Assembly (NCBI GenBank): GCA_019637075.1
Contig: JAHBWI010000002.1
Location: forward strand, 1 to 64,000
Reading direction: 5' to 3'
DNA: 64,000 bases
Origin: Nitrospiraceae bacterium
Lineage (GTDB): Bacteria; Nitrospirota; Nitrospiria; Nitrospirales; Nitrospiraceae
The notes below the pieces were generated by a model, which saw nothing but the letters and a program-made list of their open reading frames with translations, was not told the DNA's origin and did not search any database. How positions within the stretch are numbered: the stretch's first letter is position 1; every line of letters begins with the position of its first letter. Positions 1-64,000 of the stretch are shown here, piece by piece. A program made the translations under genes and the position numbers.

Positions 1-24
1 AAACTGCCGACGTGAAAGAAACAT
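1..24 (-). CDS. 5' end of a probable Tat-exported protein (partial)
   Basis: Only eight codons are inside the window, reading MFLSRRQF before the left edge. S-R-R-x-F is the core of the twin-arginine (Tat) signal motif and it sits at the extreme N terminus, as expected. A strong Shine-Dalgarno (GAGGAGG on the minus strand, 33-39) lies 8 nt before the ATG at 24-22, which argues that this is a real start. The function cannot be known from eight residues. tatC and Mo-cofactor genes occur 30 kb away, so a Tat substrate makes sense in this genome. Confidence 0.55.
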
Positions 25-551
25 CGTGAACACCTCCTCAAGTTACGGGCTTCAGAAGCCCTTACTCCTAAACATCACTCCGAGAGAACGATCCCCTCAC
101 CTCCTTTCCCTGCCCCGCGCGATGCAATATGGGAAGCAAACGACACAGGAAGCGACGCGGGTGCACCACGGAGGGGTGAGGATCAGCAAGGGGCTTGCCA
201 ATTGGAGCGCTGCGATGGTTCGGAGAGGAGGTACCAGCTAAGACTATGACAATATAGGACTTTCCCGATTACTGTCAGAATAAACGGACAATATCAGGAA
301 ATTCAAACGCATCCATAAGGCATATTCGATTATGCACCGAGAGTGATACATCGAATTATTTCTTTCAATTTCAATAATTTACAATATGCATACTTATATA
401 TGCGCACGGAGAGATCAGAACTCACCAGCACAAGCCCACCCCTTACCTCAGCCAAAATCAATCAGCGGCGTCACCGGATGGAAACATCTTCGCAATTCAA
501 ACACTGACATTGGTGGGTGGAAAAGAATCAAGAAGGCGACAAGACCGGCGA
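25..551. other. Non-coding gap with AT-rich stretch
   Basis: No convincing gene is seen. Bases about 240-400 are clearly more AT-rich than the rest of the window. On the minus strand this stretch lies upstream of the edge gene starting at 24, so it probably holds that gene's promoter; several TTGAAA- and TATTCT-like hexamers occur, but none with convincing spacing. The stop of the sigma-54 response regulator is at 552-554 and no T-tracted terminator follows it. Confidence 0.5.
47..61. repeat. Short inverted repeat upstream of edge gene
   Basis: GGGCTTC-A-GAAGCCC is a perfect 7-bp inverted repeat about 23 bp upstream of the start codon of the left-edge gene. It would lie in the 5' leader or over the promoter of that gene, so it could be an operator or a small leader hairpin. 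Confidence 0.3.
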
Positions 552-2015
552 CTACTCGGTTTGAGGTTCGCCATCGAGGTACTTCTTCATCAGCAGGGAA
601 AAGTGTTGCCGGGGAATCTGGCTGCTCTCAGCAGCCTTGGTGATCACCCCGCCGTGCCGCGCGAGTTTTGCTCGGAGGTAGCGACGCGAAAACTCCGCGT
701 TGGCCCGCTCTTTCGCTTCCGCATAGGGAAGGTCGTCGTACAAGGCATCGGCTGCCCTGGGAACCTCGTCACCGATCGGAGCGAGAAGCCCACGGATTTC
801 CTTCGCGTTGATTTCGTCGCCCAGGGCCAGCATAACGCTGCGCTCTATGACATTGCGCAACTCACGCACGTTGCCGGGAAACGGATACTTCACCAACTCC
901 TGCACCGCCGCCTCGCTCAACGACGCATGGGGCTTGCCCATTTCACGCCCGAACTGTTGCATCAACTGGCGTGCAATGACCGGGATATCCTCGATACGGT
1001 CCCGAAGGGGCGACACCGGAATCGAAATCACCGCGAGCCGATAATAAAGGTCCTTTCTGAAGTGCCCCAACCGGACCTGCTCTTCCAGGTTCCGGTTGGT
1101 GGCGGCAATGAACCGCATGTCCACACGCCGAGCCCTGGTGCTGCCAACCGGACGCACTTCGTTTTCCTCGAGCACACGAAGGAGCTTTGCCTGCAACGGC
1201 AATGGCAGTTCACCGATTTCGTCCAGAAAGACCGTGCCGCCGTTCGCCAATTCAATCAGCCCCGGCTTGTCGGCGATGGCCCCGGTGAAGGCCCCCCGAA
1301 CATGGCCGAAGAGTTCGCTTTCCATCACCCCTTCCGGAATCGTGGCACAGTCGATCACCTGAAATAGCTTCTTGTGCTCGGCACTCTGCTCGTGAATTGC
1401 GCGCGCAATCAGCCCCTTCCCCGTCCCCGTTTCTCCGGTGATCAAGACACTGGAGCGGACCTGGGCCGCCTCCCGGACCCCTCGCATGATCCGCTGATAG
1501 GACGGCCCTACCCCGATGAAACTGCCAGCCTGAAATTCCGCCCTTGCTCGCTGTTCGTAGACCGCGTGCCGGCGTAAGATTTCTGAGATTCTGATGGCCC
1601 GATGCAGTCGCACCCCCAGATCTTCGGGATTCACCGGCTTCAGCACGTAATCAAATGCACCCCGCCGCATGGCCTCCACGGCCAACTGCACCGTATTCAT
1701 TCTGGTTACCAGGAGCACCGGCAGGTTGCGATCGATGGATTGAATCCGCCCCACCAGCTCCAGCCCGCTCATTCCCGGGAGCATCATGTCGGTCAGGACC
1801 AAGTCCATGGCCCGCTCGCTCAGCAGTTCGAGCGCCCCCTCGGCGGTCGCACGTACCTCCATATCCCATTCCCCGTCGAGCGGCTTGAGGTCTGCGGCCT
1901 CGAGGGCATGGAGAATCAACTCCGCGTCGGTCGGATTGTCCTCGACGATCAGGATCGTAAAGGGTGCCTTTGCCTTTCTTGGATCGGTCCGCGCGACAGC
2001 CACATTTCCCATCAC
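552..2015 (-). CDS. Sigma-54-dependent response regulator (NtrC family)
   Basis: 487-aa DNA-binding response regulator expected to activate sigma-54 promoters when phosphorylated. The receiver domain (about residues 20-135) has the acidic pair at E25-D26, phospho-acceptor D76 and conserved K126. The AAA+ domain has Walker A GETGTGK (194-200) and an intact GAFTGA loop (241-246) for sigma-54 contact, so it should be a competent activator. A Fis-like helix-turn-helix ends the protein (about 445-480). It lies 15 bp downstream of the sensor kinase gene, so the two form a cognate pair. The targets are unknown. Confidence 0.93.
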   Translation of the reverse strand: MMGNVAVARTDPRKAKAPFTILIVEDNPTDAELILHALEAADLKPLDGEWDMEVRATAEGALELLSERAMDLVLTDMMLPGMSGLELVGRIQSIDRNLPVLLVTRMNTVQLAVEAMRRGAFDYVLKPVNPEDLGVRLHRAIRISEILRRHAVYEQRARAEFQAGSFIGVGPSYQRIMRGVREAAQVRSSVLITGETGTGKGLIARAIHEQSAEHKKLFQVIDCATIPEGVMESELFGHVRGAFTGAIADKPGLIELANGGTVFLDEIGELPLPLQAKLLRVLEENEVRPVGSTRARRVDMRFIAATNRNLEEQVRLGHFRKDLYYRLAVISIPVSPLRDRIEDIPVIARQLMQQFGREMGKPHASLSEAAVQELVKYPFPGNVRELRNVIERSVMLALGDEINAKEIRGLLAPIGDEVPRAADALYDDLPYAEAKERANAEFSRRYLRAKLARHGGVITKAAESSQIPRQHFSLLMKKYLDGEPQTE

Positions 2016-2030
2016 GGTGCTCCCCTTGTG

Positions 2031-4130
2031 CTATCGGCCGGTTGACCCGGCCGCCAGTCCGGATGTCTGATCGGGACAGTGGCTCTGATCCGCCGCCGAG
2101 CCGGGCGAGTTCCAGTCTTCCAAAATCGGCAGCGTAAAGCGGAACAGGGTGCCCGGTCCTGCGGGTTCTTCCAACCAAATCTTTCCATGGTAGAGCTCCA
2201 CGATCCGCTGCACAATCGTTAAGCCGATCCCGCTGCCTGCGCTTCGCGAAGGGTCCAGCCGCACGAACGGCAGAAACACCCGCTCCCGCAGCTCCATCGG
2301 AACCCCGATGCCGTTGTCGCGAAATGTCCAAAGCGCCATCTGCGCCCGTCGCACAGCTTCGATGCGAATCGCCAGCGTAACGCCTGTCCGAGCGAATTTC
2401 AGCGCGTTGGACAGCAGGTTGTCGAAGATCTGCCTGAGGTAGGCGCTTTGACAGGCAATCAAGGGAAGATCCGGCTGCACGGACACGGTCGCCCCCGCCG
2501 CCTCCACCTCACCAGCCCGAGACTTCAATACATCCTGAATGACCGCATTGGGATCGACCGCCTGCAGACTTTCCTGCCGGGCCCCGACTCGGGCCAACGT
2601 CAAAATTCCCTCTACCCGATCCGTGAGATCCTGTCCGTTCTGCTCGAGCAGCGCCAACCATTTTTCGGCACGCTCATCCAGTTTCCCCGCATACTGCCGA
2701 CGCAAGGTGGCTGCGAGTTGCCCCATCCGCTGACCCGGCCCCTTCAGATCGTGCGCCAGCATCTCCGCCATGAACTCAAGTTGCTGCAGACGCGCACGCA
2801 ATCCCTTCCGCTTTTCGCGGACAGCTTCATAAAGCCGCGCGTTGGAGATTGCAACCGCTGCTTCCTGCGCAAGCCCCAACGCGAGCCGCTGATTCCAAGC
2901 CTCCGGCTCGACCCGCCCCTCGCTCAGCAGCACCAACACCCCGAAGGCGCGCCCCTGCGCCAGCAACGGCACAGACAACATGCTGTCTCCGATCAAATTG
3001 CGCCGAGCCAACTCCGGGCGCCGGTCGGCTCGGAGGTTGGTGCCGGATGCCGGCAGCCCCGTCTCGAATGCTCGGACGGAGATGGGAAACTCCTCCCACA
3101 GCAGGACGGTTTTGTGGAGCGAATTGTGCCAGTCCCGTGATGCCGCTTCGATGACCCAACACCCCATCCGGTCGTCGCGCAGCAGGACCAGACAGACGTC
3201 GGCATGGATTAACTCGGTGGCGCGATCGGTAATGCGGCGGAGTACGCCGTCGATTCCGTCCGGCGCGATGGAATTGATTTCTTGTCCGATGGTCTGAATG
3301 GTTTCCATCTCTACAAGGTGCTGGGCAATGCGCCGGTTCATCTCTTCGAACGAGCGGGCCAGTTGGCCGATCTCGTCGCTGGAGTGAATTTCGGCCACGG
3401 AACTCAAGATGGATTCGTGCTCGGGAGATTCTCGACCAAGCGCTCGGGCCGCCCGCTGTAAAATGGTCAGGGGTTCGGTCATCGACCGGGCCAAAAGCCT
3501 GCTGCCGGTCCATCCCAGGATCAAGGCGCCCAGCACAGCCACAAGGACGCTCCAATAGGCTCGCTCCGAGATTGCGGCCGCCAAAACATTGGATGATTTG
3601 ATTTCCCCATCCAGTCGGTCCTCAAGTTGCCGGAGCGCCATTCTCAAGTCATCCGACTGTTCCAACCCCTTCCCCTCCCGCACGTCCCGCTGTACCTGAG
3701 GCCGGACGGGGCCTTCGAGCTGGGCAATGACGGCCTTTTTAGCCGATAGCGAGTCCACGATGCGGCGCTCGACTTCATTGATCTCTGCGGCGAACCCCGC
3801 CTGTGCGCGAAGGAGATCGTTCGCCCGCGCGATCACCACCGGCAGATGCGCTTCCGCCTCGCGAATGGCAGTCAGATACTTGTCCTGCTCCGTCAGGAGA
3901 AAACCTCGAAAGGCATCTTCGACGTTGACGGACAGCCGACGGAGTTCACGGATTTCCTGGTGCACCGACACGAGATCCTGCCGGTGTTGTTGAATGCTTA
4001 GGATCTGGCCGATGAGGTAGACAAGGAAGACGAGCGTGGAGACGAGCGGACCCACCAGGAGCGCGAGCACAACCCATACCTTGTGCTGCACACGAAGCCG
4101 TTCCCACCATGTCCGGCCCTGATGAATCAT
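2031..4130 (-). CDS. Membrane sensor histidine kinase (CHASE3-like/HAMP/GAF)
   Basis: About 699-aa sensor kinase. Order: short cytoplasmic tail, TM helix near residues 15-40, a periplasmic helical region resembling CHASE3, second TM near 200, HAMP, GAF (about 275-430), HisKA with the phospho-acceptor in HDLKGP (H460), and an HATPase domain with N box (NLLSNALKFA), G1 (DNGIGVP) and G2 (GSGIGLT). ATG at 4130 is chosen because GAGG lies 9 nt upstream; a TTG 13 codons earlier has no ribosome site. It is transcribed ahead of its response regulator and divergently from the KimA-like gene. The stimulus cannot be read from the sequence. Confidence 0.92.
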   Translation of the reverse strand: MIHQGRTWWERLRVQHKVWVVLALLVGPLVSTLVFLVYLIGQILSIQQHRQDLVSVHQEIRELRRLSVNVEDAFRGFLLTEQDKYLTAIREAEAHLPVVIARANDLLRAQAGFAAEINEVERRIVDSLSAKKAVIAQLEGPVRPQVQRDVREGKGLEQSDDLRMALRQLEDRLDGEIKSSNVLAAAISERAYWSVLVAVLGALILGWTGSRLLARSMTEPLTILQRAARALGRESPEHESILSSVAEIHSSDEIGQLARSFEEMNRRIAQHLVEMETIQTIGQEINSIAPDGIDGVLRRITDRATELIHADVCLVLLRDDRMGCWVIEAASRDWHNSLHKTVLLWEEFPISVRAFETGLPASGTNLRADRRPELARRNLIGDSMLSVPLLAQGRAFGVLVLLSEGRVEPEAWNQRLALGLAQEAAVAISNARLYEAVREKRKGLRARLQQLEFMAEMLAHDLKGPGQRMGQLAATLRRQYAGKLDERAEKWLALLEQNGQDLTDRVEGILTLARVGARQESLQAVDPNAVIQDVLKSRAGEVEAAGATVSVQPDLPLIACQSAYLRQIFDNLLSNALKFARTGVTLAIRIEAVRRAQMALWTFRDNGIGVPMELRERVFLPFVRLDPSRSAGSGIGLTIVQRIVELYHGKIWLEEPAGPGTLFRFTLPILEDWNSPGSAADQSHCPDQTSGLAAGSTGR

Positions 4131-4255
4131 AGGCACGTACCTCGGGGTCACGATGCGGGGGCTATGCAAGCTGGACGGTGAATGGTAGACACCACCAGAC
4201 CCGGTGTCAAGGCACGCCCCGCGCTGGTGGCCTTACGACGAGGCGAAACTCTCGC

Positions 4256-4283
4256 TTGGTTCTGAGTTGATTTGTGCGATAAT
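4256..4283 (+). promoter_or_regulatory. Candidate promoter placing +1 at the kimA-like start codon
   Basis: TTGGTT (4256-4261), a 16-bp spacer and GATAAT (4278-4283) resemble a sigma-70 promoter. The -10 ends 6 nt before the ATG at 4290, so transcription would begin at or next to the start codon. No Shine-Dalgarno precedes that ATG, consistent with a leaderless mRNA. The -35 match is weak. Confidence 0.35.
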
Positions 4284-4289
4284 GGCCGC

Positions 4290-6104
4290 ATGCTGCTGAA
4301 ACGGTGGTTGGTCGGCCTGCCACTCAAGACCAAGCAAGCCGCCCATGAGCGACTCTCCAAGCGACTCGCGCTGGCGGTATTCTCATCTGATGCCTTGTCT
4401 TCCGTCGCCTACGCCACGGAAGAAATCCTGCTGGTGCTGACTCTGGCCGGCACGGCGGTTGTCGGCTATTCCATCCCTCTGAGCCTCACGATCATCGGGC
4501 TCCTCGCCATTCTGACCATGTCGTACCGGCAGATCATCTTCGAGTATCCGGAAGGCGGCGGCGCCTACATCGTCGGACGGACCAATCTGGGAGAATGGGC
4601 CGGTTTGGTCGCCGCGGCAGCCTTGATGATTGACTATGTACTGACGGTGGCGGTCAGCGTCGCAGCCGGCATCGCCGCCGTGACGTCCGCATTTCCCAGT
4701 CTGCTGGACCACCGCGAAGCCCTCTGCCTGACGGCCATTTTATTGGTGCTGGTCGTGAACCTGCGAGGTGTTCGAGAATCCGGCCAGATATTCGCCATTC
4801 CGACCTACCTGTTCATCGGTACCATCGCATTTATGTTGGGCGTGGGCACGCTGCAAATTCTGATAGGACGGGCGACCCGCATAGAACCCACCCAGATCGC
4901 TGCCGCGACGGAACCCTTGACGCTCTTCCTATTGTTGCGAGCCTTCTCTTCAGGCTGTACCGCCTTGACGGGTGTCGAGGTGATTTCAAACGGAGTTTCC
5001 GCGTTCAAGAAGCCCGAACCGAAAAACGCCGCCCACACGATGATCGGCATGGCGGTAATCCTCGGCGCGATGTTCATCGGCATCAGTTCGCTGGCGTACT
5101 ATTTCGGGGTGATACCGAAAGAGGATGAGACCGTGGTTTCGCAGGTCGCCCGCGCGACCTTCGGAACCGGCACGCTGTATTACCTGGTTCAGGCCTCCAC
5201 GATGCTGATCTTGATCTTGGCGGCCAACAGCAGCTTCAACGGATTTCCCCGCCTCGCCTCGATTCTGGCCCGTGACAGTTACATGCCGCACCAAATGGCC
5301 ATGATGGGTGACCGCCTGGTCTTCTCCAACGGCGTGATCATTCTTGGGGTCTTTTCCTGTCTCTTGATCGTGCTCTTCGAGGGCGACACCCACGCCTTGA
5401 TTCCTCTGTATGCCGTCGGTGTCTTTTTGTCCTTCACGATTTCCCAGGCCGGCATGGTGAAACGGTGGCTGGTCAAGCGGGGCCCCCATTGGGAGAAGAA
5501 ACTCATCGTTAACGGCGTGGGAGCCATCACGACGGGGATTGCCACACTCATCATCGCAAGCACGAAGTTTACGCACGGCGCCTGGATCGTGATCGTCCTC
5601 ATTCCGTTGTTGATTGCGATGTTTCGCGCCATCCGATCCCACTACAAAGCCGTATCCGAGCAGGTCTCGCTGGCGCGGGACCATCGCCCTCCGCTCCCCC
5701 GCCGCAACATCGTCATCATCCCGATCAGTGGAGTGAATCGGGCGGTGATTCGGGCCGTCGACTATGCCCGCAGTCGATCGGGCGACGTCCGGGCCGTGCT
5801 GGTCGACGTCGATCCCGAGGATACGGCGCGGGCGGAAATTCAATGGGCCCAGTGGGGCTGCGGAGTGCCGCTTACGGTCCTTCCCTCGCCGTACCGTTCC
5901 GTCCTGAGCTCCTTGCTCGAGTACGTCGAACAATTGCTACAGAAGGATCAGGAGTGTTGGGTCACGGTCGTCATCCCCGAGATCCTCCCCGCCCGCTGGT
6001 GGCAGACCATCCTCCACAACCAACGTGCACTCATGCTCAAAGGCGCGTTACTATTCAAGGACCGGGTGATTCTGACCGACGTCCCGTTCCACCTCACGAG
6101 GTAA
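4290..6104 (+). CDS. kimA: KimA-like potassium importer (APC superfamily)
   Basis: 604-aa polytopic transporter of the APC/KUP-related group closest to Bacillus KimA (YdaO), a high-affinity K+ uptake protein. Family hallmarks visible near the N terminus are LSSVAYATEEIL, SYRQIIFEYPEGGGAYIV and DYVLTVAVS; later come FSSGCTALTGVE, LAANSSFNGFPRLA and ARDSYMPHQM. About 12 TM helices are followed by a soluble C-terminal domain (about 460-604), as in KimA. ATG at 4290 is chosen because the protein then begins like KimA (MLLKRWLVGLPL). Unlike Bacillus, there is no room upstream for a c-di-AMP riboswitch. Potassium as substrate is inferred by homology only. Confidence 0.82.
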   Translation: MLLKRWLVGLPLKTKQAAHERLSKRLALAVFSSDALSSVAYATEEILLVLTLAGTAVVGYSIPLSLTIIGLLAILTMSYRQIIFEYPEGGGAYIVGRTNLGEWAGLVAAAALMIDYVLTVAVSVAAGIAAVTSAFPSLLDHREALCLTAILLVLVVNLRGVRESGQIFAIPTYLFIGTIAFMLGVGTLQILIGRATRIEPTQIAAATEPLTLFLLLRAFSSGCTALTGVEVISNGVSAFKKPEPKNAAHTMIGMAVILGAMFIGISSLAYYFGVIPKEDETVVSQVARATFGTGTLYYLVQASTMLILILAANSSFNGFPRLASILARDSYMPHQMAMMGDRLVFSNGVIILGVFSCLLIVLFEGDTHALIPLYAVGVFLSFTISQAGMVKRWLVKRGPHWEKKLIVNGVGAITTGIATLIIASTKFTHGAWIVIVLIPLLIAMFRAIRSHYKAVSEQVSLARDHRPPLPRRNIVIIPISGVNRAVIRAVDYARSRSGDVRAVLVDVDPEDTARAEIQWAQWGCGVPLTVLPSPYRSVLSSLLEYVEQLLQKDQECWVTVVIPEILPARWWQTILHNQRALMLKGALLFKDRVILTDVPFHLTR

Positions 6105-6108
6105 CGCC

Positions 6109-7227
6109 ATGCCGAGCGCAAAGGCCAAACGGCAACCTGCAGGAGTCCTTGTTTGCCTTCTTACGTTTGCCTTGTTACTTGGCTTGCCGGCGAGGCAAGC
6201 CTTGGCCTTCAAACTCGTCTCTCCCGCCGAAGGTGCCACGCTCAAGTCCGGTGAGACGGTCATGGCCCAGGTCAATCCGGGCTCGGATAACGGCATCGTG
6301 AAGGTCCGTTACTATTGGTATCGCGAAGGCGCCGAGCGGTTGGTTCAGCAAGAGGAGGCCGAGGTCTTCCCGACTCCCCGCCAGGAGAAAATGGGGGACG
6401 ATCGGTTCTTTCAAAACGACAGCGTGACGGGCGGCGCGGTCGTGGCTATCCCCGCGCTGACCGCGACAAGCGCGGCCCAGCCTCCCTTCGGTGGCTCGCT
6501 CGTGGTGCCCAAAGAGGCCGTCGGACCGATGCGGCTCCTGGCCGTAGCGGACATCTCGCGCGGACGGTTGGAAGCCCGGACGGTGTTCGACGAAATCCTG
6601 GTTCAGGTTGCTCCGGCGGCTGAGCTCCGTACCATCGAATTTGAAACGGAAAAGCCCCTCCAACTTGGGAGAGCGGGGCAGTCTTCTGCCTTTGGCCATG
6701 TCGACTCGATGGGAAAGGTCTTCGAACTGCCGGTGGTCGGCGAATTTGCCGATGGCATCACACGGTCGATCGGCTCCCCGGCCAGCGGCACGAGCTATCA
6801 GTCCTCCAACGAGAAAGTAATCAAGGTACTGTCGGACGGCATGCTCCAAATTACCGGCAACGGCAAGGCAACCTTGCTGGTCGGCAATCGCGGAAAGCAG
6901 GCGTTGTTGGATGTCGACGTAGCGGTCAACGACGAGCCGAACGAACCGCCGGTCGCCGACGCCGGCTCCTCGCGGACAGTGCGCGGCGGGAGCAAAGTCA
7001 AACTCAGCGGATTGAGCAGCAGGGACCCGGAGGGGGAAGCGCTGTACTACGCATGGAGTCAGGTACGCGGCAACAAGGTCGCACTACTCGACGTGAACAA
7101 CTCGGAAGCCTCGTTTCAAGCCCCGCAGGTTTCAGAACCCCGTACGTTTCGCTTCAAGTTACGTGTCACCGATAAGAAGGGTGCGGACAGTGTGCCGGCT
7201 TATGTCGACGTGACGGTGGAACCCTGA
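6109..7227 (+). CDS. Exported protein with Ig-like and PKD-type domains
   Basis: 372-aa secreted protein starting 4 bp after the KimA-like gene, so likely cotranscribed. A signal peptide is evident (basic MPSAKAKRQ, hydrophobic core, ALA cleavage near residue 33). The middle contains a bacterial Ig-like (BIg2-type) segment around residues 220-275. The C-terminal about 90 residues are PKD/K319-like, beginning at NEPPVADAG and containing SSRDPEGEALYYAWSQ. Such beta-sandwich repeats usually mediate surface or periplasmic interactions. There is no catalytic motif and no lipobox. Specific role unknown. Confidence 0.75.
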   Translation: MPSAKAKRQPAGVLVCLLTFALLLGLPARQALAFKLVSPAEGATLKSGETVMAQVNPGSDNGIVKVRYYWYREGAERLVQQEEAEVFPTPRQEKMGDDRFFQNDSVTGGAVVAIPALTATSAAQPPFGGSLVVPKEAVGPMRLLAVADISRGRLEARTVFDEILVQVAPAAELRTIEFETEKPLQLGRAGQSSAFGHVDSMGKVFELPVVGEFADGITRSIGSPASGTSYQSSNEKVIKVLSDGMLQITGNGKATLLVGNRGKQALLDVDVAVNDEPNEPPVADAGSSRTVRGGSKVKLSGLSSRDPEGEALYYAWSQVRGNKVALLDVNNSEASFQAPQVSEPRTFRFKLRVTDKKGADSVPAYVDVTVEP

Positions 7228-7281
7228 GTCCAACCTTTCCCCGACGCATGTGCCGTCTACGGGAAAAGCCCTCAGCAGAGC

Positions 7282-8853
7282 CTACTCCCCCCTTCCTTTC
7301 CCCATGGGACCGTAGTCTCCGCGCGCCTGACCCAATTCTTTGATGTGCCCTCGAAGAGCAGGGCCGAATTCGGATTTCAGCACCGCTCGGCGGTAAGGTT
7401 CGATCCTCTTTTCCGCCGCGTCCAATGCCGCACAGAGTTGCTGAGTCAAGTGGCGTCCCGAAGCCGTCAGCCACTTCAACTTGTCTCCGGCATAGGCAAG
7501 ATCCTGCAGAGAGTAGCGAACCGACTCGATCTCCTCGAAACAACGAAATCTGGCACGACGAAGATCCCGCGCTGTCAGACCAGTCGCTTTCCATCCCCTC
7601 CTGCCGGCAGGCGATTCCGCCCAAGACGAGAGCCGCTCAAAGAGTAATGCGCCCATCGTGAAGGTAAAGGTCGCGTGCAGGATGCCGCGGATGGGCCGCA
7701 GGCTGCGGCGCCAGGGAGAGTAGAAGATCTCCTGGTTGTGGTCACCGCCGTACATCGCGTATTTCCGCAGAAGCAAATTCAGATGGTGGTGGCTGTTTTC
7801 ATGGATGAGATCGTCGATCAAGTCCAGATTGTCCCGGTCGAAGCAGTTGATCACCGACAACCCCGGTCGATGACGGTAGCTGAAACTCACCACGCCCTTG
7901 GCCCGAAGGGGACAGATGCGGGACGTGAAAAGTGCCAACCAATCGTTTCCTTCCGGCCAGGCTGCTTCGATGGCCTGCAGGGCAAGACGAATACGCGGCG
8001 CGGCGCTCGACGGCGAGGGCCGCACTGCAGTCGGAATGCGCTGACGGTCGTAGACCAGCGTCGGACCAAGGGTGAGGTCCCCATACCGAGTCCGCCGCAA
8101 GATCACCGGCGCACGCAACGTGGCGGACCAGCGAGGTGCTGCGCCTGCTTCAAACAACGAGACTCGACTTCCCCGGACCGTCAGATCAATTCCCGACGGT
8201 CGCACCGTGACGCGCCCCTTCAGGCTAGCCCGTTTCAGCGCGTGCTGCAGCGACTTCGAAAAGCCGTGCGTCTGTCCTTCGAGACCCGCGGCGAGGCTGC
8301 AGGCGAGCTCCACCCGCTCCATATCGGCTCCGAAATCACAGGGCACCTGCCACGTCCGCCCCGGCCGCCCGGCAATCCAACGACAGGCCGCTTCCGGCAC
8401 CAACCACAAGGACTCCTGAATGCACTCTCTCGCCAGGCGCCGGCACAGGGTATCAAGACGCGGCAGAAGCCGTTGTGGCTCCGGCCGCCCCTTGGGAAAG
8501 ACCTCGTCCGCATAACTGTTTTCATAAAACTTGTCCTGGAACTCCGCATGGAGTTGGCTGGCAACGTCGTGTCGGTCCCGTTCAGCGCGAACCTGTTCGC
8601 GCACATCCACGAAATAAAGCAGGTCATTCAACGATTCGATCCACCCTACGATTTTCCAGTGATTGAACACCTTCAGCGGCAGGGCACGGACGAGGTTTTG
8701 AAACCAATCGATGGGAAGTCCCAGCCGTTTCGCGTCACCGGGATAGGAGGAACTGAAATCGCGACAGAGATCGAACAGGAGACTGCGCATCGAGCCGCGC
8801 AGCTGCTGCATCAGTTGTTCGAGCACAGGCTGGTCGAGCGGCCGCATCGGCAT
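7282..8853 (-). CDS. HExxH-domain protein resembling alpha-KG peptide beta-hydroxylases
   Basis: 523-aa soluble protein without signal peptide or TM segment. It contains HENSH (H351-H355, HExxH) followed by HHLNLLLRKYA, then FYSPWRRSLRPIRGILHATFTF. That arrangement (HExxH, then a Y-S/A-P-W-R...RP...G-x-LH motif) is what I recall for the TIGR04267 HExxH family, now described as Fe(II)/alpha-ketoglutarate-dependent peptide beta-hydroxylases often linked to RiPPs. Start ATG has GAGG 8 nt upstream. No RiPP precursor or cyclase is adjacent, so the substrate is unknown. A zinc metallopeptidase is the alternative reading of HExxH. Confidence 0.6.
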   Translation of the reverse strand: MPMRPLDQPVLEQLMQQLRGSMRSLLFDLCRDFSSSYPGDAKRLGLPIDWFQNLVRALPLKVFNHWKIVGWIESLNDLLYFVDVREQVRAERDRHDVASQLHAEFQDKFYENSYADEVFPKGRPEPQRLLPRLDTLCRRLARECIQESLWLVPEAACRWIAGRPGRTWQVPCDFGADMERVELACSLAAGLEGQTHGFSKSLQHALKRASLKGRVTVRPSGIDLTVRGSRVSLFEAGAAPRWSATLRAPVILRRTRYGDLTLGPTLVYDRQRIPTAVRPSPSSAAPRIRLALQAIEAAWPEGNDWLALFTSRICPLRAKGVVSFSYRHRPGLSVINCFDRDNLDLIDDLIHENSHHHLNLLLRKYAMYGGDHNQEIFYSPWRRSLRPIRGILHATFTFTMGALLFERLSSWAESPAGRRGWKATGLTARDLRRARFRCFEEIESVRYSLQDLAYAGDKLKWLTASGRHLTQQLCAALDAAEKRIEPYRRAVLKSEFGPALRGHIKELGQARGDYGPMGKGRGE

Positions 8854-8971
8854 GATCGTATCCTCGAAAAGAATCGGCGCACTCTACGCGACCGTGGTTC
8901 GAGGTGCAAGCCGTCAACGCAGAGTGAAGGGGATGCTTGAGCAGGGATTCTGGCGGTAACCGAACAGCAGG

Positions 8972-9661
8972 TTAGGAAGTCCGTCGCGGGAACAAACCCA
9001 AATTGGTCAGCCCAACCGTTGAGGCATGGGAAAGCACGTGTTCAGCAAGGCTTCCGACCACGGCCTCTTCCAGCGGCGGCTTCGAGCCCTTGACGACGGT
9101 GAACGGCAATTCGTCCTTCCACAACACCTCTCCGCGATGGCTGAGAAGATAGAGGTAGAGACGGCGCTCCTCGCGATCCTTCCAGCCCCACGCGCCAGGC
9201 TCCGCAGGCGCTGCCTGCACATGCCCGACCAACACACTATCGACCTGGAGATCCCGTCCCACCGCCTGTGCGATTCGCTCGCGCCCCGCTGCATCTTGGC
9301 AGTCGGCTCCTTGTTCCGCCAAGGCCAGAAGTTCTCCCTGCGTTGCCGAAGTCGGCGAGACGACGTGAACCTGCATATGGCGGTCGAGGACATGGGCCAT
9401 TCGTGAGGACATAGCCGCGTCCCCCTCGAACGGAATGACCGCGATGCGGCGAAACGCCGCTTGGCTCTGCATCATCGGCGCCCCTGAGGCTTCGGCTACC
9501 CAGGAATGTTCGAAGGGAGCGAAGGTGACATCGGAGGTTCGGCTGGAGTCCAATCCCACCACAGCCACCCACGCGCCGGCCAGGCAACCTTGCAACCCCA
9601 GCAGGGGCAACAATAGGGCTGCCCGGAGCAATCGAGGCCGCTTTCGAATCACCGTTTTCAC
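8972..9661 (-). CDS. Hypothetical lipoprotein
   Basis: 229-aa predicted lipoprotein: basic N terminus, hydrophobic stretch and lipobox LQGC (Cys near residue 26). The mature part contains FRRIAVIPFEG, a segment typical of periplasmic lipoproteins that resemble CsgG/GNA1162-type proteins, followed by an alpha/beta region ending in a likely helix. No catalytic motif is visible. It is upstream of the HExxH gene on the same strand with a gap of about 118 bp, so cotranscription is possible but not compelling. Confidence 0.7.
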   Translation of the reverse strand: MKTVIRKRPRLLRAALLLPLLGLQGCLAGAWVAVVGLDSSRTSDVTFAPFEHSWVAEASGAPMMQSQAAFRRIAVIPFEGDAAMSSRMAHVLDRHMQVHVVSPTSATQGELLALAEQGADCQDAAGRERIAQAVGRDLQVDSVLVGHVQAAPAEPGAWGWKDREERRLYLYLLSHRGEVLWKDELPFTVVKGSKPPLEEAVVGSLAEHVLSHASTVGLTNLGLFPRRTS

Positions 9662-10025
9662 CTATTGTCTCCTGGTAGATGCGCTCGTCAGAGACGGGGC
9701 TACGAAAACTACCACAGCAAACTTGATGCCGTCGACCAAACTTTTCAGCTGTCCGAGCAACTACATGATTGTGCGCGACTTCTCAGAAGACAGTGTCTTC
9801 CCGCTGGAGTGGGGATCGCGCTGTGTCACGCCCAAACCGACCACTCGCCTGGACAGTAGTGAGTCATCCTGCGCCAGAGAAACACAGGTGTCGGATGCGA
9901 GGACCGCGCAATTGATGGGGAGGCTTTGATGAAGTGGGATAACCTGCGCTAACATCGCACCAGCAGCGGCGCGAAACCCGCGGCCCGGAGGCCACCGGGC
10001 CCCAGGCCGCTGCCTTCTTGTCGGA
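9662..10025. other. Intergenic region, one strong hairpin
   Basis: No gene was recognised in these 364 bases. On the minus strand it lies between the zinc-ribbon gene (stop at 10026) and the lipoprotein (start 9661). GGCCCGG/CCGGGCC (9982-10001, 6-nt loop) forms a GC-rich hairpin just after the zinc-ribbon stop but is not followed by a T tract, so it would be at best a factor-dependent terminator. The remainder shows nothing distinctive. Confidence 0.45.
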
Positions 10026-10253
10026 TCAGGCCGAGAGCCTGACCAATTCGAAGAGACGAGGCTTCTCGGGAGCGGGCGTGAAAATCCGGCGAAGCGAGGA
10101 CTGTTGAATCATTCGATTTTTTTGGATCACCGTATCGACGACGTTTCCGCAACAGAGGCAGCGGTACCCGTGCGACCACATCGGATGATAGCTTTCCTGG
10201 AGGTCGATCAAATCGTCACTCACCATCAAGCCTTCGCAACGAGTGCAAGTCAT
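10026..10253 (-). CDS. Small zinc-ribbon protein
   Basis: 75-aa protein with two cysteine pairs, C3-x2-C6 and C32-x2-C35 (within CLCCGN), the spacing of a treble-clef or zinc-ribbon fold. The start is firm: AGGAGG lies 6 nt before the ATG at 10253, so longer readings upstream are unlikely. The C-terminal tail is basic (QKNRMIQQSSLRR). Such tiny CxxC proteins may bind nucleic acid or act as metal-dependent adaptors; no specific function can be assigned. Confidence 0.72.
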   Translation of the reverse strand: MTCTRCEGLMVSDDLIDLQESYHPMWSHGYRCLCCGNVVDTVIQKNRMIQQSSLRRIFTPAPEKPRLFELVRLSA

Positions 10254-10558
10254 GGGCCCCTCCTGGTTCAAGAGTCGGCGTCCCTTGGCTGTTGGCAGCC
10301 TTCTCAACGCCGACCAGACGTCTAGAGAGCAATGTGGGTGCCACCCGCCCCACAACTGAGAACCCGCGCCTGGCCTTGTGTTGTAACGGAGGCAATTGAC
10401 GCCGTGTCCGCCGAAATTGGAAATTATGTGACCGATTTGGTCCCATGCGACAGAAATGGTCCACCGACTAAGCGCTCGAAAATCCAGGGCATCACCAAAT
10501 TGCATGGATGGACCTACAGGGATGTTCCTGTTCCCGGACCGGCGCAAAAGGACGGCAA
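10254..10558. other. Divergent intergenic region
   Basis: About 305 bp between the divergent starts of the zinc-ribbon gene and the RqcH-like gene. It should contain both promoters, but no pair of hexamers with good spacing stood out. No repeat or RNA gene was recognised. Confidence 0.4.
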
Positions 10559-12010
10559 ATGACGCTCAATGCGACAGAAATTGCCGCTGTCGTACAAGAA
10601 CTCGCCGAAGCGCTCGCAGGAGGCTGGATTCAGAAAGTCTTCCAGCCCTTGCCTGACCTGCTCGTGTTGGAGGTCAGGGTTCCCGGCCGCACCCACCGTG
10701 TGCTCTGTTCCGTGAATCCTGCCACGGCCCGACTGCATTTGATCCGGCGGCAGCTGCCCAATCCACCCAGCCCTCCGGCATTTTGTCAGTTACTGCGCGC
10801 GCGCATACAAGGAGCCAGGTTGGATGCCATTCGGCAGGTCCCAGGGGATCGCATCGTCCAACTGACCATGACGACAAGGGAAGGCTCCTCCGCCCTCGTC
10901 GCCGAGTTGTTCGGAAAGCGGCCGGACGTCTTGTTCCTTGATCAGGAGGGAGCAGTCGTCGCCACTTTGGCCAATCAGAAAGACCGGGTCGACCACCACT
11001 ACGAACCACCGCCAAGCCCAGCACCCCCTCTCACCGATGATCCAAGTCCGGCAACAGCCCAGGCACCGTCCGCGGAGAATTCCTGTCCCGTCTCGGCCGA
11101 TTTGGAAGACCGGTATCGCGAACGCGAAGGGGCGATGGCCCATGACCATGCTCTCAGAACCCGCGACTCCGCTTTGCGCAAAGCCATCAAGAAGGAACGA
11201 CGCCGGCTCGACGGGCTGCACCGCGATTTGGACAACGCGGGACGTTACGAGCACTATGCGCGCTATGGCGAGTTGCTGAAGAGCAATCTTCACCTCGTGC
11301 AGAGAGGCCAGACGGAACTGGCCGTCATAGATTATTACGACGAACGCATGCCGCAACTGACGCTTCCGCTCGATCCAGCCAAGTCGGCTCAAGCCAACAT
11401 GGACGGATACTTCTCGAAGTATCGGAAATATGTCACGGCGCAACGAGAAGTGGTTCCACGCATATCGGCTTTGGAACAACGCATCGGCGAGCTCGAGCGT
11501 GAACTGACCGCCATCAAGAATGGCACGTGGGCTCCTCCCCCGCAGGCAGATCCACAGACCGGCCGAGGGATGCCGCAGCGACGGCGCCGGCTCGCGCAGG
11601 AATCAAGACGGGGGCCGTTTCGGCGGTTCATCTCGGCGGACGGACACCAGATCTTCGTCGGCCGCAACGCGAGGGAGAACGACGAACTCACCTTTGGTCT
11701 CGCCAAGAGCGACGATGTGTGGTTGCACGCCCAGGGCACGCCGGGGTCACATGTCGTGATCCGGTTAGAAAAGGGCACCGACCCTCCGCCCGATACGCTG
11801 CGCGATGCCGCAACCCTGGCTCTTCTCTACAGCGACCTCAAGAAAAGCGGCAAGGGCGACGTCATCTATACCCGCCGCAAGTGGGTGAAGAAAGCGAAAG
11901 GTCAAGCCCCCGGAGCAGTCACGGTCACCCAAGAAAAAGCTCTTCACGTGGCACTCGACAAGAAGCGACTGGACGCGATCAAAGAACGGTCGGCCAATAC
12001 AGAGGCCTAA
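10559..12010 (+). CDS. rqcH: RqcH/NFACT ribosome quality-control protein
   Basis: 483-aa member of the NFACT family (bacterial RqcH, eukaryotic Rqc2/NEMF). These bind obstructed 50S subunits and direct C-terminal alanine tailing of stalled nascent chains. The NFACT-N domain has the diagnostic Asp-Arg pair at D97-R98 (VPGDRIVQL), needed for tRNA engagement in known members. A long coiled coil follows (about 205-330), then the NFACT-R domain (about 360-470) with GHQIFVGRNARENDELTF, WLHAQGTPGSHVVIR and VIYTRRKWVKK. ATG at 10559 has AAGGA about 7 nt upstream. Slightly shorter than the Bacillus protein (about 570 aa). Confidence 0.88.
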   Translation: MTLNATEIAAVVQELAEALAGGWIQKVFQPLPDLLVLEVRVPGRTHRVLCSVNPATARLHLIRRQLPNPPSPPAFCQLLRARIQGARLDAIRQVPGDRIVQLTMTTREGSSALVAELFGKRPDVLFLDQEGAVVATLANQKDRVDHHYEPPPSPAPPLTDDPSPATAQAPSAENSCPVSADLEDRYREREGAMAHDHALRTRDSALRKAIKKERRRLDGLHRDLDNAGRYEHYARYGELLKSNLHLVQRGQTELAVIDYYDERMPQLTLPLDPAKSAQANMDGYFSKYRKYVTAQREVVPRISALEQRIGELERELTAIKNGTWAPPPQADPQTGRGMPQRRRRLAQESRRGPFRRFISADGHQIFVGRNARENDELTFGLAKSDDVWLHAQGTPGSHVVIRLEKGTDPPPDTLRDAATLALLYSDLKKSGKGDVIYTRRKWVKKAKGQAPGAVTVTQEKALHVALDKKRLDAIKERSANTEA

Positions 12011-12051
12011 TCCGCTCACCGGACTCCGTCCTTCCAACGCCTACCCGATGA

Positions 12052-14115
12052 ATGCTACAGTGCCCGTATATGGGCACGCTTTCCGTTCCCAGGGACCACT
12101 CGAACCTCCTCAGTGCCTTGCTACGGGCAAGAACGTTGCGGGAGTTCGACCAGCGTCTCCAGCACGACCTGGCCCCAGCCTTGGGCTGCGACCTGATCGG
12201 CTTCTACCTCTATAGCCGCACAACCGGAGTCTTCACTCCGATCTCTGAATCCCTGCGCAGACCGGAATCTCCCGCCTATGTCATGGCCCAACTGCCCTCG
12301 GAAGGTACGCTCAAGGAGGCGGCCGTCCGTGGACACCGGGCGCTGCTGGTGGACGACGTGGCCCAATCGCCCTGGACCGAAGCAGGGGCCCTCGCGCCAA
12401 ACCTGGGCCGGGCGACTTCGGTGATGGTCACACCAGTCACTGCCGTTCCGTCTCGCGACAGGGGCGGAGAAAGTAGGACCTTGGCCGTCTTAGCCGCTGT
12501 CGCCATCGGAAAGCCGGGCTTCTTTTCCGAGGACGACCGCATCATGTTCGAGCAGTTCGGCCTGCACCTTGCTCCCGTCCTCGAGGCGGTGCTGGCCGCC
12601 GAGGAGCGCGACGCACTAGTCGCCATCAACAGCCAGGTCGTACTCGGCACGATGACGATCGACAACCTGCTGCCGGCCGTTCAGCCGATCCTCCGTCAGG
12701 TCATCCACCACGACATGACCGGACTCGTGCGGTTCGTCGGCTCGCCCGACAACCCATGGTTCGACATCGTCTCCTGCGACGGCGTCTCGGTTGATCTGGA
12801 GGCCTTGCGGCGATTTCCCTTCCACCACATGGCACCGGCCGAGCTGCTGGCGACCGGGAAACCGGTGCTGCTGACTGGATACAATCAAGATCGATTCGCA
12901 GAGCACGGGTACTTCGAGTCCATCGGAGTGCTGTCTGCCATGCTCTGTCCCCTGCTCGTGAGCGGCAAGCCCTATGGATTTCTCGCCCTCGGCAGCAAGA
13001 GACGAAACGCCTTTTCCGAACGGGATCTCGGTCTAGCCGAGCAGATCGCCTTTCATCTCTCACACGCCCTCTCGAATTTAACGGCCTACGACGAGATCCG
13101 CCGACTCAAGGAGCGGTTGGAGGAAGAAAACGTCTACCTGCGTGAAGAAATGGGCGCGGTATTGGACCTCAAGACCCTGATCGGTGATAGCCCGACGTTT
13201 CAGCGATCACTCAAGGCCATCGAAAAGGTGGCCCCGACTGACTCCACCGTACTCATCACCGGCGAGACCGGGACGGGAAAGGAGTTGGTGGCCCAGGCGA
13301 TTCACCGCCTGTCCGGACGCCGTCACAAGCCGATCGTAGCGGTCAATTGCGCGGCCCTTCCGCCGACACTCATCGAATCGGAACTGTTCGGACATGAGCG
13401 TGGCGCCTTCACTGGAGCAACCACCCGCAAGCTCGGCCGGTTCGAATTGGCCCATACCGGCACGATTTTCTTGGATGAAGTGGGGGACCTCCCATTGGAC
13501 CTGCAAGCCAAGTTGCTGCGGGTGTTGGAAACACAGGAGTTCGATCGAGTGGGGGGACGAACCGTCCGCGTCGACGCTCGCGTGTTGGCCGCGACAAACG
13601 CCAACCTCGACCAGGCCGTCAAGCAGGGCACATTTCGCGCGGACCTTTTCTACCGCCTGAATGTATTTCCATTGCGGCTGCCCCCCTTGCGCGAACGGCG
13701 AGAGGACATTCCTCTCCTGGCCCGGCACTTCGTCACGAAATACGCCACGCAACACCGCAAAACGGTCACGCGGATCGACAGGACCATGATGCAGCGGCTG
13801 ATCGCCTACGACTGGCCCGGCAACGTGCGGGAATTGGAGCACGTCATCGAACGGGCTGTGATCCTAAGCCAAGGGCCCATCCTGACTCCCGCCGAACTCG
13901 ACGGCTTGGGCACGCAAGAGGAACCGGCTGACGCTCCTCGCCTCGTCACGATGACGGATGTCGAGCGCACCCATATTCTGAATACGCTGGAACAGACCAA
14001 CTGGGTGCTGTCCGGGACAGGAGGCGCAGCGGCTCGGCTCGGTATGAAACGGTCCACCCTGCAGCACCGGATAAAACGGCTGGGCATCCATCGCCCTCCG
14101 CGGACAGCCTCCTAG
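12052..14115 (+). CDS. GAF-domain sigma-54 activator (FhlA/NorR-like)
   Basis: 687-aa enhancer-binding protein without a receiver domain. Two GAF-like sensory domains (about 15-180 and 195-345) precede an AAA+ domain with Walker A GETGTGKE (about 401), an intact GAFTGA loop (about 450-455) and Walker B-type FLDEVGDL. A Fis-type helix-turn-helix (MKRSTLQHRIKRLGI) is near the C terminus. The GAF domains suggest activation by a small ligand or redox signal rather than by phosphorylation. An in-frame ATG at 12070 is an equally plausible start. An 18-bp palindrome overlaps the start region, and related palindromes plus a sigma-54 promoter precede the exporter operon, its likely target. Confidence 0.9.
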   Translation: MLQCPYMGTLSVPRDHSNLLSALLRARTLREFDQRLQHDLAPALGCDLIGFYLYSRTTGVFTPISESLRRPESPAYVMAQLPSEGTLKEAAVRGHRALLVDDVAQSPWTEAGALAPNLGRATSVMVTPVTAVPSRDRGGESRTLAVLAAVAIGKPGFFSEDDRIMFEQFGLHLAPVLEAVLAAEERDALVAINSQVVLGTMTIDNLLPAVQPILRQVIHHDMTGLVRFVGSPDNPWFDIVSCDGVSVDLEALRRFPFHHMAPAELLATGKPVLLTGYNQDRFAEHGYFESIGVLSAMLCPLLVSGKPYGFLALGSKRRNAFSERDLGLAEQIAFHLSHALSNLTAYDEIRRLKERLEEENVYLREEMGAVLDLKTLIGDSPTFQRSLKAIEKVAPTDSTVLITGETGTGKELVAQAIHRLSGRRHKPIVAVNCAALPPTLIESELFGHERGAFTGATTRKLGRFELAHTGTIFLDEVGDLPLDLQAKLLRVLETQEFDRVGGRTVRVDARVLAATNANLDQAVKQGTFRADLFYRLNVFPLRLPPLRERREDIPLLARHFVTKYATQHRKTVTRIDRTMMQRLIAYDWPGNVRELEHVIERAVILSQGPILTPAELDGLGTQEEPADAPRLVTMTDVERTHILNTLEQTNWVLSGTGGAAARLGMKRSTLQHRIKRLGIHRPPRTAS
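12060..12077. promoter_or_regulatory. 18-bp palindromic operator over the activator's start
   Basis: GTGCCCGTATATGGGCAC is palindromic except for one base pair. It covers the region between the two possible start codons (12052, 12070) of the sigma-54 activator. It shares TGCCC-(A/G)TATAT-GGGCA with the palindrome at 14984-15001. Its position suggests autoregulation, by blocking transcription or translation initiation; this is inference. Confidence 0.6.
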
Positions 14116-14211
14116 CCGAATAGTGAACACGTTCGGCCCGTTGTTGCAGGGAACGCCTGGCGCGACAGCGGGATGATTGGCACCGATCGCAAAAAACACG
14201 GAGCACAAGGC

Positions 14212-14967
14212 ATGAGCAACCTTCTCCCACAAATTCTGGCCTTCATGGGATTACTCCTCTGGATGGGTCCCGAGTACGCCCTCGCAGAGCTTGTCGCTTC
14301 TCCGCAGCCGGCGGCCGACTTCGAGAGCGGCGTCTCAGGATCAGCGGAGAGGGGACAGCGTACGCATGTGCCGCGCAGCTCACCACCGGCGGCGATGCAC
14401 ACGGCACCAAGCGCGCCCGATGGTGCTGTGCTGCTTGCAGCGGTGGATGGCTTGGAAGGGCCGCCTCCCTGCAGCAAGGACAATATCTGCAATCTAGCTG
14501 TCTGCGCCAACGACCCTGACTGCCCCGCCGGAATGCCGGACGCAGCGACGAATGATCCTTCGAGCGGCGGGCCGGAACATAACGAAGGAGGCATGGGAAC
14601 GTCTGTCTGGTTCAGCACCGGTCCTCCCTATACAGAAGGCGGCGCACATGTCTGCCACGATAACGGAACCTGCGACATTATGGTCTACTGGACGGTCCAG
14701 CCTGATCGATACGACAAGTGGAAAATCTGCTGGAAGGAACACGGCACCCTGTTCGAGAACGCCTGCGATGACAACGAAAAGATCCGCACCTTCGAAAACG
14801 CCTTCTATCTCATCCCCAAGCTGAAGCAAGGCGAGGAATATCGTATTCGTCTGGAAGGCCGAAAGGACAAGAATGACAAGTGGAAATGCTTGGCGAAAGC
14901 CACGTTGAGGAACATCAGCTGGAATGATCCGCGGATCGTCGGTACCGTTCCTTGTATCGTGCCGTAA
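14212..14967 (+). CDS. Secreted Cys-rich protein of unknown function
   Basis: 251-aa exported protein: signal peptide MSNLLPQILAFMG... with a cleavage site near ALA (about 26), then a low-complexity Ala/Ser/Pro linker to about residue 90, then a cysteine-rich part (CSKDNICNLAVC, DPDC, HVCHDNGTCD, KICWKEH, ENACDD, KWKCLAK). About ten cysteines suggest disulfides in the periplasm or outside. The last about 110 residues look like a fibronectin/Ig-type beta-sandwich. ATG at 14212 has GGAG 8 nt upstream. It lies between the sigma-54 activator and the exporter operon on the same strand, so it may belong to the system. No family recognised. Confidence 0.65.
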   Translation: MSNLLPQILAFMGLLLWMGPEYALAELVASPQPAADFESGVSGSAERGQRTHVPRSSPPAAMHTAPSAPDGAVLLAAVDGLEGPPPCSKDNICNLAVCANDPDCPAGMPDAATNDPSSGGPEHNEGGMGTSVWFSTGPPYTEGGAHVCHDNGTCDIMVYWTVQPDRYDKWKICWKEHGTLFENACDDNEKIRTFENAFYLIPKLKQGEEYRIRLEGRKDKNDKWKCLAKATLRNISWNDPRIVGTVPCIVP

Positions 14968-14983
14968 CTTGAGGGCTCCACAC

Positions 14984-15001
14984 CTGCCCATATATGGGCA
15001 G
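14984..15001. promoter_or_regulatory. Perfect 18-bp palindrome, candidate upstream activating site
   Basis: CTGCCCATATATGGGCAG is perfectly self-complementary. It lies about 130-145 bp upstream of a GG-N10-GC promoter, the usual enhancer distance for sigma-54 activators, and matches the palindrome over the start of the adjacent activator gene. Confidence 0.65.
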
Positions 15002-15014
15002 CGCCCACGCGATT

Positions 15015-15032
15015 CTGCCGGCCGACGGGCAG
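15015..15032. promoter_or_regulatory. Second, degenerate 18-bp half-site pair
   Basis: CTGCC-N8-GGCAG has the same arms and total length as the perfect palindrome 31 bp upstream (three helical turns), with a different core. Both copies are followed by GCGCCCA, so the direct repeat GGGCAGCGCCCA recurs at 14996 and 15027. Tandem helically phased sites are typical of enhancer-binding proteins. Confidence 0.5.
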
Positions 15033-15127
15033 CGCCCAAACGACTCTTTCGACTCGCTCACGTCGCCCCCTGTCATTTCCTGCCACGCGTCAACTACTTA
15101 TGCTCGAAGCCCGGGCCATACTCCTCC

Positions 15128-15143
15128 TGGCATCCTCCCTGCT
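15128..15143 (+). promoter_or_regulatory. Sigma-54 (-24/-12) promoter of exporter operon
   Basis: TGGCATCCTCCCTGCT matches the sigma-54 consensus TGGCACG-N4-TTGC at the invariant GG and GC with the required 10-bp spacing. Transcription would start about 12 bp after the GC, at about 15154, almost on the ATG at 15156. Either the first gene is translated from a nearly leaderless mRNA or it begins at a later codon. Confidence 0.55.
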
Positions 15144-15155
15144 TCTCGCTTCCCC

Positions 15156-15563
15156 ATGAACCGCAGCAACCCAACGCCGGATTGGATCAGCCATGAAATT
15201 CGTTCGTACCTGACGGCGCGTGAGAACGAACTGTTGCCTTCGGGTGAAGGCACCAAGGACGGCCGGCGATTCGGTTGGTGCGGCGACGTATTCGACTTTC
15301 TGTGCGAAGGACTGGCTGAACGGCTGGCAGGACACAACATCACATTTGCGGCCGCCTTTCCCGGCCCCTTCCGTTTGCTCGACGAGGACCAGCAACCGAA
15401 CGGCCAGCACATTCGCCGTTTCTGGACGACTGCCCTGCACCAAGGCTGTCCGATCGCGCGTCTGTGCACGTACTTTTTCCATCGGCACGATCAGGTGAGA
15501 CTGCCTCGCCGTCCCCAAGTCGTTGCCTACCCGGCGGACAGCCGACTCTTGGAGATCGAGTGA
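15156..15563 (+). CDS. Unknown 135-aa first protein of the exporter operon
   Basis: Soluble protein of about 135 residues without a signal peptide or TM segment, rich in aromatic, His and Arg residues, with Cys at CGDVFDFLC, HQGC and ARLC. No family recognised. Support for coding: its TGA (15561-15563) overlaps the GTG start of the permease by 4 bp, the same coupling used at the next junctions, and a sigma-54 promoter lies directly upstream. It could be a cytoplasmic adaptor or chaperone for the exported substrate; this is speculation. The exact start is uncertain. Confidence 0.55.
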   Translation: MNRSNPTPDWISHEIRSYLTARENELLPSGEGTKDGRRFGWCGDVFDFLCEGLAERLAGHNITFAAAFPGPFRLLDEDQQPNGQHIRRFWTTALHQGCPIARLCTYFFHRHDQVRLPRRPQVVAYPADSRLLEIE

Positions 15564-16690
15564 ACTACGTCGCCCTCAAGATGCTGTTTGGCGACCGCGC
15601 CAAATATCTGATGCTCCTCTGCGGGCTCACGTTCGCAGTCATGCTCATCGTGCAGCAGGGGTCCATTTTTTGGGGACTGATGATCTGGTCCCAATCCAGC
15701 GTGACCAACACCAATGTGCCGATCTGGGTAACGGACCCTGGCATCGCTCAGGTCGACGAAGTCAAACCCATCGCCGACACAGCGGTGGATCGTGTCCGGA
15801 GCGTGCCGGGGGTCGAGTGGGCCGTGCCGCACTATCGGGGCCTCCTTCGCGCACGGTTGGCAAGCGGGGCCTACCATCAAATCACTCTCGTCGGCCTGGA
15901 ATCGGCCACGTTGATCGGCCGCCCCTCGCAGGTGCTGGACGGACGATTCGAGGACGTAAGGCAACCGGATGCCGTGGTCGTCGATCAGTGGACCGTGGAA
16001 CGCATGGGGGGCCCTGACGTCATCAAGGTCGGCAGCCTGTTCGAATTAAACGACAAGCTCGCACGCGTGGTGGCCATCGCCAAGACCCAAAAGAGCTTCA
16101 CCAACATTCCCGTCGTCTACACGACCTATGAACGCGCTCTTCGTTATGTGCCGCGTGAACGGAGAACCCTATCCTATGTACTGGCCAAGGCGCGGGAGGG
16201 AGAACCGGTGGAGGGAGTCATCGCGCGCATCCGCGACAGCACAGGATTAGGCGCCTACACCGGGGAGGAGTTCGGCTGGAAAACCATCGGGTGGGTCCTG
16301 AACAATACCGGGATCGGCATCAACTTCGGGACGACCATCGTGCTCGGATTCATCGTCGGCATGGCGATCGCCGGGCAAACGTTTTACCTCTTCACAGTGG
16401 AAAATCTTCGGCAGTTCGGCGCGCTCAAGGCCATGGGGACCTCGACGGCCACGCTGGCCCGCATGATTCTCCTGCAAGCCTTGACGGTCGGCATTACCGG
16501 CTATGGCCTGGGGGTAGGACTCGCCACGGCTTTCGGTCTGTTCGCCGCACGAGAGGGCCAACTCCCCTTCAATGAAACCTGGCCTCTGCTCGCCCTGGTG
16601 TTCGTGGCGCTGTTGGCCATCTGTATGTTTTCAGCTTTGATCAGCATTATCAAATTGGCCCGGCTGGAACCGGCCATCGTCTTTCGGTGA
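15560..16690 (+). CDS. devC: ABC exporter permease, DevC/MacB type
   Basis: 376-aa inner-membrane permease with the FtsX/MacB topology: one N-terminal TM helix (LMLLCGLTFAVMLIVQQG), a periplasmic domain of about 220 residues, then three C-terminal TM helices (about 255-370) that include ENLRQFGALKAMGTS, the coupling segment next to the FtsX-type helices. This corresponds to DevC of the cyanobacterial DevBCA glycolipid exporter. GTG at 15560 is chosen because it forms a GTGA overlap with the upstream stop and gives the family's N terminus (NYVALKMLFGD). Its ATPase, fusion protein and outer-membrane factor follow immediately. Confidence 0.85.
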   Translation: MNYVALKMLFGDRAKYLMLLCGLTFAVMLIVQQGSIFWGLMIWSQSSVTNTNVPIWVTDPGIAQVDEVKPIADTAVDRVRSVPGVEWAVPHYRGLLRARLASGAYHQITLVGLESATLIGRPSQVLDGRFEDVRQPDAVVVDQWTVERMGGPDVIKVGSLFELNDKLARVVAIAKTQKSFTNIPVVYTTYERALRYVPRERRTLSYVLAKAREGEPVEGVIARIRDSTGLGAYTGEEFGWKTIGWVLNNTGIGINFGTTIVLGFIVGMAIAGQTFYLFTVENLRQFGALKAMGTSTATLARMILLQALTVGITGYGLGVGLATAFGLFAAREGQLPFNETWPLLALVFVALLAICMFSALISIIKLARLEPAIVFR

Positions 16691-17448
16691 TCGGCATGGC
16701 ACTACACACCCAACCAGCGGCCGTCGAGCTACCGCCGCCGTCCGAGACCATGGCGGTTCGAGTACGCGGTATGGTCAAGTCGTTCGGCACAGGCGACACG
16801 GCGGTGACGGTACTCAAAGGCATCGATCTCGATGTGTATTTCGGCGAGTTGCTCCTCCTGGTGGGAGAATCGGGCGGCGGAAAAACCACGCTGCTGTCGG
16901 CCATCGCCGGCATTTTGGACTTCGACGCAGGTGAACTGACCGTCCTGGGAACCCCGCTCGCCTCGATGTCCGCCGGTCGGCGGACCCGCTTTCGCAGCCA
17001 GACAATGGGGTTCATCTTTCAGCAGTTCAACCTGCTACCGGCCCTCACGGCGGCGGAGAATGTGGCGGTGCCGCTGCTCATTCAAGGACTCGCGCAACGT
17101 CAGGCGATTGCCCGCGCCCGCACGATGCTCGAGCGAGTGGGTCTGGGGGATCGCACCGAGTTTCTCCCTCGAAACCTCTCGGGCGGCCAACAACAGCGAG
17201 TCGCCATCGCCCGCGCGCTGGTCACGGAACCCAAGCTCCTCGTCTGCGACGAGCCGACGGCGGCGCTCGACGGCCCCAACGGGCAAAAGATCATGGAGAT
17301 CATCCGCGAAGTCGGCCGGGCGCCGGATCGTTGCGTCATCGTCGTCACCCATGACAGTCGCGTGTTTCATTTCGGTGACCGCATGGCCGAGCTGACTGAC
17401 GGCCGCATCGTGGGTGTCCATCCGATCTCGAAGGAGGCGTCGACATGA
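16687..17448 (+). CDS. devA: ABC exporter ATPase, DevA/LolD type
   Basis: 253-aa nucleotide-binding subunit. Walker A GESGGGKTT, Q-loop in FIFQQFNLLPALTA, signature LSGGQQQRVAIARAL, Walker B LLVCDEPT and the H-loop in VVTHDSRVF are all intact. It belongs to the MacB/LolD/DevA group that works with FtsX-type permeases. A GTG at 16687 overlaps the permease stop by 4 bp; an ATG at 16696 is the alternative. Its stop overlaps the next gene's ATG. Confidence 0.88.
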   Translation: MIGMALHTQPAAVELPPPSETMAVRVRGMVKSFGTGDTAVTVLKGIDLDVYFGELLLLVGESGGGKTTLLSAIAGILDFDAGELTVLGTPLASMSAGRRTRFRSQTMGFIFQQFNLLPALTAAENVAVPLLIQGLAQRQAIARARTMLERVGLGDRTEFLPRNLSGGQQQRVAIARALVTEPKLLVCDEPTAALDGPNGQKIMEIIREVGRAPDRCVIVVTHDSRVFHFGDRMAELTDGRIVGVHPISKEAST

Positions 17449-18443
17449 TTGTGCTCAAACGAGTCAGCGTCTGGGTGGCAGTCGCCGGCTTGGTGCTTGC
17501 CGGATGGACCCTGCTGAACGCGGGGAAAAAGGAGCCGATGCCGACTCCGCTCGTGGAACCCCCCAAATCGCCCTATGCCACGACGGTCGCAGCGACCGGC
17601 ATCATCGAGGCGGTCAACGAAAATGTCCGCATCGGGCCGCCGCTCCCCGGCCTCGTCGCCAAGGTCTTCGTCGCAGTCGGCGACCGCGTGCGCGAGGGTG
17701 CACCGCTCTTGCAGCTGGACGACCGCGACTTGCGGGCGCAGTTGGTCTCACGCGAGGCGGCCATTCCACCGGCGCAGGCCCAAGTCGAGGAGCAACACTA
17801 CCGCATCGGCGACCTGGAAACGCAACTTAAACGACTCAGGGCCATTCATGACAACCGCGCAGTGAGCGACGACGATGTGAAGCGCACATGGTATGCGTTG
17901 GAAATGGCCAAGCGGGCCGCCGTGCGACTCGACGCCACGTTGAAGCAGGTCACGGCGCAACGGGATGAAACCCAACTGCTGGTCGAACGGCTGACCATCC
18001 GGGCACCACGCGCTGGCACGGTGCTACAGGTCAATATCCGTGCCGGTGAGTACGCCTTGACGACCGGAGCGACCGAACCGCTCATGCTGCTCGGGGAGAC
18101 CGATCAGCTCCAAGTTCGCGCCGATGTCGATGAAGTGAACGCACCGTTGGTTTCCCCTCGTGCTCCGGGGGTCGCATACCTCAAAGGCAACACCACCCAG
18201 CCGATCGCGCTCGAGTTCGTCCGCATCGAGCCTTATATCGTGCCGAAGAAGTCACTGACCGGCGACAACAGCGAGCGGGTCGACACGCGCGTGTTACAGG
18301 TGATCTACAAATTTCAGCACCCCCCGTTCCCTGTCTATGCGGGCCAGCAGGTGGATGTCTTCCTCAACCGCAGCGATTCGCCCGGCCAACCCCACACCCT
18401 AGCCCCTGGGGCGGACTCGTCGAAGGAGGCTGGGAAGCGCTGA
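17445..18443 (+). CDS. devB: Membrane fusion protein, HlyD/DevB type
   Basis: 332-aa periplasmic adaptor linking the ABC permease to the outer-membrane factor. An N-terminal membrane anchor (VWVAVAGLVLAGWTLL) is followed by a biotinyl-lipoyl-like half motif (GPPLPGLVAKVFVAVGDRV), a coiled-coil hairpin (about 105-185), the second lipoyl half (IRAPRAGTVLQVNIRAGE) and a beta-barrel region. The ATG overlaps the ATPase stop by 4 bp (ATGA) and its own TGA overlaps the next ATG by 1 bp, so translation of the set is coupled. Confidence 0.88.
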   Translation: MIVLKRVSVWVAVAGLVLAGWTLLNAGKKEPMPTPLVEPPKSPYATTVAATGIIEAVNENVRIGPPLPGLVAKVFVAVGDRVREGAPLLQLDDRDLRAQLVSREAAIPPAQAQVEEQHYRIGDLETQLKRLRAIHDNRAVSDDDVKRTWYALEMAKRAAVRLDATLKQVTAQRDETQLLVERLTIRAPRAGTVLQVNIRAGEYALTTGATEPLMLLGETDQLQVRADVDEVNAPLVSPRAPGVAYLKGNTTQPIALEFVRIEPYIVPKKSLTGDNSERVDTRVLQVIYKFQHPPFPVYAGQQVDVFLNRSDSPGQPHTLAPGADSSKEAGKR

Positions 18444-19948
18444 TGCGGCTGCACCAAGCGTGGGAATCGTTGTTGGTCTTGTTCCTGTGCGCAGTCGGAT
18501 CCCTCACGACAGGCTGTCTGCAGGGGTCCGAGTATCGTCGCCCGGCGGTCGACACACCGGCCGACTGGAGCCGGATGGCGCAAGGCTCGCCCATGGCCTC
18601 CGACGGAAGTCTGGAGCCGGAAGCCCAATGGTGGCGGGCCTTCCGCAACGAGGAACTGACCGGGTTCATCGAACAGGCGCTGGCGAGCAATCATGACGTG
18701 CGGCGAGCCGTCTCGCGGTTGGTCGAAGGACGGGCCTCGGTGACCACGGCCGGAGCCGGGCTCTATCCTCAGATCAACGTCCAGGGAAGCTACACCAACA
18801 TCTCCATCTCGAAAAACACCTTGGCCGGCCTCGGGTTGGCTACAGGGAAACAACCGGGGCCGCAAACGTTCGCCGCGCCTGGTTCCGGTTTCGACCTCTG
18901 GAACGGAGCGGCAGACTTGAGGTGGGAGCTGGATGTCTGGGGACGGATCAGACGCGGAATGGAAGCGGCGGAGGCCGATGCCCATGCGATTGAGCAGGAC
19001 GCCCGTGCAATCGCGTTGACGCTCATCGGCGACGTAGGGCAGGCCTACTTCCGCGTCCGGGAGTTGGACGAGCAACTCGACATTGCCCAACGCACGCTGA
19101 CGCTCAGACGCGAATCGCTGGACATCATCACGAAACGGGCCTCGGTCGGGCTGGCCTCCGATCTGGATGTCAAACGCACCGAAGTGTTGGTCGCCGAAAG
19201 TGCCGGCCAGGTTCCGGAACTGACGCGTCTCCGCACGATCGAGCTTCATCGGCTGGAAGTCCTGACGGGCTCAGCCCCCGGGGCGCTTACGTTGGAGCCG
19301 AAACCCCTGCGGCAGTTGATCGTGCAGCCGATCATCCCCATCGGCCTGCCGTCCCAGTTGCTGGAACGCCGGCCCGATATCCTGCAGGCGGAGGCTACGC
19401 TCATCGCCGCCAATGCCAGAATCGGTCAGGCCCGCGCGTACTTTTTTCCGTCATTGTCCATCACAGGGCAGGGGGGGCTGCAGAGCGCGGAATTCGCCAA
19501 CTGGTTTACCGGCCACAGCGCCAACTACAGCATCGGCCCATCCGTCACCCTGCCGATTTTCCTCGGCGGGACGAACGTGGCTCGATTGGATGCTGCCGAA
19601 TCGCACTATCAACAGATGCTGGAGTCCTATCAGCAGACCATCTTGCTCGCGTTTCGTGAAGTGGCGGATTTGTTGGTGTCGATCCATCTCCGGGGCGACC
19701 AACTCGCCCGCCAACGCGAACAGGTTGCCGCAGCAAAGGCAGCCTGGTCCTTGGCCGACGTCCGCTACCGCAAGGGCCTGGTCAATTACCTCGATGTCCT
19801 GGACGCGCAACGTACGACCCTGGCCGCCGAAACCCAACTCGTCCAGACCGAGCGAGCCCGATTGATCGATATGGTGACCCTCTACAAGGCACTCGGTGGA
19901 GGATGGGTCCCTCAGGAGGCGGCTTCAGCCGGACGAAAACAGCCGTAA
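18443..19948 (+). CDS. TolC/NodT-family outer-membrane factor lipoprotein
   Basis: 501-aa outer-membrane channel with a signal peptide and lipobox (LTTGC, Cys about 25). It shows the NodT-type duplicated structure: WWRAFRNEELTGFIEQALASN at the start of repeat 1, GAADLRWELDVWGR, LLERRPDILQAEATL at the start of repeat 2, then GPSVTLPIFLGG and VRYRKGLVNYLDVLDAQRT. It completes a tripartite trans-envelope exporter with the three preceding genes. No strong terminator follows. Confidence 0.9.
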   Translation: MRLHQAWESLLVLFLCAVGSLTTGCLQGSEYRRPAVDTPADWSRMAQGSPMASDGSLEPEAQWWRAFRNEELTGFIEQALASNHDVRRAVSRLVEGRASVTTAGAGLYPQINVQGSYTNISISKNTLAGLGLATGKQPGPQTFAAPGSGFDLWNGAADLRWELDVWGRIRRGMEAAEADAHAIEQDARAIALTLIGDVGQAYFRVRELDEQLDIAQRTLTLRRESLDIITKRASVGLASDLDVKRTEVLVAESAGQVPELTRLRTIELHRLEVLTGSAPGALTLEPKPLRQLIVQPIIPIGLPSQLLERRPDILQAEATLIAANARIGQARAYFFPSLSITGQGGLQSAEFANWFTGHSANYSIGPSVTLPIFLGGTNVARLDAAESHYQQMLESYQQTILLAFREVADLLVSIHLRGDQLARQREQVAAAKAAWSLADVRYRKGLVNYLDVLDAQRTTLAAETQLVQTERARLIDMVTLYKALGGGWVPQEAASAGRKQP

Positions 19949-20117
19949 CCACGTCGTCGATTCCCCGCGATGGCTTATTCGTCGCGCCGGCGACTTTGAT
20001 CTTGAATTTCTCCTCCGGTTAAGGCTATCTGAGGGCCATACCGTGAGGAAGCGTCACCACCGCGTCGCCTGCGTGACCCTCCGACTCCACCCGACGACAC
20101 CAGTGAGGTTCAACACC

Positions 20118-21011
20118 GTGGCCAGTACTCGAACCCTTCGTCACGTTTGCCTGAGCGTGCTGTGCCTGGGGCTCTCGTCCCCCTTGGCGACTCCTGCCAC
20201 AGCCGCAAGTCAGCCGCTGCCGCCAACCCGCACCACCGCCTCGCTTGAACCTCAACCGCTCCAGGAAGAACAAATTCATTCGATCGTCGAGAAGATCACC
20301 AAGCCCGTCGATACGGATGCCGAAGCGATGCGACACAACGATTTGGGCGTGGCTTTTGTCTTCAAGGGCGACGTCGAACAAGCCGTGGACGAATTCAAGC
20401 ATGCGCTTCGCTTGCAACCGAACTATTTCGCGGCGCATTTGAACTTGGCCAACACCCTGCTTGATCTCGGTCGATATGAGGACGCGCTGGCGGAATTCAA
20501 ACAGGCGCTCAAACTCAAACCCGACGACCTGAAGGCTCGCAATGATTTCGGCGTGGCACTGAAAACCACCGGGGACCTCGGCGGGGCCGTAACGGAATTC
20601 AAGGCGGTTCTGCAACAGCGGCCGGACGACGTCCATGCGCACAACAACCTCGGTGTGGCGCTGAAAGCCATGGGCGACCTTGAAGGGGCCATCGCCGAAT
20701 ACCGGACCGCGTCGGACCTGCAACCGACCGACGTGAACACGCACTTCAATCTCGGGTTGGCATTTCTCGAAAAGAAAAACGTTGAGGGCGCCATCAATGA
20801 ATTCCGCACCGCCCTCCATCTGCGACCGAACGACGGCAAGATTCGCTACAACCTGGGTCAGGCGCTGGCCAGCATCGGCCGGCGAACGGAAGCCGCGCAG
20901 GAATTGCGGCAGTACCTGCGACTTGAACTTGACACGCCAGCCAACCACCGTTGGATCGAGCAGGCCGAGGCGAAAATTCGCGAACTCGAGATGCCCGAAT
21001 CCAATCGGTGA
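20118..21011 (+). CDS. Exported TPR-repeat protein
   Basis: About 297-aa periplasmic protein: signal peptide (RTLRHVCLSVLCLGLSS... cleaved near ATAA) then at least six tandem tetratricopeptide repeats, each with the GDxxxAxxEFxxALxLxPxx pattern. GTG at 20118 is chosen because GAGG lies 9 nt upstream and it gives a clean signal peptide; an open frame extends further upstream. TPR arrays mediate protein-protein contacts, so this is probably a scaffold. It is about 170 bp downstream of the exporter operon, so membership is uncertain. Confidence 0.75.
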   Translation: MASTRTLRHVCLSVLCLGLSSPLATPATAASQPLPPTRTTASLEPQPLQEEQIHSIVEKITKPVDTDAEAMRHNDLGVAFVFKGDVEQAVDEFKHALRLQPNYFAAHLNLANTLLDLGRYEDALAEFKQALKLKPDDLKARNDFGVALKTTGDLGGAVTEFKAVLQQRPDDVHAHNNLGVALKAMGDLEGAIAEYRTASDLQPTDVNTHFNLGLAFLEKKNVEGAINEFRTALHLRPNDGKIRYNLGQALASIGRRTEAAQELRQYLRLELDTPANHRWIEQAEAKIRELEMPESNR

Positions 21012-21134
21012 GCCTCCGGTCGCCCCTCCTCCAACTCCTCCTCGTGTGTGCCTGCCTGGTTCGGCACCCCGAAGATCAGTACGGATGAGCGCTCGCACCT
21101 CACTCGTGCCCTAGCCTGAAGGACCTTTGATACT

Positions 21135-21872
21135 ATGACCGACAGATTCGACCGCGGCGCTTCCAAGGCCCATCAGCCTACCGTCTCCCGCCCCGTCAGT
21201 GGGAAGGGAATCGGTTGGCTGCTGCTGGCCGTCTGTTTATCGCTATGGCCTACCGCGGTCCTGAGCGGGCCCGAGCCCTCGGCTGAACCAGGCCAAACAT
21301 GGGATTTCGATACGCTGCCGCCAGGCCCAATACCCAACGCGTTCCAAGTCGGCACGTTCTACGACGGCAGGCCGGCCGGGGAATGGAAAATCATCATTAC
21401 CGACCGAGCGAAGAGCCAGGGACAAGTACTCGCCCAGGTCCAAGCGAAGGGATCGGATCAAACGCACAAACTGCTCCTCTTCGAAGGCAGCAACAGTGGA
21501 GACATCGATGTCGAGGTGTCCTATCTTGCCGTCTCGGGAAAGGCCGCTGATGGCGGTGGGCTGGTCTGGCGTGCCTCAGACGATAAGAATTACTATCTGC
21601 TCCGAGCCGGCGCGATCGACCACAAGGTTCGCCTCTATCGGATGGTCAAGGGAGTTCCCCAACCCATCAAGGGCATCGATCGAAACATTCAGGCCGGAGG
21701 CTGGCACACCATCCGCGTGGTGCAAAAGGGCTGCGAGATTCAGGCATTTTTCGACGGTGAATCGATGTTTCGACTCTGCGATTCAGGCTTGACGACCGGT
21801 CGCATCGGGCTCTGGACCAACGCCGATGCCGTCACGTACTTTGATGATCTCCGCCTACGCCGATTGCACTAG
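21135..21872 (+). CDS. Exported concanavalin-like (LamG/DUF1080-type) protein
   Basis: 245-aa secreted protein. A long basic N region precedes the hydrophobic core GWLLLAVCLSLWP, with cleavage near residue 45. The mature part resembles a jelly-roll lectin/glucanase fold: DVEVSYLAVSGKAADGGGLVWRA, NYYLLRAGAIDHKVRLYR, AGGWHTIRVVQKG and FFDGESMF, RIGLWTNADAVTYFDDL. Catalytic acids of a glycosidase are not evident, so carbohydrate binding is more likely than hydrolysis. It lies 5 bp upstream of the MFS gene and is probably cotranscribed with it. Confidence 0.7.
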   Translation: MTDRFDRGASKAHQPTVSRPVSGKGIGWLLLAVCLSLWPTAVLSGPEPSAEPGQTWDFDTLPPGPIPNAFQVGTFYDGRPAGEWKIIITDRAKSQGQVLAQVQAKGSDQTHKLLLFEGSNSGDIDVEVSYLAVSGKAADGGGLVWRASDDKNYYLLRAGAIDHKVRLYRMVKGVPQPIKGIDRNIQAGGWHTIRVVQKGCEIQAFFDGESMFRLCDSGLTTGRIGLWTNADAVTYFDDLRLRRLH

Positions 21873-21877
21873 ACTCG

Positions 21878-23260
21878 ATGCGCGACTCCCCCCCACCCCA
21901 CAGTCGCCCCGCCGAGAGGGGCTCACTGCTTGAGCAGGCAACACCGACCTTATCCGGTCCGAATCGCACGCGGCTCTTCGGCCTTGCGCTTGACCAAGTA
22001 GACCGTGACCAACGGCTCATCCTCCTCGTCACATGGTTTAGTTGGACCCTGGGTGCGATGGACACGATGATCTACTCACTGGTCCTCACCCCCGCCCTGA
22101 CCGAGTTGCTGGCATCAGCCGATTCCGGCTCGCCTGTCTCCACCGGAACCGTCGGTTGGTACGGGGGAGTGATCCTTTCGACCTTCCTCGTGGGATGGGC
22201 GGTCGGCGGTGTGGGACTCGGAAGTCTGGCTGACCGCCTGGGACGAACGCGAGTGATGGTGCTCTGTATGGTGGTAATTGCCGTCTCGACCGGCCTTGCC
22301 ACATTTGCCCAGGCTTGGTGGCATCTCGCCGGCACGAGGTTTTTTACCGGCGTCGGCATCGGGGGGCTCTGGGCAGCCGGCGCAGCACTCATCGCCGAGG
22401 TATGGCCTGAGCACAACAGACCCCAAGCAGCCGGCTTCCTCCAATCCGCGTGGGGGTTTGGATTTTTTCTGGCGGCCGCCCTCCATTTGCTCGTCAAGGG
22501 ATATGGCTGGCGGGGGTTCTTCGCTCTTGGCTTTCTCACGATCGTGGCCGCCTGGCTCCTCACACGTCGCACCCATGACTCATCGCGGTGGCAATCCTCC
22601 CATGCGGCGGAGGAGCAACCAGGCCAACTCCATCCGTCGCGCCTTCGTCCGCTATTCAGGCCGGACTATCGCCGTGCGACCTGGTCCGGCACCACGCTGG
22701 CGTTTGTCGCGGTATTCGGGCTCTGGGGGGCGACCAACTGGACCCCGAGTCTCATCCAAGCACTCCCGGACCTCGCGGGCCTCGATCCCTCGACGACAGC
22801 TTCGTACGTGTCGTACGCGGTGATGTCCCTCAACGTCGGCGCACTGCTGGGGTATTTCGGTTTCGGATTCCTGGCCAGCCGCCTCGGCCGAAAGCCGGTC
22901 TTCGCGTTGATGTCAGGCGGAAGTCTCATCCTGGTTCCCGTCACCTTTCTCTTCCCGCATTCCTACACTGTCGCCTTGTGCCTGCTTCCGATCTTGGGTT
23001 TCTTCACGAAAGGGATCTTCGGTGGGTTTCCGCTGTACTTCCCGGAGCTCTTTCCCACCAGGCTGCGGTCGACTGGGGCGGGATTTTGTTATAACGCGGG
23101 GCGCATCGTGGCCTCGATCAGTCCCTTCATGACCGGTACGTTGGTATCCACATTCGGCAGCTTCGGCATGGCCGCCTCGACTATTGCCGCCATCTATCTT
23201 GTGGCGCTGGCGATCCTGCCGTTCGCGATCGAAACTCACGGTCGTCCCCTCCCTGAGTAG
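21878..23260 (+). CDS. MFS transporter
   Basis: 460-aa major facilitator with about 12 TM helices. The loop 2-3 motif GSLADRLGRTRVM (G-x-x-x-D-R-x-G-R) and its repeat in the second half (GFLASRLGRKPVF) are present, as is LFPTRLRSTGAGFCYNAGR, typical of the sugar/aromatic-acid:H+ symporter branch. An unusually hydrophilic N-terminal extension of about 45 residues precedes TM1. The substrate cannot be inferred. Confidence 0.85.
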   Translation: MRDSPPPHSRPAERGSLLEQATPTLSGPNRTRLFGLALDQVDRDQRLILLVTWFSWTLGAMDTMIYSLVLTPALTELLASADSGSPVSTGTVGWYGGVILSTFLVGWAVGGVGLGSLADRLGRTRVMVLCMVVIAVSTGLATFAQAWWHLAGTRFFTGVGIGGLWAAGAALIAEVWPEHNRPQAAGFLQSAWGFGFFLAAALHLLVKGYGWRGFFALGFLTIVAAWLLTRRTHDSSRWQSSHAAEEQPGQLHPSRLRPLFRPDYRRATWSGTTLAFVAVFGLWGATNWTPSLIQALPDLAGLDPSTTASYVSYAVMSLNVGALLGYFGFGFLASRLGRKPVFALMSGGSLILVPVTFLFPHSYTVALCLLPILGFFTKGIFGGFPLYFPELFPTRLRSTGAGFCYNAGRIVASISPFMTGTLVSTFGSFGMAASTIAAIYLVALAILPFAIETHGRPLPE

Positions 23261-23499
23261 GAAGTCAGCATCGCGGCTGCAATAAAAATTTGTGCGGGAC
23301 GACGGATTGTTGTCTTTGCCTGCCTCGTGTTTGTCTCGGTGCCGTGCTTCCGCATACGGTGCGCCTGTCACCAGGAAAACCCCCTCTACCTCCAATTGGA
23401 TCGAAGCCCCATCTTTTGCGGGAATCGATCGACACCTCGGTTACACCAACCCAGAGCAGACTCGTTTCACTTGCATGATCCGTTGCCAGGAGTGCTGCC

Positions 23500-23919
23500 A
23501 TGGCCGGAACGCCTCGCATCGAACCCATACATACAGCCGAGACCATTTTGGTGGTAGATGACGACCCCAAAGTGCTCATGCTGTGCAGTCCCCTGCTCAA
23601 GTATGCCGGCTACCATGTGTTGGAAGCGGGAGATAGCGCACAGACGCTCAAGCATTGTGCCGAGTATCCCAGGCGCATTGACTTGTTGCTCACAGACCTG
23701 CTCCTACTCCCTCCGACGCTGCAGCTCGCCTCGGAGGCGAATCAATACCCTAATATCCATGGACACGAATTGGCTGCTCGCGTCACCGCCAGCAGACCAG
23801 TTACACGAATCCTGCTCATGTCCGGCAATCCCGACGAAGAACTCACCCGACATCGGATCGCCAGAGGCAGCTACCCGTTCGTCCAGAAACCGTTCGACAT
23901 CACCCTCTCATTGATCTGA
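23500..23919 (+). CDS. Stand-alone receiver protein with active-site-loop insertion
   Basis: 139-aa single-domain response regulator with no output domain. Acidic residues D20-D22, phospho-acceptor D66, switch S108 (LLMSGN) and K130 (VQKPFD) are all present. Between D66 and helix 3 there is an insertion of about 15-18 residues (about 69-86, containing LLPPTLQLASEANQYPNI) where canonical receivers have a short MPGMSG-type loop. It may act as a phospho-sink or a diffusible signal like CheY. No kinase is adjacent. Confidence 0.82.
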   Translation: MAGTPRIEPIHTAETILVVDDDPKVLMLCSPLLKYAGYHVLEAGDSAQTLKHCAEYPRRIDLLLTDLLLLPPTLQLASEANQYPNIHGHELAARVTASRPVTRILLMSGNPDEELTRHRIARGSYPFVQKPFDITLSLI

Positions 23920-24036
23920 TACGCGGAATCCTGGCGGCCCCCGCATCCTCGACGACCGATACTTCCGGCTCTGCGCTGGCCTCTTAGCGTCCGGCTCCCC
24001 GACCACCCGTTCGCCCTTCGAGCCCGGCCAATAGGC

Positions 24037-24070
24037 AAAAAAAAGGGCGGCCACCGTATGGTGACCGCCC
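24037..24070 (-). terminator. Rho-independent terminator of the RRM gene
   Basis: On the minus strand GGGCGGTCACC-ATAC-GGTGGCCGCCC forms an 11-bp stem (one G-U pair) followed directly by eight T residues (read from A37-A44 of the plus strand). It lies 24 bp after the RRM gene's stop. Confidence 0.9.
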
Positions 24071-24094
24071 CGACGTCCCGCAGGACAAGAAACG

Positions 24095-24448
24095 TTACCA
24101 GCGATCGCGCCTGGAGCCGCCGCCCCCACCGCCACGATTGCCGAACCGATCCCCGCCACGACCCTGCCCGCCACCACCACCGCCACCGCCGAACCGCGGT
24201 TCCTGTGGACGAGCTTCATTGACCGTTAACGTGCGGCCACCCATTTCCGACCCATTAAGAGCGGAAATCGCCTTTTGAGCATCCTCTGCGCTGGCCATCT
24301 CCACGAACCCGAATCCACGCGACTGACCGGTGAATTTGTCCGTGATGACGCGGGCGGATTCAACCGCACCATGCGCAGCGAACAGGTCGCTCAATTGTTG
24401 TTCGGTCGCCGCGTACGGCAACCCGCCGACGTAAATTTTAGAACCCAT
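24095..24448 (-). CDS. Glycine-rich RRM RNA-binding protein
   Basis: 117-aa protein with one RNA recognition motif (residues 2-80). RNP2 is IYVGGL (5-10) and RNP1 is RGFGFVEM (about 44-51), with the aromatic residues that stack on RNA. The C-terminal tail (about 85-117) is Gly/Arg-rich (FGGGGGGGGQGRGGDRFGNRG). This is the form of bacterial Rbp proteins, often cold- or stress-regulated. The start is firm: GAGGAGG 6 nt before the ATG. It is monocistronic, with its own terminator. Confidence 0.92.
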   Translation of the reverse strand: MGSKIYVGGLPYAATEQQLSDLFAAHGAVESARVITDKFTGQSRGFGFVEMASAEDAQKAISALNGSEMGGRTLTVNEARPQEPRFGGGGGGGGQGRGGDRFGNRGGGGGGSRRDRW

Positions 24449-24733
24449 GTGGGTCCTCCTCTTGGGTAGTGACATTGTCTTGAACGAAGGAAACAAAGGG
24501 AAAGGTCTGGCCGAAGACGCGATCGATGGGCGACTTAGGTCTGGCTTTCGATTGGATTCCCGGGCAAGGCAACATCGATATAGGCCTGAACTATTTCAGC
24601 ACGCTGGCTACCAGGCCCCCATAGCCAACGGCACACTGTACCACGAGCACTTGAGCCATACAAGGCGGCGGACCGGCAGGAGAGACTCCTTGCGCCAAAA
24701 ATCGGCAGCCCCTCCCAGCCCCCTCCGCCCTGC

Positions 24734-25408
24734 TCAAAAATGTTCCGTCATGAACCAACCAGCAATGGACAAGCGGCGGTGCGTCCCGGCCGTCTCATCC
24801 ACTCGGCACACACGGTGGAATCTTGGGACGGTAAACATGACCAAGGACCCCGGAAGCGGCGCAATACAATGTGTAATCCGCAGTTTGGACTTCTTGCCCG
24901 AGGATTCACCCTCCGGCGCGTAGACCATCAACTCACCACCCCAGTCCGATTCCCATTCTTCATGAAAGTAGGTCACCATTGCCAGCCGGCGGAGAGGTGC
25001 GGCATGGCCCCCGGTCTGATAGCCCTGGGCCGTATCGTCATGGGTCAGGAGGCAGTCCCCCACTCCATAGGAATAGTAACTGAACCCAAGGTGCCGTCCC
25101 TTGATACCGGAAAACGACTCGACATACTCCTGAATGGGCTTCATCGGAAGCCGTCGCAAGAGTATTTGGGCCTGCGGCTGGGAAATCTCCGCCTTAGACC
25201 AGTTCCCTGAATTCGGAAAATCCTCACGCACGTGGGGAAGCTGACTCAACTCGTTCCAATTGGCCCGGTCCATCGCCTCGCGAAAAGCCCGGCGCTCATC
25301 AGCGGACCAAAAGTTCTCCACCACCAGCACCGGTGTCTTGTGAAAGGAAAAGTTGTCGAGCTCGGCCGAACTCTTTGCTCCCTGCACCTGCCCAGATTGA
25401 ACCTTCAC
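24734..25408 (-). CDS. 2-oxoglutarate/Fe(II) oxygenase, prolyl-hydroxylase-like
   Basis: 224-aa double-stranded beta-helix oxygenase. The iron-binding triad is visible as HDD in CLLTHDDTAQG, with the distal His in PRFHRVCRV; Arg in RRLSIAGWF is the likely 2OG-binding residue. Family members hydroxylate prolyl or other side chains in proteins. The start is GTG at 25408, since GGGAGG lies 7 nt upstream. It is the last gene of the minus-strand block, 34 bp after the ABC permease. The protein substrate is unknown. Confidence 0.82.
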   Translation of the reverse strand: MKVQSGQVQGAKSSAELDNFSFHKTPVLVVENFWSADERRAFREAMDRANWNELSQLPHVREDFPNSGNWSKAEISQPQAQILLRRLPMKPIQEYVESFSGIKGRHLGFSYYSYGVGDCLLTHDDTAQGYQTGGHAAPLRRLAMVTYFHEEWESDWGGELMVYAPEGESSGKKSKLRITHCIAPLPGSLVMFTVPRFHRVCRVDETAGTHRRLSIAGWFMTEHF

Positions 25409-25442
25409 CTCATCGCCTCCCGTTGAGAAAGTCCGGCCTTGC

Positions 25443-26234
25443 CTATTCACCCACTCGCACCAACAGACCTCGATTCTTGCACACATTGAAGGTGTGATGG
25501 AACCAGGCTACGACGACACCCAAGTAGAATAAATTCAGGCCCCAGGCCCAGCCAAGTTCCCCCACAGGCAGCACCTGAGCGGTCAGGAGATTGCGCATGC
25601 CTTCGAACACGTGGGCCGCAGGATTAACCCAGGCGACCCCTCGCAACCACAGCGGCAGCACGTCCATCGGATAGAACACGCAGGAAATCGGTTGAAACAG
25701 AAAGACCATACTCCAGGCAAGCACCTCAGCCTCCTGCCCAAACCGCATGATCAATGACGTGGTGAACACCCCGATGATCCAGCCGGTCAATATGAGGTTC
25801 ATGATGAACGGAATCAGCCACAGACCGATCACGAACACGTTGTAGGAATAGAACAGCCAGGCGCAGACGGACATCACGACGGACACGGCCGTAACCTTGA
25901 ACAGACTCATCGCCATCGTCGCGGCCAGGAACTCGCTGGGCTTGAGCGGGCTGGCGAAGAGATTCATGAGGTTCCTGGCCCACAGCTCCTCGAGAAACGA
26001 AATCGTGATGCCCTGCTGCGACCGGAAAAGCACATCCCACAGAATCAGCGCGCCGAGGAAAAAGGTCGCGACGGAAGGAACCTGCCCCTGAAACTTTGTG
26101 AGGTAGACGGTAATGAAACCCCAGATGACGAGATCGAGGAAGGGCCAGTAGATGATCTCCATCACCCGCGGCAAACTGCGCTTATATAGATACAGATGCC
26201 GCACGACCAGGGCGGCAATTCGGTGCAGCTTCAT
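25443..26234 (-). CDS. ABC-2 type transporter permease
   Basis: 263-aa inner-membrane protein with six predicted TM helices and the ABC-2 signature region (PISCVFYPMDVLPLWLRGVAWVNPAAHVFEGMRNLL), as in NodJ/DrrB-type exporters. It lies 7 bp after the small membrane protein and downstream of the ATPase, so these three form one transporter operon. The substrate is not evident; drugs, polysaccharide or a cofactor such as heme or copper are all possible. Confidence 0.85.
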   Translation of the reverse strand: MKLHRIAALVVRHLYLYKRSLPRVMEIIYWPFLDLVIWGFITVYLTKFQGQVPSVATFFLGALILWDVLFRSQQGITISFLEELWARNLMNLFASPLKPSEFLAATMAMSLFKVTAVSVVMSVCAWLFYSYNVFVIGLWLIPFIMNLILTGWIIGVFTTSLIMRFGQEAEVLAWSMVFLFQPISCVFYPMDVLPLWLRGVAWVNPAAHVFEGMRNLLTAQVLPVGELGWAWGLNLFYLGVVVAWFHHTFNVCKNRGLLVRVGE

Positions 26235-26241
26235 CGGTGGC

Positions 26242-26643
26242 CTAGTGCTGTTCGTGGCAGTGTCCGCACCCGCCCTGTTCCTCGTGCACTCCCCACAGAT
26301 GATGGAGTAATAGGCGGCTGCCTTCCAGAAAGGCCGGTCCGATGCGACGGCCGTCTTCGAGCCGCCACAAGGCGATCATGCCCAAGACAGCCGCAGTGGC
26401 CGCCAAGCCTGCCACAAAGCCTCCGCTCCCCACTCGGTCAGGCGCCGCAAACCAGAGCATCCCCCCTGCACAGAGCGAGGCGATGACGGTGGCGCTTAAA
26501 CTGCTGAGCACGATCATCCATCCGCAGGTCCCCCGGATCGCGCCGACGGCCCCGATTACGAGCCAGACCAAGCCCCACATCATCATGAGGCCGAATCCAC
26601 CGACCAAGAAACCGATCCCTGTCGACACCCCTATATCGAGCAT
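26242..26643 (-). CDS. Small 3-TM membrane protein with CxxCH tail
   Basis: 133-aa protein with three hydrophobic helices (about 10-32, 42-68, 73-95) and a soluble C-terminal tail rich in His and Cys: LLLHHLWGVHEEQGGCGHCHEQH, given here as two overlapping parts LLLHHLWGVHEEQ and GGCGHCHEQH. CGHCH satisfies the CxxCH heme-attachment pattern; a metal-binding site for copper or iron is the alternative. It sits between the ATPase and permease genes of an ABC transporter and next to a hexaheme cytochrome gene. No known family recognised. Confidence 0.7.
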   Translation of the reverse strand: MLDIGVSTGIGFLVGGFGLMMMWGLVWLVIGAVGAIRGTCGWMIVLSSLSATVIASLCAGGMLWFAAPDRVGSGGFVAGLAATAAVLGMIALWRLEDGRRIGPAFLEGSRLLLHHLWGVHEEQGGCGHCHEQH

Positions 26644-26679
26644 GTTCCGTTCGTCTCCCCGGCGTCCGTTCTCGCCCGC

Positions 26680-27408
26680 CTATCGTTCGCGGGCCAGTTT
26701 GAGAAACACTTCCTCCAGATCCGCCTGACCGAACCTCGTGACGATTTCTTTCGCGGTTCCCTCGGCCACAATCCGTCCCCGCTGCAGAAAAATGATTCGA
26801 TCCGACATTTCCTCCATCTCCCGCATATTGTGGGACGTGTATAGGACGCTGAGCCCACTGGCTCGACGTTCCTCCAGCAGTACCGACCTGACCTTGTGAG
26901 CGATGTCCGGGTCCAGGCTTGCGGTGGGTTCGTCCAAGAACAGAATCTTCGGCTCGGTGAGAAACGCCTTGGCCAACGCAAGCCTCGTCATTTGGCCGGA
27001 CGACAGCTTGCGGGTCAGCTTGCGGCGGAACTCCTCCATCTCCAACTTCTTGACGATCTCGTCGATGCGCCGAGGAATATCCGACAACCCGTACAACCGG
27101 CCCACGACGGCCAGATTTTCCTCCACCGTCAAGGAATACGGCAGAGAAATATAGGTGGAGGAAAAATTCACTTGCTGCAAAATCTCTTCGCGGTGAGTCC
27201 GAAGATCCAGCCCGAACATCCGGATGCTCCCGGCCGACGGTGTCACCAGCCCGAGCAACATCTGAATGGTCGTGGTCTTGCCCGCTCCATTCGGCCCCAG
27301 CAGCCCCAGAATCTCCCCCTGGCGGATCTCGAACGAAATTCCGTCAACGGCGGTAAAGTCACCGAATCGTTTGCGCAGGCCGGAAACTTCGAGGACAGCG
27401 GAAGACAT
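26680..27408 (-). CDS. ABC transporter ATPase (NatA/CcmA-like)
   Basis: 242-aa ATPase subunit with Walker A GPNGAGKTT, an LSSGQMTRLALAKAF signature (LSSGQ in place of LSGGQ), Walker B ILFLDEPTASLD and the H-loop SHNMREM. The protein type pairs with ABC-2 permeases. It starts 21 bp after the hexaheme cytochrome gene's end and is followed by the CxxCH-tailed membrane protein and the permease. Confidence 0.88.
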   Translation of the reverse strand: MSSAVLEVSGLRKRFGDFTAVDGISFEIRQGEILGLLGPNGAGKTTTIQMLLGLVTPSAGSIRMFGLDLRTHREEILQQVNFSSTYISLPYSLTVEENLAVVGRLYGLSDIPRRIDEIVKKLEMEEFRRKLTRKLSSGQMTRLALAKAFLTEPKILFLDEPTASLDPDIAHKVRSVLLEERRASGLSVLYTSHNMREMEEMSDRIIFLQRGRIVAEGTAKEIVTRFGQADLEEVFLKLARER

Positions 27409-27429
27409 GACGACGGGGATCCTGTGACA

Positions 27430-28134
27430 CTACAGTGACAAGAGCTCTTTCAACCGATCAGGCAGATGGCAGGTCTCACACTTGCGGCTCACGACCTTTC
27501 CCTCATGCTCGGTTTTGTTATCGTGACAGCGAAAGCAGTCCGCAAGCGCACGTTTGTGCAACACCGTCCCCTCGGGATGCTCCGGCTTCCACGGCTTGCT
27601 GTCGGCGGACACATGTCCTCGGGGAATGACAATGGGATAGCCCTTGATCGGCCGCTCATGCACAACGGCGGCATGACAGGTCGTGCAGCCTTCTCCTTGA
27701 GCGCGCTTGTCGAACGCCTCCATGTGCGCTCGGTGACTCATCACCAACCCGACCTCCTTCACCGGAGGCGGCAGATCCCGAACGGCGACCTCCGACACCC
27801 GCAGGATGTTCCGGTGGCACCCCAGACAGACGTTCGAATCCACCTTGGCCTGCAAATTGTGCGGATCGGTCGGTGTGCCGAACAGCGTGATTGCGAGGTC
27901 TTTGGTCCCGTTCCACGCCTTGTCATGGATCCATCCCGACAGGCCGGGGCGAACGTGGCACGCGACGCATTCCACTTCTTTGTGCGACGACTTGGCCCAG
28001 CTCTCGTAGGAAGGCGCGATGGTGTGGCAGCTGGCGCAGAACGTCGGACGGTTGGTCAGCGGAATCGCGATTCCCCCCACAGCCACTGCACCGGCCACGA
28101 TCGCACCGATCACAATGGCGGGAGCGCTACGCAT
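27430..28134 (-). CDS. Membrane-anchored hexaheme cytochrome c (NapC/NirT-like N terminus)
   Basis: 234-aa multiheme cytochrome. An N-terminal anchor (APAIVIGAIVAGAVAVGG) is followed by six CxxCH motifs: CASCH, CVACH, CLGCH, CTTCH, CFRCH and CETCH. The first two, with the ATGC-like NRPTFCASCH context, resemble the NapC/NirT quinol dehydrogenase family, so it may pass electrons from the quinone pool to periplasmic partners. It overlaps the end of mobB by 8 bp, placing it in the molybdenum-cofactor/Tat operon. The electron acceptor is unknown. Confidence 0.85.
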   Translation of the reverse strand: MRSAPAIVIGAIVAGAVAVGGIAIPLTNRPTFCASCHTIAPSYESWAKSSHKEVECVACHVRPGLSGWIHDKAWNGTKDLAITLFGTPTDPHNLQAKVDSNVCLGCHRNILRVSEVAVRDLPPPVKEVGLVMSHRAHMEAFDKRAQGEGCTTCHAAVVHERPIKGYPIVIPRGHVSADSKPWKPEHPEGTVLHKRALADCFRCHDNKTEHEGKVVSRKCETCHLPDRLKELLSL

Positions 28135-28636
28135 CGACTCGCTGAGTCTTGGGGAAATGCCGCATGATCAGCGCGGCGACGCCCGACACGTCGTCGGGAT
28201 CCAGCAGCGGAACCTTCGTCTCGATCGGCTTATTCGATACGAGCGCCAGGAGGCCGTCCTCAGAAACGGGCGCTTCGCCGATTTGATCACGAATAACCAC
28301 AATCTTGGGATAGTCCTCGCTTCGCCACCCCTCGGCAATGATCAGATCGTACGACGAATCCAGATACTGTTCCCGCACGTCTTCCACTTTCATCTGGTCG
28401 GAGACATCGGCGAACATGGCCAAGCTGCTCTTGGAGATAATGACGACGCTGCTGGCGCCGGCCTGCTTATGCCTCCAACTGTCCTTGCCTTCGGTATCCA
28501 GGTCGAATCCGTGGCCTGCATGCTTGACGGTCGCGACTTTGTACCCAGAGCGCACCAGTTCGGGAATCACGCGCTCGATCAAGGTCGTCTTCCCGCTGTT
28601 GGACCGACCGACAAAACACAGAATCGGGACAGCCAT
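28127..28636 (-). CDS. mobB: MobB, Mo-cofactor GTP-binding adaptor
   Basis: 169-aa P-loop protein of the MobB family, which assists guanylation or delivery of molybdopterin cofactor. Walker A is GRSNSGKTT (10-18); VKHAGHGFDLDTEGKDSWRH and LIIAEGWR are family signatures. It lies 18 bp after moeA and overlaps the hexaheme cytochrome gene. MobA is not in the window. Confidence 0.9.
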   Translation of the reverse strand: MAVPILCFVGRSNSGKTTLIERVIPELVRSGYKVATVKHAGHGFDLDTEGKDSWRHKQAGASSVVIISKSSLAMFADVSDQMKVEDVREQYLDSSYDLIIAEGWRSEDYPKIVVIRDQIGEAPVSEDGLLALVSNKPIETKVPLLDPDDVSGVAALIMRHFPKTQRVDA

Positions 28637-28654
28637 GGCGCATCCTTTCGATGT

Positions 28655-29953
28655 TCAACAACAAGAATGCCGATGGCCGCTCGACGGTGCCGCATCGACC
28701 TGTCCGCCCCAGGCAGACCCGTTCAACAATTGGACGGTCACCCGATCGCCGGGGTTGACCCGCTCCACCTCGACCGGAATATCGATCAAACAGTTCGCCT
28801 TCACCATGGAGGTCAAAATGCCCGATCCCTGATCACCGGTCGTGCGAACCTTGAAGACTCCGTCCTCTCGCCAGATGATGCCCCGAAGAAAGTGACGGCG
28901 ATCCGTGCGCTTGGAAAACTTCTCCTGGAAGAAGGCTTCGACGAGCGGACGCCCATAGCCACACATGCCGGCCATCTTCAACATTGCCGGCCTAACCAGC
29001 TGTTCAAAGGTCACCATCGAGGATACAGGGTTACCAGGTAATCCGAACGCCAGCTTTCCTTGAATCTTGCCGAAGGCCAAGGGTTGACCGGGACGGATCG
29101 CCAGCTTCCAGAAATTCATCTCCGCACCGAGGTCTCGAAACACCGCTTTCGTGAAATCGTAGTCGCCCATCGACACGCCCCCTGACAACACGAGGATGTC
29201 GGCGTTCAACCCGTGGGAGATCTTCTCTTTCAATTCGGCGGGATTGTCCCGCGCAATCCCCAACAACAAGGGAATGCCCCCCGCGTCCTGAACCGCGGCG
29301 GCAATGCCATAGCTGTTGGAGTTGATGATTTTTTCCTCGCTGAACCGTTCGTCGAGATCGGCTAGTTCGTCGCCCGTCGAGAGAATGGCGACGCGCGGAC
29401 GCTGATACACGAGGACGAACGACTTGGCGAGAATGGCCAGCATTCCCGCTTCTCCAGGGCGTATTGGGGTCCCCTTCGCTATGATGCAATCGCCCTTCTT
29501 CACGTCCTCGCCCTGGGGCCGAATATTGGCGCCGCGGACTTCGGGCTTGAACACCCGAACGGACTCGGGGGTATGTTCCGTATCCTCCACCTTGACGACC
29601 GTATCCGCGCCACGAGGGATGGGCGCGCCGGTCATGATGCGGATCGCCTGGCCCTGCCCGACGGTCAACGACGGCATTTTTCCGGCCGGCACATCCTCAA
29701 TCACTTTCAAGGTCACCGGCTTGCCGATCGCATGTTCCTGTGCGATGTCCTCGGCACGAACCGCAAAACCGTCCATGGCCGAATTATCCCATGGGGGGTT
29801 GTCGCGCTGGGCAACAATGTCCTCACCCAACACGCGTCCCAAGGCCTCCAAAATGGAAACCTTTTCGACGCCCAACGTAGGTGCGGCATCCAACACAATC
29901 CGTTGGGCCTCGACCAGCGGAGTCAATCCAAGATGAGCATCCGGAGCTTTCAC
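28655..29953 (-). CDS. moeA: Molybdopterin molybdenumtransferase MoeA
   Basis: 432-aa enzyme inserting molybdate into adenylylated molybdopterin. Visible signatures are PPWDNSAMDGFAVRA near the N terminus, ILSTGDEL, LSGGVSMGDYDF and LPGNPVSSMVTFEQLVRP. Domain IV completes the C terminus. The start is GTG at 29953 with GGAG 7 nt upstream. It ends 18 bp before mobB and begins 13 bp after the Mrp gene. The C terminus ends in HRHSCC, an unusual His/Cys tail. Confidence 0.93.
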   Translation of the reverse strand: MKAPDAHLGLTPLVEAQRIVLDAAPTLGVEKVSILEALGRVLGEDIVAQRDNPPWDNSAMDGFAVRAEDIAQEHAIGKPVTLKVIEDVPAGKMPSLTVGQGQAIRIMTGAPIPRGADTVVKVEDTEHTPESVRVFKPEVRGANIRPQGEDVKKGDCIIAKGTPIRPGEAGMLAILAKSFVLVYQRPRVAILSTGDELADLDERFSEEKIINSNSYGIAAAVQDAGGIPLLLGIARDNPAELKEKISHGLNADILVLSGGVSMGDYDFTKAVFRDLGAEMNFWKLAIRPGQPLAFGKIQGKLAFGLPGNPVSSMVTFEQLVRPAMLKMAGMCGYGRPLVEAFFQEKFSKRTDRRHFLRGIIWREDGVFKVRTTGDQGSGILTSMVKANCLIDIPVEVERVNPGDRVTVQLLNGSAWGGQVDAAPSSGHRHSCC

Positions 29954-29966
29954 AGTCGCTCTCCGA

Positions 29967-30920
29967 TCAATGTTGATGACGGGGCGCTACCTTGAGCAAC
30001 GACCCACTTTTCTTGCAGAAGGCTTCGACTTGATTCGCAATGTCGTGGTAGGCCTGCGCCGTCGCCGTATCGGAATTGAACAGGGCAAACGGTTCACCCG
30101 CATCGCTCTGCGTAACAACCTCAGGATCCAGCGGGATCCGTCCAAGGAACGGCACGCCCATATCCGCCGCCGACGCTTCGCCCCCGCCCTTCCGAAACAC
30201 GTCGACGTGCTGGTGGCAATGGGGACATTCCAGTCCGCTCATGTTCTCGACGATGCCGATGATCGGCACTTCGCTGTCTTTGCAGAACGTCACGGACTTG
30301 CGGGAATCGAGCAGTGCGACCTCTTGCGGCGTCGTGATGATGACCGCGCCGCTCACCTGCCCCAAAAGGTCGATCGTCGTCACCGATTCGTTGCCCGTTC
30401 CCGGCGGAAGGTCGATCAGCAGAAAATTGAGATCCTGCCACTCGACGCCGCCCAGGAGCTGATTGATGAACTCATACTTGTAGGCGTCGCGCCAAATGAT
30501 CGGGTCGTCTGGATTCTGGAGCAGAAACGACATCGAGGCGATCTTCAGATTGTAGGCCTGAAAGGGAATGATTCCGCCCGACGTGCTGATCTTGAGCTTC
30601 TGACCTTCGGCGCCGACCATTTTGGGAATGTTCGGCCCATGGATATCCATGTCGCAAATGCCGACATGCCAGCCTTTCAACGCCAGGCTCACGGCCAAGT
30701 TCGTGGTGCAGGTACTCTTCCCCACCCCGCCCTTGTTGCTCATGATCAAAACTTTGTACTCGATGCGCTCCATTCGTTTCGCCACGAGCCATCGACTGTG
30801 CCCTTCTTTGTCCTTTTGGCAGGTCTCGTTCTCGTCGCATATGGCACAGGCCCACATATAGGTACAGGTATCTCCGCCGCCCGTGGTGACCGGAGTAACC
30901 ATTTTGAGTTCTTTAGCCAT
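29967..30920 (-). CDS. mrp: Mrp/ApbC-type P-loop Fe-S carrier ATPase
   Basis: About 317-aa ParA/MinD-fold ATPase of the Mrp/NBP35 family that transfers Fe-S clusters. The deviant Walker A is NKGGVGKST; DMDIHGPNIPKM and LLIDLPPGTGNE follow. A CPHC motif (LECPHCHQH) is near residue 245 and the N terminus has extra cysteines (CTYMWACAICDENETC), a possible additional cluster site as in NBP35-like proteins. ATG at 30920 is preferred since AGAGG lies 5 nt upstream; a TTG five codons earlier is possible. Adjacent to tatC and moeA, it may load clusters into Tat-exported molybdoenzymes. Confidence 0.88.
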   Translation of the reverse strand: MAKELKMVTPVTTGGGDTCTYMWACAICDENETCQKDKEGHSRWLVAKRMERIEYKVLIMSNKGGVGKSTCTTNLAVSLALKGWHVGICDMDIHGPNIPKMVGAEGQKLKISTSGGIIPFQAYNLKIASMSFLLQNPDDPIIWRDAYKYEFINQLLGGVEWQDLNFLLIDLPPGTGNESVTTIDLLGQVSGAVIITTPQEVALLDSRKSVTFCKDSEVPIIGIVENMSGLECPHCHQHVDVFRKGGGEASAADMGVPFLGRIPLDPEVVTQSDAGEPFALFNSDTATAQAYHDIANQVEAFCKKSGSLLKVAPRHQH

Positions 30921-30977
30921 CTGTTCCTCTCTCAATGCAGCTGGGACAACTTGGCACGCAACCCGACTGACCCTTTG

Positions 30978-31928
30978 CTATCCTCGACGTCCGCCGGACG
31001 GCACGCCGACATACTCGCTGTCTCCCGATCCCCCGGCGACCGGTGCGACTACCTTGGCTCCCGTTCCTGCCCCGGCGGCCCCCATCACAGGTACCAGATC
31101 GGCTGAAGGCGCCTCCGCCTTCTTCTTGTTGAAGATGCCGGCGCTGATGATCCCGACCTCATAGAAAATGTACATCGGCAGCGCCATCAGGCACTGATTG
31201 AAGGGATCGGGCGTCGGCGTCAGAATCGCGGCAAAAATGAAGGCGGTCAAAAAGGCCCATTTCCGATATTGTTTCAACAGAGGCGCATCGACCCAGCCGA
31301 GCTTGGCCAGTAACGTAATCGCAAGCGGCACCTCAAATATCAAGCCGAACACCAGGAGGAACCACAGGGCAAATCCCACGTACTGGGCAATGGAGAGCTG
31401 GGGAATGAATCCCGCGTTGACGCCATAGGAAATCAAAAAGTTGAGGGCAAAAGGCAGCACGAAAAAGAAGGAAAAGAGTAGGCCAAGATAAAAGGCCAAC
31501 GTGCTCAAAATCACAAACGGCCCGACGAACCGGCGTTCTTGGGAGTGCAGTCCCGGAACGACGAACTGCCACACTTCATACAAGATGTAGGGAGTCGCCA
31601 GCACGAGGGCAAAGAGCCCAGCGACCTTCACGTTCTGCCAGAGCGCTTCAGCGGGAGCGAGAAAGACGAAGGGAACCGTAGGCAAATCTGTCGGCACCCA
31701 TGAGAGGGCGCCGGGCACGAACATGTTTTGAAGTGGGACGCGAATCCATTTGACGAGGGTGTCGGCATAGAAGAACGTGCCGACGAAGATGATCGCCGTC
31801 ACGATGACAGCGCGGGTCAACCGGACCTGGAGCTCGACCAGGTGCTCCATGACCGGCATCTTTTTATCTTCGAGCGGCTTGAAGACCGAATCCTGCAGCC
31901 ACTCTTGGAACTTAAACCCGTCAGCCAT
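30978..31928 (-). CDS. tatC: Sec-independent translocase subunit TatC
   Basis: 316-aa TatC with six TM helices and the family signatures MPVMEHLVELQVRL, FVLPFALNFLISYG and FGLIFEVPLAITLLAKLG, and a late ILTPTPDPFNQCLMALPMYIFYEVG. It is longer than typical TatC (about 250 aa), with about 25 extra residues at the N terminus and a Gly/Ala/Pro-rich C-terminal tail. It recognises twin-arginine signal peptides such as the one at the left edge. tatA/tatB are not in the window. Confidence 0.93.
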   Translation of the reverse strand: MADGFKFQEWLQDSVFKPLEDKKMPVMEHLVELQVRLTRAVIVTAIIFVGTFFYADTLVKWIRVPLQNMFVPGALSWVPTDLPTVPFVFLAPAEALWQNVKVAGLFALVLATPYILYEVWQFVVPGLHSQERRFVGPFVILSTLAFYLGLLFSFFFVLPFALNFLISYGVNAGFIPQLSIAQYVGFALWFLLVFGLIFEVPLAITLLAKLGWVDAPLLKQYRKWAFLTAFIFAAILTPTPDPFNQCLMALPMYIFYEVGIISAGIFNKKKAEAPSADLVPVMGAAGAGTGAKVVAPVAGGSGDSEYVGVPSGGRRG

Positions 31929-31949
31929 TCACATAACCCTCAACCGTCG

Positions 31950-31991
31950 GCCTTCAGCCACCAGCCTGAATTTTGGCTGATAGCTGAAGGC
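31950..31991 (-). repeat. Long intergenic hairpin between htrA and tatC
   Basis: Two 17-nt arms separated by 8 nt. On the minus strand (transcript sense), GCCTTCAGCTATCAGCC pairs along its whole length with GGCTGGTGGCTGAAGGC, using two G-U pairs. On the plus strand the same positions would be C-A mismatches, so the structure is suited to the operon mRNA. No T tract follows in the reading direction, so it is more like an attenuating or mRNA-stabilising hairpin, or a REP-type element, than an intrinsic terminator. Confidence 0.6.
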
Positions 31992-32008
31992 TGTCCGCTT
32001 ATTGCCGC

Positions 32009-33550
32009 TTACTTCGGATTGACGGCGACGAACAGGTTGTTACCCTGCCGACTGAGCAGCAGCACCACCATCTCGTCCTTCTTCACCTTGGCCGACGCCT
32101 TATGATAGTCCTCGATGGTCTTCACCACTTCGTGGTTGACCTCTTGGATCACATCGCCCCGCTGGAGACCAGCCGCCTCCGCCGCGCTTCCGGTCTCCAC
32201 TGAGCTGACGACGACACCGGTGGTCTTGGCGGGAATGTTCAGCTGGCTCTGCATGGCCGCGTCAAGCGTCTGCACGCGTAAGGCTGCCAAGACGTTGTCC
32301 GGCGGCTTGACGGTGTCGGCGGGCGCACTCCCTCCCGGAGACGGCTCGCGCTTCGCCAGGATTTCGTCGGACGGACGCTCAGCCACCTTGACCTTGAGCA
32401 TCTGTTCCTTGCCCTCGCGAAGGATTTTCACGTCGGCATCCTTCCCGACCGTAGTGCGGGCCACCAGGTTGCGAAGCTGGCTCACGCTCTGCACTTCCTT
32501 GCCGTTGAATGCCACGACCACATCGCCGCGCCGCATGCCGGCCGCGTGCGAAGGACCATTCTCATTCACGTCGCTGATCAACACACCCTTGCGCTGCTCC
32601 GGTAACTTGAAGGACTTGGCGAGCGCCGGGGTGATCTCTTGAATCGCCACACCCATCCAGCCGCGGACGACCTTGCCGGTCTTCGTGAGGCTGTCCACGA
32701 TGTCCATGGCAATGCTGCTTGGAATCGCGAACCCGATTCCTTCCGAGCCGCCGGTGCGGGAGAAAATTGCGGTATTGATACCAATCAGCTTGCCCTGCAT
32801 GTTCACCAGGGCGCCGCCGGAATTGCCCGGATTGATCGCGGCATCGGTTTGAATGAAGTCTTCATAGTCGGCGATGCCCACATTGCCGCGGCCCAGGGCG
32901 CTGATGATCCCGAGGGTCACGGTGGAACTGAGCCCGAACGGGCTGCCGACGGCCAAGACGATATCCCCAACCTGCAATTGGTCGTAATCGGCCCACTGTA
33001 GCGAGGTGAGATCCTTGGCCTCGATCTTGATGATCGCCAAGTCGGTCTTCGGGTCCGTACCCACGATCTTCGCGGCGAACTCCCGGCGATCCGACAGGGT
33101 CACGGTGATCTGCGAGGCTCCCTCGACCACGTGGTTATTGGTCACGATATAGCCGTTGGGATCCAAAATGACGCCGGACCCGGCGCTCTGCTCGGGACGA
33201 TGGGGACCGCCGCCCGGAGGGCCACCACCAGGAGGCTCCATGCCAGGGGGTTCGTCACCGGGAGGGGCACCACCCGGAGGTCCGCCGCCCGGAGGACCTC
33301 CGAAAGGTCCGGGAGGCAACTGCCGCCGACCTTCACGACGCCCTTCGCCACTGCCGGTCACGGCAATATTCACCACCGCCGGCGTCACCGCCTTCACAAT
33401 CTCGGCAAACCCTTGGGCAAAGGCCGGGGGCACCCCTGCAGCCTGAGCCGGCGCACTGATCTGAAACGCCCCGGCCGAAAGGATGACCGCGAGCAGCGAA
33501 ACCACGCCGACCGCCTTGAACGCTAGACCGCGCTGATGTCGATACGCCAT
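32009..33550 (-). CDS. degP: HtrA/DegP periplasmic serine protease-chaperone
   Basis: 513-aa protease with signal peptide (core VSLLAVILSAGAF, cleavage near residue 37). The catalytic triad is visible as H140 (TNNHVV), D170 (KTDLAI) and S244 (GNSGGAL). Two PDZ domains follow (about 300-380 and 420-510). A Pro/Gly-rich linker (residues 78-118, repeats of GGPPGG and PPG) is inserted before the protease core; it is longer and simpler than in most HtrA proteins. ATG at 33550 has GGAGG 7 nt upstream. Confidence 0.94.
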   Translation of the reverse strand: MAYRHQRGLAFKAVGVVSLLAVILSAGAFQISAPAQAAGVPPAFAQGFAEIVKAVTPAVVNIAVTGSGEGRREGRRQLPPGPFGGPPGGGPPGGAPPGDEPPGMEPPGGGPPGGGPHRPEQSAGSGVILDPNGYIVTNNHVVEGASQITVTLSDRREFAAKIVGTDPKTDLAIIKIEAKDLTSLQWADYDQLQVGDIVLAVGSPFGLSSTVTLGIISALGRGNVGIADYEDFIQTDAAINPGNSGGALVNMQGKLIGINTAIFSRTGGSEGIGFAIPSSIAMDIVDSLTKTGKVVRGWMGVAIQEITPALAKSFKLPEQRKGVLISDVNENGPSHAAGMRRGDVVVAFNGKEVQSVSQLRNLVARTTVGKDADVKILREGKEQMLKVKVAERPSDEILAKREPSPGGSAPADTVKPPDNVLAALRVQTLDAAMQSQLNIPAKTTGVVVSSVETGSAAEAAGLQRGDVIQEVNHEVVKTIEDYHKASAKVKKDEMVVLLLSRQGNNLFVAVNPK

Positions 33551-33599
33551 ATCAACTCCTCCGGAAGCCTGAAAATGAACTAACTGCCGCATTTCGCTC

Positions 33600-33618
33600 G
33601 TAGAACGTAGCATTCTAC
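33600..33618. promoter_or_regulatory. Inverted repeat over the htrA -10 region
   Basis: GTAGAA-CGTAGCA-TTCTAC is a perfect 6-bp inverted repeat with a 7-bp spacer. It covers the candidate -10 hexamer of the htrA promoter, about 50 bp upstream of the start codon, as an operator would. Confidence 0.4.
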
Positions 33619-33641
33619 ACTATCCCCTGAATAGCCTTCAA
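33612..33641 (-). promoter_or_regulatory. Candidate sigma-70 promoter of htrA operon
   Basis: On the minus strand TTGAAG, 18 bp, then TAGAAT (one mismatch from TATAAT), about 60 bp before the htrA ATG. The -35 keeps only TTGA. The inverted repeat covers the -10. Confidence 0.4.
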
Positions 33642-33704
33642 AGAGGAAAAACCGACGTCCTCCGTTGTGCTGCCGAGGAAAGACTAGACTGCGCCCTTCC
33701 ATCT

Positions 33705-34472
33705 TCAATGAGCACGCTCAATCTCCAATTCCCGTTGTCTGATCCAAGCCCGTTGGATGTCACTGGCTAAACGCAGCACTGCTTGTTCCATGGCCACGAG
33801 CCTCAAGGTGATGGGAGCTCCCTCATAGGTCGGAGGCCAGATGCGACGCTCAGGGTCCTGAGGTCTGAGATAGATGACAGGATACCATTGCGAGATGCCC
33901 GGGGCCGTCGGACTGTCTAGTGTAGCCCAGGCACGCCCCTCAGCATGCAACATGACCCGGCCGGTCGCCCCCTCGATCAAGGCTGCCTCAGCAAGAGACC
34001 AATTATCTCGGCGAAACCCCGGCTGGCGATGCGTGGTCCAGCCCAGAAACAGGGAAACCGGATATTCCTGCTCCATGCTCGTCAACACCGCTAACAGCAC
34101 ATACGAAGTCCCCAGGCGAGCGGCCAAATCGTTCCAACGAAACGGCTCTGTGGGTACCGGAGGCAACTCGTTCGCGTGGACGACCCGATCGATGATCAAC
34201 GGATACCCGCGACTGACTGCAGCCTTTAACTCATCAGCAACCTTTCGAAGCGCTTCATCGGGCAAGGATGGTGCGGCATCCGGGCCCCCGCTGTCCGGAA
34301 TGAGGACCAACGCCACGCGGATCGGCCGGTCAAGGGGAAGAGGTTGATCCACGGCGGGCACCTCTCCCGCATACAGGACATAATGCCCCAGCCGCCCTGC
34401 CGGTGCCGGAGCCGCACAACCAACGAGCCAGAGACAGAGGAACAGTCCGATCAGCCGGTTGACCTGCGTCAT
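33705..34472 (-). CDS. Hypothetical lipoprotein
   Basis: About 255-aa lipoprotein: hydrophobic stretch LIGLFLCLWLVGC with lipobox LVGC (Cys about 18). The mature domain begins with an alpha/beta segment (IRVALVLIPDSGG, VLLAVLTSMEQEYPVSLFLGW) and ends in a helix (QAVLRLASDIQRAWIRQRE). It may be a distant relative of lipoproteins that assess or clear envelope stress, but no known family is recognised. ATG at 34472 has AGGGG a few nt upstream. Confidence 0.68.
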   Translation of the reverse strand: MTQVNRLIGLFLCLWLVGCAAPAPAGRLGHYVLYAGEVPAVDQPLPLDRPIRVALVLIPDSGGPDAAPSLPDEALRKVADELKAAVSRGYPLIIDRVVHANELPPVPTEPFRWNDLAARLGTSYVLLAVLTSMEQEYPVSLFLGWTTHRQPGFRRDNWSLAEAALIEGATGRVMLHAEGRAWATLDSPTAPGISQWYPVIYLRPQDPERRIWPPTYEGAPITLRLVAMEQAVLRLASDIQRAWIRQRELEIERAH

Positions 34473-34639
34473 GCATCCCCTGCGCATCGAGGTGTGATTC
34501 ACACGGTGAATCGAATACTTCCAGTACAGTCTCCTCCGGAGTCGAGCCCTGTCAAGCGCGAGGGTTTCCGCTTGCAATTCACCGGATGCTCAGCTACCGT
34601 GTGACAGTTTTTCAGGGGACATCACCCTCGGAAGATTCC

Positions 34640-35479
34640 ATGGCGACTCAACGCTGTTCCATCGAGACACAGCATTCCGATTTCGCCCCGTCGCTTTCCG
34701 TCATCATCCCTGCCTTCAACGAAGCCGAGCGTCTTCCGTCTACCCTGCAACGGATCGTCGACTATCTCGATCGGCGCAGGACCTCCTATGAAATCATCGT
34801 CGTCGACGACGGCAGCAAGGACGGAACTTCGCAACTGGTCGCTGCCCTGACGCGGGAAAACCGACGCATCCGCCTGATCAGTTCCGCTTCGAACATGGGC
34901 AAAGGCGCCGCGGTTCGCAGGGGTATGGATGCAGCAAAAGGCGATTTTCGCTTGTTCGCGGATGCCGATGGTGCGACCCCGATCGAAGAACTTGCCAGAC
35001 TGGAAGCGGCGATCAATGCAGGAGCCGATCTCGCGATCGGTTCACGGGCCCTTGCCTCCCGCGATCATGCCTATACGGTCCGTGCGGGACGCTACCGCAG
35101 CACACTGGGCTCGCTCTTCAACCTGGTAGTCCAACGGCTCGGTGTGACCGGCCTGTCAGACACCCAGTGCGGCTTCAAACTGTTCCGCCGGGCGATTGCA
35201 CAGGATCTCTTCTCCGTCTCCTGCGTCGACGGCTACGCGTTCGACCTGGAGCTGCTCTATATTGCGCAACAGCGCCGTTACCGAATCGCGGAAATCCCGG
35301 TCAACTGGGCCGACCAACCCGGATCGAAAGTCCGGCCCTGGCGTGACGGGATGCTCATGCTCCGTGAATTCGTTCACGTCCGGCGTCGGGACGCACAAGG
35401 GCACTATGGTGCGCGTTACCAGGCGCCCGCTGACCTACTCAATCCGTCACTCTCCGCCGCTGAGCCCAGCCAACCGTAA
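34640..35479 (+). CDS. GT2 glycosyltransferase, polyprenyl-phosphate sugar synthase type
   Basis: 279-aa family-2 glycosyltransferase resembling dolichyl-/undecaprenyl-phosphate glucosyltransferases. The N-terminal Rossmann part has SVIIPAFNEAERL and EIIVVDDGSKDGT, then SNMGKGAAVRRGM and the metal-binding DADGATP (DxD-like). SDTQCGFKLFRR and EIPVNWADQPGSKVRP complete the family pattern. There is no C-terminal TM segment. It could charge a lipid carrier for the GT-C-like protein encoded next door on the other strand. ATG at 34640 has GGAAG upstream. Confidence 0.85.
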   Translation: MATQRCSIETQHSDFAPSLSVIIPAFNEAERLPSTLQRIVDYLDRRRTSYEIIVVDDGSKDGTSQLVAALTRENRRIRLISSASNMGKGAAVRRGMDAAKGDFRLFADADGATPIEELARLEAAINAGADLAIGSRALASRDHAYTVRAGRYRSTLGSLFNLVVQRLGVTGLSDTQCGFKLFRRAIAQDLFSVSCVDGYAFDLELLYIAQQRRYRIAEIPVNWADQPGSKVRPWRDGMLMLREFVHVRRRDAQGHYGARYQAPADLLNPSLSAAEPSQP

Positions 35480-35491
35480 CCCGCTTCATCC

Positions 35492-37009
35492 TCAAGACAT
35501 CTCTTTTTTAATCACGAGAACCTTGGGATCCGCATAGAGCACGGTCCAGCCCGCTCGCCCGGAAAGCGCCTCGGCCAAGGGCGTGCCCTTGCCGACCAAT
35601 GCCCAGTCTACGTGGTACTTGGCCAAGATCTCCAAGCCGGCTCGATCCGCCTGATTCAGCCGAATGTAATCCGGGAAGATCCGTCGGTCCCCCAGCCGCC
35701 AGGCCGGCATGCGACCGTCGATGAAAATCCGCTGGTCCGGCAACCACCATAATAGGAACCCTCCGTGTCCATACTCGTTGTAGAGATGAGACCCAACCTG
35801 GTCCCGATGGTCCCGAATCCATCGCACAGCCTCAATGGGATATTCGGTCTGCTCGAAGTATCGGTCCGTCTCCGTGCCGCATCGCCACACGTGGAGAAGG
35901 TGGTCTGCGCCCAGCTGATAGAGCGCGACGCCGGCGACCACCGTGAGGGCCGCCAGCCCTCCCTGCAGCGCCATGCGCCGATTCGACCACGCACGCACGA
36001 ACCGGCCGCCAGCCGCTTCCAGCAATTCAGCCAGCAGCGGGACACTGACAACGAGAAACAACGTGACGTTCCGCCAATGCAGCAGCGACAGAAGGAAAAA
36101 CACTGCCAGCAGCACCCACCGGACCGGCTCTATGCGTCGGTAGAATCCACCGGCCAAGAGTAACAACCCGACGAGGTACAGAAGATAGGCCCGCCCTGCC
36201 CAGCCTTGAAACGAAACCGGCTGCCACTCTCGCAGATTTTCCAGCATGTACCGGTCCATCAGCGAATCGTAAATTTCCCCGTGCAGATGCCAGCCGTAGG
36301 GATTCACCAGCGTCACGGCGCAGGACGCAGCCAAGACGACGATGACACGGCTGATCTCCTGCCGCGTGAGGATCGCCTCGCCGACGGCGCCTTCTTGTAA
36401 AATCCTCCACTCGACCAGCAACCGACAACCAACGGACACCGCCAGCGCCAGCCCAAGGAGAAAGATCCCGGCCGTAAATCCCCCGTGCAGATTGCTCCAC
36501 ACGAGAAAGATCGGAGGAAGCCACCACCGTAGCCGGGGCGATCCTCGCAGCATGCGCGTCCAGACCCATAGCACGAGTGCCACGCCCACCAGGCTGACCA
36601 GCTGCGTTCGCGCCCCGAGATAAGGAAGCGCCACCCAGAGACCGCACACCATAGCGACCATTCGCGCAGTTCGATGGGCCGAGCCGGTCTTGGCACCGAT
36701 CCACAATGCACCGGCACCAGCCGAGCCGAATAACAGGATCATCGCCATGGGACCGTAGGCGCCCAATGCCCGATGGAGCAGGCCCAGAATGCCGTCCGTC
36801 AACCAGGCATGTTCCACCCAATGCCACTCGGACATCGTATGCGAATAGGGATCCGTCACCGGCAGAAACCAGCCCTGGCTGATCAAGTCGAGGCCGGCGC
36901 GCAGGTGCCAGCCGAAATCCGGCTCCACCAGCGGTTGCAGCACGAGATTGGCGATGAACAACAGGAGGAGGAAATCGAGAGCGGCAGTTGGCGAGGCGGC
37001 ATCCTTCAC
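35492..37009 (-). CDS. Polytopic membrane protein, GT-C-like
   Basis: About 505-aa integral membrane protein with roughly ten TM helices. The first periplasmic loop contains EPDFGWHLRAGLDLISQG and VTDPYSHTMSEWHWVEHAW, an Asp-rich loop like those of GT-C glycosyltransferases that use lipid-linked sugars. The C-terminal soluble domain begins with YEYGHGGFLLWWLPD-like residues (NEYGHGGFLLWW) and FIDGRM. GTG at 37009 is chosen because it starts 11 bp after the carbamoyltransferase stop; an earlier GTG at 37039 would overlap that gene. Likely part of surface-glycan synthesis. Confidence 0.65.
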   Translation of the reverse strand: MKDAASPTAALDFLLLLFIANLVLQPLVEPDFGWHLRAGLDLISQGWFLPVTDPYSHTMSEWHWVEHAWLTDGILGLLHRALGAYGPMAMILLFGSAGAGALWIGAKTGSAHRTARMVAMVCGLWVALPYLGARTQLVSLVGVALVLWVWTRMLRGSPRLRWWLPPIFLVWSNLHGGFTAGIFLLGLALAVSVGCRLLVEWRILQEGAVGEAILTRQEISRVIVVLAASCAVTLVNPYGWHLHGEIYDSLMDRYMLENLREWQPVSFQGWAGRAYLLYLVGLLLLAGGFYRRIEPVRWVLLAVFFLLSLLHWRNVTLFLVVSVPLLAELLEAAGGRFVRAWSNRRMALQGGLAALTVVAGVALYQLGADHLLHVWRCGTETDRYFEQTEYPIEAVRWIRDHRDQVGSHLYNEYGHGGFLLWWLPDQRIFIDGRMPAWRLGDRRIFPDYIRLNQADRAGLEILAKYHVDWALVGKGTPLAEALSGRAGWTVLYADPKVLVIKKEMS

Positions 37010-37019
37010 GGTCGTGCAC

Positions 37020-38735
37020 TCACCCGCCGTCGGCCGCACGCGGGACCAAGTAGTGACCGAGAACCAGCCAGTCGACCTCGGTCCTGAGAAAGCAACGGAT
37101 CGCGTCGTCCGGCGTGCAGACGATAGGCTCTTGGACGTTGAACGATGTATTGAGCAGCACCGGCACCCCCGTCAGCCGATCGAACGCCGCGAGCAACTCA
37201 TGGTATCGGGCATTGCTCTCGTGCGTGACGGTTTGAATTCGCGCCGTGCCGTCGACATGGGTGACGGCCGGAATGAGCCCTTTGGCCGACGCCCGAACGG
37301 GAACAGCAAATTGCATGAACAAAGCCGGGCGAGGACAGTCGAAAAACTCATTCGCCCGCTCAGCCAACACGGAGGGTGCGAATGGGCGAAAGGGTTCACG
37401 CAGTTTCACTTTGCTGTTGATGAGCGCGCGCATATCCTCCCGCCTGGGATCCGCGAGGAGGCTTCGATTGCCTAGGGCGCGGGGGCCCCACTCCATGCGG
37501 CCTTGAAACCAAAAGACGAGACGTCCCTTGGCCAGTTCCGCCGCCACCCGTTCGCTCAGCCGATCGTCCGAGAGGCGTTCGCTGCGTAGACCAGCCCGCT
37601 GGATGGCGGCGGCCAGGTCCTGGTCATCGAATTGCGGCCCGAGCGCAGCGGACGTCATCTCGCAGCGGGACAAGCCGGTCCCGCGTCTGGCTGTCCACCA
37701 GAGGGCGGCCCCGAGCGCAGCACCTGAGTCTCCAGCCGCAGGCGGCACATACACGTTACGAAACCCGAGTTCTTTCGCGAGACGCGCGTTTGCCACGCAG
37801 TTATAGGCGACCCCGCCCGCCACGCAGAGCGAGTCGGCTTTGGTGATCGACCGGAGATGGCGCCCCATATGTAGCAGCGTCTCTTCCAAGACAAGTTGCG
37901 CGCTGGCAGCGAGATCGCGATGCCGCTGCCCCACGTCTTCGTCCGCACGACGCGGCTTCCCGAAAATCTCGATGAACGCCGCCGTGAATAACCCGAGGCG
38001 GGCGAGGTGAAAATCTAACAGTCGAACATTCAATTCGAATCGTCCCTCGGACAAGAGGCGCAGCACGTGCCGGCGCAGCTGCTCCGCATAGCGCGGCTCT
38101 CCATAGGCGGCCAGCCCCATGACGATGTATTCATCCTGATCGGGCTGAAATCCCAGAAACGCGGTGATGGCGGCGTAGAATTGTCCCAAGGAATGAGGGA
38201 GCGGAATCCGATCCAACACGGTGATCTTTTCCCCCTCACCGACCGCAAGTAAGGCCGTGTCGGCTTCCGAAGCTCCGTCGACCACTAGAATCGCAGCACG
38301 GGTGAAAGCGGATGGCAGAAACGAGCTGGCCGCATGGCAGAGGTGATGGTCGAGAAACGACGGGGTTGGTGCCCCAGGCTCCACCCGGTGCTCCAACTCG
38401 GACTTCAGGCGGAACAGTTCCCACCATTCGTGCGACAGACGCTCCGCAGAGCGCCGCCCCTTCGCTCGAAACAATCCCGGAGATTGGAGCATGGCGGTAA
38501 CCGCCAGCCGGGCCCTGCGTCCGATCATCCAGTACTTCCAGGGCACCGCGACCGCGTCCAGTTCGCGCAGAGTCACACCAGCCTCCCGCAGGCAAGCGCG
38601 TATCGCCTGGACCGGCAAGGCCGTGACATGCTTGATGCGAACGAAGCGTTCCTCTTCGGCCGCCGCGACGATGTGCCCGTCGTGGACGACCGCGGCAGCT
38701 GCATCCCGCATATTGGCAAGGCCCAGCACGATCAT
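37020..38735 (-). CDS. NodU/CmcH-type O-carbamoyltransferase
   Basis: About 571-aa carbamoyltransferase transferring carbamoyl from carbamoyl phosphate, through carbamoyl-AMP, to a sugar or other hydroxyl. The N-terminal kinase-like domain starts IVLGLANMRDAAAAVV and has FLDHHLCHAASSF, then ILVVDGASE and VAGGVAYNCVANARL. The C-terminal YrdC-like part has GRMEWGPRALGNRSLLADPR and TSFNVQEPIV. ATG at 38735 gives the normal family N terminus; the frame is open for another 116 codons upstream. Cotranscribed with the GT-C-like gene, so a surface glycan is the likely acceptor. Confidence 0.87.
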   Translation of the reverse strand: MIVLGLANMRDAAAAVVHDGHIVAAAEEERFVRIKHVTALPVQAIRACLREAGVTLRELDAVAVPWKYWMIGRRARLAVTAMLQSPGLFRAKGRRSAERLSHEWWELFRLKSELEHRVEPGAPTPSFLDHHLCHAASSFLPSAFTRAAILVVDGASEADTALLAVGEGEKITVLDRIPLPHSLGQFYAAITAFLGFQPDQDEYIVMGLAAYGEPRYAEQLRRHVLRLLSEGRFELNVRLLDFHLARLGLFTAAFIEIFGKPRRADEDVGQRHRDLAASAQLVLEETLLHMGRHLRSITKADSLCVAGGVAYNCVANARLAKELGFRNVYVPPAAGDSGAALGAALWWTARRGTGLSRCEMTSAALGPQFDDQDLAAAIQRAGLRSERLSDDRLSERVAAELAKGRLVFWFQGRMEWGPRALGNRSLLADPRREDMRALINSKVKLREPFRPFAPSVLAERANEFFDCPRPALFMQFAVPVRASAKGLIPAVTHVDGTARIQTVTHESNARYHELLAAFDRLTGVPVLLNTSFNVQEPIVCTPDDAIRCFLRTEVDWLVLGHYLVPRAADGG

Positions 38736-38886
38736 GTGATACCCCGGCGAGCCGACGATCGTTGTGCGTGTCGGTCGGCTAGAATAAACGACGGCCGACT
38801 CCGTCGCAAGCCGCGCCTGCGGTTGCAATGGTCTAGCCATTCCTGTACCGTTCGAGCCACGAATTTGCTTCGAAGGAGGCCGCGCA

Positions 38887-40752
38887 TTGAACAGCTCTCG
38901 CTTTGTGGTCACGGCATTGTTGCTGGTGGGACTCGTGGGCTCATCGGCCTGCGAATCGATCAAGTCGCGCTTCGCGCGCCAAGCCCTGCCGGACCTCGGC
39001 GCGCCGGTGCCGCTCACCGCCGCGCTTGAATTCGACCCCTCCCTTACGAAAGCGGAAGCCGAATACCTGGATGGCTGCGGCATGTTCCGGGTGCTCTCCG
39101 TGGGCCCGGTTCTGGAGGATACTCTCGTTCAGGCAGCCCATCAGACATTCTCGGCGGTGAATATCCAGGGAGGGCATACTGTTTCCAGCAAACCTGATGT
39201 AACCGTGCGGCTCCGGTTGCTCGAACCTCGATTGAAAATGAACCCCGACGCCCTCTACGACCGGGTACCGACCAATTTCAGCTTGGACGCATTCGCCGTA
39301 TTCGTCGATTCAGCCGGCAATGTGATCGCCGAACGGCCGCTGCAGGCCATACGAAAAGAGCGGGTGCAATTGTCTTTGGAACAACGACGGTGCGACTACA
39401 TCCTCGACCCCCTTGTGCAAGATGCTTCCGTCCTCCTGGCGACCCAATTCATGCAAGAGGCCCGCGTGCTGTTCGACAAGAACAAACCAGCAGGGGAGCA
39501 GCCTTCAACCCAGGGTGCCGCGCCTGTCGGTCAACCCTCACCCAAAACCGCCGAAGCTACTACTCCAGTGCCATCCCTCTCGGGCAGCTCACCCCTGTCC
39601 TTCAAAGCCACACTGTTGGATGAGAACGGGAACTCCGTGTTGGAGGCGGGAGAACGAATCCGCATCCGGGTGGATGTGGCCAATACGGGACAGCAATCCA
39701 TGCAAGGGGCCGTAGTTGCTCTCACAGCGCCTCCTGCGCTTTTGGCTCAATTTCCCGCCAGCCAGTTGGCGTTAGGTCAAATGGACCCCGGCGGAACGAA
39801 GTCGGTGGAGTTCGTCGCGACACTCCCGCAATCACTCCCGTCGCAACAGGCCGAGTTCCAGGTCAGCCTACAAACCGCGACCGGCGCAACCCTTTCCAAG
39901 GGGCAGACGCTCTTGGCTTCCGCACAATCCGTCGGCACCAGCGCGGAGGATGTCGATCGCGTCCCCACGGCAACGCCGGGATTCCAACAACCACAGCATT
40001 TTCTGGTCTCGATCGGACTCGGCAGTTATCGTGAAACCAACATCCCGGCCCGCAAGTTTGCCGGTCTGGATGCCGAGATGATTGCCGCCTACTTCCAGTC
40101 GCTCGGCGGGCTCCCTGCTTCCAATGTTCGCATGCTCCAAGATTGGAAGGCGCTCCGTCCCGACATCGAGGAATTGTTGCTGGATTGGCTACCCGGGAAG
40201 GTCACGGAACAGTCGTTGGTGGTGATCTATTTTGCCGGGCAAGCGGTGGTGTCACCAGCCGGCGAGACCTTCCTCATTCCGTACGACGGCAACCTTGGTT
40301 CCACCTCACGCCTATATCCGCTCAAGGATTTGGATGCGGCGCTGGCCAGGCTGAAGACCAAGTCGGTGTTGTTCATTTTCGACGGCACGGTGCTCAAGGC
40401 GGGCTCAACGGGCACAGTCAAGCAGGGCACAGTGGCCTGGGGCGCTTCGGCCGGCTCAGTAGCTCGATTGATCGGCACCACCGGCTACGCCAAGAACCTG
40501 GAGTCCGACAAGCTACGCCACGGGCTGTACACCTATTATCTCCTTCGCGCCCTGCGGGGAGAGGCTGATGCCAACCGGAACGGAGAGGTGACGGTCGGCG
40601 AGCTCACGGCCTACGTCAATCAGAAAGTCCCAGCCGCTGCGAAAAGCGGGTTCAACCAAGAGCAACGCCCACAGGTGCTTGCTCCCGCGCGAGGGTCCGA
40701 GAAACTCAACGACCTTATTCTCACGAAACCCTCCGCAGTCGACCACCCGTAA
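38887..40752 (+). CDS. Lipoprotein-like protein with inactive caspase-like domain
   Basis: 621-aa exported protein starting with TTG, which is supported by GGAGG 7 nt upstream. Signal peptide with Cys at SSAC (about 21). Segments: an N-terminal domain (about 50-190), a Pro/Ser/Thr linker, a CARDB/Ig-like domain (about 235-345) beginning FKATLLDENGNSVLEAGERI, and a peptidase C14 (caspase)-like domain (about 370-610) with LVSIGLGSYRETNIP and VIYFAGQAVVSPAGETFLIPYD. The catalytic His of the usual SGHG motif is Gln (Q452 in AGQA) and the Cys of D-x-C is Thr (T501 in FDGT), so it should be a pseudo-protease acting by binding. Confidence 0.72.
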   Translation: MNSSRFVVTALLLVGLVGSSACESIKSRFARQALPDLGAPVPLTAALEFDPSLTKAEAEYLDGCGMFRVLSVGPVLEDTLVQAAHQTFSAVNIQGGHTVSSKPDVTVRLRLLEPRLKMNPDALYDRVPTNFSLDAFAVFVDSAGNVIAERPLQAIRKERVQLSLEQRRCDYILDPLVQDASVLLATQFMQEARVLFDKNKPAGEQPSTQGAAPVGQPSPKTAEATTPVPSLSGSSPLSFKATLLDENGNSVLEAGERIRIRVDVANTGQQSMQGAVVALTAPPALLAQFPASQLALGQMDPGGTKSVEFVATLPQSLPSQQAEFQVSLQTATGATLSKGQTLLASAQSVGTSAEDVDRVPTATPGFQQPQHFLVSIGLGSYRETNIPARKFAGLDAEMIAAYFQSLGGLPASNVRMLQDWKALRPDIEELLLDWLPGKVTEQSLVVIYFAGQAVVSPAGETFLIPYDGNLGSTSRLYPLKDLDAALARLKTKSVLFIFDGTVLKAGSTGTVKQGTVAWGASAGSVARLIGTTGYAKNLESDKLRHGLYTYYLLRALRGEADANRNGEVTVGELTAYVNQKVPAAAKSGFNQEQRPQVLAPARGSEKLNDLILTKPSAVDHP

Positions 40753-40820
40753 TCATCGGATGGCGGCGGCACGCGGCACACACCAGCCTCCCGAGCTCTC
40801 CTGTTCCGCCCGCTCCAGGC

Positions 40821-40857
40821 AAAAAAAGGGGGCGAAGAGGATATCCCCTTCGCCCCC
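40821..40857 (-). terminator. Rho-independent terminator after cytochrome c
   Basis: On the minus strand GGGGGCGAAG-GGGATATCCT-CTTCGCCCCC forms a long GC-rich stem followed by seven T residues. It lies 26 bp after the cytochrome stop. The opposing gene ends at 40752, so it may also separate the convergent transcripts. Confidence 0.9.
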
Positions 40858-40883
40858 ATTCAACCGCGGATTCGGCTGGTCGA

Positions 40884-41336
40884 CTATTCGTCGCCGCCCT
40901 TGCAGAAGCTCCGCTCGTAGTTGATGATCGTCCAAGCTTCTTCTTCGGTGATCGCAGCAGGAACCAGCGAAACCATGCCGGTGCCCGGGCTGCCGTTCTT
41001 GATGACCCAGAAGAGCTCGCCGTCTTTCCGCTTCTTGTGGAACTTGCAGTTGGTGAAGTTGCGCGGGCTCGGGTTCAGGATCGCGCCGGCAGGACCGTCG
41101 CCCTTCCCTTCCTTCCCGTGGCAGTTGAAGCAGGTGCCCTTGCCCTCGTACAGAGCCTTGCCCTTGGCAATGCTCTCAGGGGTCGAGGCAACCGGGTTCT
41201 TCAGAGCCTTGGCATCGGCCATCTGATCCGCCGGGACGCGCGGCTTGGTCGGATCCTTCTCTTCAGCGCCCACCACCGTCACGGACAACAGGGTGACGGC
41301 TGCACACAGACCCACGAACTTAGAAAGATACCCCAT
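40884..41336 (-). CDS. Periplasmic class I cytochrome c
   Basis: 150-aa monoheme cytochrome: signal peptide (FVGLCAAVTLLSVTVVGA, cleavage near 24), heme attachment motif CFNCH (about residue 69) and a later M in GTGMVSL as the likely axial ligand. GKALYEGKGTCFNCHGKEGKGDG is typical; it is cited here as GKALYEGKGT and CFNCHGKEGKGDG. The protein could shuttle electrons in the periplasm. GGAGG precedes ATG 41336. It has a near-consensus promoter and its own terminator, so it is a strongly expressed single-gene unit. Confidence 0.92.
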   Translation of the reverse strand: MGYLSKFVGLCAAVTLLSVTVVGAEEKDPTKPRVPADQMADAKALKNPVASTPESIAKGKALYEGKGTCFNCHGKEGKGDGPAGAILNPSPRNFTNCKFHKKRKDGELFWVIKNGSPGTGMVSLVPAAITEEEAWTIINYERSFCKGGDE

Positions 41337-41797
41337 CACTACTCCTCCTTTGTGTTGGACCCACTGCGTGAACAACGACTCTCTTGTACGAGACCGCTAT
41401 GGAAAGTAGCTCGGCTAACAGTCGACAAAACGCTCGGACTATAGCAACGCGTTTTCGGTCTTGTCAAGCGAACCGGTGAGGGACGCTCACCGCCGCAACC
41501 ATCTACGTACTCGCAAGATAACTCAAATGGCGTGCCACCCTCGCACATCTTCGTCTTGTTGAATTCCAATGGTTTACGAGCCTCTACCCGCTGCGCCTGC
41601 TGCGGTCGCACGTGGTTCGTGACACCTTTGCGCCCCATCCGCTCAGGGACGCCTCATGCATGTCGCGCAATGCTGTGAGAAGAAATGGCGAAACCGGAGG
41701 ATACACAGGTTCCCGCCGGCCGCACACTCGGCCGGCGGGGAAGGAGGAGAAACGGATGAACGGGATTGAATGACCGAGGAGAAGGAGGCTGATCAGG
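41337..41797. other. Intergenic region with promoter and GC hairpin
   Basis: 461 bp between rodZ (stop at 41798) and the cytochrome gene. It holds the cytochrome promoter (41438-41467) and, near rodZ, a strong hairpin at 41712-41739 (CCCGCCGGCC, 8-nt loop, GGCCGGCGGG). No T tract follows the hairpin on the minus strand, so it may end the tol-rodZ transcript only with Rho or act as an mRNA stabiliser. No gene seen. Confidence 0.6.
41438..41467 (-). promoter_or_regulatory. Near-consensus sigma-70 promoter of cytochrome c
   Basis: TTGACA, 18 bp, TATAGT on the minus strand. The -35 is perfect and the -10 has one mismatch. It lies about 100 bp upstream of the start codon, giving a leader of about 95 nt. 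Confidence 0.8.
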
Positions 41798-42736
41798 TCA
41801 ACGTTTTAGGACGACGTCGCGAACAACCTTTCCGCTCGGACCGAAAGGCTTCTGGGGCTTGCCGTTGAGTTCCGCCTTGACCCCTCCAGCGTTGCCGAGG
41901 GTCACGGAAAACTGGTCCTGCGCTTTCCACTGAGCTTTTTCTCCTGGACGGAGAAGCGCTTCCTGCGGACTGCCGGCATCCACCTGCACGACCACCCAAC
42001 TGAGTTCCGTCGCTTCCAAATCAAGTACGAGGGGACCGTCCGAACCGACGGGACCGTCGACTGAGAGTCCGGCTAGGGGGCCGTCAGAACCACCCTGGGC
42101 CGCTGCCGGAGCGACGGCCGGTTCGGCCGGCACAGGGGCCTTGGCCACCATCTGAGGAGCCGGCGCCGGAGTCGTCTTTTCCAGAATGGCCTTGGCCGGC
42201 GGAGCCGGCACATCGACCGGTTTGGCTGCCGCCGTGATGGGCGGAGGAAGATCCGCATCCTGCTTGGGTGCCGCGTCACGCCCTTCCTTAGAAAACGGCA
42301 TCGTCTTTTTCGAAGGCGGCGGCACATCCGAACTAGCGCGGCGCACAAGCGTTGCCGACTGTTCGCGGCTCAACAGAAACACTAAGGTGATGATGGCGAT
42401 CGCGATCGCGATTCCGACGGCTTTCCGGTTGGCCTTACGGCGACGTTCTTCCTCAACCTGACGCTGTCTGAGCCGTTCCCGTTCGCCCTGCTTTTCGTAA
42501 AAGGCTCCGGCGGACTGGACGAATCGATGAATCGCATCCTCTTCGTCCAACCCGAGCGAGCGGGCATAGGAACGGACGAAGCCCCGTGCAAAGACCTGGT
42601 CGGGCAACTTGGCGAAATTCCCCTCTTCCAATGCCTTGACGAAATCCGACCGGATTCGGGTCTTCGAAGCGACCTCCTCGACGGTGAGGCCCTTCGTCTC
42701 CCGAACCTGCCGAAAGAATTCTCCAACTGATTCCAT
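41798..42736 (-). CDS. rodZ: RodZ-like cytoskeletal membrane protein
   Basis: 312-aa protein with the RodZ layout. An N-terminal Xre-type helix-turn-helix (VGEFFRQVRETKGLTVEEVASKTRIRSDFVKALEEG, here VGEFFRQVRETKGLTVEEV and following) is followed by QVFARGFVRSYARSLGLDE, a coiled basic segment, one TM helix (AVGIAIAIAIITLVFLL, about 107-123), a long Pro/Ala-rich periplasmic linker and a C-terminal DUF4115-like beta domain (LDLEATELSWVVVQVDAG). RodZ links MreB to the cell wall synthesis machinery. It is last in the tol-rodZ minus-strand run. Confidence 0.85.
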   Translation of the reverse strand: MESVGEFFRQVRETKGLTVEEVASKTRIRSDFVKALEEGNFAKLPDQVFARGFVRSYARSLGLDEEDAIHRFVQSAGAFYEKQGERERLRQRQVEEERRRKANRKAVGIAIAIAIITLVFLLSREQSATLVRRASSDVPPPSKKTMPFSKEGRDAAPKQDADLPPPITAAAKPVDVPAPPAKAILEKTTPAPAPQMVAKAPVPAEPAVAPAAAQGGSDGPLAGLSVDGPVGSDGPLVLDLEATELSWVVVQVDAGSPQEALLRPGEKAQWKAQDQFSVTLGNAGGVKAELNGKPQKPFGPSGKVVRDVVLKR

Positions 42737-42746
42737 GGTTGTCCGC

Positions 42747-43448
42747 CTATGGTTTGAGCTTGCTCAGCAATTCTTTTGCCGCCGCAGCATGCTCGCCGGT
42801 CTTATCGAGCGTGGCGACCTTCGTCAGCGCTTCGCGCGCCCGCACGTCGAATCCCAACTTGTAATACACGCGCCCCAACTCGAGTTGCAGCATCGCCGGC
42901 GGCACGTTCGGAGGCGTGACCGTCGTCGCATCCTCCAGTGATTCCATCGCCGCCTGAAACTCGCCTTCATGGATCAAGGCCCGCCCCAGGTGAAACCGGG
43001 CCAGGTCCGGCGTCGAATAGAGCGGATTGCTCAACGCTTGGCGATAGGCGGCGATCGCTTCTTTCCAGTGGTCCTGATTCGCCAGCACCTGCCCCAGATA
43101 GGTCTGCGCTTCGGAATAGTCGCCGTCGACGCGAATCGCCTCGCGGAAGGACTCTTCAGCTTGCTTGAGACGGCCTTGGGTCGCATAGATGTGGCCGAGG
43201 CCGTAGTGCGCCTCCTTGTTGTCCGGATTCAGCTTGACGGCCTTTTGAAACGAGACATAGGCCTGCTGTTGATCCGTGCTCATCCGCGCGATGCCTTCCT
43301 GGTAGAAGCCTTTCGACTTCCGAAGGTTATCCTCGCTCGCCGCGCAACCGACCGCCAATGCGAGCGGCAACAACAACGCCGGCATCCATTGCCGACTCCA
43401 GGACTGTCTCTCCGTCACGGCCTGCACGGAGGCCATCGACTCCCTCAT
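42747..43448 (-). CDS. TPR lipoprotein (PilF-like)
   Basis: About 233-aa lipoprotein: lipobox LAVGC (Cys about 35), then four to five tetratricopeptide repeats (AYVSFQKAVKLNPDNKEAHYGLG is one example, here AYVSFQKAVKLNPDNKE). The organisation resembles PilF/PilW, outer-membrane lipoproteins that stabilise type IV pilus secretins, but no pilus genes are near. Starts at 43448 and 43436 are both possible; 43448 lies 1 bp after the pfkB stop. Confidence 0.75.
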   Translation of the reverse strand: MRESMASVQAVTERQSWSRQWMPALLLPLALAVGCAASEDNLRKSKGFYQEGIARMSTDQQQAYVSFQKAVKLNPDNKEAHYGLGHIYATQGRLKQAEESFREAIRVDGDYSEAQTYLGQVLANQDHWKEAIAAYRQALSNPLYSTPDLARFHLGRALIHEGEFQAAMESLEDATTVTPPNVPPAMLQLELGRVYYKLGFDVRAREALTKVATLDKTGEHAAAAKELLSKLKP

Positions 43449-43449
43449 C

Positions 43450-44364
43450 TCAGCCCACATCCTCGAAGTGCGTGAGTTGCTTGAAGGCCTTGTATCGCGC
43501 CTCAATCTCTTTGTAATCCAGGATCTTCAATCGGTCAAGGCTAAAGGCTTCTACTGTAAATGAGGCCATGACGCTGCCGAAGATGATGGCCTGTCGAATC
43601 GCCTCCGATGAACGATTCCCGGTCGCCGCGAGGTAGCCGAGGAACCCGCCCGCGAACGTATCGCCCGCACCGGTGGGATCCCGTACCTCCTCGAGCGGAA
43701 ACGCCGGTGCGCCGAACACCTGCTTCTCATTGAACATCAGCACGCCGTATTCGCCCCGCTTCACGATCAGGTGTTTCGGACCGCGGGCCAAGATCTTCTT
43801 CGCCACCTTCACCAAATTCGGATCATCGCCCAGCGCGCGGGCCTCTCCGTCGTTAATGATGAGGATGTCGATGTGCTCCAACACCTTCCACAAAGCATCC
43901 CGCTTGCCGTTGATCCAAAAGTTCATCGTATCGCAGGCCACGACGGCCGGGCGGTTGACCTGCTGAAGCACATCGAGTTGCAGTTCCGGATCGATGTTCC
44001 CGAGAAACAGAACTTCCGGTGAACGATACTGGGCCGGAATTTTCGGCCGGAACGTTTCGAAGACATTCAGTTTCGTATCCAGCGTCTGTGCCTCGTTCAG
44101 TTGATGCGAATAGGCGCCCTTCCATCGAAAGGTCGCACCCGGACGCCGCTCCAATCCGGCCAGATCGATCTTTCGGCTCTTCAGAAAGGTGATATGCTTT
44201 TCCGGAAAATCGTCACCGACGACCGCAATCAAATCCACGTTGGTGAAGTAGCTCGCTGCGGTCGAAAAGTACGTCGCCGATCCGCCCAACACTTCTTCCG
44301 CTTCGCCGAACGGCGTCTTCACCGTATCCAATGCCACCGAACCCACAACCAACAGCTTTCCCAT
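43450..44364 (-). CDS. PfkB-family sugar/nucleoside kinase
   Basis: 304-aa ribokinase-fold kinase. The C-terminal PfkB signature DPTGAGDTFAGGFLGYLA with the catalytic Asp is present; the N-terminal GGSATYFSTAASYFTNVDL corresponds to the substrate-binding part. It is 3 bp after the methylthioadenosine phosphorylase gene, so its substrate may be a product of that pathway (adenosine, or a ribose derivative); this is inferred from position only. Confidence 0.85.
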   Translation of the reverse strand: MGKLLVVGSVALDTVKTPFGEAEEVLGGSATYFSTAASYFTNVDLIAVVGDDFPEKHITFLKSRKIDLAGLERRPGATFRWKGAYSHQLNEAQTLDTKLNVFETFRPKIPAQYRSPEVLFLGNIDPELQLDVLQQVNRPAVVACDTMNFWINGKRDALWKVLEHIDILIINDGEARALGDDPNLVKVAKKILARGPKHLIVKRGEYGVLMFNEKQVFGAPAFPLEEVRDPTGAGDTFAGGFLGYLAATGNRSSEAIRQAIIFGSVMASFTVEAFSLDRLKILDYKEIEARYKAFKQLTHFEDVG

Positions 44365-44367
44365 GAC

Positions 44368-45267
44368 TCACCGTTTTCCTTTCCGCGCAGACACGTATGG
44401 CGCGATCAACAAGCCCAACCGACGCTTCGCCTCAGCCGACATCCGATCCGGCGCGGTCACGATGGCGTCGCGCAGAGCCTGGTTGCATGCGCAAGGCTGA
44501 TCCGGCACCAAGGTAGGGACGACCGTTCTCAACACCTGCTTGGCCAGCGCCACATTCTTATGCAGTGTAGCCAAGATTGCTTCAACCGTCACGGCTTCTT
44601 CGGTTTCGTGCCAACAGTCATAATCCGTCGCCAATGCCACCGTGGCATAACAGAGTTCGGCTTCGCGGGCCAGTTTGGCTTCAGGCATGTTGGTCATCCC
44701 GATCACGTCGACTCCCCATTGCCGATACAGGCGCGACTCCGCCTTCGTCGAGAACTGCGGCCCTTCCATGCACACATACGTGCCGCCCACGTGGAACCGC
44801 GCGTCGAGCTTCCCTACGGCGGTCTCCAGCGCCGACGCCAACGGGGCACAGACCGGGTCGCCGAAGCCCACATGCGCCACAATTCCTTCGTCGAAAAACG
44901 TGGACAGGCGTCGTTTCGTGAGATCGATGAACTGATCCGGCAGCACGATGTCGCCCGGTCTGATCGATTCTTTCATGCTCCCGACGGCGCTGATGGAAAT
45001 CACTTTGGTCACGCCCAACGACTTGAGCGCGTAGATATTCGCTCGATAGTTGATGCCGCTCGGATTGATTCGATGCCCTCGTCCGTGTCGGGAGAGAAAC
45101 GCGACCCGTGCCCCGGCCAGCGTCCCGAGTATCAGTGCGTCCGAGGGATTCCCAAACGGGGTCCGCACTTTTACCTCCCGCACATGCTGAAGCCCTTCAA
45201 TGTCATAGAGCCCGCTGCCGCCGATGATGCCGATCGCGGCGCGTGCCTGTTTGCTTGTTCGTATCAT
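44368..45267 (-). CDS. mtnP: S-methyl-5'-thioadenosine phosphorylase
   Basis: 299-aa purine phosphorylase that splits methylthioadenosine to adenine and methylthioribose-1-phosphate, recycling polyamine/SAM by-products. Family segments: IGIIGGSGLYDIEGL, FLSRHGRGHRINPSGINYRANIYALK (here FLSRHGRGHRINPSGINY), ISAVGSMKE, CMEGPQFSTKAESRLYR and GMTNMPEAKLAREAELCYA. The Asp in LATDYDCW favours an adenine rather than guanine base. ATG at 45267 overlaps the miaA stop by 4 bp. Confidence 0.92.
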   Translation of the reverse strand: MIRTSKQARAAIGIIGGSGLYDIEGLQHVREVKVRTPFGNPSDALILGTLAGARVAFLSRHGRGHRINPSGINYRANIYALKSLGVTKVISISAVGSMKESIRPGDIVLPDQFIDLTKRRLSTFFDEGIVAHVGFGDPVCAPLASALETAVGKLDARFHVGGTYVCMEGPQFSTKAESRLYRQWGVDVIGMTNMPEAKLAREAELCYATVALATDYDCWHETEEAVTVEAILATLHKNVALAKQVLRTVVPTLVPDQPCACNQALRDAIVTAPDRMSAEAKRRLGLLIAPYVSARKGKR

Positions 45268-46295
45268 GCCCCGTCCTTCACTCCTTCCTGGGCCGACGCA
45301 CCGGGGCGAGCCGCCTCCGATTGCGATTCTAATCCCGCAAGAAATGCTCGAATGTCGCGCAGCACCCGCGCTGCCACCGTCTCGGGATCCTCGTGGTCGC
45401 CGATCTGATACCAGCGCAAGGCCGGCTCGCTCCGAAACCAAGTGAGCTGACGCTTGGCGAAATGCCGGGTATCGCGCTTCAGCAGACGCAGCGCCTCGGC
45501 GCGGTCATACTCCCCGGCCAGATACCCGCAGACTTGCCGATAGCCCAACCCCTTCATCGAACCCAACGCCCGCCCGTAGCCTTTGGCAAGAAGCGATTCC
45601 GTTTCCGCAATCAGCCCCCGCGCGAACATGCCGTCCACCCGCTCGTCGATTCGACGATACAGTTCCTCACGGTCACGCATGAGGCCAAGCATCAGGACGG
45701 AAAACGAGTGATCGGCGAATGCATGCTCCCGATGCAGGTCGGACAACCGCCGTCCCGCGACGTGATGAACTTCCAGCGCGCGAATGATTTTGACTTCATC
45801 GTTCGGATGCAGCCGTGCCGCCGACTCGGGATCGATCTGACTCAGTCGCCGGTGAAGAAACCCCTTGTCGGCCTCGCGCGCAGCCCGTACTAACTCGTCC
45901 CGATAGGCAGGGTTGGCCCGCGGCGCGTCACACAAACCTCGAACCAACGTCCTCACGTAGAGGCCGGTCCCCCCGACGACAAGAGGCACTCGCCCAGCCG
46001 CATAGAGACGCACGATCTCTTGCTGAGCCTGCGCCCGGTAGTCACCCGCGTTGAATGGTTCATCAGGCTCTACCAGATCAATCAGTCGATGAGCGATACC
46101 GCGTCGCAGGGCCAGAGGCGGTTTGTCCGTGGCAATATCCATCCCGCGGTAGACTTGGCGGGAATCCGCGGTCAAAATTTCCGTGTCCAGCGCTGCAGCC
46201 AGGCTCAGGGCGATTTCACTCTTGCCGACGGCGGTCGGCCCGACCACGACGATCAAGGGCCGCATCGAGAGGAGGGAATCGGAGCACGGTACCAT
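45264..46295 (-). CDS. miaA: tRNA dimethylallyltransferase MiaA
   Basis: 343-aa enzyme adding dimethylallyl to A37 of tRNAs reading UNN codons. P-loop GPTAVGKSE, ADSRQVYRGMDIATDKP, VGGTGLYV and LGYRQVCGYL are family signatures. ATG at 46295 is taken because AGG precedes it at a normal distance; an internal ATG at 46265 has none. Situated 15 bp after mutL, a combination seen widely (mutL-miaA). Confidence 0.94.
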   Translation of the reverse strand: MVPCSDSLLSMRPLIVVVGPTAVGKSEIALSLAAALDTEILTADSRQVYRGMDIATDKPPLALRRGIAHRLIDLVEPDEPFNAGDYRAQAQQEIVRLYAAGRVPLVVGGTGLYVRTLVRGLCDAPRANPAYRDELVRAAREADKGFLHRRLSQIDPESAARLHPNDEVKIIRALEVHHVAGRRLSDLHREHAFADHSFSVLMLGLMRDREELYRRIDERVDGMFARGLIAETESLLAKGYGRALGSMKGLGYRQVCGYLAGEYDRAEALRLLKRDTRHFAKRQLTWFRSEPALRWYQIGDHEDPETVAARVLRDIRAFLAGLESQSEAARPGASAQEGVKDGA

Positions 46296-46310
46296 GCCGC
46301 ACCTGCTCGG

Positions 46311-48089
46311 TTACGGCCGATCGAAGAGACGGCCCATCTCTTCGGCCGAAAGCCGGAAGGCCACGCGGCGGCCGTGGGGGCAGGTCATGATCCAGCCTTC
46401 GGCACCCCAGTCTTGCACCAATTGCTTGATCTCCGGCAAGGCCATGGAGCGCCCCGCCCGCACCGCGCCGTGGCAAGCCAAGGAGGCGAGCACCGGGCGA
46501 ACCTTTTCCTCCAGCGAGGAAACCGTCTCCCATCGCTCGAGATCTTCGATCAAATCCTGCACGAGCGAGGCCGTATCGGCATGTCCCAGCAGGATCGGCA
46601 AACTGCGGATCAGAAAGGACGAGGTCCCGAAGGGCTCGATACCCAGCCCCAACCGTTCCAACTCGCCCAAATGTTGCTGCAACAGGAGCGCCTTCTGCAC
46701 GGGTAGTTCGAGAGGCTCAGGCAATAACAGCGGTTGGGAGGGAAGCGTTTTCCCCTGCCATGCGCGCCACAGCCGTTCGAAGAGCACACGCTCATGGGCC
46801 GTATGCTGATCGACGACGGCCAACTCATTTCCCACCTGCGCGATGAGATAGGTACGTCCCATTTGTCCCAAGGGCACGACGTCCGGGGTGTCACCGGGTC
46901 TGTACGCAGCTCCGGCTTCCTGCACAAAAGAGGTCTGCACCTCAGGAGGAGCTGGTGCGGCCCCCGAGTCGGGATCGGCTTCAGCCGGCCGGAACGAAGA
47001 GGGCAACGCGCCGCTCCACAAGGCATGCGACGACGATGGCCGCTCCTCTTGGGTCACTGCGCCGGCAAGCGACGAGGCAATCTGGACGCGTCCGAGTACC
47101 TGTCGGACGGCAGATCGAACGGCTTGGTGAATCAGCTCGGGGTCCGCAAACCGCACTTCCCGCTTCGTGGGATGGACATTGACATCGACACGGGACGGAT
47201 CGAGGTCCAAGAAGAGCACGAACAGCGGATTCTGCCCCTTGGCAAGAAAGGAGCTGTACCCGTCGCTGACCGCGTGGGACACCGTGCTGTTCTTGATCGG
47301 TCGGCGATTCACGAAGAGGTCCTGCGGCGTGCGTGACGCACGGGCCCGCACCGGATCAATGATGAACCCCCGGACGGTCACGCCGTTCCGCTCGGCCTCG
47401 ATCCCTAAAGCACCCTCTCCGAAAGCCCCACGGTAGACCTGCAGCACTCGGTCGCGCGACGACGATACGCCGGGCAGGTTGAACACTTCATAGCCGTTAT
47501 GCAGCAGGCGGAAGTGCACCTGCGGCCAGGCCAACGCCGCCAATTGGATGGCATGGCTGATATGGGAAAATTCCGTCGTGGTGGATTTGAGGAACTTGCG
47601 GCGGGCCGGCGTATTAAAGAACAGTTCGGCGACTTCGATGCTGGTACCAGGAATCGCGGCGGCATCTTCAACCCGGACGGTTTCGCCGTCGGCCAGCCAC
47701 AATTGCGTGCCAATCGACGCGCCCTGCGCCAGCGTCAGCACTCGTACCTTCGAGACGGCGGCAATGCTCGGCAGCGCTTCCCCGCGAAAACCCATGGTCC
47801 GGACGGCGGTCAACTCTGCATCAGACCGAAGCTTGCTCGTGGCGTGGCGTTGAAACGCCAACATCGCATCGGACCGGCTCATCCCCTCGCCGTCATCCGT
47901 CACACGAATCAAGCCGAGCCCGCCGTCTTTGATCTCGACCGTGATCGTGCTGCTGCCGGCGTCCAGACTGTTCTCGATCAATTCTTTGACGACGGCGGCG
48001 GGGCGCTCAACGACCTCTCCGGCGGCGATACGGCCGATGACGTCGTCGGGTAAAACCTGAATCTTTCCGGAGCTACTGACCACACCCAT
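46311..48089 (-). CDS. mutL: DNA mismatch repair protein MutL (endonuclease type)
   Basis: 592-aa GHKL ATPase that links MutS mismatch recognition to repair. N-terminal motifs: IAAGEVVERPAAVVKELIENSLDAG (here IAAGEVVERPAAVVKEL and following), DDGEGM, TMGFRGEALPSIAAVSKV. The C-terminal domain has DQHTAHERVLFE, matching the DQHA(x)2E(x)4E endonuclease motif with A to T, plus ACHGAVRAG and CPHGR. It therefore should nick DNA itself, as in MutH-lacking bacteria. Confidence 0.94.
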   Translation of the reverse strand: MGVVSSSGKIQVLPDDVIGRIAAGEVVERPAAVVKELIENSLDAGSSTITVEIKDGGLGLIRVTDDGEGMSRSDAMLAFQRHATSKLRSDAELTAVRTMGFRGEALPSIAAVSKVRVLTLAQGASIGTQLWLADGETVRVEDAAAIPGTSIEVAELFFNTPARRKFLKSTTTEFSHISHAIQLAALAWPQVHFRLLHNGYEVFNLPGVSSSRDRVLQVYRGAFGEGALGIEAERNGVTVRGFIIDPVRARASRTPQDLFVNRRPIKNSTVSHAVSDGYSSFLAKGQNPLFVLFLDLDPSRVDVNVHPTKREVRFADPELIHQAVRSAVRQVLGRVQIASSLAGAVTQEERPSSSHALWSGALPSSFRPAEADPDSGAAPAPPEVQTSFVQEAGAAYRPGDTPDVVPLGQMGRTYLIAQVGNELAVVDQHTAHERVLFERLWRAWQGKTLPSQPLLLPEPLELPVQKALLLQQHLGELERLGLGIEPFGTSSFLIRSLPILLGHADTASLVQDLIEDLERWETVSSLEEKVRPVLASLACHGAVRAGRSMALPEIKQLVQDWGAEGWIMTCPHGRRVAFRLSAEEMGRLFDRP

Positions 48090-48161
48090 ACGAGGAGACG
48101 CTCCCTGCAGAGTCGACCGAGGCGGGACGATGGGAGAACGGGACAGGCGAGTGAACCGAAA

Positions 48162-48941
48162 TCATCGGATCTCGGCCATCTTCGCCTTTGCCAGCTTGGC
48201 TTCGTCGGAGGTCGAGTATTCCTCGATAACCCGCTTCAAATACTTGCGCGACTTGGTCGTGTCGCCCGTTTCGGCCGCCGACAATCCCAGTTTGAACAGC
48301 GCAGCGGGAACCTTCTCATTGCCGGGGTATTCGTTCACCACATGGTCAAAGGACTGAATCGCCCGAATGTAATCTTTCTGGGCATAATACGATTCGCCCA
48401 GCCAATAGTGGGCGTTCGGCGTCAAAGAGGTGGACGGGAAATCTTTGATGAAGCGCTGGAACCCGCTCACGGCCAAATCATACTTGCCGTTGAGATAGTC
48501 GTTGTAGGCCAAGTTGAAGGCCGAGGTCGGCGTAATCGAGGGAACGCCCGGGACGATGGTCGGCACCTCCGGCGCAGGTCCGGACGGCTTGGCTACGCGT
48601 GCCTGGCGGGCCGATTCAGCGAGGACCTGATCGGACCTCAACTGGGCTGCCTGGGCGATCTGGGTTTCCTCGATCTTTCCGAGTCGCGCTTCCAATTTCT
48701 GGAGCCGCGTCATCGCTTCATCCAGCCGAATCTTGCCCCCTTCGGGTTCACGGACCCGCTCCAGGGATTCCACCCGCCGCTGGATCGCTTCGAACCGCTT
48801 CTGCTCTTGATCCTGCGTCTTCGCGATGGTGGCAACCTGATCACGCACCTCGAGAAAATCGGCGTGCTTGGCACAACCGGTGATCAGGAGACTGCAGGTC
48901 AAGCCCGCCGCCGACAGCTGGACGAATGTTCGGGCACTCAT
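48162..48941 (-). CDS. cpoB: Tol-Pal system protein CpoB/YbgF
   Basis: 259-aa periplasmic lipoprotein: signal peptide with LITGC lipobox (Cys about 23), a coiled coil (about 30-105), then TPR repeats (AFNLAYNDYLNGKYDLAVSGF, cited here as AFNLAYNDYLNGKYDL; AHYWLGESYYAQKDYIRAI). CpoB coordinates peptidoglycan synthesis with Tol-dependent outer-membrane constriction at division. It lies 2 bp after the longer coiled-coil paralogue. Confidence 0.9.
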   Translation of the reverse strand: MSARTFVQLSAAGLTCSLLITGCAKHADFLEVRDQVATIAKTQDQEQKRFEAIQRRVESLERVREPEGGKIRLDEAMTRLQKLEARLGKIEETQIAQAAQLRSDQVLAESARQARVAKPSGPAPEVPTIVPGVPSITPTSAFNLAYNDYLNGKYDLAVSGFQRFIKDFPSTSLTPNAHYWLGESYYAQKDYIRAIQSFDHVVNEYPGNEKVPAALFKLGLSAAETGDTTKSRKYLKRVIEEYSTSDEAKLAKAKMAEIR

Positions 48942-48943
48942 GG

Positions 48944-50605
48944 CTAATGTAGCTCCTTTAATTGATTCAGCTTGTCGACCGCCTTATTGGCTTCCGGCGT
49001 CTTCGGGTACAAATCAATGACCTGCTTCAGGGCCGAGGCGGCCTTTTTGCGATCTTTCAACGCCAGATAGGCGTAGCCCTTCTTGAGCAACGCTGCCGGG
49101 ACCTTTTCGCTGGCCGGATGGTTCAGCTGAACCTGATCGTACGCATCAATCGCACGGGTATAGTCTTTCTTCCCATAATAGGTCTCACCAAGCCAAAACC
49201 GCGCGTTCGGCGCCAATTCGGAATTCGGATGCTGCGTGATGAATTCGGCGAAACCCTGGCGAGCCGCATCGAGATCCCCTTCCTTGAAGCGAGTCAGGGT
49301 ACGCTCGTACGCCTCACGGTCCGGCAACGCAGACATGCGAGGCTCGCTGCGGGCGACCAAATTATTCGAGGGTACCGGGGGAGGCGTTGGTTCCGCGACA
49401 GGGGCTGGGACCGGCGCGGGCGGCGTGGGCGGAAGCGGAGCGACCTCGGCCACCACCGGGGCCGATTCGGTCCGTTGCGCCACGCTGGCCCGTTGCGCCG
49501 CCAAATGCTGTTCGACCTGCTTCAGAAACGAATGCTGGTTTTCCAGATTCTTGTCCAGCGTCAGAATTTGCGACTGCACATGGGCAAAATTCCGCCCCAT
49601 CTCTTCAAAGCGCCGCTCCTGTTCGTCCCCGCGGCTGGTAAGCCGGCCACCGGCATCTTCCAGTGCCTTCACCACGGAAGTCACACTGCGATTCATGCCC
49701 GACAAGTGTTCGGCCGTCACCTTGTTGTCAGCTTCGATCTTTGCGGCCAGGGCATCCGTCCGTTTCACAAGGCCGTTGTTTTCCTGCTCCACCGTGGCGG
49801 CAAGGTGCTTGACCGCCTGATCCTGCTGCGCCAGACGTTCACTGAGGCCTCCCAGCGCCTGCTTGAAATCGATCAATGCCTGGCTGAACTTCGACACCTG
49901 GTCCGTAATGGACCGATTCTGTGATTCGATCTGCGCCAGGTTCTGCTGTTTGACCTCGGCGGCGTGGATGGCCTTCTGTTGTTCCTCGAACCGCCCATCG
50001 ACTTTCTGCGCGAGGGCGCCGGTCGTCTTCTGGACGGCGTCGAGAATATTCTTTTGTGTGGCATCCAGGTGCGACGTCAGTTGGTCCAATCGAGCCGTCA
50101 CGGCGGCCATCTCGGCCTTGTGACGCTCCCGATCATTCTTCAACAACGCATCCTGGTCGACCAACTGCTTCTCGACCCAGCCGAGACGCTTGTTGTCCTC
50201 CGCCGACCGCTTCTCGCCCTCGCTGAGGCGCCGGTCCACCTTGGAGTCCTGCGCGGCCAGTTTGGCAACCAGATCGTCCTGCCGCACCTCGAGTGTCTGC
50301 GCCTTGTGGACGGCTTTATCGAGATCGCCGCGCAACGCCGGAATATCCTGCTCGCGCAACGACACGATTTCCTGACTCTGTCGGGCCCTGGTCTGGGCAA
50401 GCTCCTCGGTCGATTGCTTGATCTTCCGCTGGAGTTCCCGTTCCGTCTGCTTGAGATCCGCCTGCTGCGCAACGCAACCTGAGAGAAGGGAAAGTCCCAA
50501 CCCGCAAATCAAGGGATACCAACCGGGCCGTCGCCCGTTCTGGCTCGCGATCTGGTTCACCGGCATGGTCTCCCCGTCGGCTTCGACTCGACTTCTCTCA
50601 TACAT
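48944..50605 (-). CDS. Long coiled-coil CpoB-like lipoprotein
   Basis: About 553-aa relative of CpoB with the same C-terminal TPR block (AFYERTLTRFKEGDLDAAR-like YERTLTRFKEGDLDAA, ARFWLGETYYGKKDYTRAI) but a much longer N-terminal coiled coil (about 50-360) after an LSGC lipobox (Cys about 44). A Pro/Ala linker (about 375-410) joins the two. The predicted rod is long enough to cross much of the periplasm. ATG at 50605 has AAAGGAG about 6 nt upstream. Sits between pal and cpoB; a duplicate of cpoB that gained a spacer is a likely origin. Confidence 0.82.
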   Translation of the reverse strand: MYERSRVEADGETMPVNQIASQNGRRPGWYPLICGLGLSLLSGCVAQQADLKQTERELQRKIKQSTEELAQTRARQSQEIVSLREQDIPALRGDLDKAVHKAQTLEVRQDDLVAKLAAQDSKVDRRLSEGEKRSAEDNKRLGWVEKQLVDQDALLKNDRERHKAEMAAVTARLDQLTSHLDATQKNILDAVQKTTGALAQKVDGRFEEQQKAIHAAEVKQQNLAQIESQNRSITDQVSKFSQALIDFKQALGGLSERLAQQDQAVKHLAATVEQENNGLVKRTDALAAKIEADNKVTAEHLSGMNRSVTSVVKALEDAGGRLTSRGDEQERRFEEMGRNFAHVQSQILTLDKNLENQHSFLKQVEQHLAAQRASVAQRTESAPVVAEVAPLPPTPPAPVPAPVAEPTPPPVPSNNLVARSEPRMSALPDREAYERTLTRFKEGDLDAARQGFAEFITQHPNSELAPNARFWLGETYYGKKDYTRAIDAYDQVQLNHPASEKVPAALLKKGYAYLALKDRKKAASALKQVIDLYPKTPEANKAVDKLNQLKELH

Positions 50606-50667
50606 GCGCTCTCCTTTAGACATCGTGGTACCGGAGAATCATGTCACAAGTATGCGCCACGGCAAAA

Positions 50668-51420
50668 TTATTTCGACCGGACCACCACGTGTCCACGACG
50701 ATTCTGCTGGTAACAGCTCTCGTTGTGGTCGTTGCAGAACGGCCGTTCCTTTCCATAGGACACCACGGCCAACCGGTTGGCGCCGATACCGAGTTCCACC
50801 AGGTAGTTCCGCACAGCCTTGGCGCGCTTCTCTCCCAACACAAGGTTGTAGGCCAGCGTCCCACGCTCGTCGCAGTGCCCTTCAATCTTCACCAGGGCAC
50901 TGGGATTGCCCTTAATCCACTGGGCATCCCTGACTAAGGCTTGCTTGGCGTCTTCGGTAATGGTCCAGCTGTCGTAGCCGAAAAAGACATCCTGCAGTCC
51001 GGCATCCGCCGACGCGGCCTGTTCCTTCGCCTGCTCTCGACGAATCTCCTCGATCTGGCGGGCCGTGCTCTCGGACGGCTCGACCTTCGCCAACATCGTT
51101 CCACCGCCACCCAACCGCTCCTCGGCCGGAGACTTTCCGCCCGCAACCGAATCAAAGCCGCGGAGGCCACCGGTCTCGGGTTCTTCCGCCTTGCTCGCCA
51201 ACGACAAGTCCGGGAATGTCCCGCCCGTGCTGGGCTGGCTCGGCGTGCTCGGCTGAGTCGGCATGGTCGGCGGCATGGTGGTGCCGGACTTGGCCATTCC
51301 ACGCTCCGACGATTGCGCGTCGCCGCCGGACTGGATCGACTTCTTCGAGCAACCCGACTGGCTGATCAACAGCATCGCTGCGACGGCTGTCAGGCCTATG
51401 GTCCCTACCCGTATCCTCAT
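50668..51420 (-). CDS. pal: Peptidoglycan-associated lipoprotein Pal
   Basis: 250-aa outer-membrane lipoprotein with QSGC lipobox (Cys about 24). A low-complexity Ser/Thr/Pro linker separates it from the OmpA-like domain (about 140-250), whose peptidoglycan-binding residues are in VKIEGHCDERGTLAYNLVLGEKRA (here VKIEGHCDERGTLAYN). Two cysteines late in the domain (FCNDHNESCYQ) may form a disulfide. Encoded after tolB. Confidence 0.93.
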   Translation of the reverse strand: MRIRVGTIGLTAVAAMLLISQSGCSKKSIQSGGDAQSSERGMAKSGTTMPPTMPTQPSTPSQPSTGGTFPDLSLASKAEEPETGGLRGFDSVAGGKSPAEERLGGGGTMLAKVEPSESTARQIEEIRREQAKEQAASADAGLQDVFFGYDSWTITEDAKQALVRDAQWIKGNPSALVKIEGHCDERGTLAYNLVLGEKRAKAVRNYLVELGIGANRLAVVSYGKERPFCNDHNESCYQQNRRGHVVVRSK

Positions 51421-51487
51421 ATCTCGTCTCCTCGCTAGGTGAAAGGTTGATGATCTGTCGACAAAACCCGAATGCCGTTGCTATGCC

Positions 51488-52819
51488 TCACAACGCCGGG
51501 GACCACGATGGCGCGCTGTTATGGGTGCCCCCGAACGTAATTCGTTCCAAATCGGTGCCATCGGTATTGACCATATAGATGTGGCTCTTGCCGTCCACGG
51601 TCGAACTGAAGGTAAGGTGACGACCGTCGGGAGACCAGGAGGGGGAATCATCGATCCCGTTGCCCGTTGTTATCTGCACCCGCTTCTGCCCGTCGGGCGT
51701 CACCATACACAACTTGTAGGTGCGTTGTGCAGTGCGGCAGACATACGCGATCCAGTTGCCCCGCGGAGACCAAGCCGGCGCCGCGTTGTAATCTCCTTCA
51801 TAGGTTAAGCGCCGAACGTTGGATCCGTCGGAGCTCATCACAAACACCTGCGGCCCTCCGCCACGATCGGAGGTAAAGGCCAACTCCCGCCCGGTCGGCG
51901 ACCAGGTCGGCGAGAGATCGCCGCCGGGATTGACCGTGAGCCGCTGCATGTCTTTGCTACGCGTATCGAGCTTGTAAATTTCCGAATTGCCGTCCTGGCT
52001 GGTCGCGAAGGCCAAGAAATTTCCATCCGGAGACAACGCCGGCGTGATATTCAACCCGCTGAGCGAGACCAGGGTCCAGCGCTTGCCGGTCGCCAATTCC
52101 AAGATGTCGATGTCCTGTGTGTTGCGGCTCCGATAAGCCGTAAACACGATGAACCGGCGATCGGGTGACCAGCGCGGCATCAGATTCAGAAAACCGTCGG
52201 CGGTAATTTGCTTCGGTTCATAGCCGTCGTAATCCATCACGTACAATTCGCGGGCATTGCCGTGCTCGGCGACATAGACGATCTTGGTCCGTGCAATCCC
52301 CGGCTCACCGGTGTACCGAAACACCAATTCATCCGCAAACCGGTGGGCCATCAGCCGCACCACGTTGGTTGAACCCACGTACCGCTTTCCGCCGACGATC
52401 TCAGCGCTCCCGCTGTCATAGACGTAGCCGTCCATGAGCAGGTCGTTATCCTTGTCGCCGTTCTTCGGACCGGACTTGCCCCACACCAGCACAGACACCC
52501 CGCCGTCGGCCGCCTGTTTGAAGACGGCCTTGTCCGCCGCCGTCACTTCGCGGGTCTTCACCCCGATGGAAGGCAAATCGACCAACGAAAATACAAGGGA
52601 CCGCTTAAGATCGGCCTTCAGAACTTCTTCGATCCGGCCGCCCAACCATTCCGGGCCGCCGCCGTTTTGAAATCCGAAGACACCGATCGGTATCTTCTGG
52701 AAATCCGGGCGTGTCGCTTCCAGAAACACATCCGTTGCCCTGGAGTCGAGAATGCCAAAGACCCCCGCCCCGGCAAACAGACAGAGTGCAATGCACAGTC
52801 CCCCGATCAGTCGATTCAT
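51488..52819 (-). CDS. tolB: Tol-Pal translocation protein TolB
   Basis: 443-aa periplasmic beta-propeller. Signal peptide (core LIGGLCIALCLFAGAGVFG), an N-terminal TolB_N domain (about 35-160, FQKIPIGVFGFQNGGGPEWLG, here FQKIPIGVFGFQNGG), then six WD-like blades with repeated W(S)PDG/WSPTGR motifs. It mediates between TolA and Pal. The ATG overlaps the end of the upstream TolA-like gene by 4 bp. Confidence 0.94.
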   Translation of the reverse strand: MNRLIGGLCIALCLFAGAGVFGILDSRATDVFLEATRPDFQKIPIGVFGFQNGGGPEWLGGRIEEVLKADLKRSLVFSLVDLPSIGVKTREVTAADKAVFKQAADGGVSVLVWGKSGPKNGDKDNDLLMDGYVYDSGSAEIVGGKRYVGSTNVVRLMAHRFADELVFRYTGEPGIARTKIVYVAEHGNARELYVMDYDGYEPKQITADGFLNLMPRWSPDRRFIVFTAYRSRNTQDIDILELATGKRWTLVSLSGLNITPALSPDGNFLAFATSQDGNSEIYKLDTRSKDMQRLTVNPGGDLSPTWSPTGRELAFTSDRGGGPQVFVMSSDGSNVRRLTYEGDYNAAPAWSPRGNWIAYVCRTAQRTYKLCMVTPDGQKRVQITTGNGIDDSPSWSPDGRHLTFSSTVDGKSHIYMVNTDGTDLERITFGGTHNSAPSWSPAL

Positions 52820-54057
52820 CCTGCAGCCTCGCCTACGGCAAAAGTAAAATGGGCGTCAAAATAAGAATCCGTCAAATCCGGTGGAAACGGCGGCAGCGGC
52901 ACCGCACTCTGAATCGCTCGATGGGCCGAGAGATCATAGTACTCATTCCCCGACGATTGTTCGATCACCACGCTGCTCACTCGGCCGTCCCGCTCGAGCC
53001 GGAACCGCACCACCACGGTGAGTGCTTTCCCGGACAAATCAACGGGAGGCGCCGTCCACAGGCTACTGATCCGTGCCTGCACACGCGCCAAGTATTGATT
53101 AGACCCTGCCACGCCCGGAACCCGCATCTTCGTATCGGGCTTCGTACGCGCCGCACTCGCCGTCATAGGCGGAGGAGCGACCGGTCGAGGCTCCGAGAAC
53201 ATCGGCTTCACCTCGCGTACCGGCTCGGCCGGTTTCATGGGAGGCGGCTGAAACTTCTTTAGATCCTCCAACTCGCGATCCAGATCCCGATTCATTTCTT
53301 CGGACAACGACTTTTGCTGCGGCTTCGGCGGAGCCGGACTGATTTTCGGCGGCTCGCGCGGCGCTTCGGCCGGCATCTCCGGCACCTTCAGCTTCTTAAT
53401 GACATCATCGAATTCGTTCCGCTCCGGAGACCGCTCCAGTTTCGGCTGAGCGGCCTTTTTCGCGTCCGCGGCCTTCATGGGGGCCAAATCGCCATATTGA
53501 GGCGCATTCGGAGGCAGTTCCACATCTTTCATCAGGTCCCGCAACGCTTCGGAGCGATGGGCCACAGGCGCAGCCGCCGGCGCCTTAACCGGACTTTGAA
53601 TCGACTGTGGCGCCGCCAATGTCGGAGGCGGAGGTGCTACCGGAGCCGGCGGAGCGACCGGAACCGGCTGCGGAGCCGGGGGAGCCGGTTTGGCCTGCAC
53701 GGGAGCCGGACGCGGAGGGGCCGGGGCCGGCGGAGGCGGCGTCTGCACCGGCTTGGGGGGGACCGGAATCGGCGTCGACTGCACCGGTTTCGGTTGAGGC
53801 GTCGGACGTGGAACCGCCTTCTCAACCTTGGGCTCATCCTTGGCTTCCGAAGTCGGCAAGGTTACTAACGAGACCTGCATCGCCGAAAGCGGTCGCTCAA
53901 CCTTCTTAAAGAGCTTCATCCCCATGATCACCGCCAGCAGGCAGAGATGCACCACCAAGGAGATCACGACGGTCTTCCGCAGCTGGCGTGTACCGGCTTC
54001 GACCAGATCACCCAGCAAAAAGAGGGAGGCCTGTCTTGGGAGGGTCTGGGATGTCAT
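52816..54057 (-). CDS. tolA: TolA/TonB-like energy-transducing protein
   Basis: 413-aa protein with one N-terminal TM helix (VVISLVVHLCLLAVIMGM), a very long Pro/Ala/Lys-rich periplasmic stretch (about 75-320) and a C-terminal TonB_C/TolA-III-like domain (LARVQARISSLWTAPP, VVVRFRLERDGRVSSVVIEQSSGNEYYD in shorter form: VVVRFRLERDGRVSSV). It transmits energy from TolQR to the outer membrane. Located between tolR and tolB, so assigned as TolA rather than TonB. Confidence 0.88.
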   Translation of the reverse strand: MTSQTLPRQASLFLLGDLVEAGTRQLRKTVVISLVVHLCLLAVIMGMKLFKKVERPLSAMQVSLVTLPTSEAKDEPKVEKAVPRPTPQPKPVQSTPIPVPPKPVQTPPPPAPAPPRPAPVQAKPAPPAPQPVPVAPPAPVAPPPPTLAAPQSIQSPVKAPAAAPVAHRSEALRDLMKDVELPPNAPQYGDLAPMKAADAKKAAQPKLERSPERNEFDDVIKKLKVPEMPAEAPREPPKISPAPPKPQQKSLSEEMNRDLDRELEDLKKFQPPPMKPAEPVREVKPMFSEPRPVAPPPMTASAARTKPDTKMRVPGVAGSNQYLARVQARISSLWTAPPVDLSGKALTVVVRFRLERDGRVSSVVIEQSSGNEYYDLSAHRAIQSAVPLPPFPPDLTDSYFDAHFTFAVGEAAG

Positions 54058-54095
54058 TAACGTTACAACGTTCGCAAGAACGGAACGCGCTGGCG

Positions 54096-54548
54096 TTATT
54101 TCTTGCGCGGGGAAGCCGGAGCCGGGAACGACTCGGTCACACGTTCCGAAGCCGTGGGCTCGGTCACCATGCCGAGCTTCTCTATCCCCGCCTTCTTCAC
54201 GCTGTCCATAACCTGGACGACGATCCCGTAGGGCACGTCGCGGTCGGCACGCAGAAACAGCGACACCTCCGGATTTTGATCCTTCAGCGCGCGCAACTTC
54301 CGTTCAAGCTGAATCGGGCTGACTTGATCCTTATCCAAATACAATCGCTGATCCCGCTCAATCGACAAAACGGCCCGTGCTTCAGGCTTAATCGTATTGG
54401 TCGCGGATTTCGGCAGATTGATGTCCATGCCGCGATACAACATCGGCGCGGTGACCATGAAAATCACCAACAGCACGAGGACGACGTCCACCAACGGGAT
54501 CACATTGATCTCCGCCATGAACCGCCGATGGCGCGTTTCCGACATCAT
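54096..54548 (-). CDS. tolR: TolR/ExbD proton-channel subunit
   Basis: 150-aa inner-membrane protein with one TM helix (DVVLVLLVIFMVTAPML) carrying the conserved Asp, preceded by EINVIPLVD, and a periplasmic ExbD-type domain. Its start overlaps the tolQ stop by 4 bp (ATGA). With TolQ it forms a proton-driven motor. Confidence 0.93.
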   Translation of the reverse strand: MMSETRHRRFMAEINVIPLVDVVLVLLVIFMVTAPMLYRGMDINLPKSATNTIKPEARAVLSIERDQRLYLDKDQVSPIQLERKLRALKDQNPEVSLFLRADRDVPYGIVVQVMDSVKKAGIEKLGMVTEPTASERVTESFPAPASPRKK

Positions 54549-55264
54549 CCTTGCACACCGACCGTCGTGGTTTTGGGACGGGTCTGCAGCGACCGCATCG
54601 CCTCAACGGTGAAGGATTCGATGCGAAACACGGTTTTGCGGATACGGGTCAAGAAATAGTTGTAGGCGATGACCGCCGGAATCGCGGTGAATAAGCCGGC
54701 TGCGGTCGCAACCAGTGCCTCGGAGACGCCGGGCGCAACGGCTGCGATACTGGCCGTCCCCTGGAGCCCGATTTCACGAAACGAATCGATGATGCCAAGT
54801 ACCGTTCCCAGCAGTCCGATGAACGGGGTGATGTTTCCCGTCGTGGCCAGCACCGGCAGGTAGGACTCGAGCTGCGAGATCTGGTTCTGTACCAAGTAGC
54901 CGACCGTTTTATCCAAGTACTGACGATCGATCGCCTGAGTTGGTTCTTTTCCCGGGGCTCCGGGATGCACGGCGACACCGTCGCCCGCGATCGGCGCTGC
55001 GACCCGATCCATGATGCCTTGAAAGACCTGTGCGCTGGGGCTGCCTTCCGCCCGCTTCGATTGGCGGTACAATTCGTCTAAGTCCCGAATCTTCGTGAAC
55101 GCGCTGAAAAACCGCTGATCCTCACGATCGGCGGCCCGGAAACTTTTCCACTTCAGAAAGATCACGCCCCAGGAAATAACCGACGCCACGAACAGCAGCA
55201 CCAGCACGATTTTCGATACCGCGCCCAGCGATCCAACTAGTCCCGTGACTCCAGATTGGAACAT
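54545..55264 (-). CDS. tolQ: TolQ/ExbB proton-channel subunit
   Basis: 239-aa inner-membrane protein of the MotA/TolQ/ExbB family with three TM helices. The family signature GLLGTVLGIIDSFREIG and AEALVATAAGLFTAIPAVIAYN (here EALVATAAGLFTAIPAVIA) are present. First gene of the Tol-Pal operon; the tRNA-Asp gene lies 72 bp upstream on the same strand. Confidence 0.94.
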   Translation of the reverse strand: MFQSGVTGLVGSLGAVSKIVLVLLFVASVISWGVIFLKWKSFRAADREDQRFFSAFTKIRDLDELYRQSKRAEGSPSAQVFQGIMDRVAAPIAGDGVAVHPGAPGKEPTQAIDRQYLDKTVGYLVQNQISQLESYLPVLATTGNITPFIGLLGTVLGIIDSFREIGLQGTASIAAVAPGVSEALVATAAGLFTAIPAVIAYNYFLTRIRKTVFRIESFTVEAMRSLQTRPKTTTVGVQG

Positions 55265-55336
55265 CAGCCTAGACCTTTCCCGTCACATGACGTCGCCGGA
55301 AAACGATAGCATGGATTGTACCAAACGTTGGGGAAA

Positions 55337-55415
55337 TGGCGGGGCCGACGGGATTTGAACCCGCGACCTCCAGATTGACAATCTGGCGTCCTAAACCAAG
55401 CTGAACGACGGCCCC
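55337..55415 (-). tRNA. tRNA-Asp (GTC)
   Basis: The minus strand folds as a cloverleaf: acceptor GGGGCCG/CGGCCCC, anticodon stem-loop CCAGA-TTGTCAA-TCTGG with anticodon GTC, T arm GCGGG-TTCAAAT-CCCGT. Discriminator G and CCA (55337-55339) are encoded. Confidence 0.96.
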
Positions 55416-55549
55416 ACGCAAGTCTAAAAGTAGCGGAAGAAGATTCTTACCCGCAAAAGTCCAACTGACTAAATACGGTAGAGGTTGCTGTTGTACATCA
55501 CAACAAATGGATAAGGCAATGGGTTACAGAGAATTCCGTGTATTTCGCT

Positions 55550-55625
55550 TGGTAGGCGGAACAGGGATCGAACCTGTGACCTCTGCCTTGTAAGGGCAGC
55601 GCTCTCCCAATTGAGCTATCCGCCC
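55550..55625 (-). tRNA. tRNA-Val (TAC)
   Basis: The minus strand gives acceptor GGGCGGA/TCCGCCT, D arm TAGCTCAATTGGGAGAGC, anticodon loop CTTACAA (anticodon TAC) in stem CTGCC/GGCAG, T arm ACAGG-TTCGATC-CCTGT. CCA is encoded (55550-55552). The first acceptor pair is G1-U72 instead of the usual G-C. Confidence 0.95.
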
Positions 55626-55655
55626 GATTTTCTTCAAACTCCACAAATCTTTGGG

Positions 55656-55684
55656 ATGCTACCAACTCCATAAATCCATGTCAA
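55656..55684 (-). promoter_or_regulatory. Sigma-70 promoter of the tRNA-Val gene
   Basis: TTGACA (perfect -35), 17 bp, TAGCAT (four of six at -10) on the minus strand. The expected start is about 25 bp before the mature 5' end of tRNA-Val. tRNA-Asp, about 135 bp downstream on the same strand, may be cotranscribed. Confidence 0.7.
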
Positions 55685-55734
55685 CATAGAATCGTGCATT
55701 GTTCTTGCAAATGTTCGAGTTTTTTTCGTAGCGC

Positions 55735-56727
55735 TCACTTCCGGCGTGAAACGGCTGGTGCCGGCGGTGGTGTGGGCAAAACTGCTCTTGCGCTGTGACG
55801 CGGATGATACGCCGTGTGTACTTTTTTCAACCGCGCCGGTTCCACATGCGTGTAGATCTGCGTCGTCACGATGTTGCTGTGCCCCAGCATCGCCTGAACT
55901 GAACGAAGATCCGCCCCGCGTTCCAGCAAATGCGTCGCGAATGAATGGCGGAGCATGTGCGGTGACGGCAGTATCGAAATGCCGGCCCGCTGCGCACGCG
56001 CGCGGAGCAGTTTCCAAAAGCCCTGGCGCGTAAGCGGTGTTCCGCGCCTGGTCACAAACACATGCGGAGACATCCGTCGCTTCAGCAGTGCCGGACGCGC
56101 CTCCGCGAGGTAGCGGCGCACTAGCCGCTGCGCCGTTTCGCCGATCGGCACGACCCGCTGTTTGTCGCCTTTTCCGGTGATACCCAAATAGCCCACCTCG
56201 AGATTGCACTGATCGATCCGCAGCGCGACCAATTCCGACACGCGCAAACCGGAGGCGTAGAGCACCTCCACCATCGTTTGATCGCGCAGATCTTCCGGCG
56301 ATGGACGGGATGGCAGATCGAGCAAGCGCGTCACCTCGTCCTGATTCAGGGTCTTCGGCAATCGCCGAGCACGGGAGACGCTGCGCACACTCACCGTAGG
56401 ATTCGTCGCAATGACGCCGTCCTGTTTGAGGAAACGAAATAGACTCCGCACTGCGGCCAACGCGCGAGCACGCGACGCCGGCGCCAACCCCTGCCGATGC
56501 AGCTCATCCAGGAAACCGGCCAGCACCTGCGGCGAACAATCCTCAACCGTCGCGATGCCCCGCCCGAACAGGAAGCGTTGAAATTTTTCGAGGTCTCGGC
56601 GATAAGCAGCCAGCGTGTTGCGCGACAGGCCGCACCCGATGCGAAGATGATCCCAATGCCGCTCAACCTGCGGCGCCAACGGCAACGGGTCGCCCTGGCC
56701 CGCAGCTCCGCCTTTGGATCGTTTCAC
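55735..56727 (-). CDS. xerD: Tyrosine recombinase XerD
   Basis: 330-aa site-specific recombinase that resolves chromosome dimers at dif. Core-binding domain at 20-110; catalytic residues R162 (ASGLRVSEL), K186/K189 (GKGDK), H257 and R260 (HMLRH), H283 (LGHSN) and nucleophile Y292 (IYTHV) are all present. XerD-type by its DLRSVQAMLGHSNIVTTQIYTHV (here DLRSVQAMLGHSNIVTTQ). There is no mobile-element context, so it is the housekeeping enzyme. The C-terminal tail beyond residue 315 is Pro-rich. Confidence 0.9.
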   Translation of the reverse strand: MKRSKGGAAGQGDPLPLAPQVERHWDHLRIGCGLSRNTLAAYRRDLEKFQRFLFGRGIATVEDCSPQVLAGFLDELHRQGLAPASRARALAAVRSLFRFLKQDGVIATNPTVSVRSVSRARRLPKTLNQDEVTRLLDLPSRPSPEDLRDQTMVEVLYASGLRVSELVALRIDQCNLEVGYLGITGKGDKQRVVPIGETAQRLVRRYLAEARPALLKRRMSPHVFVTRRGTPLTRQGFWKLLRARAQRAGISILPSPHMLRHSFATHLLERGADLRSVQAMLGHSNIVTTQIYTHVEPARLKKVHTAYHPRHSARAVLPTPPPAPAVSRRK

Positions 56728-56952
56728 CAGGCTCCTTCGACGTGGCGCGTATCGAAGCGTATCCGATCTGATGAGGCCATCATACCGGCACTATAGCCAA
56801 GCAGTTCCGACAACACAACGCGCCATCAGCAACTTACCTTGACACCCCCGCACCTGTTTCCTATAGTGAGGTGGTTGCGACAATCCGACGGTACAATTCC
56901 CACAAGCACCGTAACCGAAACCGTCCGCAGGGCAAGAGTTCGACACCACTTC

Positions 56953-58959
56953 ATGTTGTTCCCGACCGGATCCCGCGTTCAGGCCACCCGTGCGTACACC
57001 CTCGTATTCGTGGGGCTCTTCCTGATGCCCTCGGTAGGGATCGACCACGCGGTCGCCGCCAAATCGTCGGGCTCCAAATCCTCAGCCCCGGCGAAGCCAT
57101 CCCAACCCAAGTCCCCAACGGCCGCAGGGCAAGCCACGCTGGATCAAGCCAAACGGCTGATCGACTCGGAACAGCCGGAAGCCGCAGCAACGATCCTGCG
57201 ACAGTTCATCGAATCCAATCCCCCGGCGGAACTGCTGGACGACGCTTATCTCCTGATGGCCGCCGCCATGTTCGGCATGCGGGAATACTCCGAAAGCACC
57301 AGGTACCTCAATCAGCTCATGGGGGAATTCCCCTCCTCAGAGTTGATCGATCGCACGAAGCTGCTGTTGGCAAAGACCCACGCGAAGGCAGGCAACCTTG
57401 ACTTGGCCCTGCCTCTTCTTGCGGAAGTCAAAAGCCTGACCACCGACGCCAACACGAAACGCGAGGCTTTGCGGCTGACCGGCGAATTCCAGGTGCAGAA
57501 GAAGGACTATCCGCGGGCCATCCAGGCCTGGCTCGAAGAAATGAACGCCGAACCGGACGATCAACCGCGCGAGGCGGAAGCCCGGATTCGCGATCTGGTA
57601 AACGAGACCCTTGACAAGCCCGCCTTGCTTCGCGTGCGTGACGCCTACCCAAAGTCGTTTCCGGGAGATCTTGCCTCGATCAAGCTGATCGAGCTGCATA
57701 CGTCGAGCGGCGAGGATCATCTGGTCGAGCGTGACCTGCGGCTCTTCCTCGGCCGATTTCCCAATCATTCCTATGCCTCCAAGGCCTCCGAACTCCAGTC
57801 CACCATCCAGACCAGACTGAAATCCCATGCCTACACGATTGCGGCGGTGTTCCCCCTATCTGGCAAGCTAGCCCCGTTCGGCACAGAAGTGCTCAACGGC
57901 ATTCACCTGGCACTCGAACGCAGCAAGGATGGCGGCGAGGGAGGATCTGTCGGCCTGATCGTCAAGGACACGGAATCCGACCGCGCGTCGTTTCTGGATG
58001 AGTTCGCCAACCTGCTGGGCGACGATCGGCCCGTGGCGGTGATCGGCCCGCTGCTGTCCAAAAACCTCCCCGTCATGGCGGAGTTGGCGGAACGTGCGCA
58101 CGTCCCGTTGATCACACCGAGCGCCACCGCTACGAACGTACGCCGGTTGGGAAGCTATGTCTTCAGCACCGCCCTTACCTATGGCCACCAGGCCAAGCGC
58201 ATGGCCGACTACGCCCTGCGCGATCAACACTACAAACGCATCGCGATCCTCTACCCCGACACCGTTTACGGCCGCGAACTGGCTCGGCTCTTCGCCCAAG
58301 AAGTCCACCAACAGGATGGTGAATTGATCGCAAGCCTCCCTTACAAAGAGGGCGATACGGATTTTCGCGGCCCCATCGGTCAGCTCAAGGCCGAGGACCT
58401 GAAAAAGTACGGGGTCGAGGTGCCCATAGAGGACGATCCGAACAAACCGGTGCCGAAACCCACCGGCAAGAAGGGGAAGCGAATCCTCTACTCACCGGGA
58501 TTCGACGCGATCTACATACCCGGCCGTTCGCTGGACGTCGGGCTCTTGGCAGCTCAGTTGGCGTTCCATGACATGACGGTCCCGCTGCTGGGGGCCAACG
58601 GATGGAATAGCCCGGACTTCGCCAGAGTCGCCGATCGAAGCATCGAAGGCAGCGTATTCGTCGACGGCTTCTTCGTTGACAGCACGATGCCGTCCGTGCA
58701 GGATTTCGTCGAGCGGTACCGAAAACGGTATCAAACCGCACCGTCGCTGTTTGCCGCACAGGGTTATGACGCAGCGCGTCTCGTGGTCGATGCGATCCGA
58801 AAAGGCGCCACGACTGGGGAGGCGATCCGCGACTATCTCTCGATGCAACATGACCTCCCGACCGTGACCGGGCCGAGCGGCTTCAGCGCGGAAGGCACCT
58901 TGAACCGGCAGGTGTTTTTGATTCAGGTCAAACAGGGTAAGTTCGTGCAGGTGGAATAG
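56953..58959 (+). CDS. LpoA/branched-chain-amino-acid-binding-like exported protein
   Basis: About 668-aa exported protein: signal peptide, Ser/Lys/Pro-rich linker, TPR-like helical repeats (about 55-280, including QPEAAATILRQFIESNPPAELL, here QPEAAATILRQFIESNP), then a periplasmic binding fold of the Leu/Ile/Val type (about 290-668) with AAVFPLSGKLAPFGTEVLNG, VAVIGPLLSKNLPVMAELAE and HVPLITPSAT. The TPR plus periplasmic-binding layout matches LpoA, the activator of penicillin-binding protein 1A. No lipobox is obvious. An open frame extends 38 codons upstream; start uncertain. Confidence 0.75.
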   Translation: MLFPTGSRVQATRAYTLVFVGLFLMPSVGIDHAVAAKSSGSKSSAPAKPSQPKSPTAAGQATLDQAKRLIDSEQPEAAATILRQFIESNPPAELLDDAYLLMAAAMFGMREYSESTRYLNQLMGEFPSSELIDRTKLLLAKTHAKAGNLDLALPLLAEVKSLTTDANTKREALRLTGEFQVQKKDYPRAIQAWLEEMNAEPDDQPREAEARIRDLVNETLDKPALLRVRDAYPKSFPGDLASIKLIELHTSSGEDHLVERDLRLFLGRFPNHSYASKASELQSTIQTRLKSHAYTIAAVFPLSGKLAPFGTEVLNGIHLALERSKDGGEGGSVGLIVKDTESDRASFLDEFANLLGDDRPVAVIGPLLSKNLPVMAELAERAHVPLITPSATATNVRRLGSYVFSTALTYGHQAKRMADYALRDQHYKRIAILYPDTVYGRELARLFAQEVHQQDGELIASLPYKEGDTDFRGPIGQLKAEDLKKYGVEVPIEDDPNKPVPKPTGKKGKRILYSPGFDAIYIPGRSLDVGLLAAQLAFHDMTVPLLGANGWNSPDFARVADRSIEGSVFVDGFFVDSTMPSVQDFVERYRKRYQTAPSLFAAQGYDAARLVVDAIRKGATTGEAIRDYLSMQHDLPTVTGPSGFSAEGTLNRQVFLIQVKQGKFVQVE

Positions 58960-59097
58960 CAGGCTGGTCAAAAACCGCCGGCTTGGCCCAAGCCAAAGTT
59001 CTACCGACGCCCGACTCGATGGCGACGGCGGCCACGACGCTGTGAATGTTTTCAGAATCCGATCTCGATTTTGAACCGTCTGTTAGGGAGTGACGAC

Positions 59098-60087
59098 ATG
59101 AACACGGGCCGTAAGCGGGTGCTCAGCGGCATGCAGCCGAGCGGATTGCTCCATCTCGGCAACTGGCTGGGAGCGCTGGACAACTGGAAAGGACTGCAGG
59201 AGCAATATGACTGTTTTTTCTTTGTGGCGGACTGGCATGCCTTGTCCACGAACTACGCCGACACCAGCCGCATCCGCGAGTATGTCCGCGAGTTGCTGAT
59301 CGACTGGCTTGCAGTCGGCATCGATCCCAAACGCTCGACGGTCTTTGTGCAGTCACAGGTACCGGACCATGCGATCCTGCACCTGCTGTTTTCGATGATC
59401 ATCCCGGTTTCATGGCTCGAGCGGAACCCCACGTATAAAGAGAAGCAACAGGAGATCCGCGAACGGGACCTGAGCACCTATGGGTTTCTCGGCTATCCTG
59501 TGCTGCAAGCCGCCGACATCCTGATCTACAAGCCCGACTTCGTACCGGTGGGCAAGGACCAGCTGCCCCACCTGGAGCTCACTCGGGAATTGGCCCGCCG
59601 CTTCAACGACCTGTATCGGCCCGTCTTCCCCGAGCCGCAGGAGCACCTCACGAAGTTTCCGAAGGTGATGGGCACCGATGGCCGCAAGATGAGCAAGAGT
59701 TACGGCAACACGATCAACCTCTCGGACGCCGAACCGGTCGTCCGGCAGAAGCTGAAAACCATGATCACGGATCCGGCTCGCGTCCGACGTACCGACCGCG
59801 GCAACCCGGACGTCTGCCCCGTCTACGATTTTCACAAGATTTTCTCGCCGCTCCCGGTGATCGAGCAGGTCAACAGCGAATGCCGCAGCGCCGCGATCGG
59901 TTGCATCGACTGCAAGAAGCTTGTAGCCGATCGAATGGTCGAACGGCTCGGCCCCATCTGGGAAGCGCGCGCCGGCCTGACCCAAAACCCTGCGCAGCTC
60001 AACGATATCGTCGAAGAGGGCCGCCGCCGCGCGGTCGCTGTTACCTCTCGCACCATGGAAGAAGTGCGTGACGCGATGAAGATTTAG
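59098..60087 (+). CDS. trpS: Tryptophanyl-tRNA synthetase
   Basis: 329-aa class I synthetase. The HIGH-equivalent is HLGN (in SGLLHLGNW) and the KMSKS loop is intact (GRKMSKSYGN, about residue 195). GCIDCKK near the C terminus is typical of bacterial TrpRS. ATG at 59098 has GGAG 7 nt upstream. Single gene with about 140 bp upstream. Confidence 0.95.
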   Translation: MNTGRKRVLSGMQPSGLLHLGNWLGALDNWKGLQEQYDCFFFVADWHALSTNYADTSRIREYVRELLIDWLAVGIDPKRSTVFVQSQVPDHAILHLLFSMIIPVSWLERNPTYKEKQQEIRERDLSTYGFLGYPVLQAADILIYKPDFVPVGKDQLPHLELTRELARRFNDLYRPVFPEPQEHLTKFPKVMGTDGRKMSKSYGNTINLSDAEPVVRQKLKTMITDPARVRRTDRGNPDVCPVYDFHKIFSPLPVIEQVNSECRSAAIGCIDCKKLVADRMVERLGPIWEARAGLTQNPAQLNDIVEEGRRRAVAVTSRTMEEVRDAMKI

Positions 60088-60189
60088 TCCACCTGGTGAC
60101 CGATGGCGCCGTGATCGGCCGACAGCCGACCCGCCACGGCCTGTGGTTTGAGCAGACCCTGCGACGAACCCGAATCAAAGGAGTGTGGT

Positions 60190-60606
60190 ATGAGGGGGAT
60201 CACTGGATGGACCGGACTCATCGTCTGCGCCGCTGGGCTCTGGCTCTCGGGATGCGGCACCAACATGCACTCGGACAAACAGTCCGTCACAATCTTTTCC
60301 GTCCCTCCGGGCGCGACCCTCACGGTGGACAACTACATCCACCTCACGACGCCCGGCACAGTCTCGCTCAGCCGGAAGTCAGCTCACACGGCCGTCGCCT
60401 TCAAGGATGGCTATGAGAATGCGGAGTTGAGGATAGAACGGTCTTGGTCGTGGTGGGTGCTGGGAGATGTATTCGGCTGCTTGATCGTGTTCTCGCCGTT
60501 CTGCATCTACAAGGACGTGCACGACGGCGGATTCTTCGCATTCGACGACGAAATCTACCTGACATTGGACCAGCGATTGCCCGCCGCGTCCCCGCCTCTC
60601 AAATAA
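60190..60606 (+). CDS. PEGA-type small lipoprotein
   Basis: 138-aa lipoprotein: signal peptide with LSGC lipobox (Cys about 22), then a PEGA-like beta motif (IFSVPPGATLTVDNYIHLTTPGTVSL, here IFSVPPGATLTVDNYIHL) of the kind found in surface and S-layer proteins, then a second hydrophobic stretch (WWVLGDVFGCLIVFSPFCIYKD) that may span or sit on the membrane. The start is firm: AAAGGAG 6 nt before the ATG. Function unknown. Confidence 0.75.
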   Translation: MRGITGWTGLIVCAAGLWLSGCGTNMHSDKQSVTIFSVPPGATLTVDNYIHLTTPGTVSLSRKSAHTAVAFKDGYENAELRIERSWSWWVLGDVFGCLIVFSPFCIYKDVHDGGFFAFDDEIYLTLDQRLPAASPPLK

Positions 60607-60637
60607 CCCCGTTCAGGCCGCTCTGCCCAAGCGGGAC

Positions 60638-60964
60638 CTAGGCAGGGATGGCGAGCTTGCGCCAGACATCGGTCAAGCGGCGCAACACCGGTGCCCGAAC
60701 CTTGGTAAAGGACAAGCCGAATTCATTCGGTTTGAGCCAGCGCACCACTGCCGCATCGACCAAGATCGGGTTCGACTCATCCCCCGGGAAAATACAGATT
60801 TCCAGTTCGGCACCCGCCAGCACAATGGCTCCGCTCTTGACCCGACATCCCCCCGGCGAGAGATCGCAAAGTTCCCCGTCCCCGGCGATCATCTTCCCCT
60901 TTACCGAAAAATGGGTGCGGAACTGAACCCGAACCCGCTCGTGCTTGCGCTTGTTCCCGTTCAT
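60638..60964 (-). CDS. PilZ-domain protein
   Basis: 108-aa single-domain PilZ protein. The c-di-GMP-binding RxxxR motif is RKHERVRV (KRKHER) near residue 6, followed about 30 residues later by the D/N-x-S-x-x-G element (CDLSPGGCRV). It is probably a c-di-GMP receptor. Unlike larger PilZ proteins it has no effector domain, so it would act by binding a partner. Confidence 0.85.
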   Translation of the reverse strand: MNGNKRKHERVRVQFRTHFSVKGKMIAGDGELCDLSPGGCRVKSGAIVLAGAELEICIFPGDESNPILVDAAVVRWLKPNEFGLSFTKVRAPVLRRLTDVWRKLAIPA

Positions 60965-61116
60965 GGCGGTTGGCCCCCTTCACCACATCCCCGCCGTAAG
61001 TTACGGCGCGATACCGGTAGATTAGGCCAGAACAGCACAAAAGGCGAGGAATCGCTGTTTTCCCGACTCAACGTGGAAACGGTTCAAGGCTCCGCCTGCG
61101 ACATGCGAGGCCCACA

Positions 61117-61632
61117 CTATAAGGGTTGGGGCGGCGGCTCCTCGACCCCCTTGCCTGCGGCATTGAGCAGGTCCCGGCTGACAAGAATCGGGGCCTTGAA
61201 ATGAATCGCGAGCGCGATCGAATCAGATGAGCGGCTGTCGAACACCTTCTCACTCCCTTGGAGCGCGACGGTCAACGTTCCATAGTAGGTCCCGCCCTTC
61301 AGGGTGATGACGGTCTTTACCACCTTGCCGCCGAAGCTCTCGAGAATCGTGTGCATGAGATCGTGCGACAGCGGGCGGGGCAAGGTCTGGCCGGTGAGGG
61401 CCGCATGGATCGACCCGGCGACCGTGTGGTCGACGAAAATCGGGATCACTTTTCCTTCTGCAGCGAGCAGCACGACCGGGCCGCGGTCGGAGAGGCGAAC
61501 CTGGATATCATTGATCGTGACTTGCGTCGGCCCGTCTCCATCGCTGGCGCGCGCGAAGGGCTCAGCCCCCGACAGCATGATCAACCACACGAGGAACAGA
61601 ACCGGCGCCAGCCGAGCAGTCGTCAGGTTCAT
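61117..61632 (-). CDS. Exported BFN-domain (DUF151) protein
   Basis: 171-aa protein with signal peptide (LAPVLFLVWLIMLSGAEPFARA) and a bifunctional-nuclease (BFN/DUF151) domain: VVLLAAEGKVIPIFVDHTVAGSI (here VVLLAAEGKVIPIFVD), LMHTILESFGGKV, VFDSRSSDSIALAIHFKAPILVS (here VFDSRSSDSIALAIHF). Family members are usually cytoplasmic; a signal peptide is unusual, so it may act in the periplasm. Catalytic activity cannot be judged. Confidence 0.8.
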   Translation of the reverse strand: MNLTTARLAPVLFLVWLIMLSGAEPFARASDGDGPTQVTINDIQVRLSDRGPVVLLAAEGKVIPIFVDHTVAGSIHAALTGQTLPRPLSHDLMHTILESFGGKVVKTVITLKGGTYYGTLTVALQGSEKVFDSRSSDSIALAIHFKAPILVSRDLLNAAGKGVEEPPPQPL

Positions 61633-61686
61633 TGCCGCCTCCTGTCGCAGGTCAACGGCTGATTGCGCGGCGCACCCGCCGCCCCG

Positions 61687-62322
61687 TCAGACCCGCACGA
61701 ATGGGTTGTTCTCCCGCTCCAGCCCTATCTCCGTCTCCGGTCCGTGCCCGGTCACCACGGTCGTGTCCTCACCGAGGGTATACAATCGCTCACGGATGGA
61801 TCGCTCAATCGCCTCAAAATCTCCGCCCCATAGATCGGTCCGTCCGATCCCACCGCGAAACAGGGTGTCACCCGCCAGCAAGACGTGAGCTCCCGGGAAA
61901 TGGAAACACATGGAGCCTGGAGTATGGCCAGGGGTATGAAGCGCCACCGCTTCCATCGCCCCCACCTTCACCCGCTCCTCATCGGAAAGCCAATAGTCCG
62001 GCGGCGGCGCCGGCACATAGGCCACACCGAACATTCGGCATTGAGTCTCCAGAATGTCCCAGAGCGGTCGATCATCGGGATGCAAACACAGCGCGGCTCC
62101 CGTGGCCGCCTTCATGGCCCCGGAGGCGAGAAAATGGTCGAAGTGCGCGTGGGTGTGCAGGATGCTCACGACCGTCAACCCCAATTCCCTCACCTCGCGC
62201 AGAATCCGCTCCGGCGCACCGCCCGGATCCACTACGATCGCCTGCTTCGTCACCGGATCACCGATGATCGAACAATTACACCCGAGGGGAGGCACTGAGA
62301 ACGTCTTCCGAATCATCGTCAT
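61687..62322 (-). CDS. Metallo-beta-lactamase-fold hydrolase (glyoxalase II-like)
   Basis: 211-aa MBL-fold hydrolase. The HxHxDH motif is THAHFDH (H58-A-H60-F-D62-H63). Further ligands are in HTPGHTPGSMCFH and LAGDTLFRGGIGRTDL. It resembles the YcbL/glyoxalase II branch that hydrolyses thioesters. No signal peptide. It lies about 55 bp upstream of the DUF151 gene on the same strand, so the two may be cotranscribed. Confidence 0.88.
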   Translation of the reverse strand: MTMIRKTFSVPPLGCNCSIIGDPVTKQAIVVDPGGAPERILREVRELGLTVVSILHTHAHFDHFLASGAMKAATGAALCLHPDDRPLWDILETQCRMFGVAYVPAPPPDYWLSDEERVKVGAMEAVALHTPGHTPGSMCFHFPGAHVLLAGDTLFRGGIGRTDLWGGDFEAIERSIRERLYTLGEDTTVVTGHGPETEIGLERENNPFVRV

Positions 62323-62369
62323 CCGCTCCTTCTCGCTCTATGCTAGCTGTGGCAGTCGATCGCCGCAAC

Positions 62370-63020
62370 CTACGGCGATTCGAGCGTTCCGCGGTTCGGC
62401 CGCGCGACCCACACCACATCGCTGTCAAACACCCACCATTTGCCGTTGCCCCACCGCAGCCAGAACAAGAAACCGGCACCGGTGCTGTCCGGCCTGAGAT
62501 TGGCCACATAGACCAAGGCTTGGTCGCCCTTCACCGTCCGCCCGACCCGGGAGAAAATGAGGCGATCGACACTGTCGGAAGGCTCGACGTTCTGCACCGG
62601 GTACAGACCGGTGTCGGGTCCCAACCGCCTGGTTTCCAATTCTTCGCTGCCATCACCGGACACAAACCGATACCGCACGCCAAACGCGAACCGGGATTCC
62701 AGTTTGTACGGCCGTTGGTTATTGAAAATGAAATTGCGGACCAGATCGGGAGGGAGACGGAACTCGAAGAATCCACCCTCTTCGAACAGCGCCAGGCTGG
62801 GCAGCCGCTCGTCCTCCGGATTCAAACGTGTGGTGGTCGACCGCTCCATCACGACCACGCGGGTCTGGGAGCTCAGAAACTTGGAGGACACGACCTCGTC
62901 CATGAGCGGATAGTCTTCCGCGGGCACCGCTTCCGGTTCTCCCGCAGCGCCCGCAAGCGAGGCCGTCGGCAGGAGGCAGAGCCCCAGCACAACCATCCAT
63001 CGCCGCACCCATTCATTCAT
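62370..63020 (-). CDS. Exported protein of unknown function
   Basis: 216-aa protein with a signal peptide (WVRRWMVVLGLCLLPTASLAGA, cleavage near residue 23). The mature part is mixed alpha/beta with SSKFLSSQTRVVVMERSTTTRLNPE (here SSKFLSSQTRVVVMER) and ends in RWGNGKWWVFDSDVVWVARP, aromatic-rich. No catalytic motif or lipobox. ATG at 63020 is the first of two adjacent Met codons; no clear Shine-Dalgarno. Not recognised as any family. Confidence 0.6.
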   Translation of the reverse strand: MNEWVRRWMVVLGLCLLPTASLAGAAGEPEAVPAEDYPLMDEVVSSKFLSSQTRVVVMERSTTTRLNPEDERLPSLALFEEGGFFEFRLPPDLVRNFIFNNQRPYKLESRFAFGVRYRFVSGDGSEELETRRLGPDTGLYPVQNVEPSDSVDRLIFSRVGRTVKGDQALVYVANLRPDSTGAGFLFWLRWGNGKWWVFDSDVVWVARPNRGTLESP

Positions 63021-63127
63021 AGAAGAAGCATAGCCGTCACTTCGGCTGCCGGTCAAACAAAGGGAGGCCCAGGAGGATGGACAAGCCCCCCCGACAAATG
63101 GTATTGGTCTGCTGTTTCAACCACACT

Positions 63128-63883
63128 ATGATCAAGTCCCCCCAGCGATCTTCGGTCCCCTTCCTCGGTTTCGCGCTTGCGTCGCTGTTTGTCGGCTGCC
63201 AGCCCGACGAAAGTCCCTTTCGGCAGGAAAACGATCAGCTCCGCAAACAATTGAACAAACAAGAATCCGTCCTCTCCTCCCTCCAGGACGGCAACAAAGT
63301 CATGCAGCAGCAGATCGATCTGCTGAATCAAGAACTGCGTGACGCCAAAAAGCAAGCGGAGAAGGCACTGGCGGACGCGAAAGCTTTTCAAACGGAATCC
63401 AAAACCCTCGGCACGAAGCTCGAATCACAGCTCGCGGAGACCAAAAAACTCTCCGCAGAAGTGCAGCGCACCGCCGCCAAGGCGGCACAGGCCACCGAGA
63501 GCCTGAAAGTGGAAGAGAAAGGCGCCCAAGCCGAGGATCTTCCACGTGCACTCGCCGTGGTGAGCAAAGCCGCTGAAGAAGCGCTTGCCCGAAACGGCTA
63601 CCAGGTGAAGGTCGGTCTCAAAACAGAACAGCGGGCGGTGTTCGTCACCGAGCGCAAGGTCTCCACCCCGGCCTCGCTCGAGATGTCGGGCTTCCGCAAC
63701 CAGTATGTCGTGTCGCTGCAAGCGCTTCCGTCCAACGTGACTCGATTGAGCGTGAAGGCGGATTTCGAAAAGCTCATGCAGGGCGGGCGGGTGCTTGGGG
63801 TCAGCGCGGAAGAGACAGCTGAGATCGAGCGGCGCCTCATCGCGGAAATCGGCAAGGCCGTCTCATCCCCCGGCAAACTGTGA
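63128..63883 (+). CDS. Coiled-coil lipoprotein
   Basis: 251-aa lipoprotein: hydrophobic core SVPFLGFALASLFVGC with lipobox FVGC (Cys about 22), a coiled coil (about 28-115, with heptads such as ENDQLRKQLNKQESVLSSL), and a C-terminal alpha/beta domain (about 135-235). Divergent from the unknown exported protein at 62370. ATG at 63128 is chosen since it gives the signal peptide; no ribosome site is evident. Its TGA overlaps the next gene's GTG by 4 bp. Confidence 0.7.
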   Translation: MIKSPQRSSVPFLGFALASLFVGCQPDESPFRQENDQLRKQLNKQESVLSSLQDGNKVMQQQIDLLNQELRDAKKQAEKALADAKAFQTESKTLGTKLESQLAETKKLSAEVQRTAAKAAQATESLKVEEKGAQAEDLPRALAVVSKAAEEALARNGYQVKVGLKTEQRAVFVTERKVSTPASLEMSGFRNQYVVSLQALPSNVTRLSVKADFEKLMQGGRVLGVSAEETAEIERRLIAEIGKAVSSPGKL

Positions 63884-64000
63884 ATCGCGCAGCGTTGGCA
63901 GCCCTGTCCTGGGCCTGTATCGCAGTCGGCACCTTCCTGGGATTATTTGCTTGCCCGCCTGACGCCTCCGCGGGGCCCGCGCCTTCTCCCGAACTGGGCA
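63880..64000 (+). CDS. 5' end of an exported protein (partial)
   Basis: A GTG at 63880 overlaps the stop of the coiled-coil lipoprotein (GTGA), and the frame stays open to the window edge for 40 codons. The translation begins VNRAALAALSWACIAVG followed by TFLGLFACPPDASAGPAP: a signal-peptide-like hydrophobic core with a Cys near residue 30 and an Ala-rich cleavage region. The 4-bp coupling and the signal peptide support a real gene. The product cannot be identified from this fragment. Confidence 0.55.
   Translation, partial: MNRAALAALSWACIAVGTFLGLFACPPDASAGPAPSPELG

Follow-up and report, generated by a model that had tools for sequence, protein, structure and literature searches.

A predicted self-contained sigma-54 activator cassette with its own operator at an ABC exporter operon in Nitrospiraceae

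We analyzed a 64-kb window (the whole stretch of DNA under study, 64,000 nucleotides) from a Nitrospiraceae genome, in which the gene for a sigma-54 activator is followed by a gene for a hypothetical protein, two palindromes, a promoter, and an exporter operon. The locus contains the following genes and features:

12031–12036, + strand: CTTTCC-like block, conserved in 37 aligned loci; possible weak −35 element of the activator promoter
12053–12061, + strand: extended −10-like element TG-N-TANAGT, conserved in 37 loci; putative function
12061–12076, no strand: third candidate operator, TGCCCGTATATGGGCA, nearly invariant in 37 loci; predicted autorepression site
12070–14115, + strand: GAF-AAA+-Fis sigma-54 activator, from Pfam and NCBIfam matches; start moved from 12052
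14984–15001, no strand: candidate operator 1, CTGCCCATATATGGGCAG, from palindrome search and alignment of relatives
15015–15032, no strand: candidate operator 2, CTGCCGGCCGACGGGCAG, from palindrome search and alignment of relatives
15088–15100, + strand: IHF-like site, CGTCAACTACTTA, best match to WATCARNNNNTTR; putative function
15128–15143, + strand: sigma-54 promoter, TGGCATCCTCCCTGCT, with TGGCAY-N6-TGCT kept in 40 loci; predicted +1 at ~15154
15156–15563, + strand: first operon gene, DUF6022-like; its stop overlaps the permease start
15560–16690, + strand: FtsX/MacB-type ABC permease, DevC-like, from family profile matches
16687–17448, + strand: ABC ATPase, DevA/LolD-like, from family profile matches
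17445–18443, + strand: HlyD-type adaptor, DevB-like, from family profile matches
18443–19948, + strand: NodT-type outer-membrane channel, above the NCBIfam NodT cut-off

Like DevBCA systems with an outer-membrane channel, the operon combines a permease, an ATPase, an HlyD-type adaptor, and a channel, and the description of the operon as DevBCA-type in the initial annotation holds for this layout. The label does not extend to family membership, with the NCBIfam models DevA (219, cut-off 295.8), DevB (46.9, cut-off 129), and DevC (57.6, cut-off 290.35) all scoring below cut-off. The operon further differs from DevBCA in beginning with a DUF6022-like gene and in being apparently under the control of a sigma-54 activator. 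The gene between activator and operators (14173–14967) encodes a hypothetical 264-amino-acid protein with no family match; an 86% identical piece occurs in locus L091 only, and in most other loci the operators directly follow the activator stop codon.

The activator carries an AAA+ sigma-54 interaction domain (PF00158, 234 bits) with the Walker A motif GETGTGKE, a Fis-type helix-turn-helix (HTH; PF02954), and a GAF sensor region (PF13185, PF01590), which together with its GAFTGA loop are the domains and motifs of GAF-group sigma-54 enhancer-binding proteins. The protein scores below the cut-offs of the named equivalogs FhlA (412.6 bits, cut-off 830), NifA (373.4 bits, cut-off 528.85), and NorR (372.3 bits, cut-off 476), and below that of every other named NCBIfam equivalog shown. 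We therefore assign the activator provisionally to an unnamed ortholog group that would have its own operator and work in the manner of NtrC or NorR. The genome encodes a single copy of sigma-54 and holds 33 matches to the sigma-54 domain of the activator in about thirty stretches. Three more distant loci (L222, L223, and L224) encode relatives of the activator that are 46–48% identical, carry a GAFTHA loop, come from organisms in another family of the class, and adjoin an outer-membrane efflux gene; these loci contain neither TGCC-N8-GGCA sites nor another clear common palindrome.

The exact pattern CTGCC-N8-GGCAG has two matches in the 64-kb window, at operators 1 and 2, which share these arms and lie 31 bp apart from start to start, as the initial annotation had described. 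Chance alone is expected to yield ~1.4 perfect 16-bp palindromes and 0.36 perfect 18-mers per 64 kb, and because of the former number the pair by itself is weak evidence. A further perfect 18-bp palindrome, CAGCAGATCGATCTGCTG, lies at 63308–63325. Genome-wide, the bare pattern TGCCC-N6-GGGCA is at background, with 10 matches versus 10 for a reversed-pattern control; two of the 10 genomic matches have RTATAT as their common core and are separated by 3 kb, one being the palindrome at 12061–12076. The fuller motif TGCCNRYATRYSGGCA has two sites in the 4.06-Mb genome, both within this locus, versus none for the reversed control, and the scan of this genome returned no additional target. Among the other activator-bearing genomes, 31 of 32 have one to four sites for TGCCNRYATRYSGGCA, mostly at the same locus, with reversed controls of 0 or 1. 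Scattered single matches to the motif also occur in the genomes of relatives.

When 147 genomes from the family were searched with the permease, ~55 orthologs were recovered, mostly at 76–87% identity, and ~12 kb around most of them was compared with all loci oriented alike; those relatives that bear a name belong to Nitrospira, among them Candidatus Nitrospira defluvii (FP929003.1, L135). All 39 Nitrospiraceae loci that have an activator gene nearby contain the two palindromes together with the sigma-54 promoter, 13 loci contain neither activator nor palindromes, and none of the loci compared has an activator without palindromes. In two loci palindromes occur although no intact activator adjoins them: L088, in which the gene has an internal deletion, and L117, in which the activator lies ~6 kb upstream. 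The initial annotation had made its proposal depend on conservation of the palindromes upstream of the orthologous operon, and they are conserved there in every locus with a nearby activator, and both they and the promoter are absent from loci where the activator never appears.

The geometry of the block is similarly constrained. Start-to-start spacing of the operators is 29–31 bp in 35 anchored loci and 19–20 bp in five, with nothing between, and the five, whose spacing is one helical turn less, cluster together with good support in the permease tree. Operator 2 lies 112–117 bp from the promoter in 40 loci; the distance in L074 is 126 bp. These shifts by whole helical turns support same-face binding by interacting dimers, and the pair has the NtrC layout of dyads on one helical face ~100–200 bp before the promoter. 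Mean information is 1.59 bits for operator 1, 1.39 bits for operator 2, and 1.54 bits for the promoter, versus 0.25–0.33 bits for the unconserved DNA that flanks them. Two loci, L091 and L121, lack the DUF6022-like gene or have a broken copy; there the block sits immediately before the permease with its internal spacing unchanged. From these sequence comparisons, the palindrome pair very probably represents docking sites of the neighboring activator protein.

The promoter TGGCATCCTCCCTGCT matches the −24/−12 pattern TGGCAY-N5-TTGCW with GG-N10-GC spacing; a GG-N10-GC promoter had been proposed from the window alone, and the element recurs in 39 of 39 activator loci. Upstream of the promoter, the best match to WATCARNNNNTTR begins 40–42 bp away in 29 of 40 loci and is absent or elsewhere in the other 11. 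This IHF-like site occupies the classical position between enhancer and promoter, and the genome has four genes of the HU/IHF family, each of which may encode IHF or HU. The start codon of a long open reading frame lies 2–5 nt past the predicted sigma-54 start in 37 of 39 loci, usually by exactly 3 nt, and by 2 nt for the first operon gene of the window, so that the operon mRNA would be nearly leaderless.

The palindromes number more than the two upstream copies first described. The full motif has just two sites in the genome, of which the third copy is one, and this copy overlies both the likely start codon of the activator and a −10-like element that is conserved. Positions T12053, G12054, T12056, A12057, G12060, and T12061 are invariant in 37 aligned loci. 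The last base of TG-N-TANAGT is the first base of the third operator, and the element is without a mirrored counterpart beyond the palindrome; this unmirrored invariance makes it look like an extended −10 element. The CTTTCC-like block lies ~18–19 bp above, and a general sigma-70 promoter scan found nothing before the activator gene. A −10 element at 12053–12061 predicts transcription from ~12068–12070, at the ATG at 12070 within the palindrome. This ATG, rather than 12052, is likely the real start of the activator, because an in-frame stop precedes it in L085 and the triplet just upstream is variable. We infer that the operon and activator transcripts may both be nearly leaderless, a feature that the initial annotation had overlooked together with the third operator and the IHF-like site, and that activator bound at the third site would obstruct the promoter of its own gene.

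Eleven genomes (G108, G025, G084, G068, G042, G048, G074, G088, G115, G153, and G133) keep the exporter without the activator. A genome search finds only activator paralogs in them (at most ~440 bits, versus at least ~820 bits for orthologs), and their exporters have neither the operator pair nor such a sigma-54 promoter. In most of the activator-less layouts read, an NFACT-like gene lies 142–371 bp from the permease, and elsewhere an NFACT-like gene precedes the activator. Activator, operators, promoter, and first gene appear to have been gained or lost largely as a block, and as this co-loss is mostly a one-block deletion it is evidence for a module, not for binding. The permease tree requires at least four changes of activator state, too few pairs for an independent-pairs test to reach significance (p 0.5). 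Two loci retain traces of decay. In L088 (genome G143; also L166) the activator is cut internally to two ends, with the start palindrome and an HTH remnant, and the promoter is retained along with the three palindromes, of which one is slightly degraded. In L102 (genome G151; also L162) the activator is a short decayed remnant, the operator pair is gone, and the sigma-54 promoter sequence remains. In L076 (genome G123), the activator has an in-frame stop after ~residue 347, reflecting either a broken gene or an assembly error.

The intact GAFTGA loop reported in the initial annotation is present in the window protein but not across the clade. The second glycine of the motif is G in three of 39 orthologs (this genome and two relatives), N in 22, S in 12, H in one, and D in one, such that 36 of 39 carry GAFT[NSHD]A; most of the paralogs read in the same genome carry GAFTGA. 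This substitution is the most surprising feature of the locus, and falls at the NorR G266 bypass position, where replacement by N or D (G266N, G266D) releases the protein completely from GAF repression without loss of open-complex formation (PMC2941729). As the GAFT[NSHD]A orthologs keep promoter and operators, they probably still function as activators, though their gating would be altered; with the glycine replaced in 36 of 39 proteins, normal activator function there is an assumption. We entertain as a doubtful possibility that in most of the clade the circuit, with an operator over the activator start, is signal-independent and set by autorepression, or is otherwise gated, and that the window protein with its GAFTGA loop is the exception.

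The conservation, geometry, co-occurrence, and confinement of the motif seen at the locus lead us to a reading that we hold with high confidence for a prediction from DNA: the locus is most likely a self-contained sigma-54 cassette in which the activator drives the operon from the operator pair and represses itself at the third site. In the proposed mechanism, the activator would bind TGCCC-N6-GGGCA-type palindromes through its Fis-type helix-turn-helix, and dimers on the tandem sites, whose centers lie ~161 and ~130 bp upstream of the predicted start and face the same side of the helix, would assemble an AAA+ ring. The ring would contact the −24/−12 promoter by DNA looping, probably aided by an IHF-type bend at 15088–15100, and the activated polymerase would then transcribe the DUF6022-permease-ATPase-HlyD-channel operon. 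By binding to the third site, which overlaps the −10 element and start codon of its own gene, the activator would also limit its own synthesis.

The palindromes could instead be operators of another regulator, either a repressor or an activator, with the adjacent activator using other sites. The retention of operators in L088 despite its internally deleted activator fits such a reading, but an operator there is already off consensus, and the pair is missing from L102 with its decayed activator. The operators moreover occur only where this activator is encoded, one of them sits on the start of the activator itself, and they keep the fixed distance to the sigma-54 promoter that enhancers would be expected to have, all of which makes a separate regulator improbable. 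A role for the palindromes in RNA, as hairpins or transcription terminators where the activator gene ends, could account for the usual position of operator 1 close behind the activator stop codon and for the terminator-like appearance of the third palindrome in a simple scan. Terminator-like matches are at the level of shuffled sequence (3 found, mean 3.0), however, no T-run follows operator 1 or 2, and the scan calls neither of them a terminator. The position of the third copy at the beginning of a gene, the spacing steps of helical turns, and the preservation of the AT center and dyad also speak against an RNA function, which we consider highly improbable.

A different reading of the third site alone is that it serves mainly as a distal third enhancer, looping over a long distance to complete the activator ring, and not as a site of autorepression. 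NorR requires three enhancer sites for ATPase activity (PMC2941729) and only two lie near the promoter here, and the third site is the best conserved of the sites. Against this reading, the site lies over a conserved −10-like element and a start codon, the location that repression needs, and its distance to the promoter varies freely with inserted genes, such as the hypothetical gene in the window and ~6 kb in L227. We regard a mainly enhancing role as unlikely and favor autorepression at the third site.

The proposed circuit has counterparts in characterized systems. At Escherichia coli glnAp2, NtrC acts from a tandem pair of palindromic enhancers separated by about three turns of the helix and located roughly 100–160 bp before a −24/−12 promoter, and NtrC also represses promoters overlapped by its sites, including its own sigma-70 promoters. 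The locus shares with NtrC and glnAp2 tandem palindromes about three turns apart before a −24/−12 promoter and a predicted self-repression; NtrC is a phosphorylated response regulator with the operator TGCACC-N5-GGTGCA, whereas the sensor part here is GAF and the operator TGCCC-N6-GGGCA. FhlA, the formate hydrogenlyase activator, is the best NCBIfam match and has a GAF-AAA+-Fis layout and similar length, but the match falls short of the FhlA cut-off, the target is different, and the FhlA operator differs from the one here. NorR, which controls norVW in E. coli, likewise has a GAF-AAA+-Fis layout and several enhancer sites before a sigma-54 promoter, and differs in needing three clustered sites (PMC2941729), in contrast to two near the promoter and one on the activator gene.

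The architecture itself is classical, and the operator and activator ortholog group appear to be undescribed; a search of open-access papers on the operator, DUF6022, and leaderless sigma-54 autorepression returned nothing relevant. To our knowledge, no Nitrospira activator of this kind has a mapped operator. The analysis provides an uncharacterized Nitrospira activator group with a concrete candidate operator and a single target operon, and the natural series of operator spacings at two and three helical turns, together with the GAFTGA variants, may be used to probe the gating of GAF-controlled activators.
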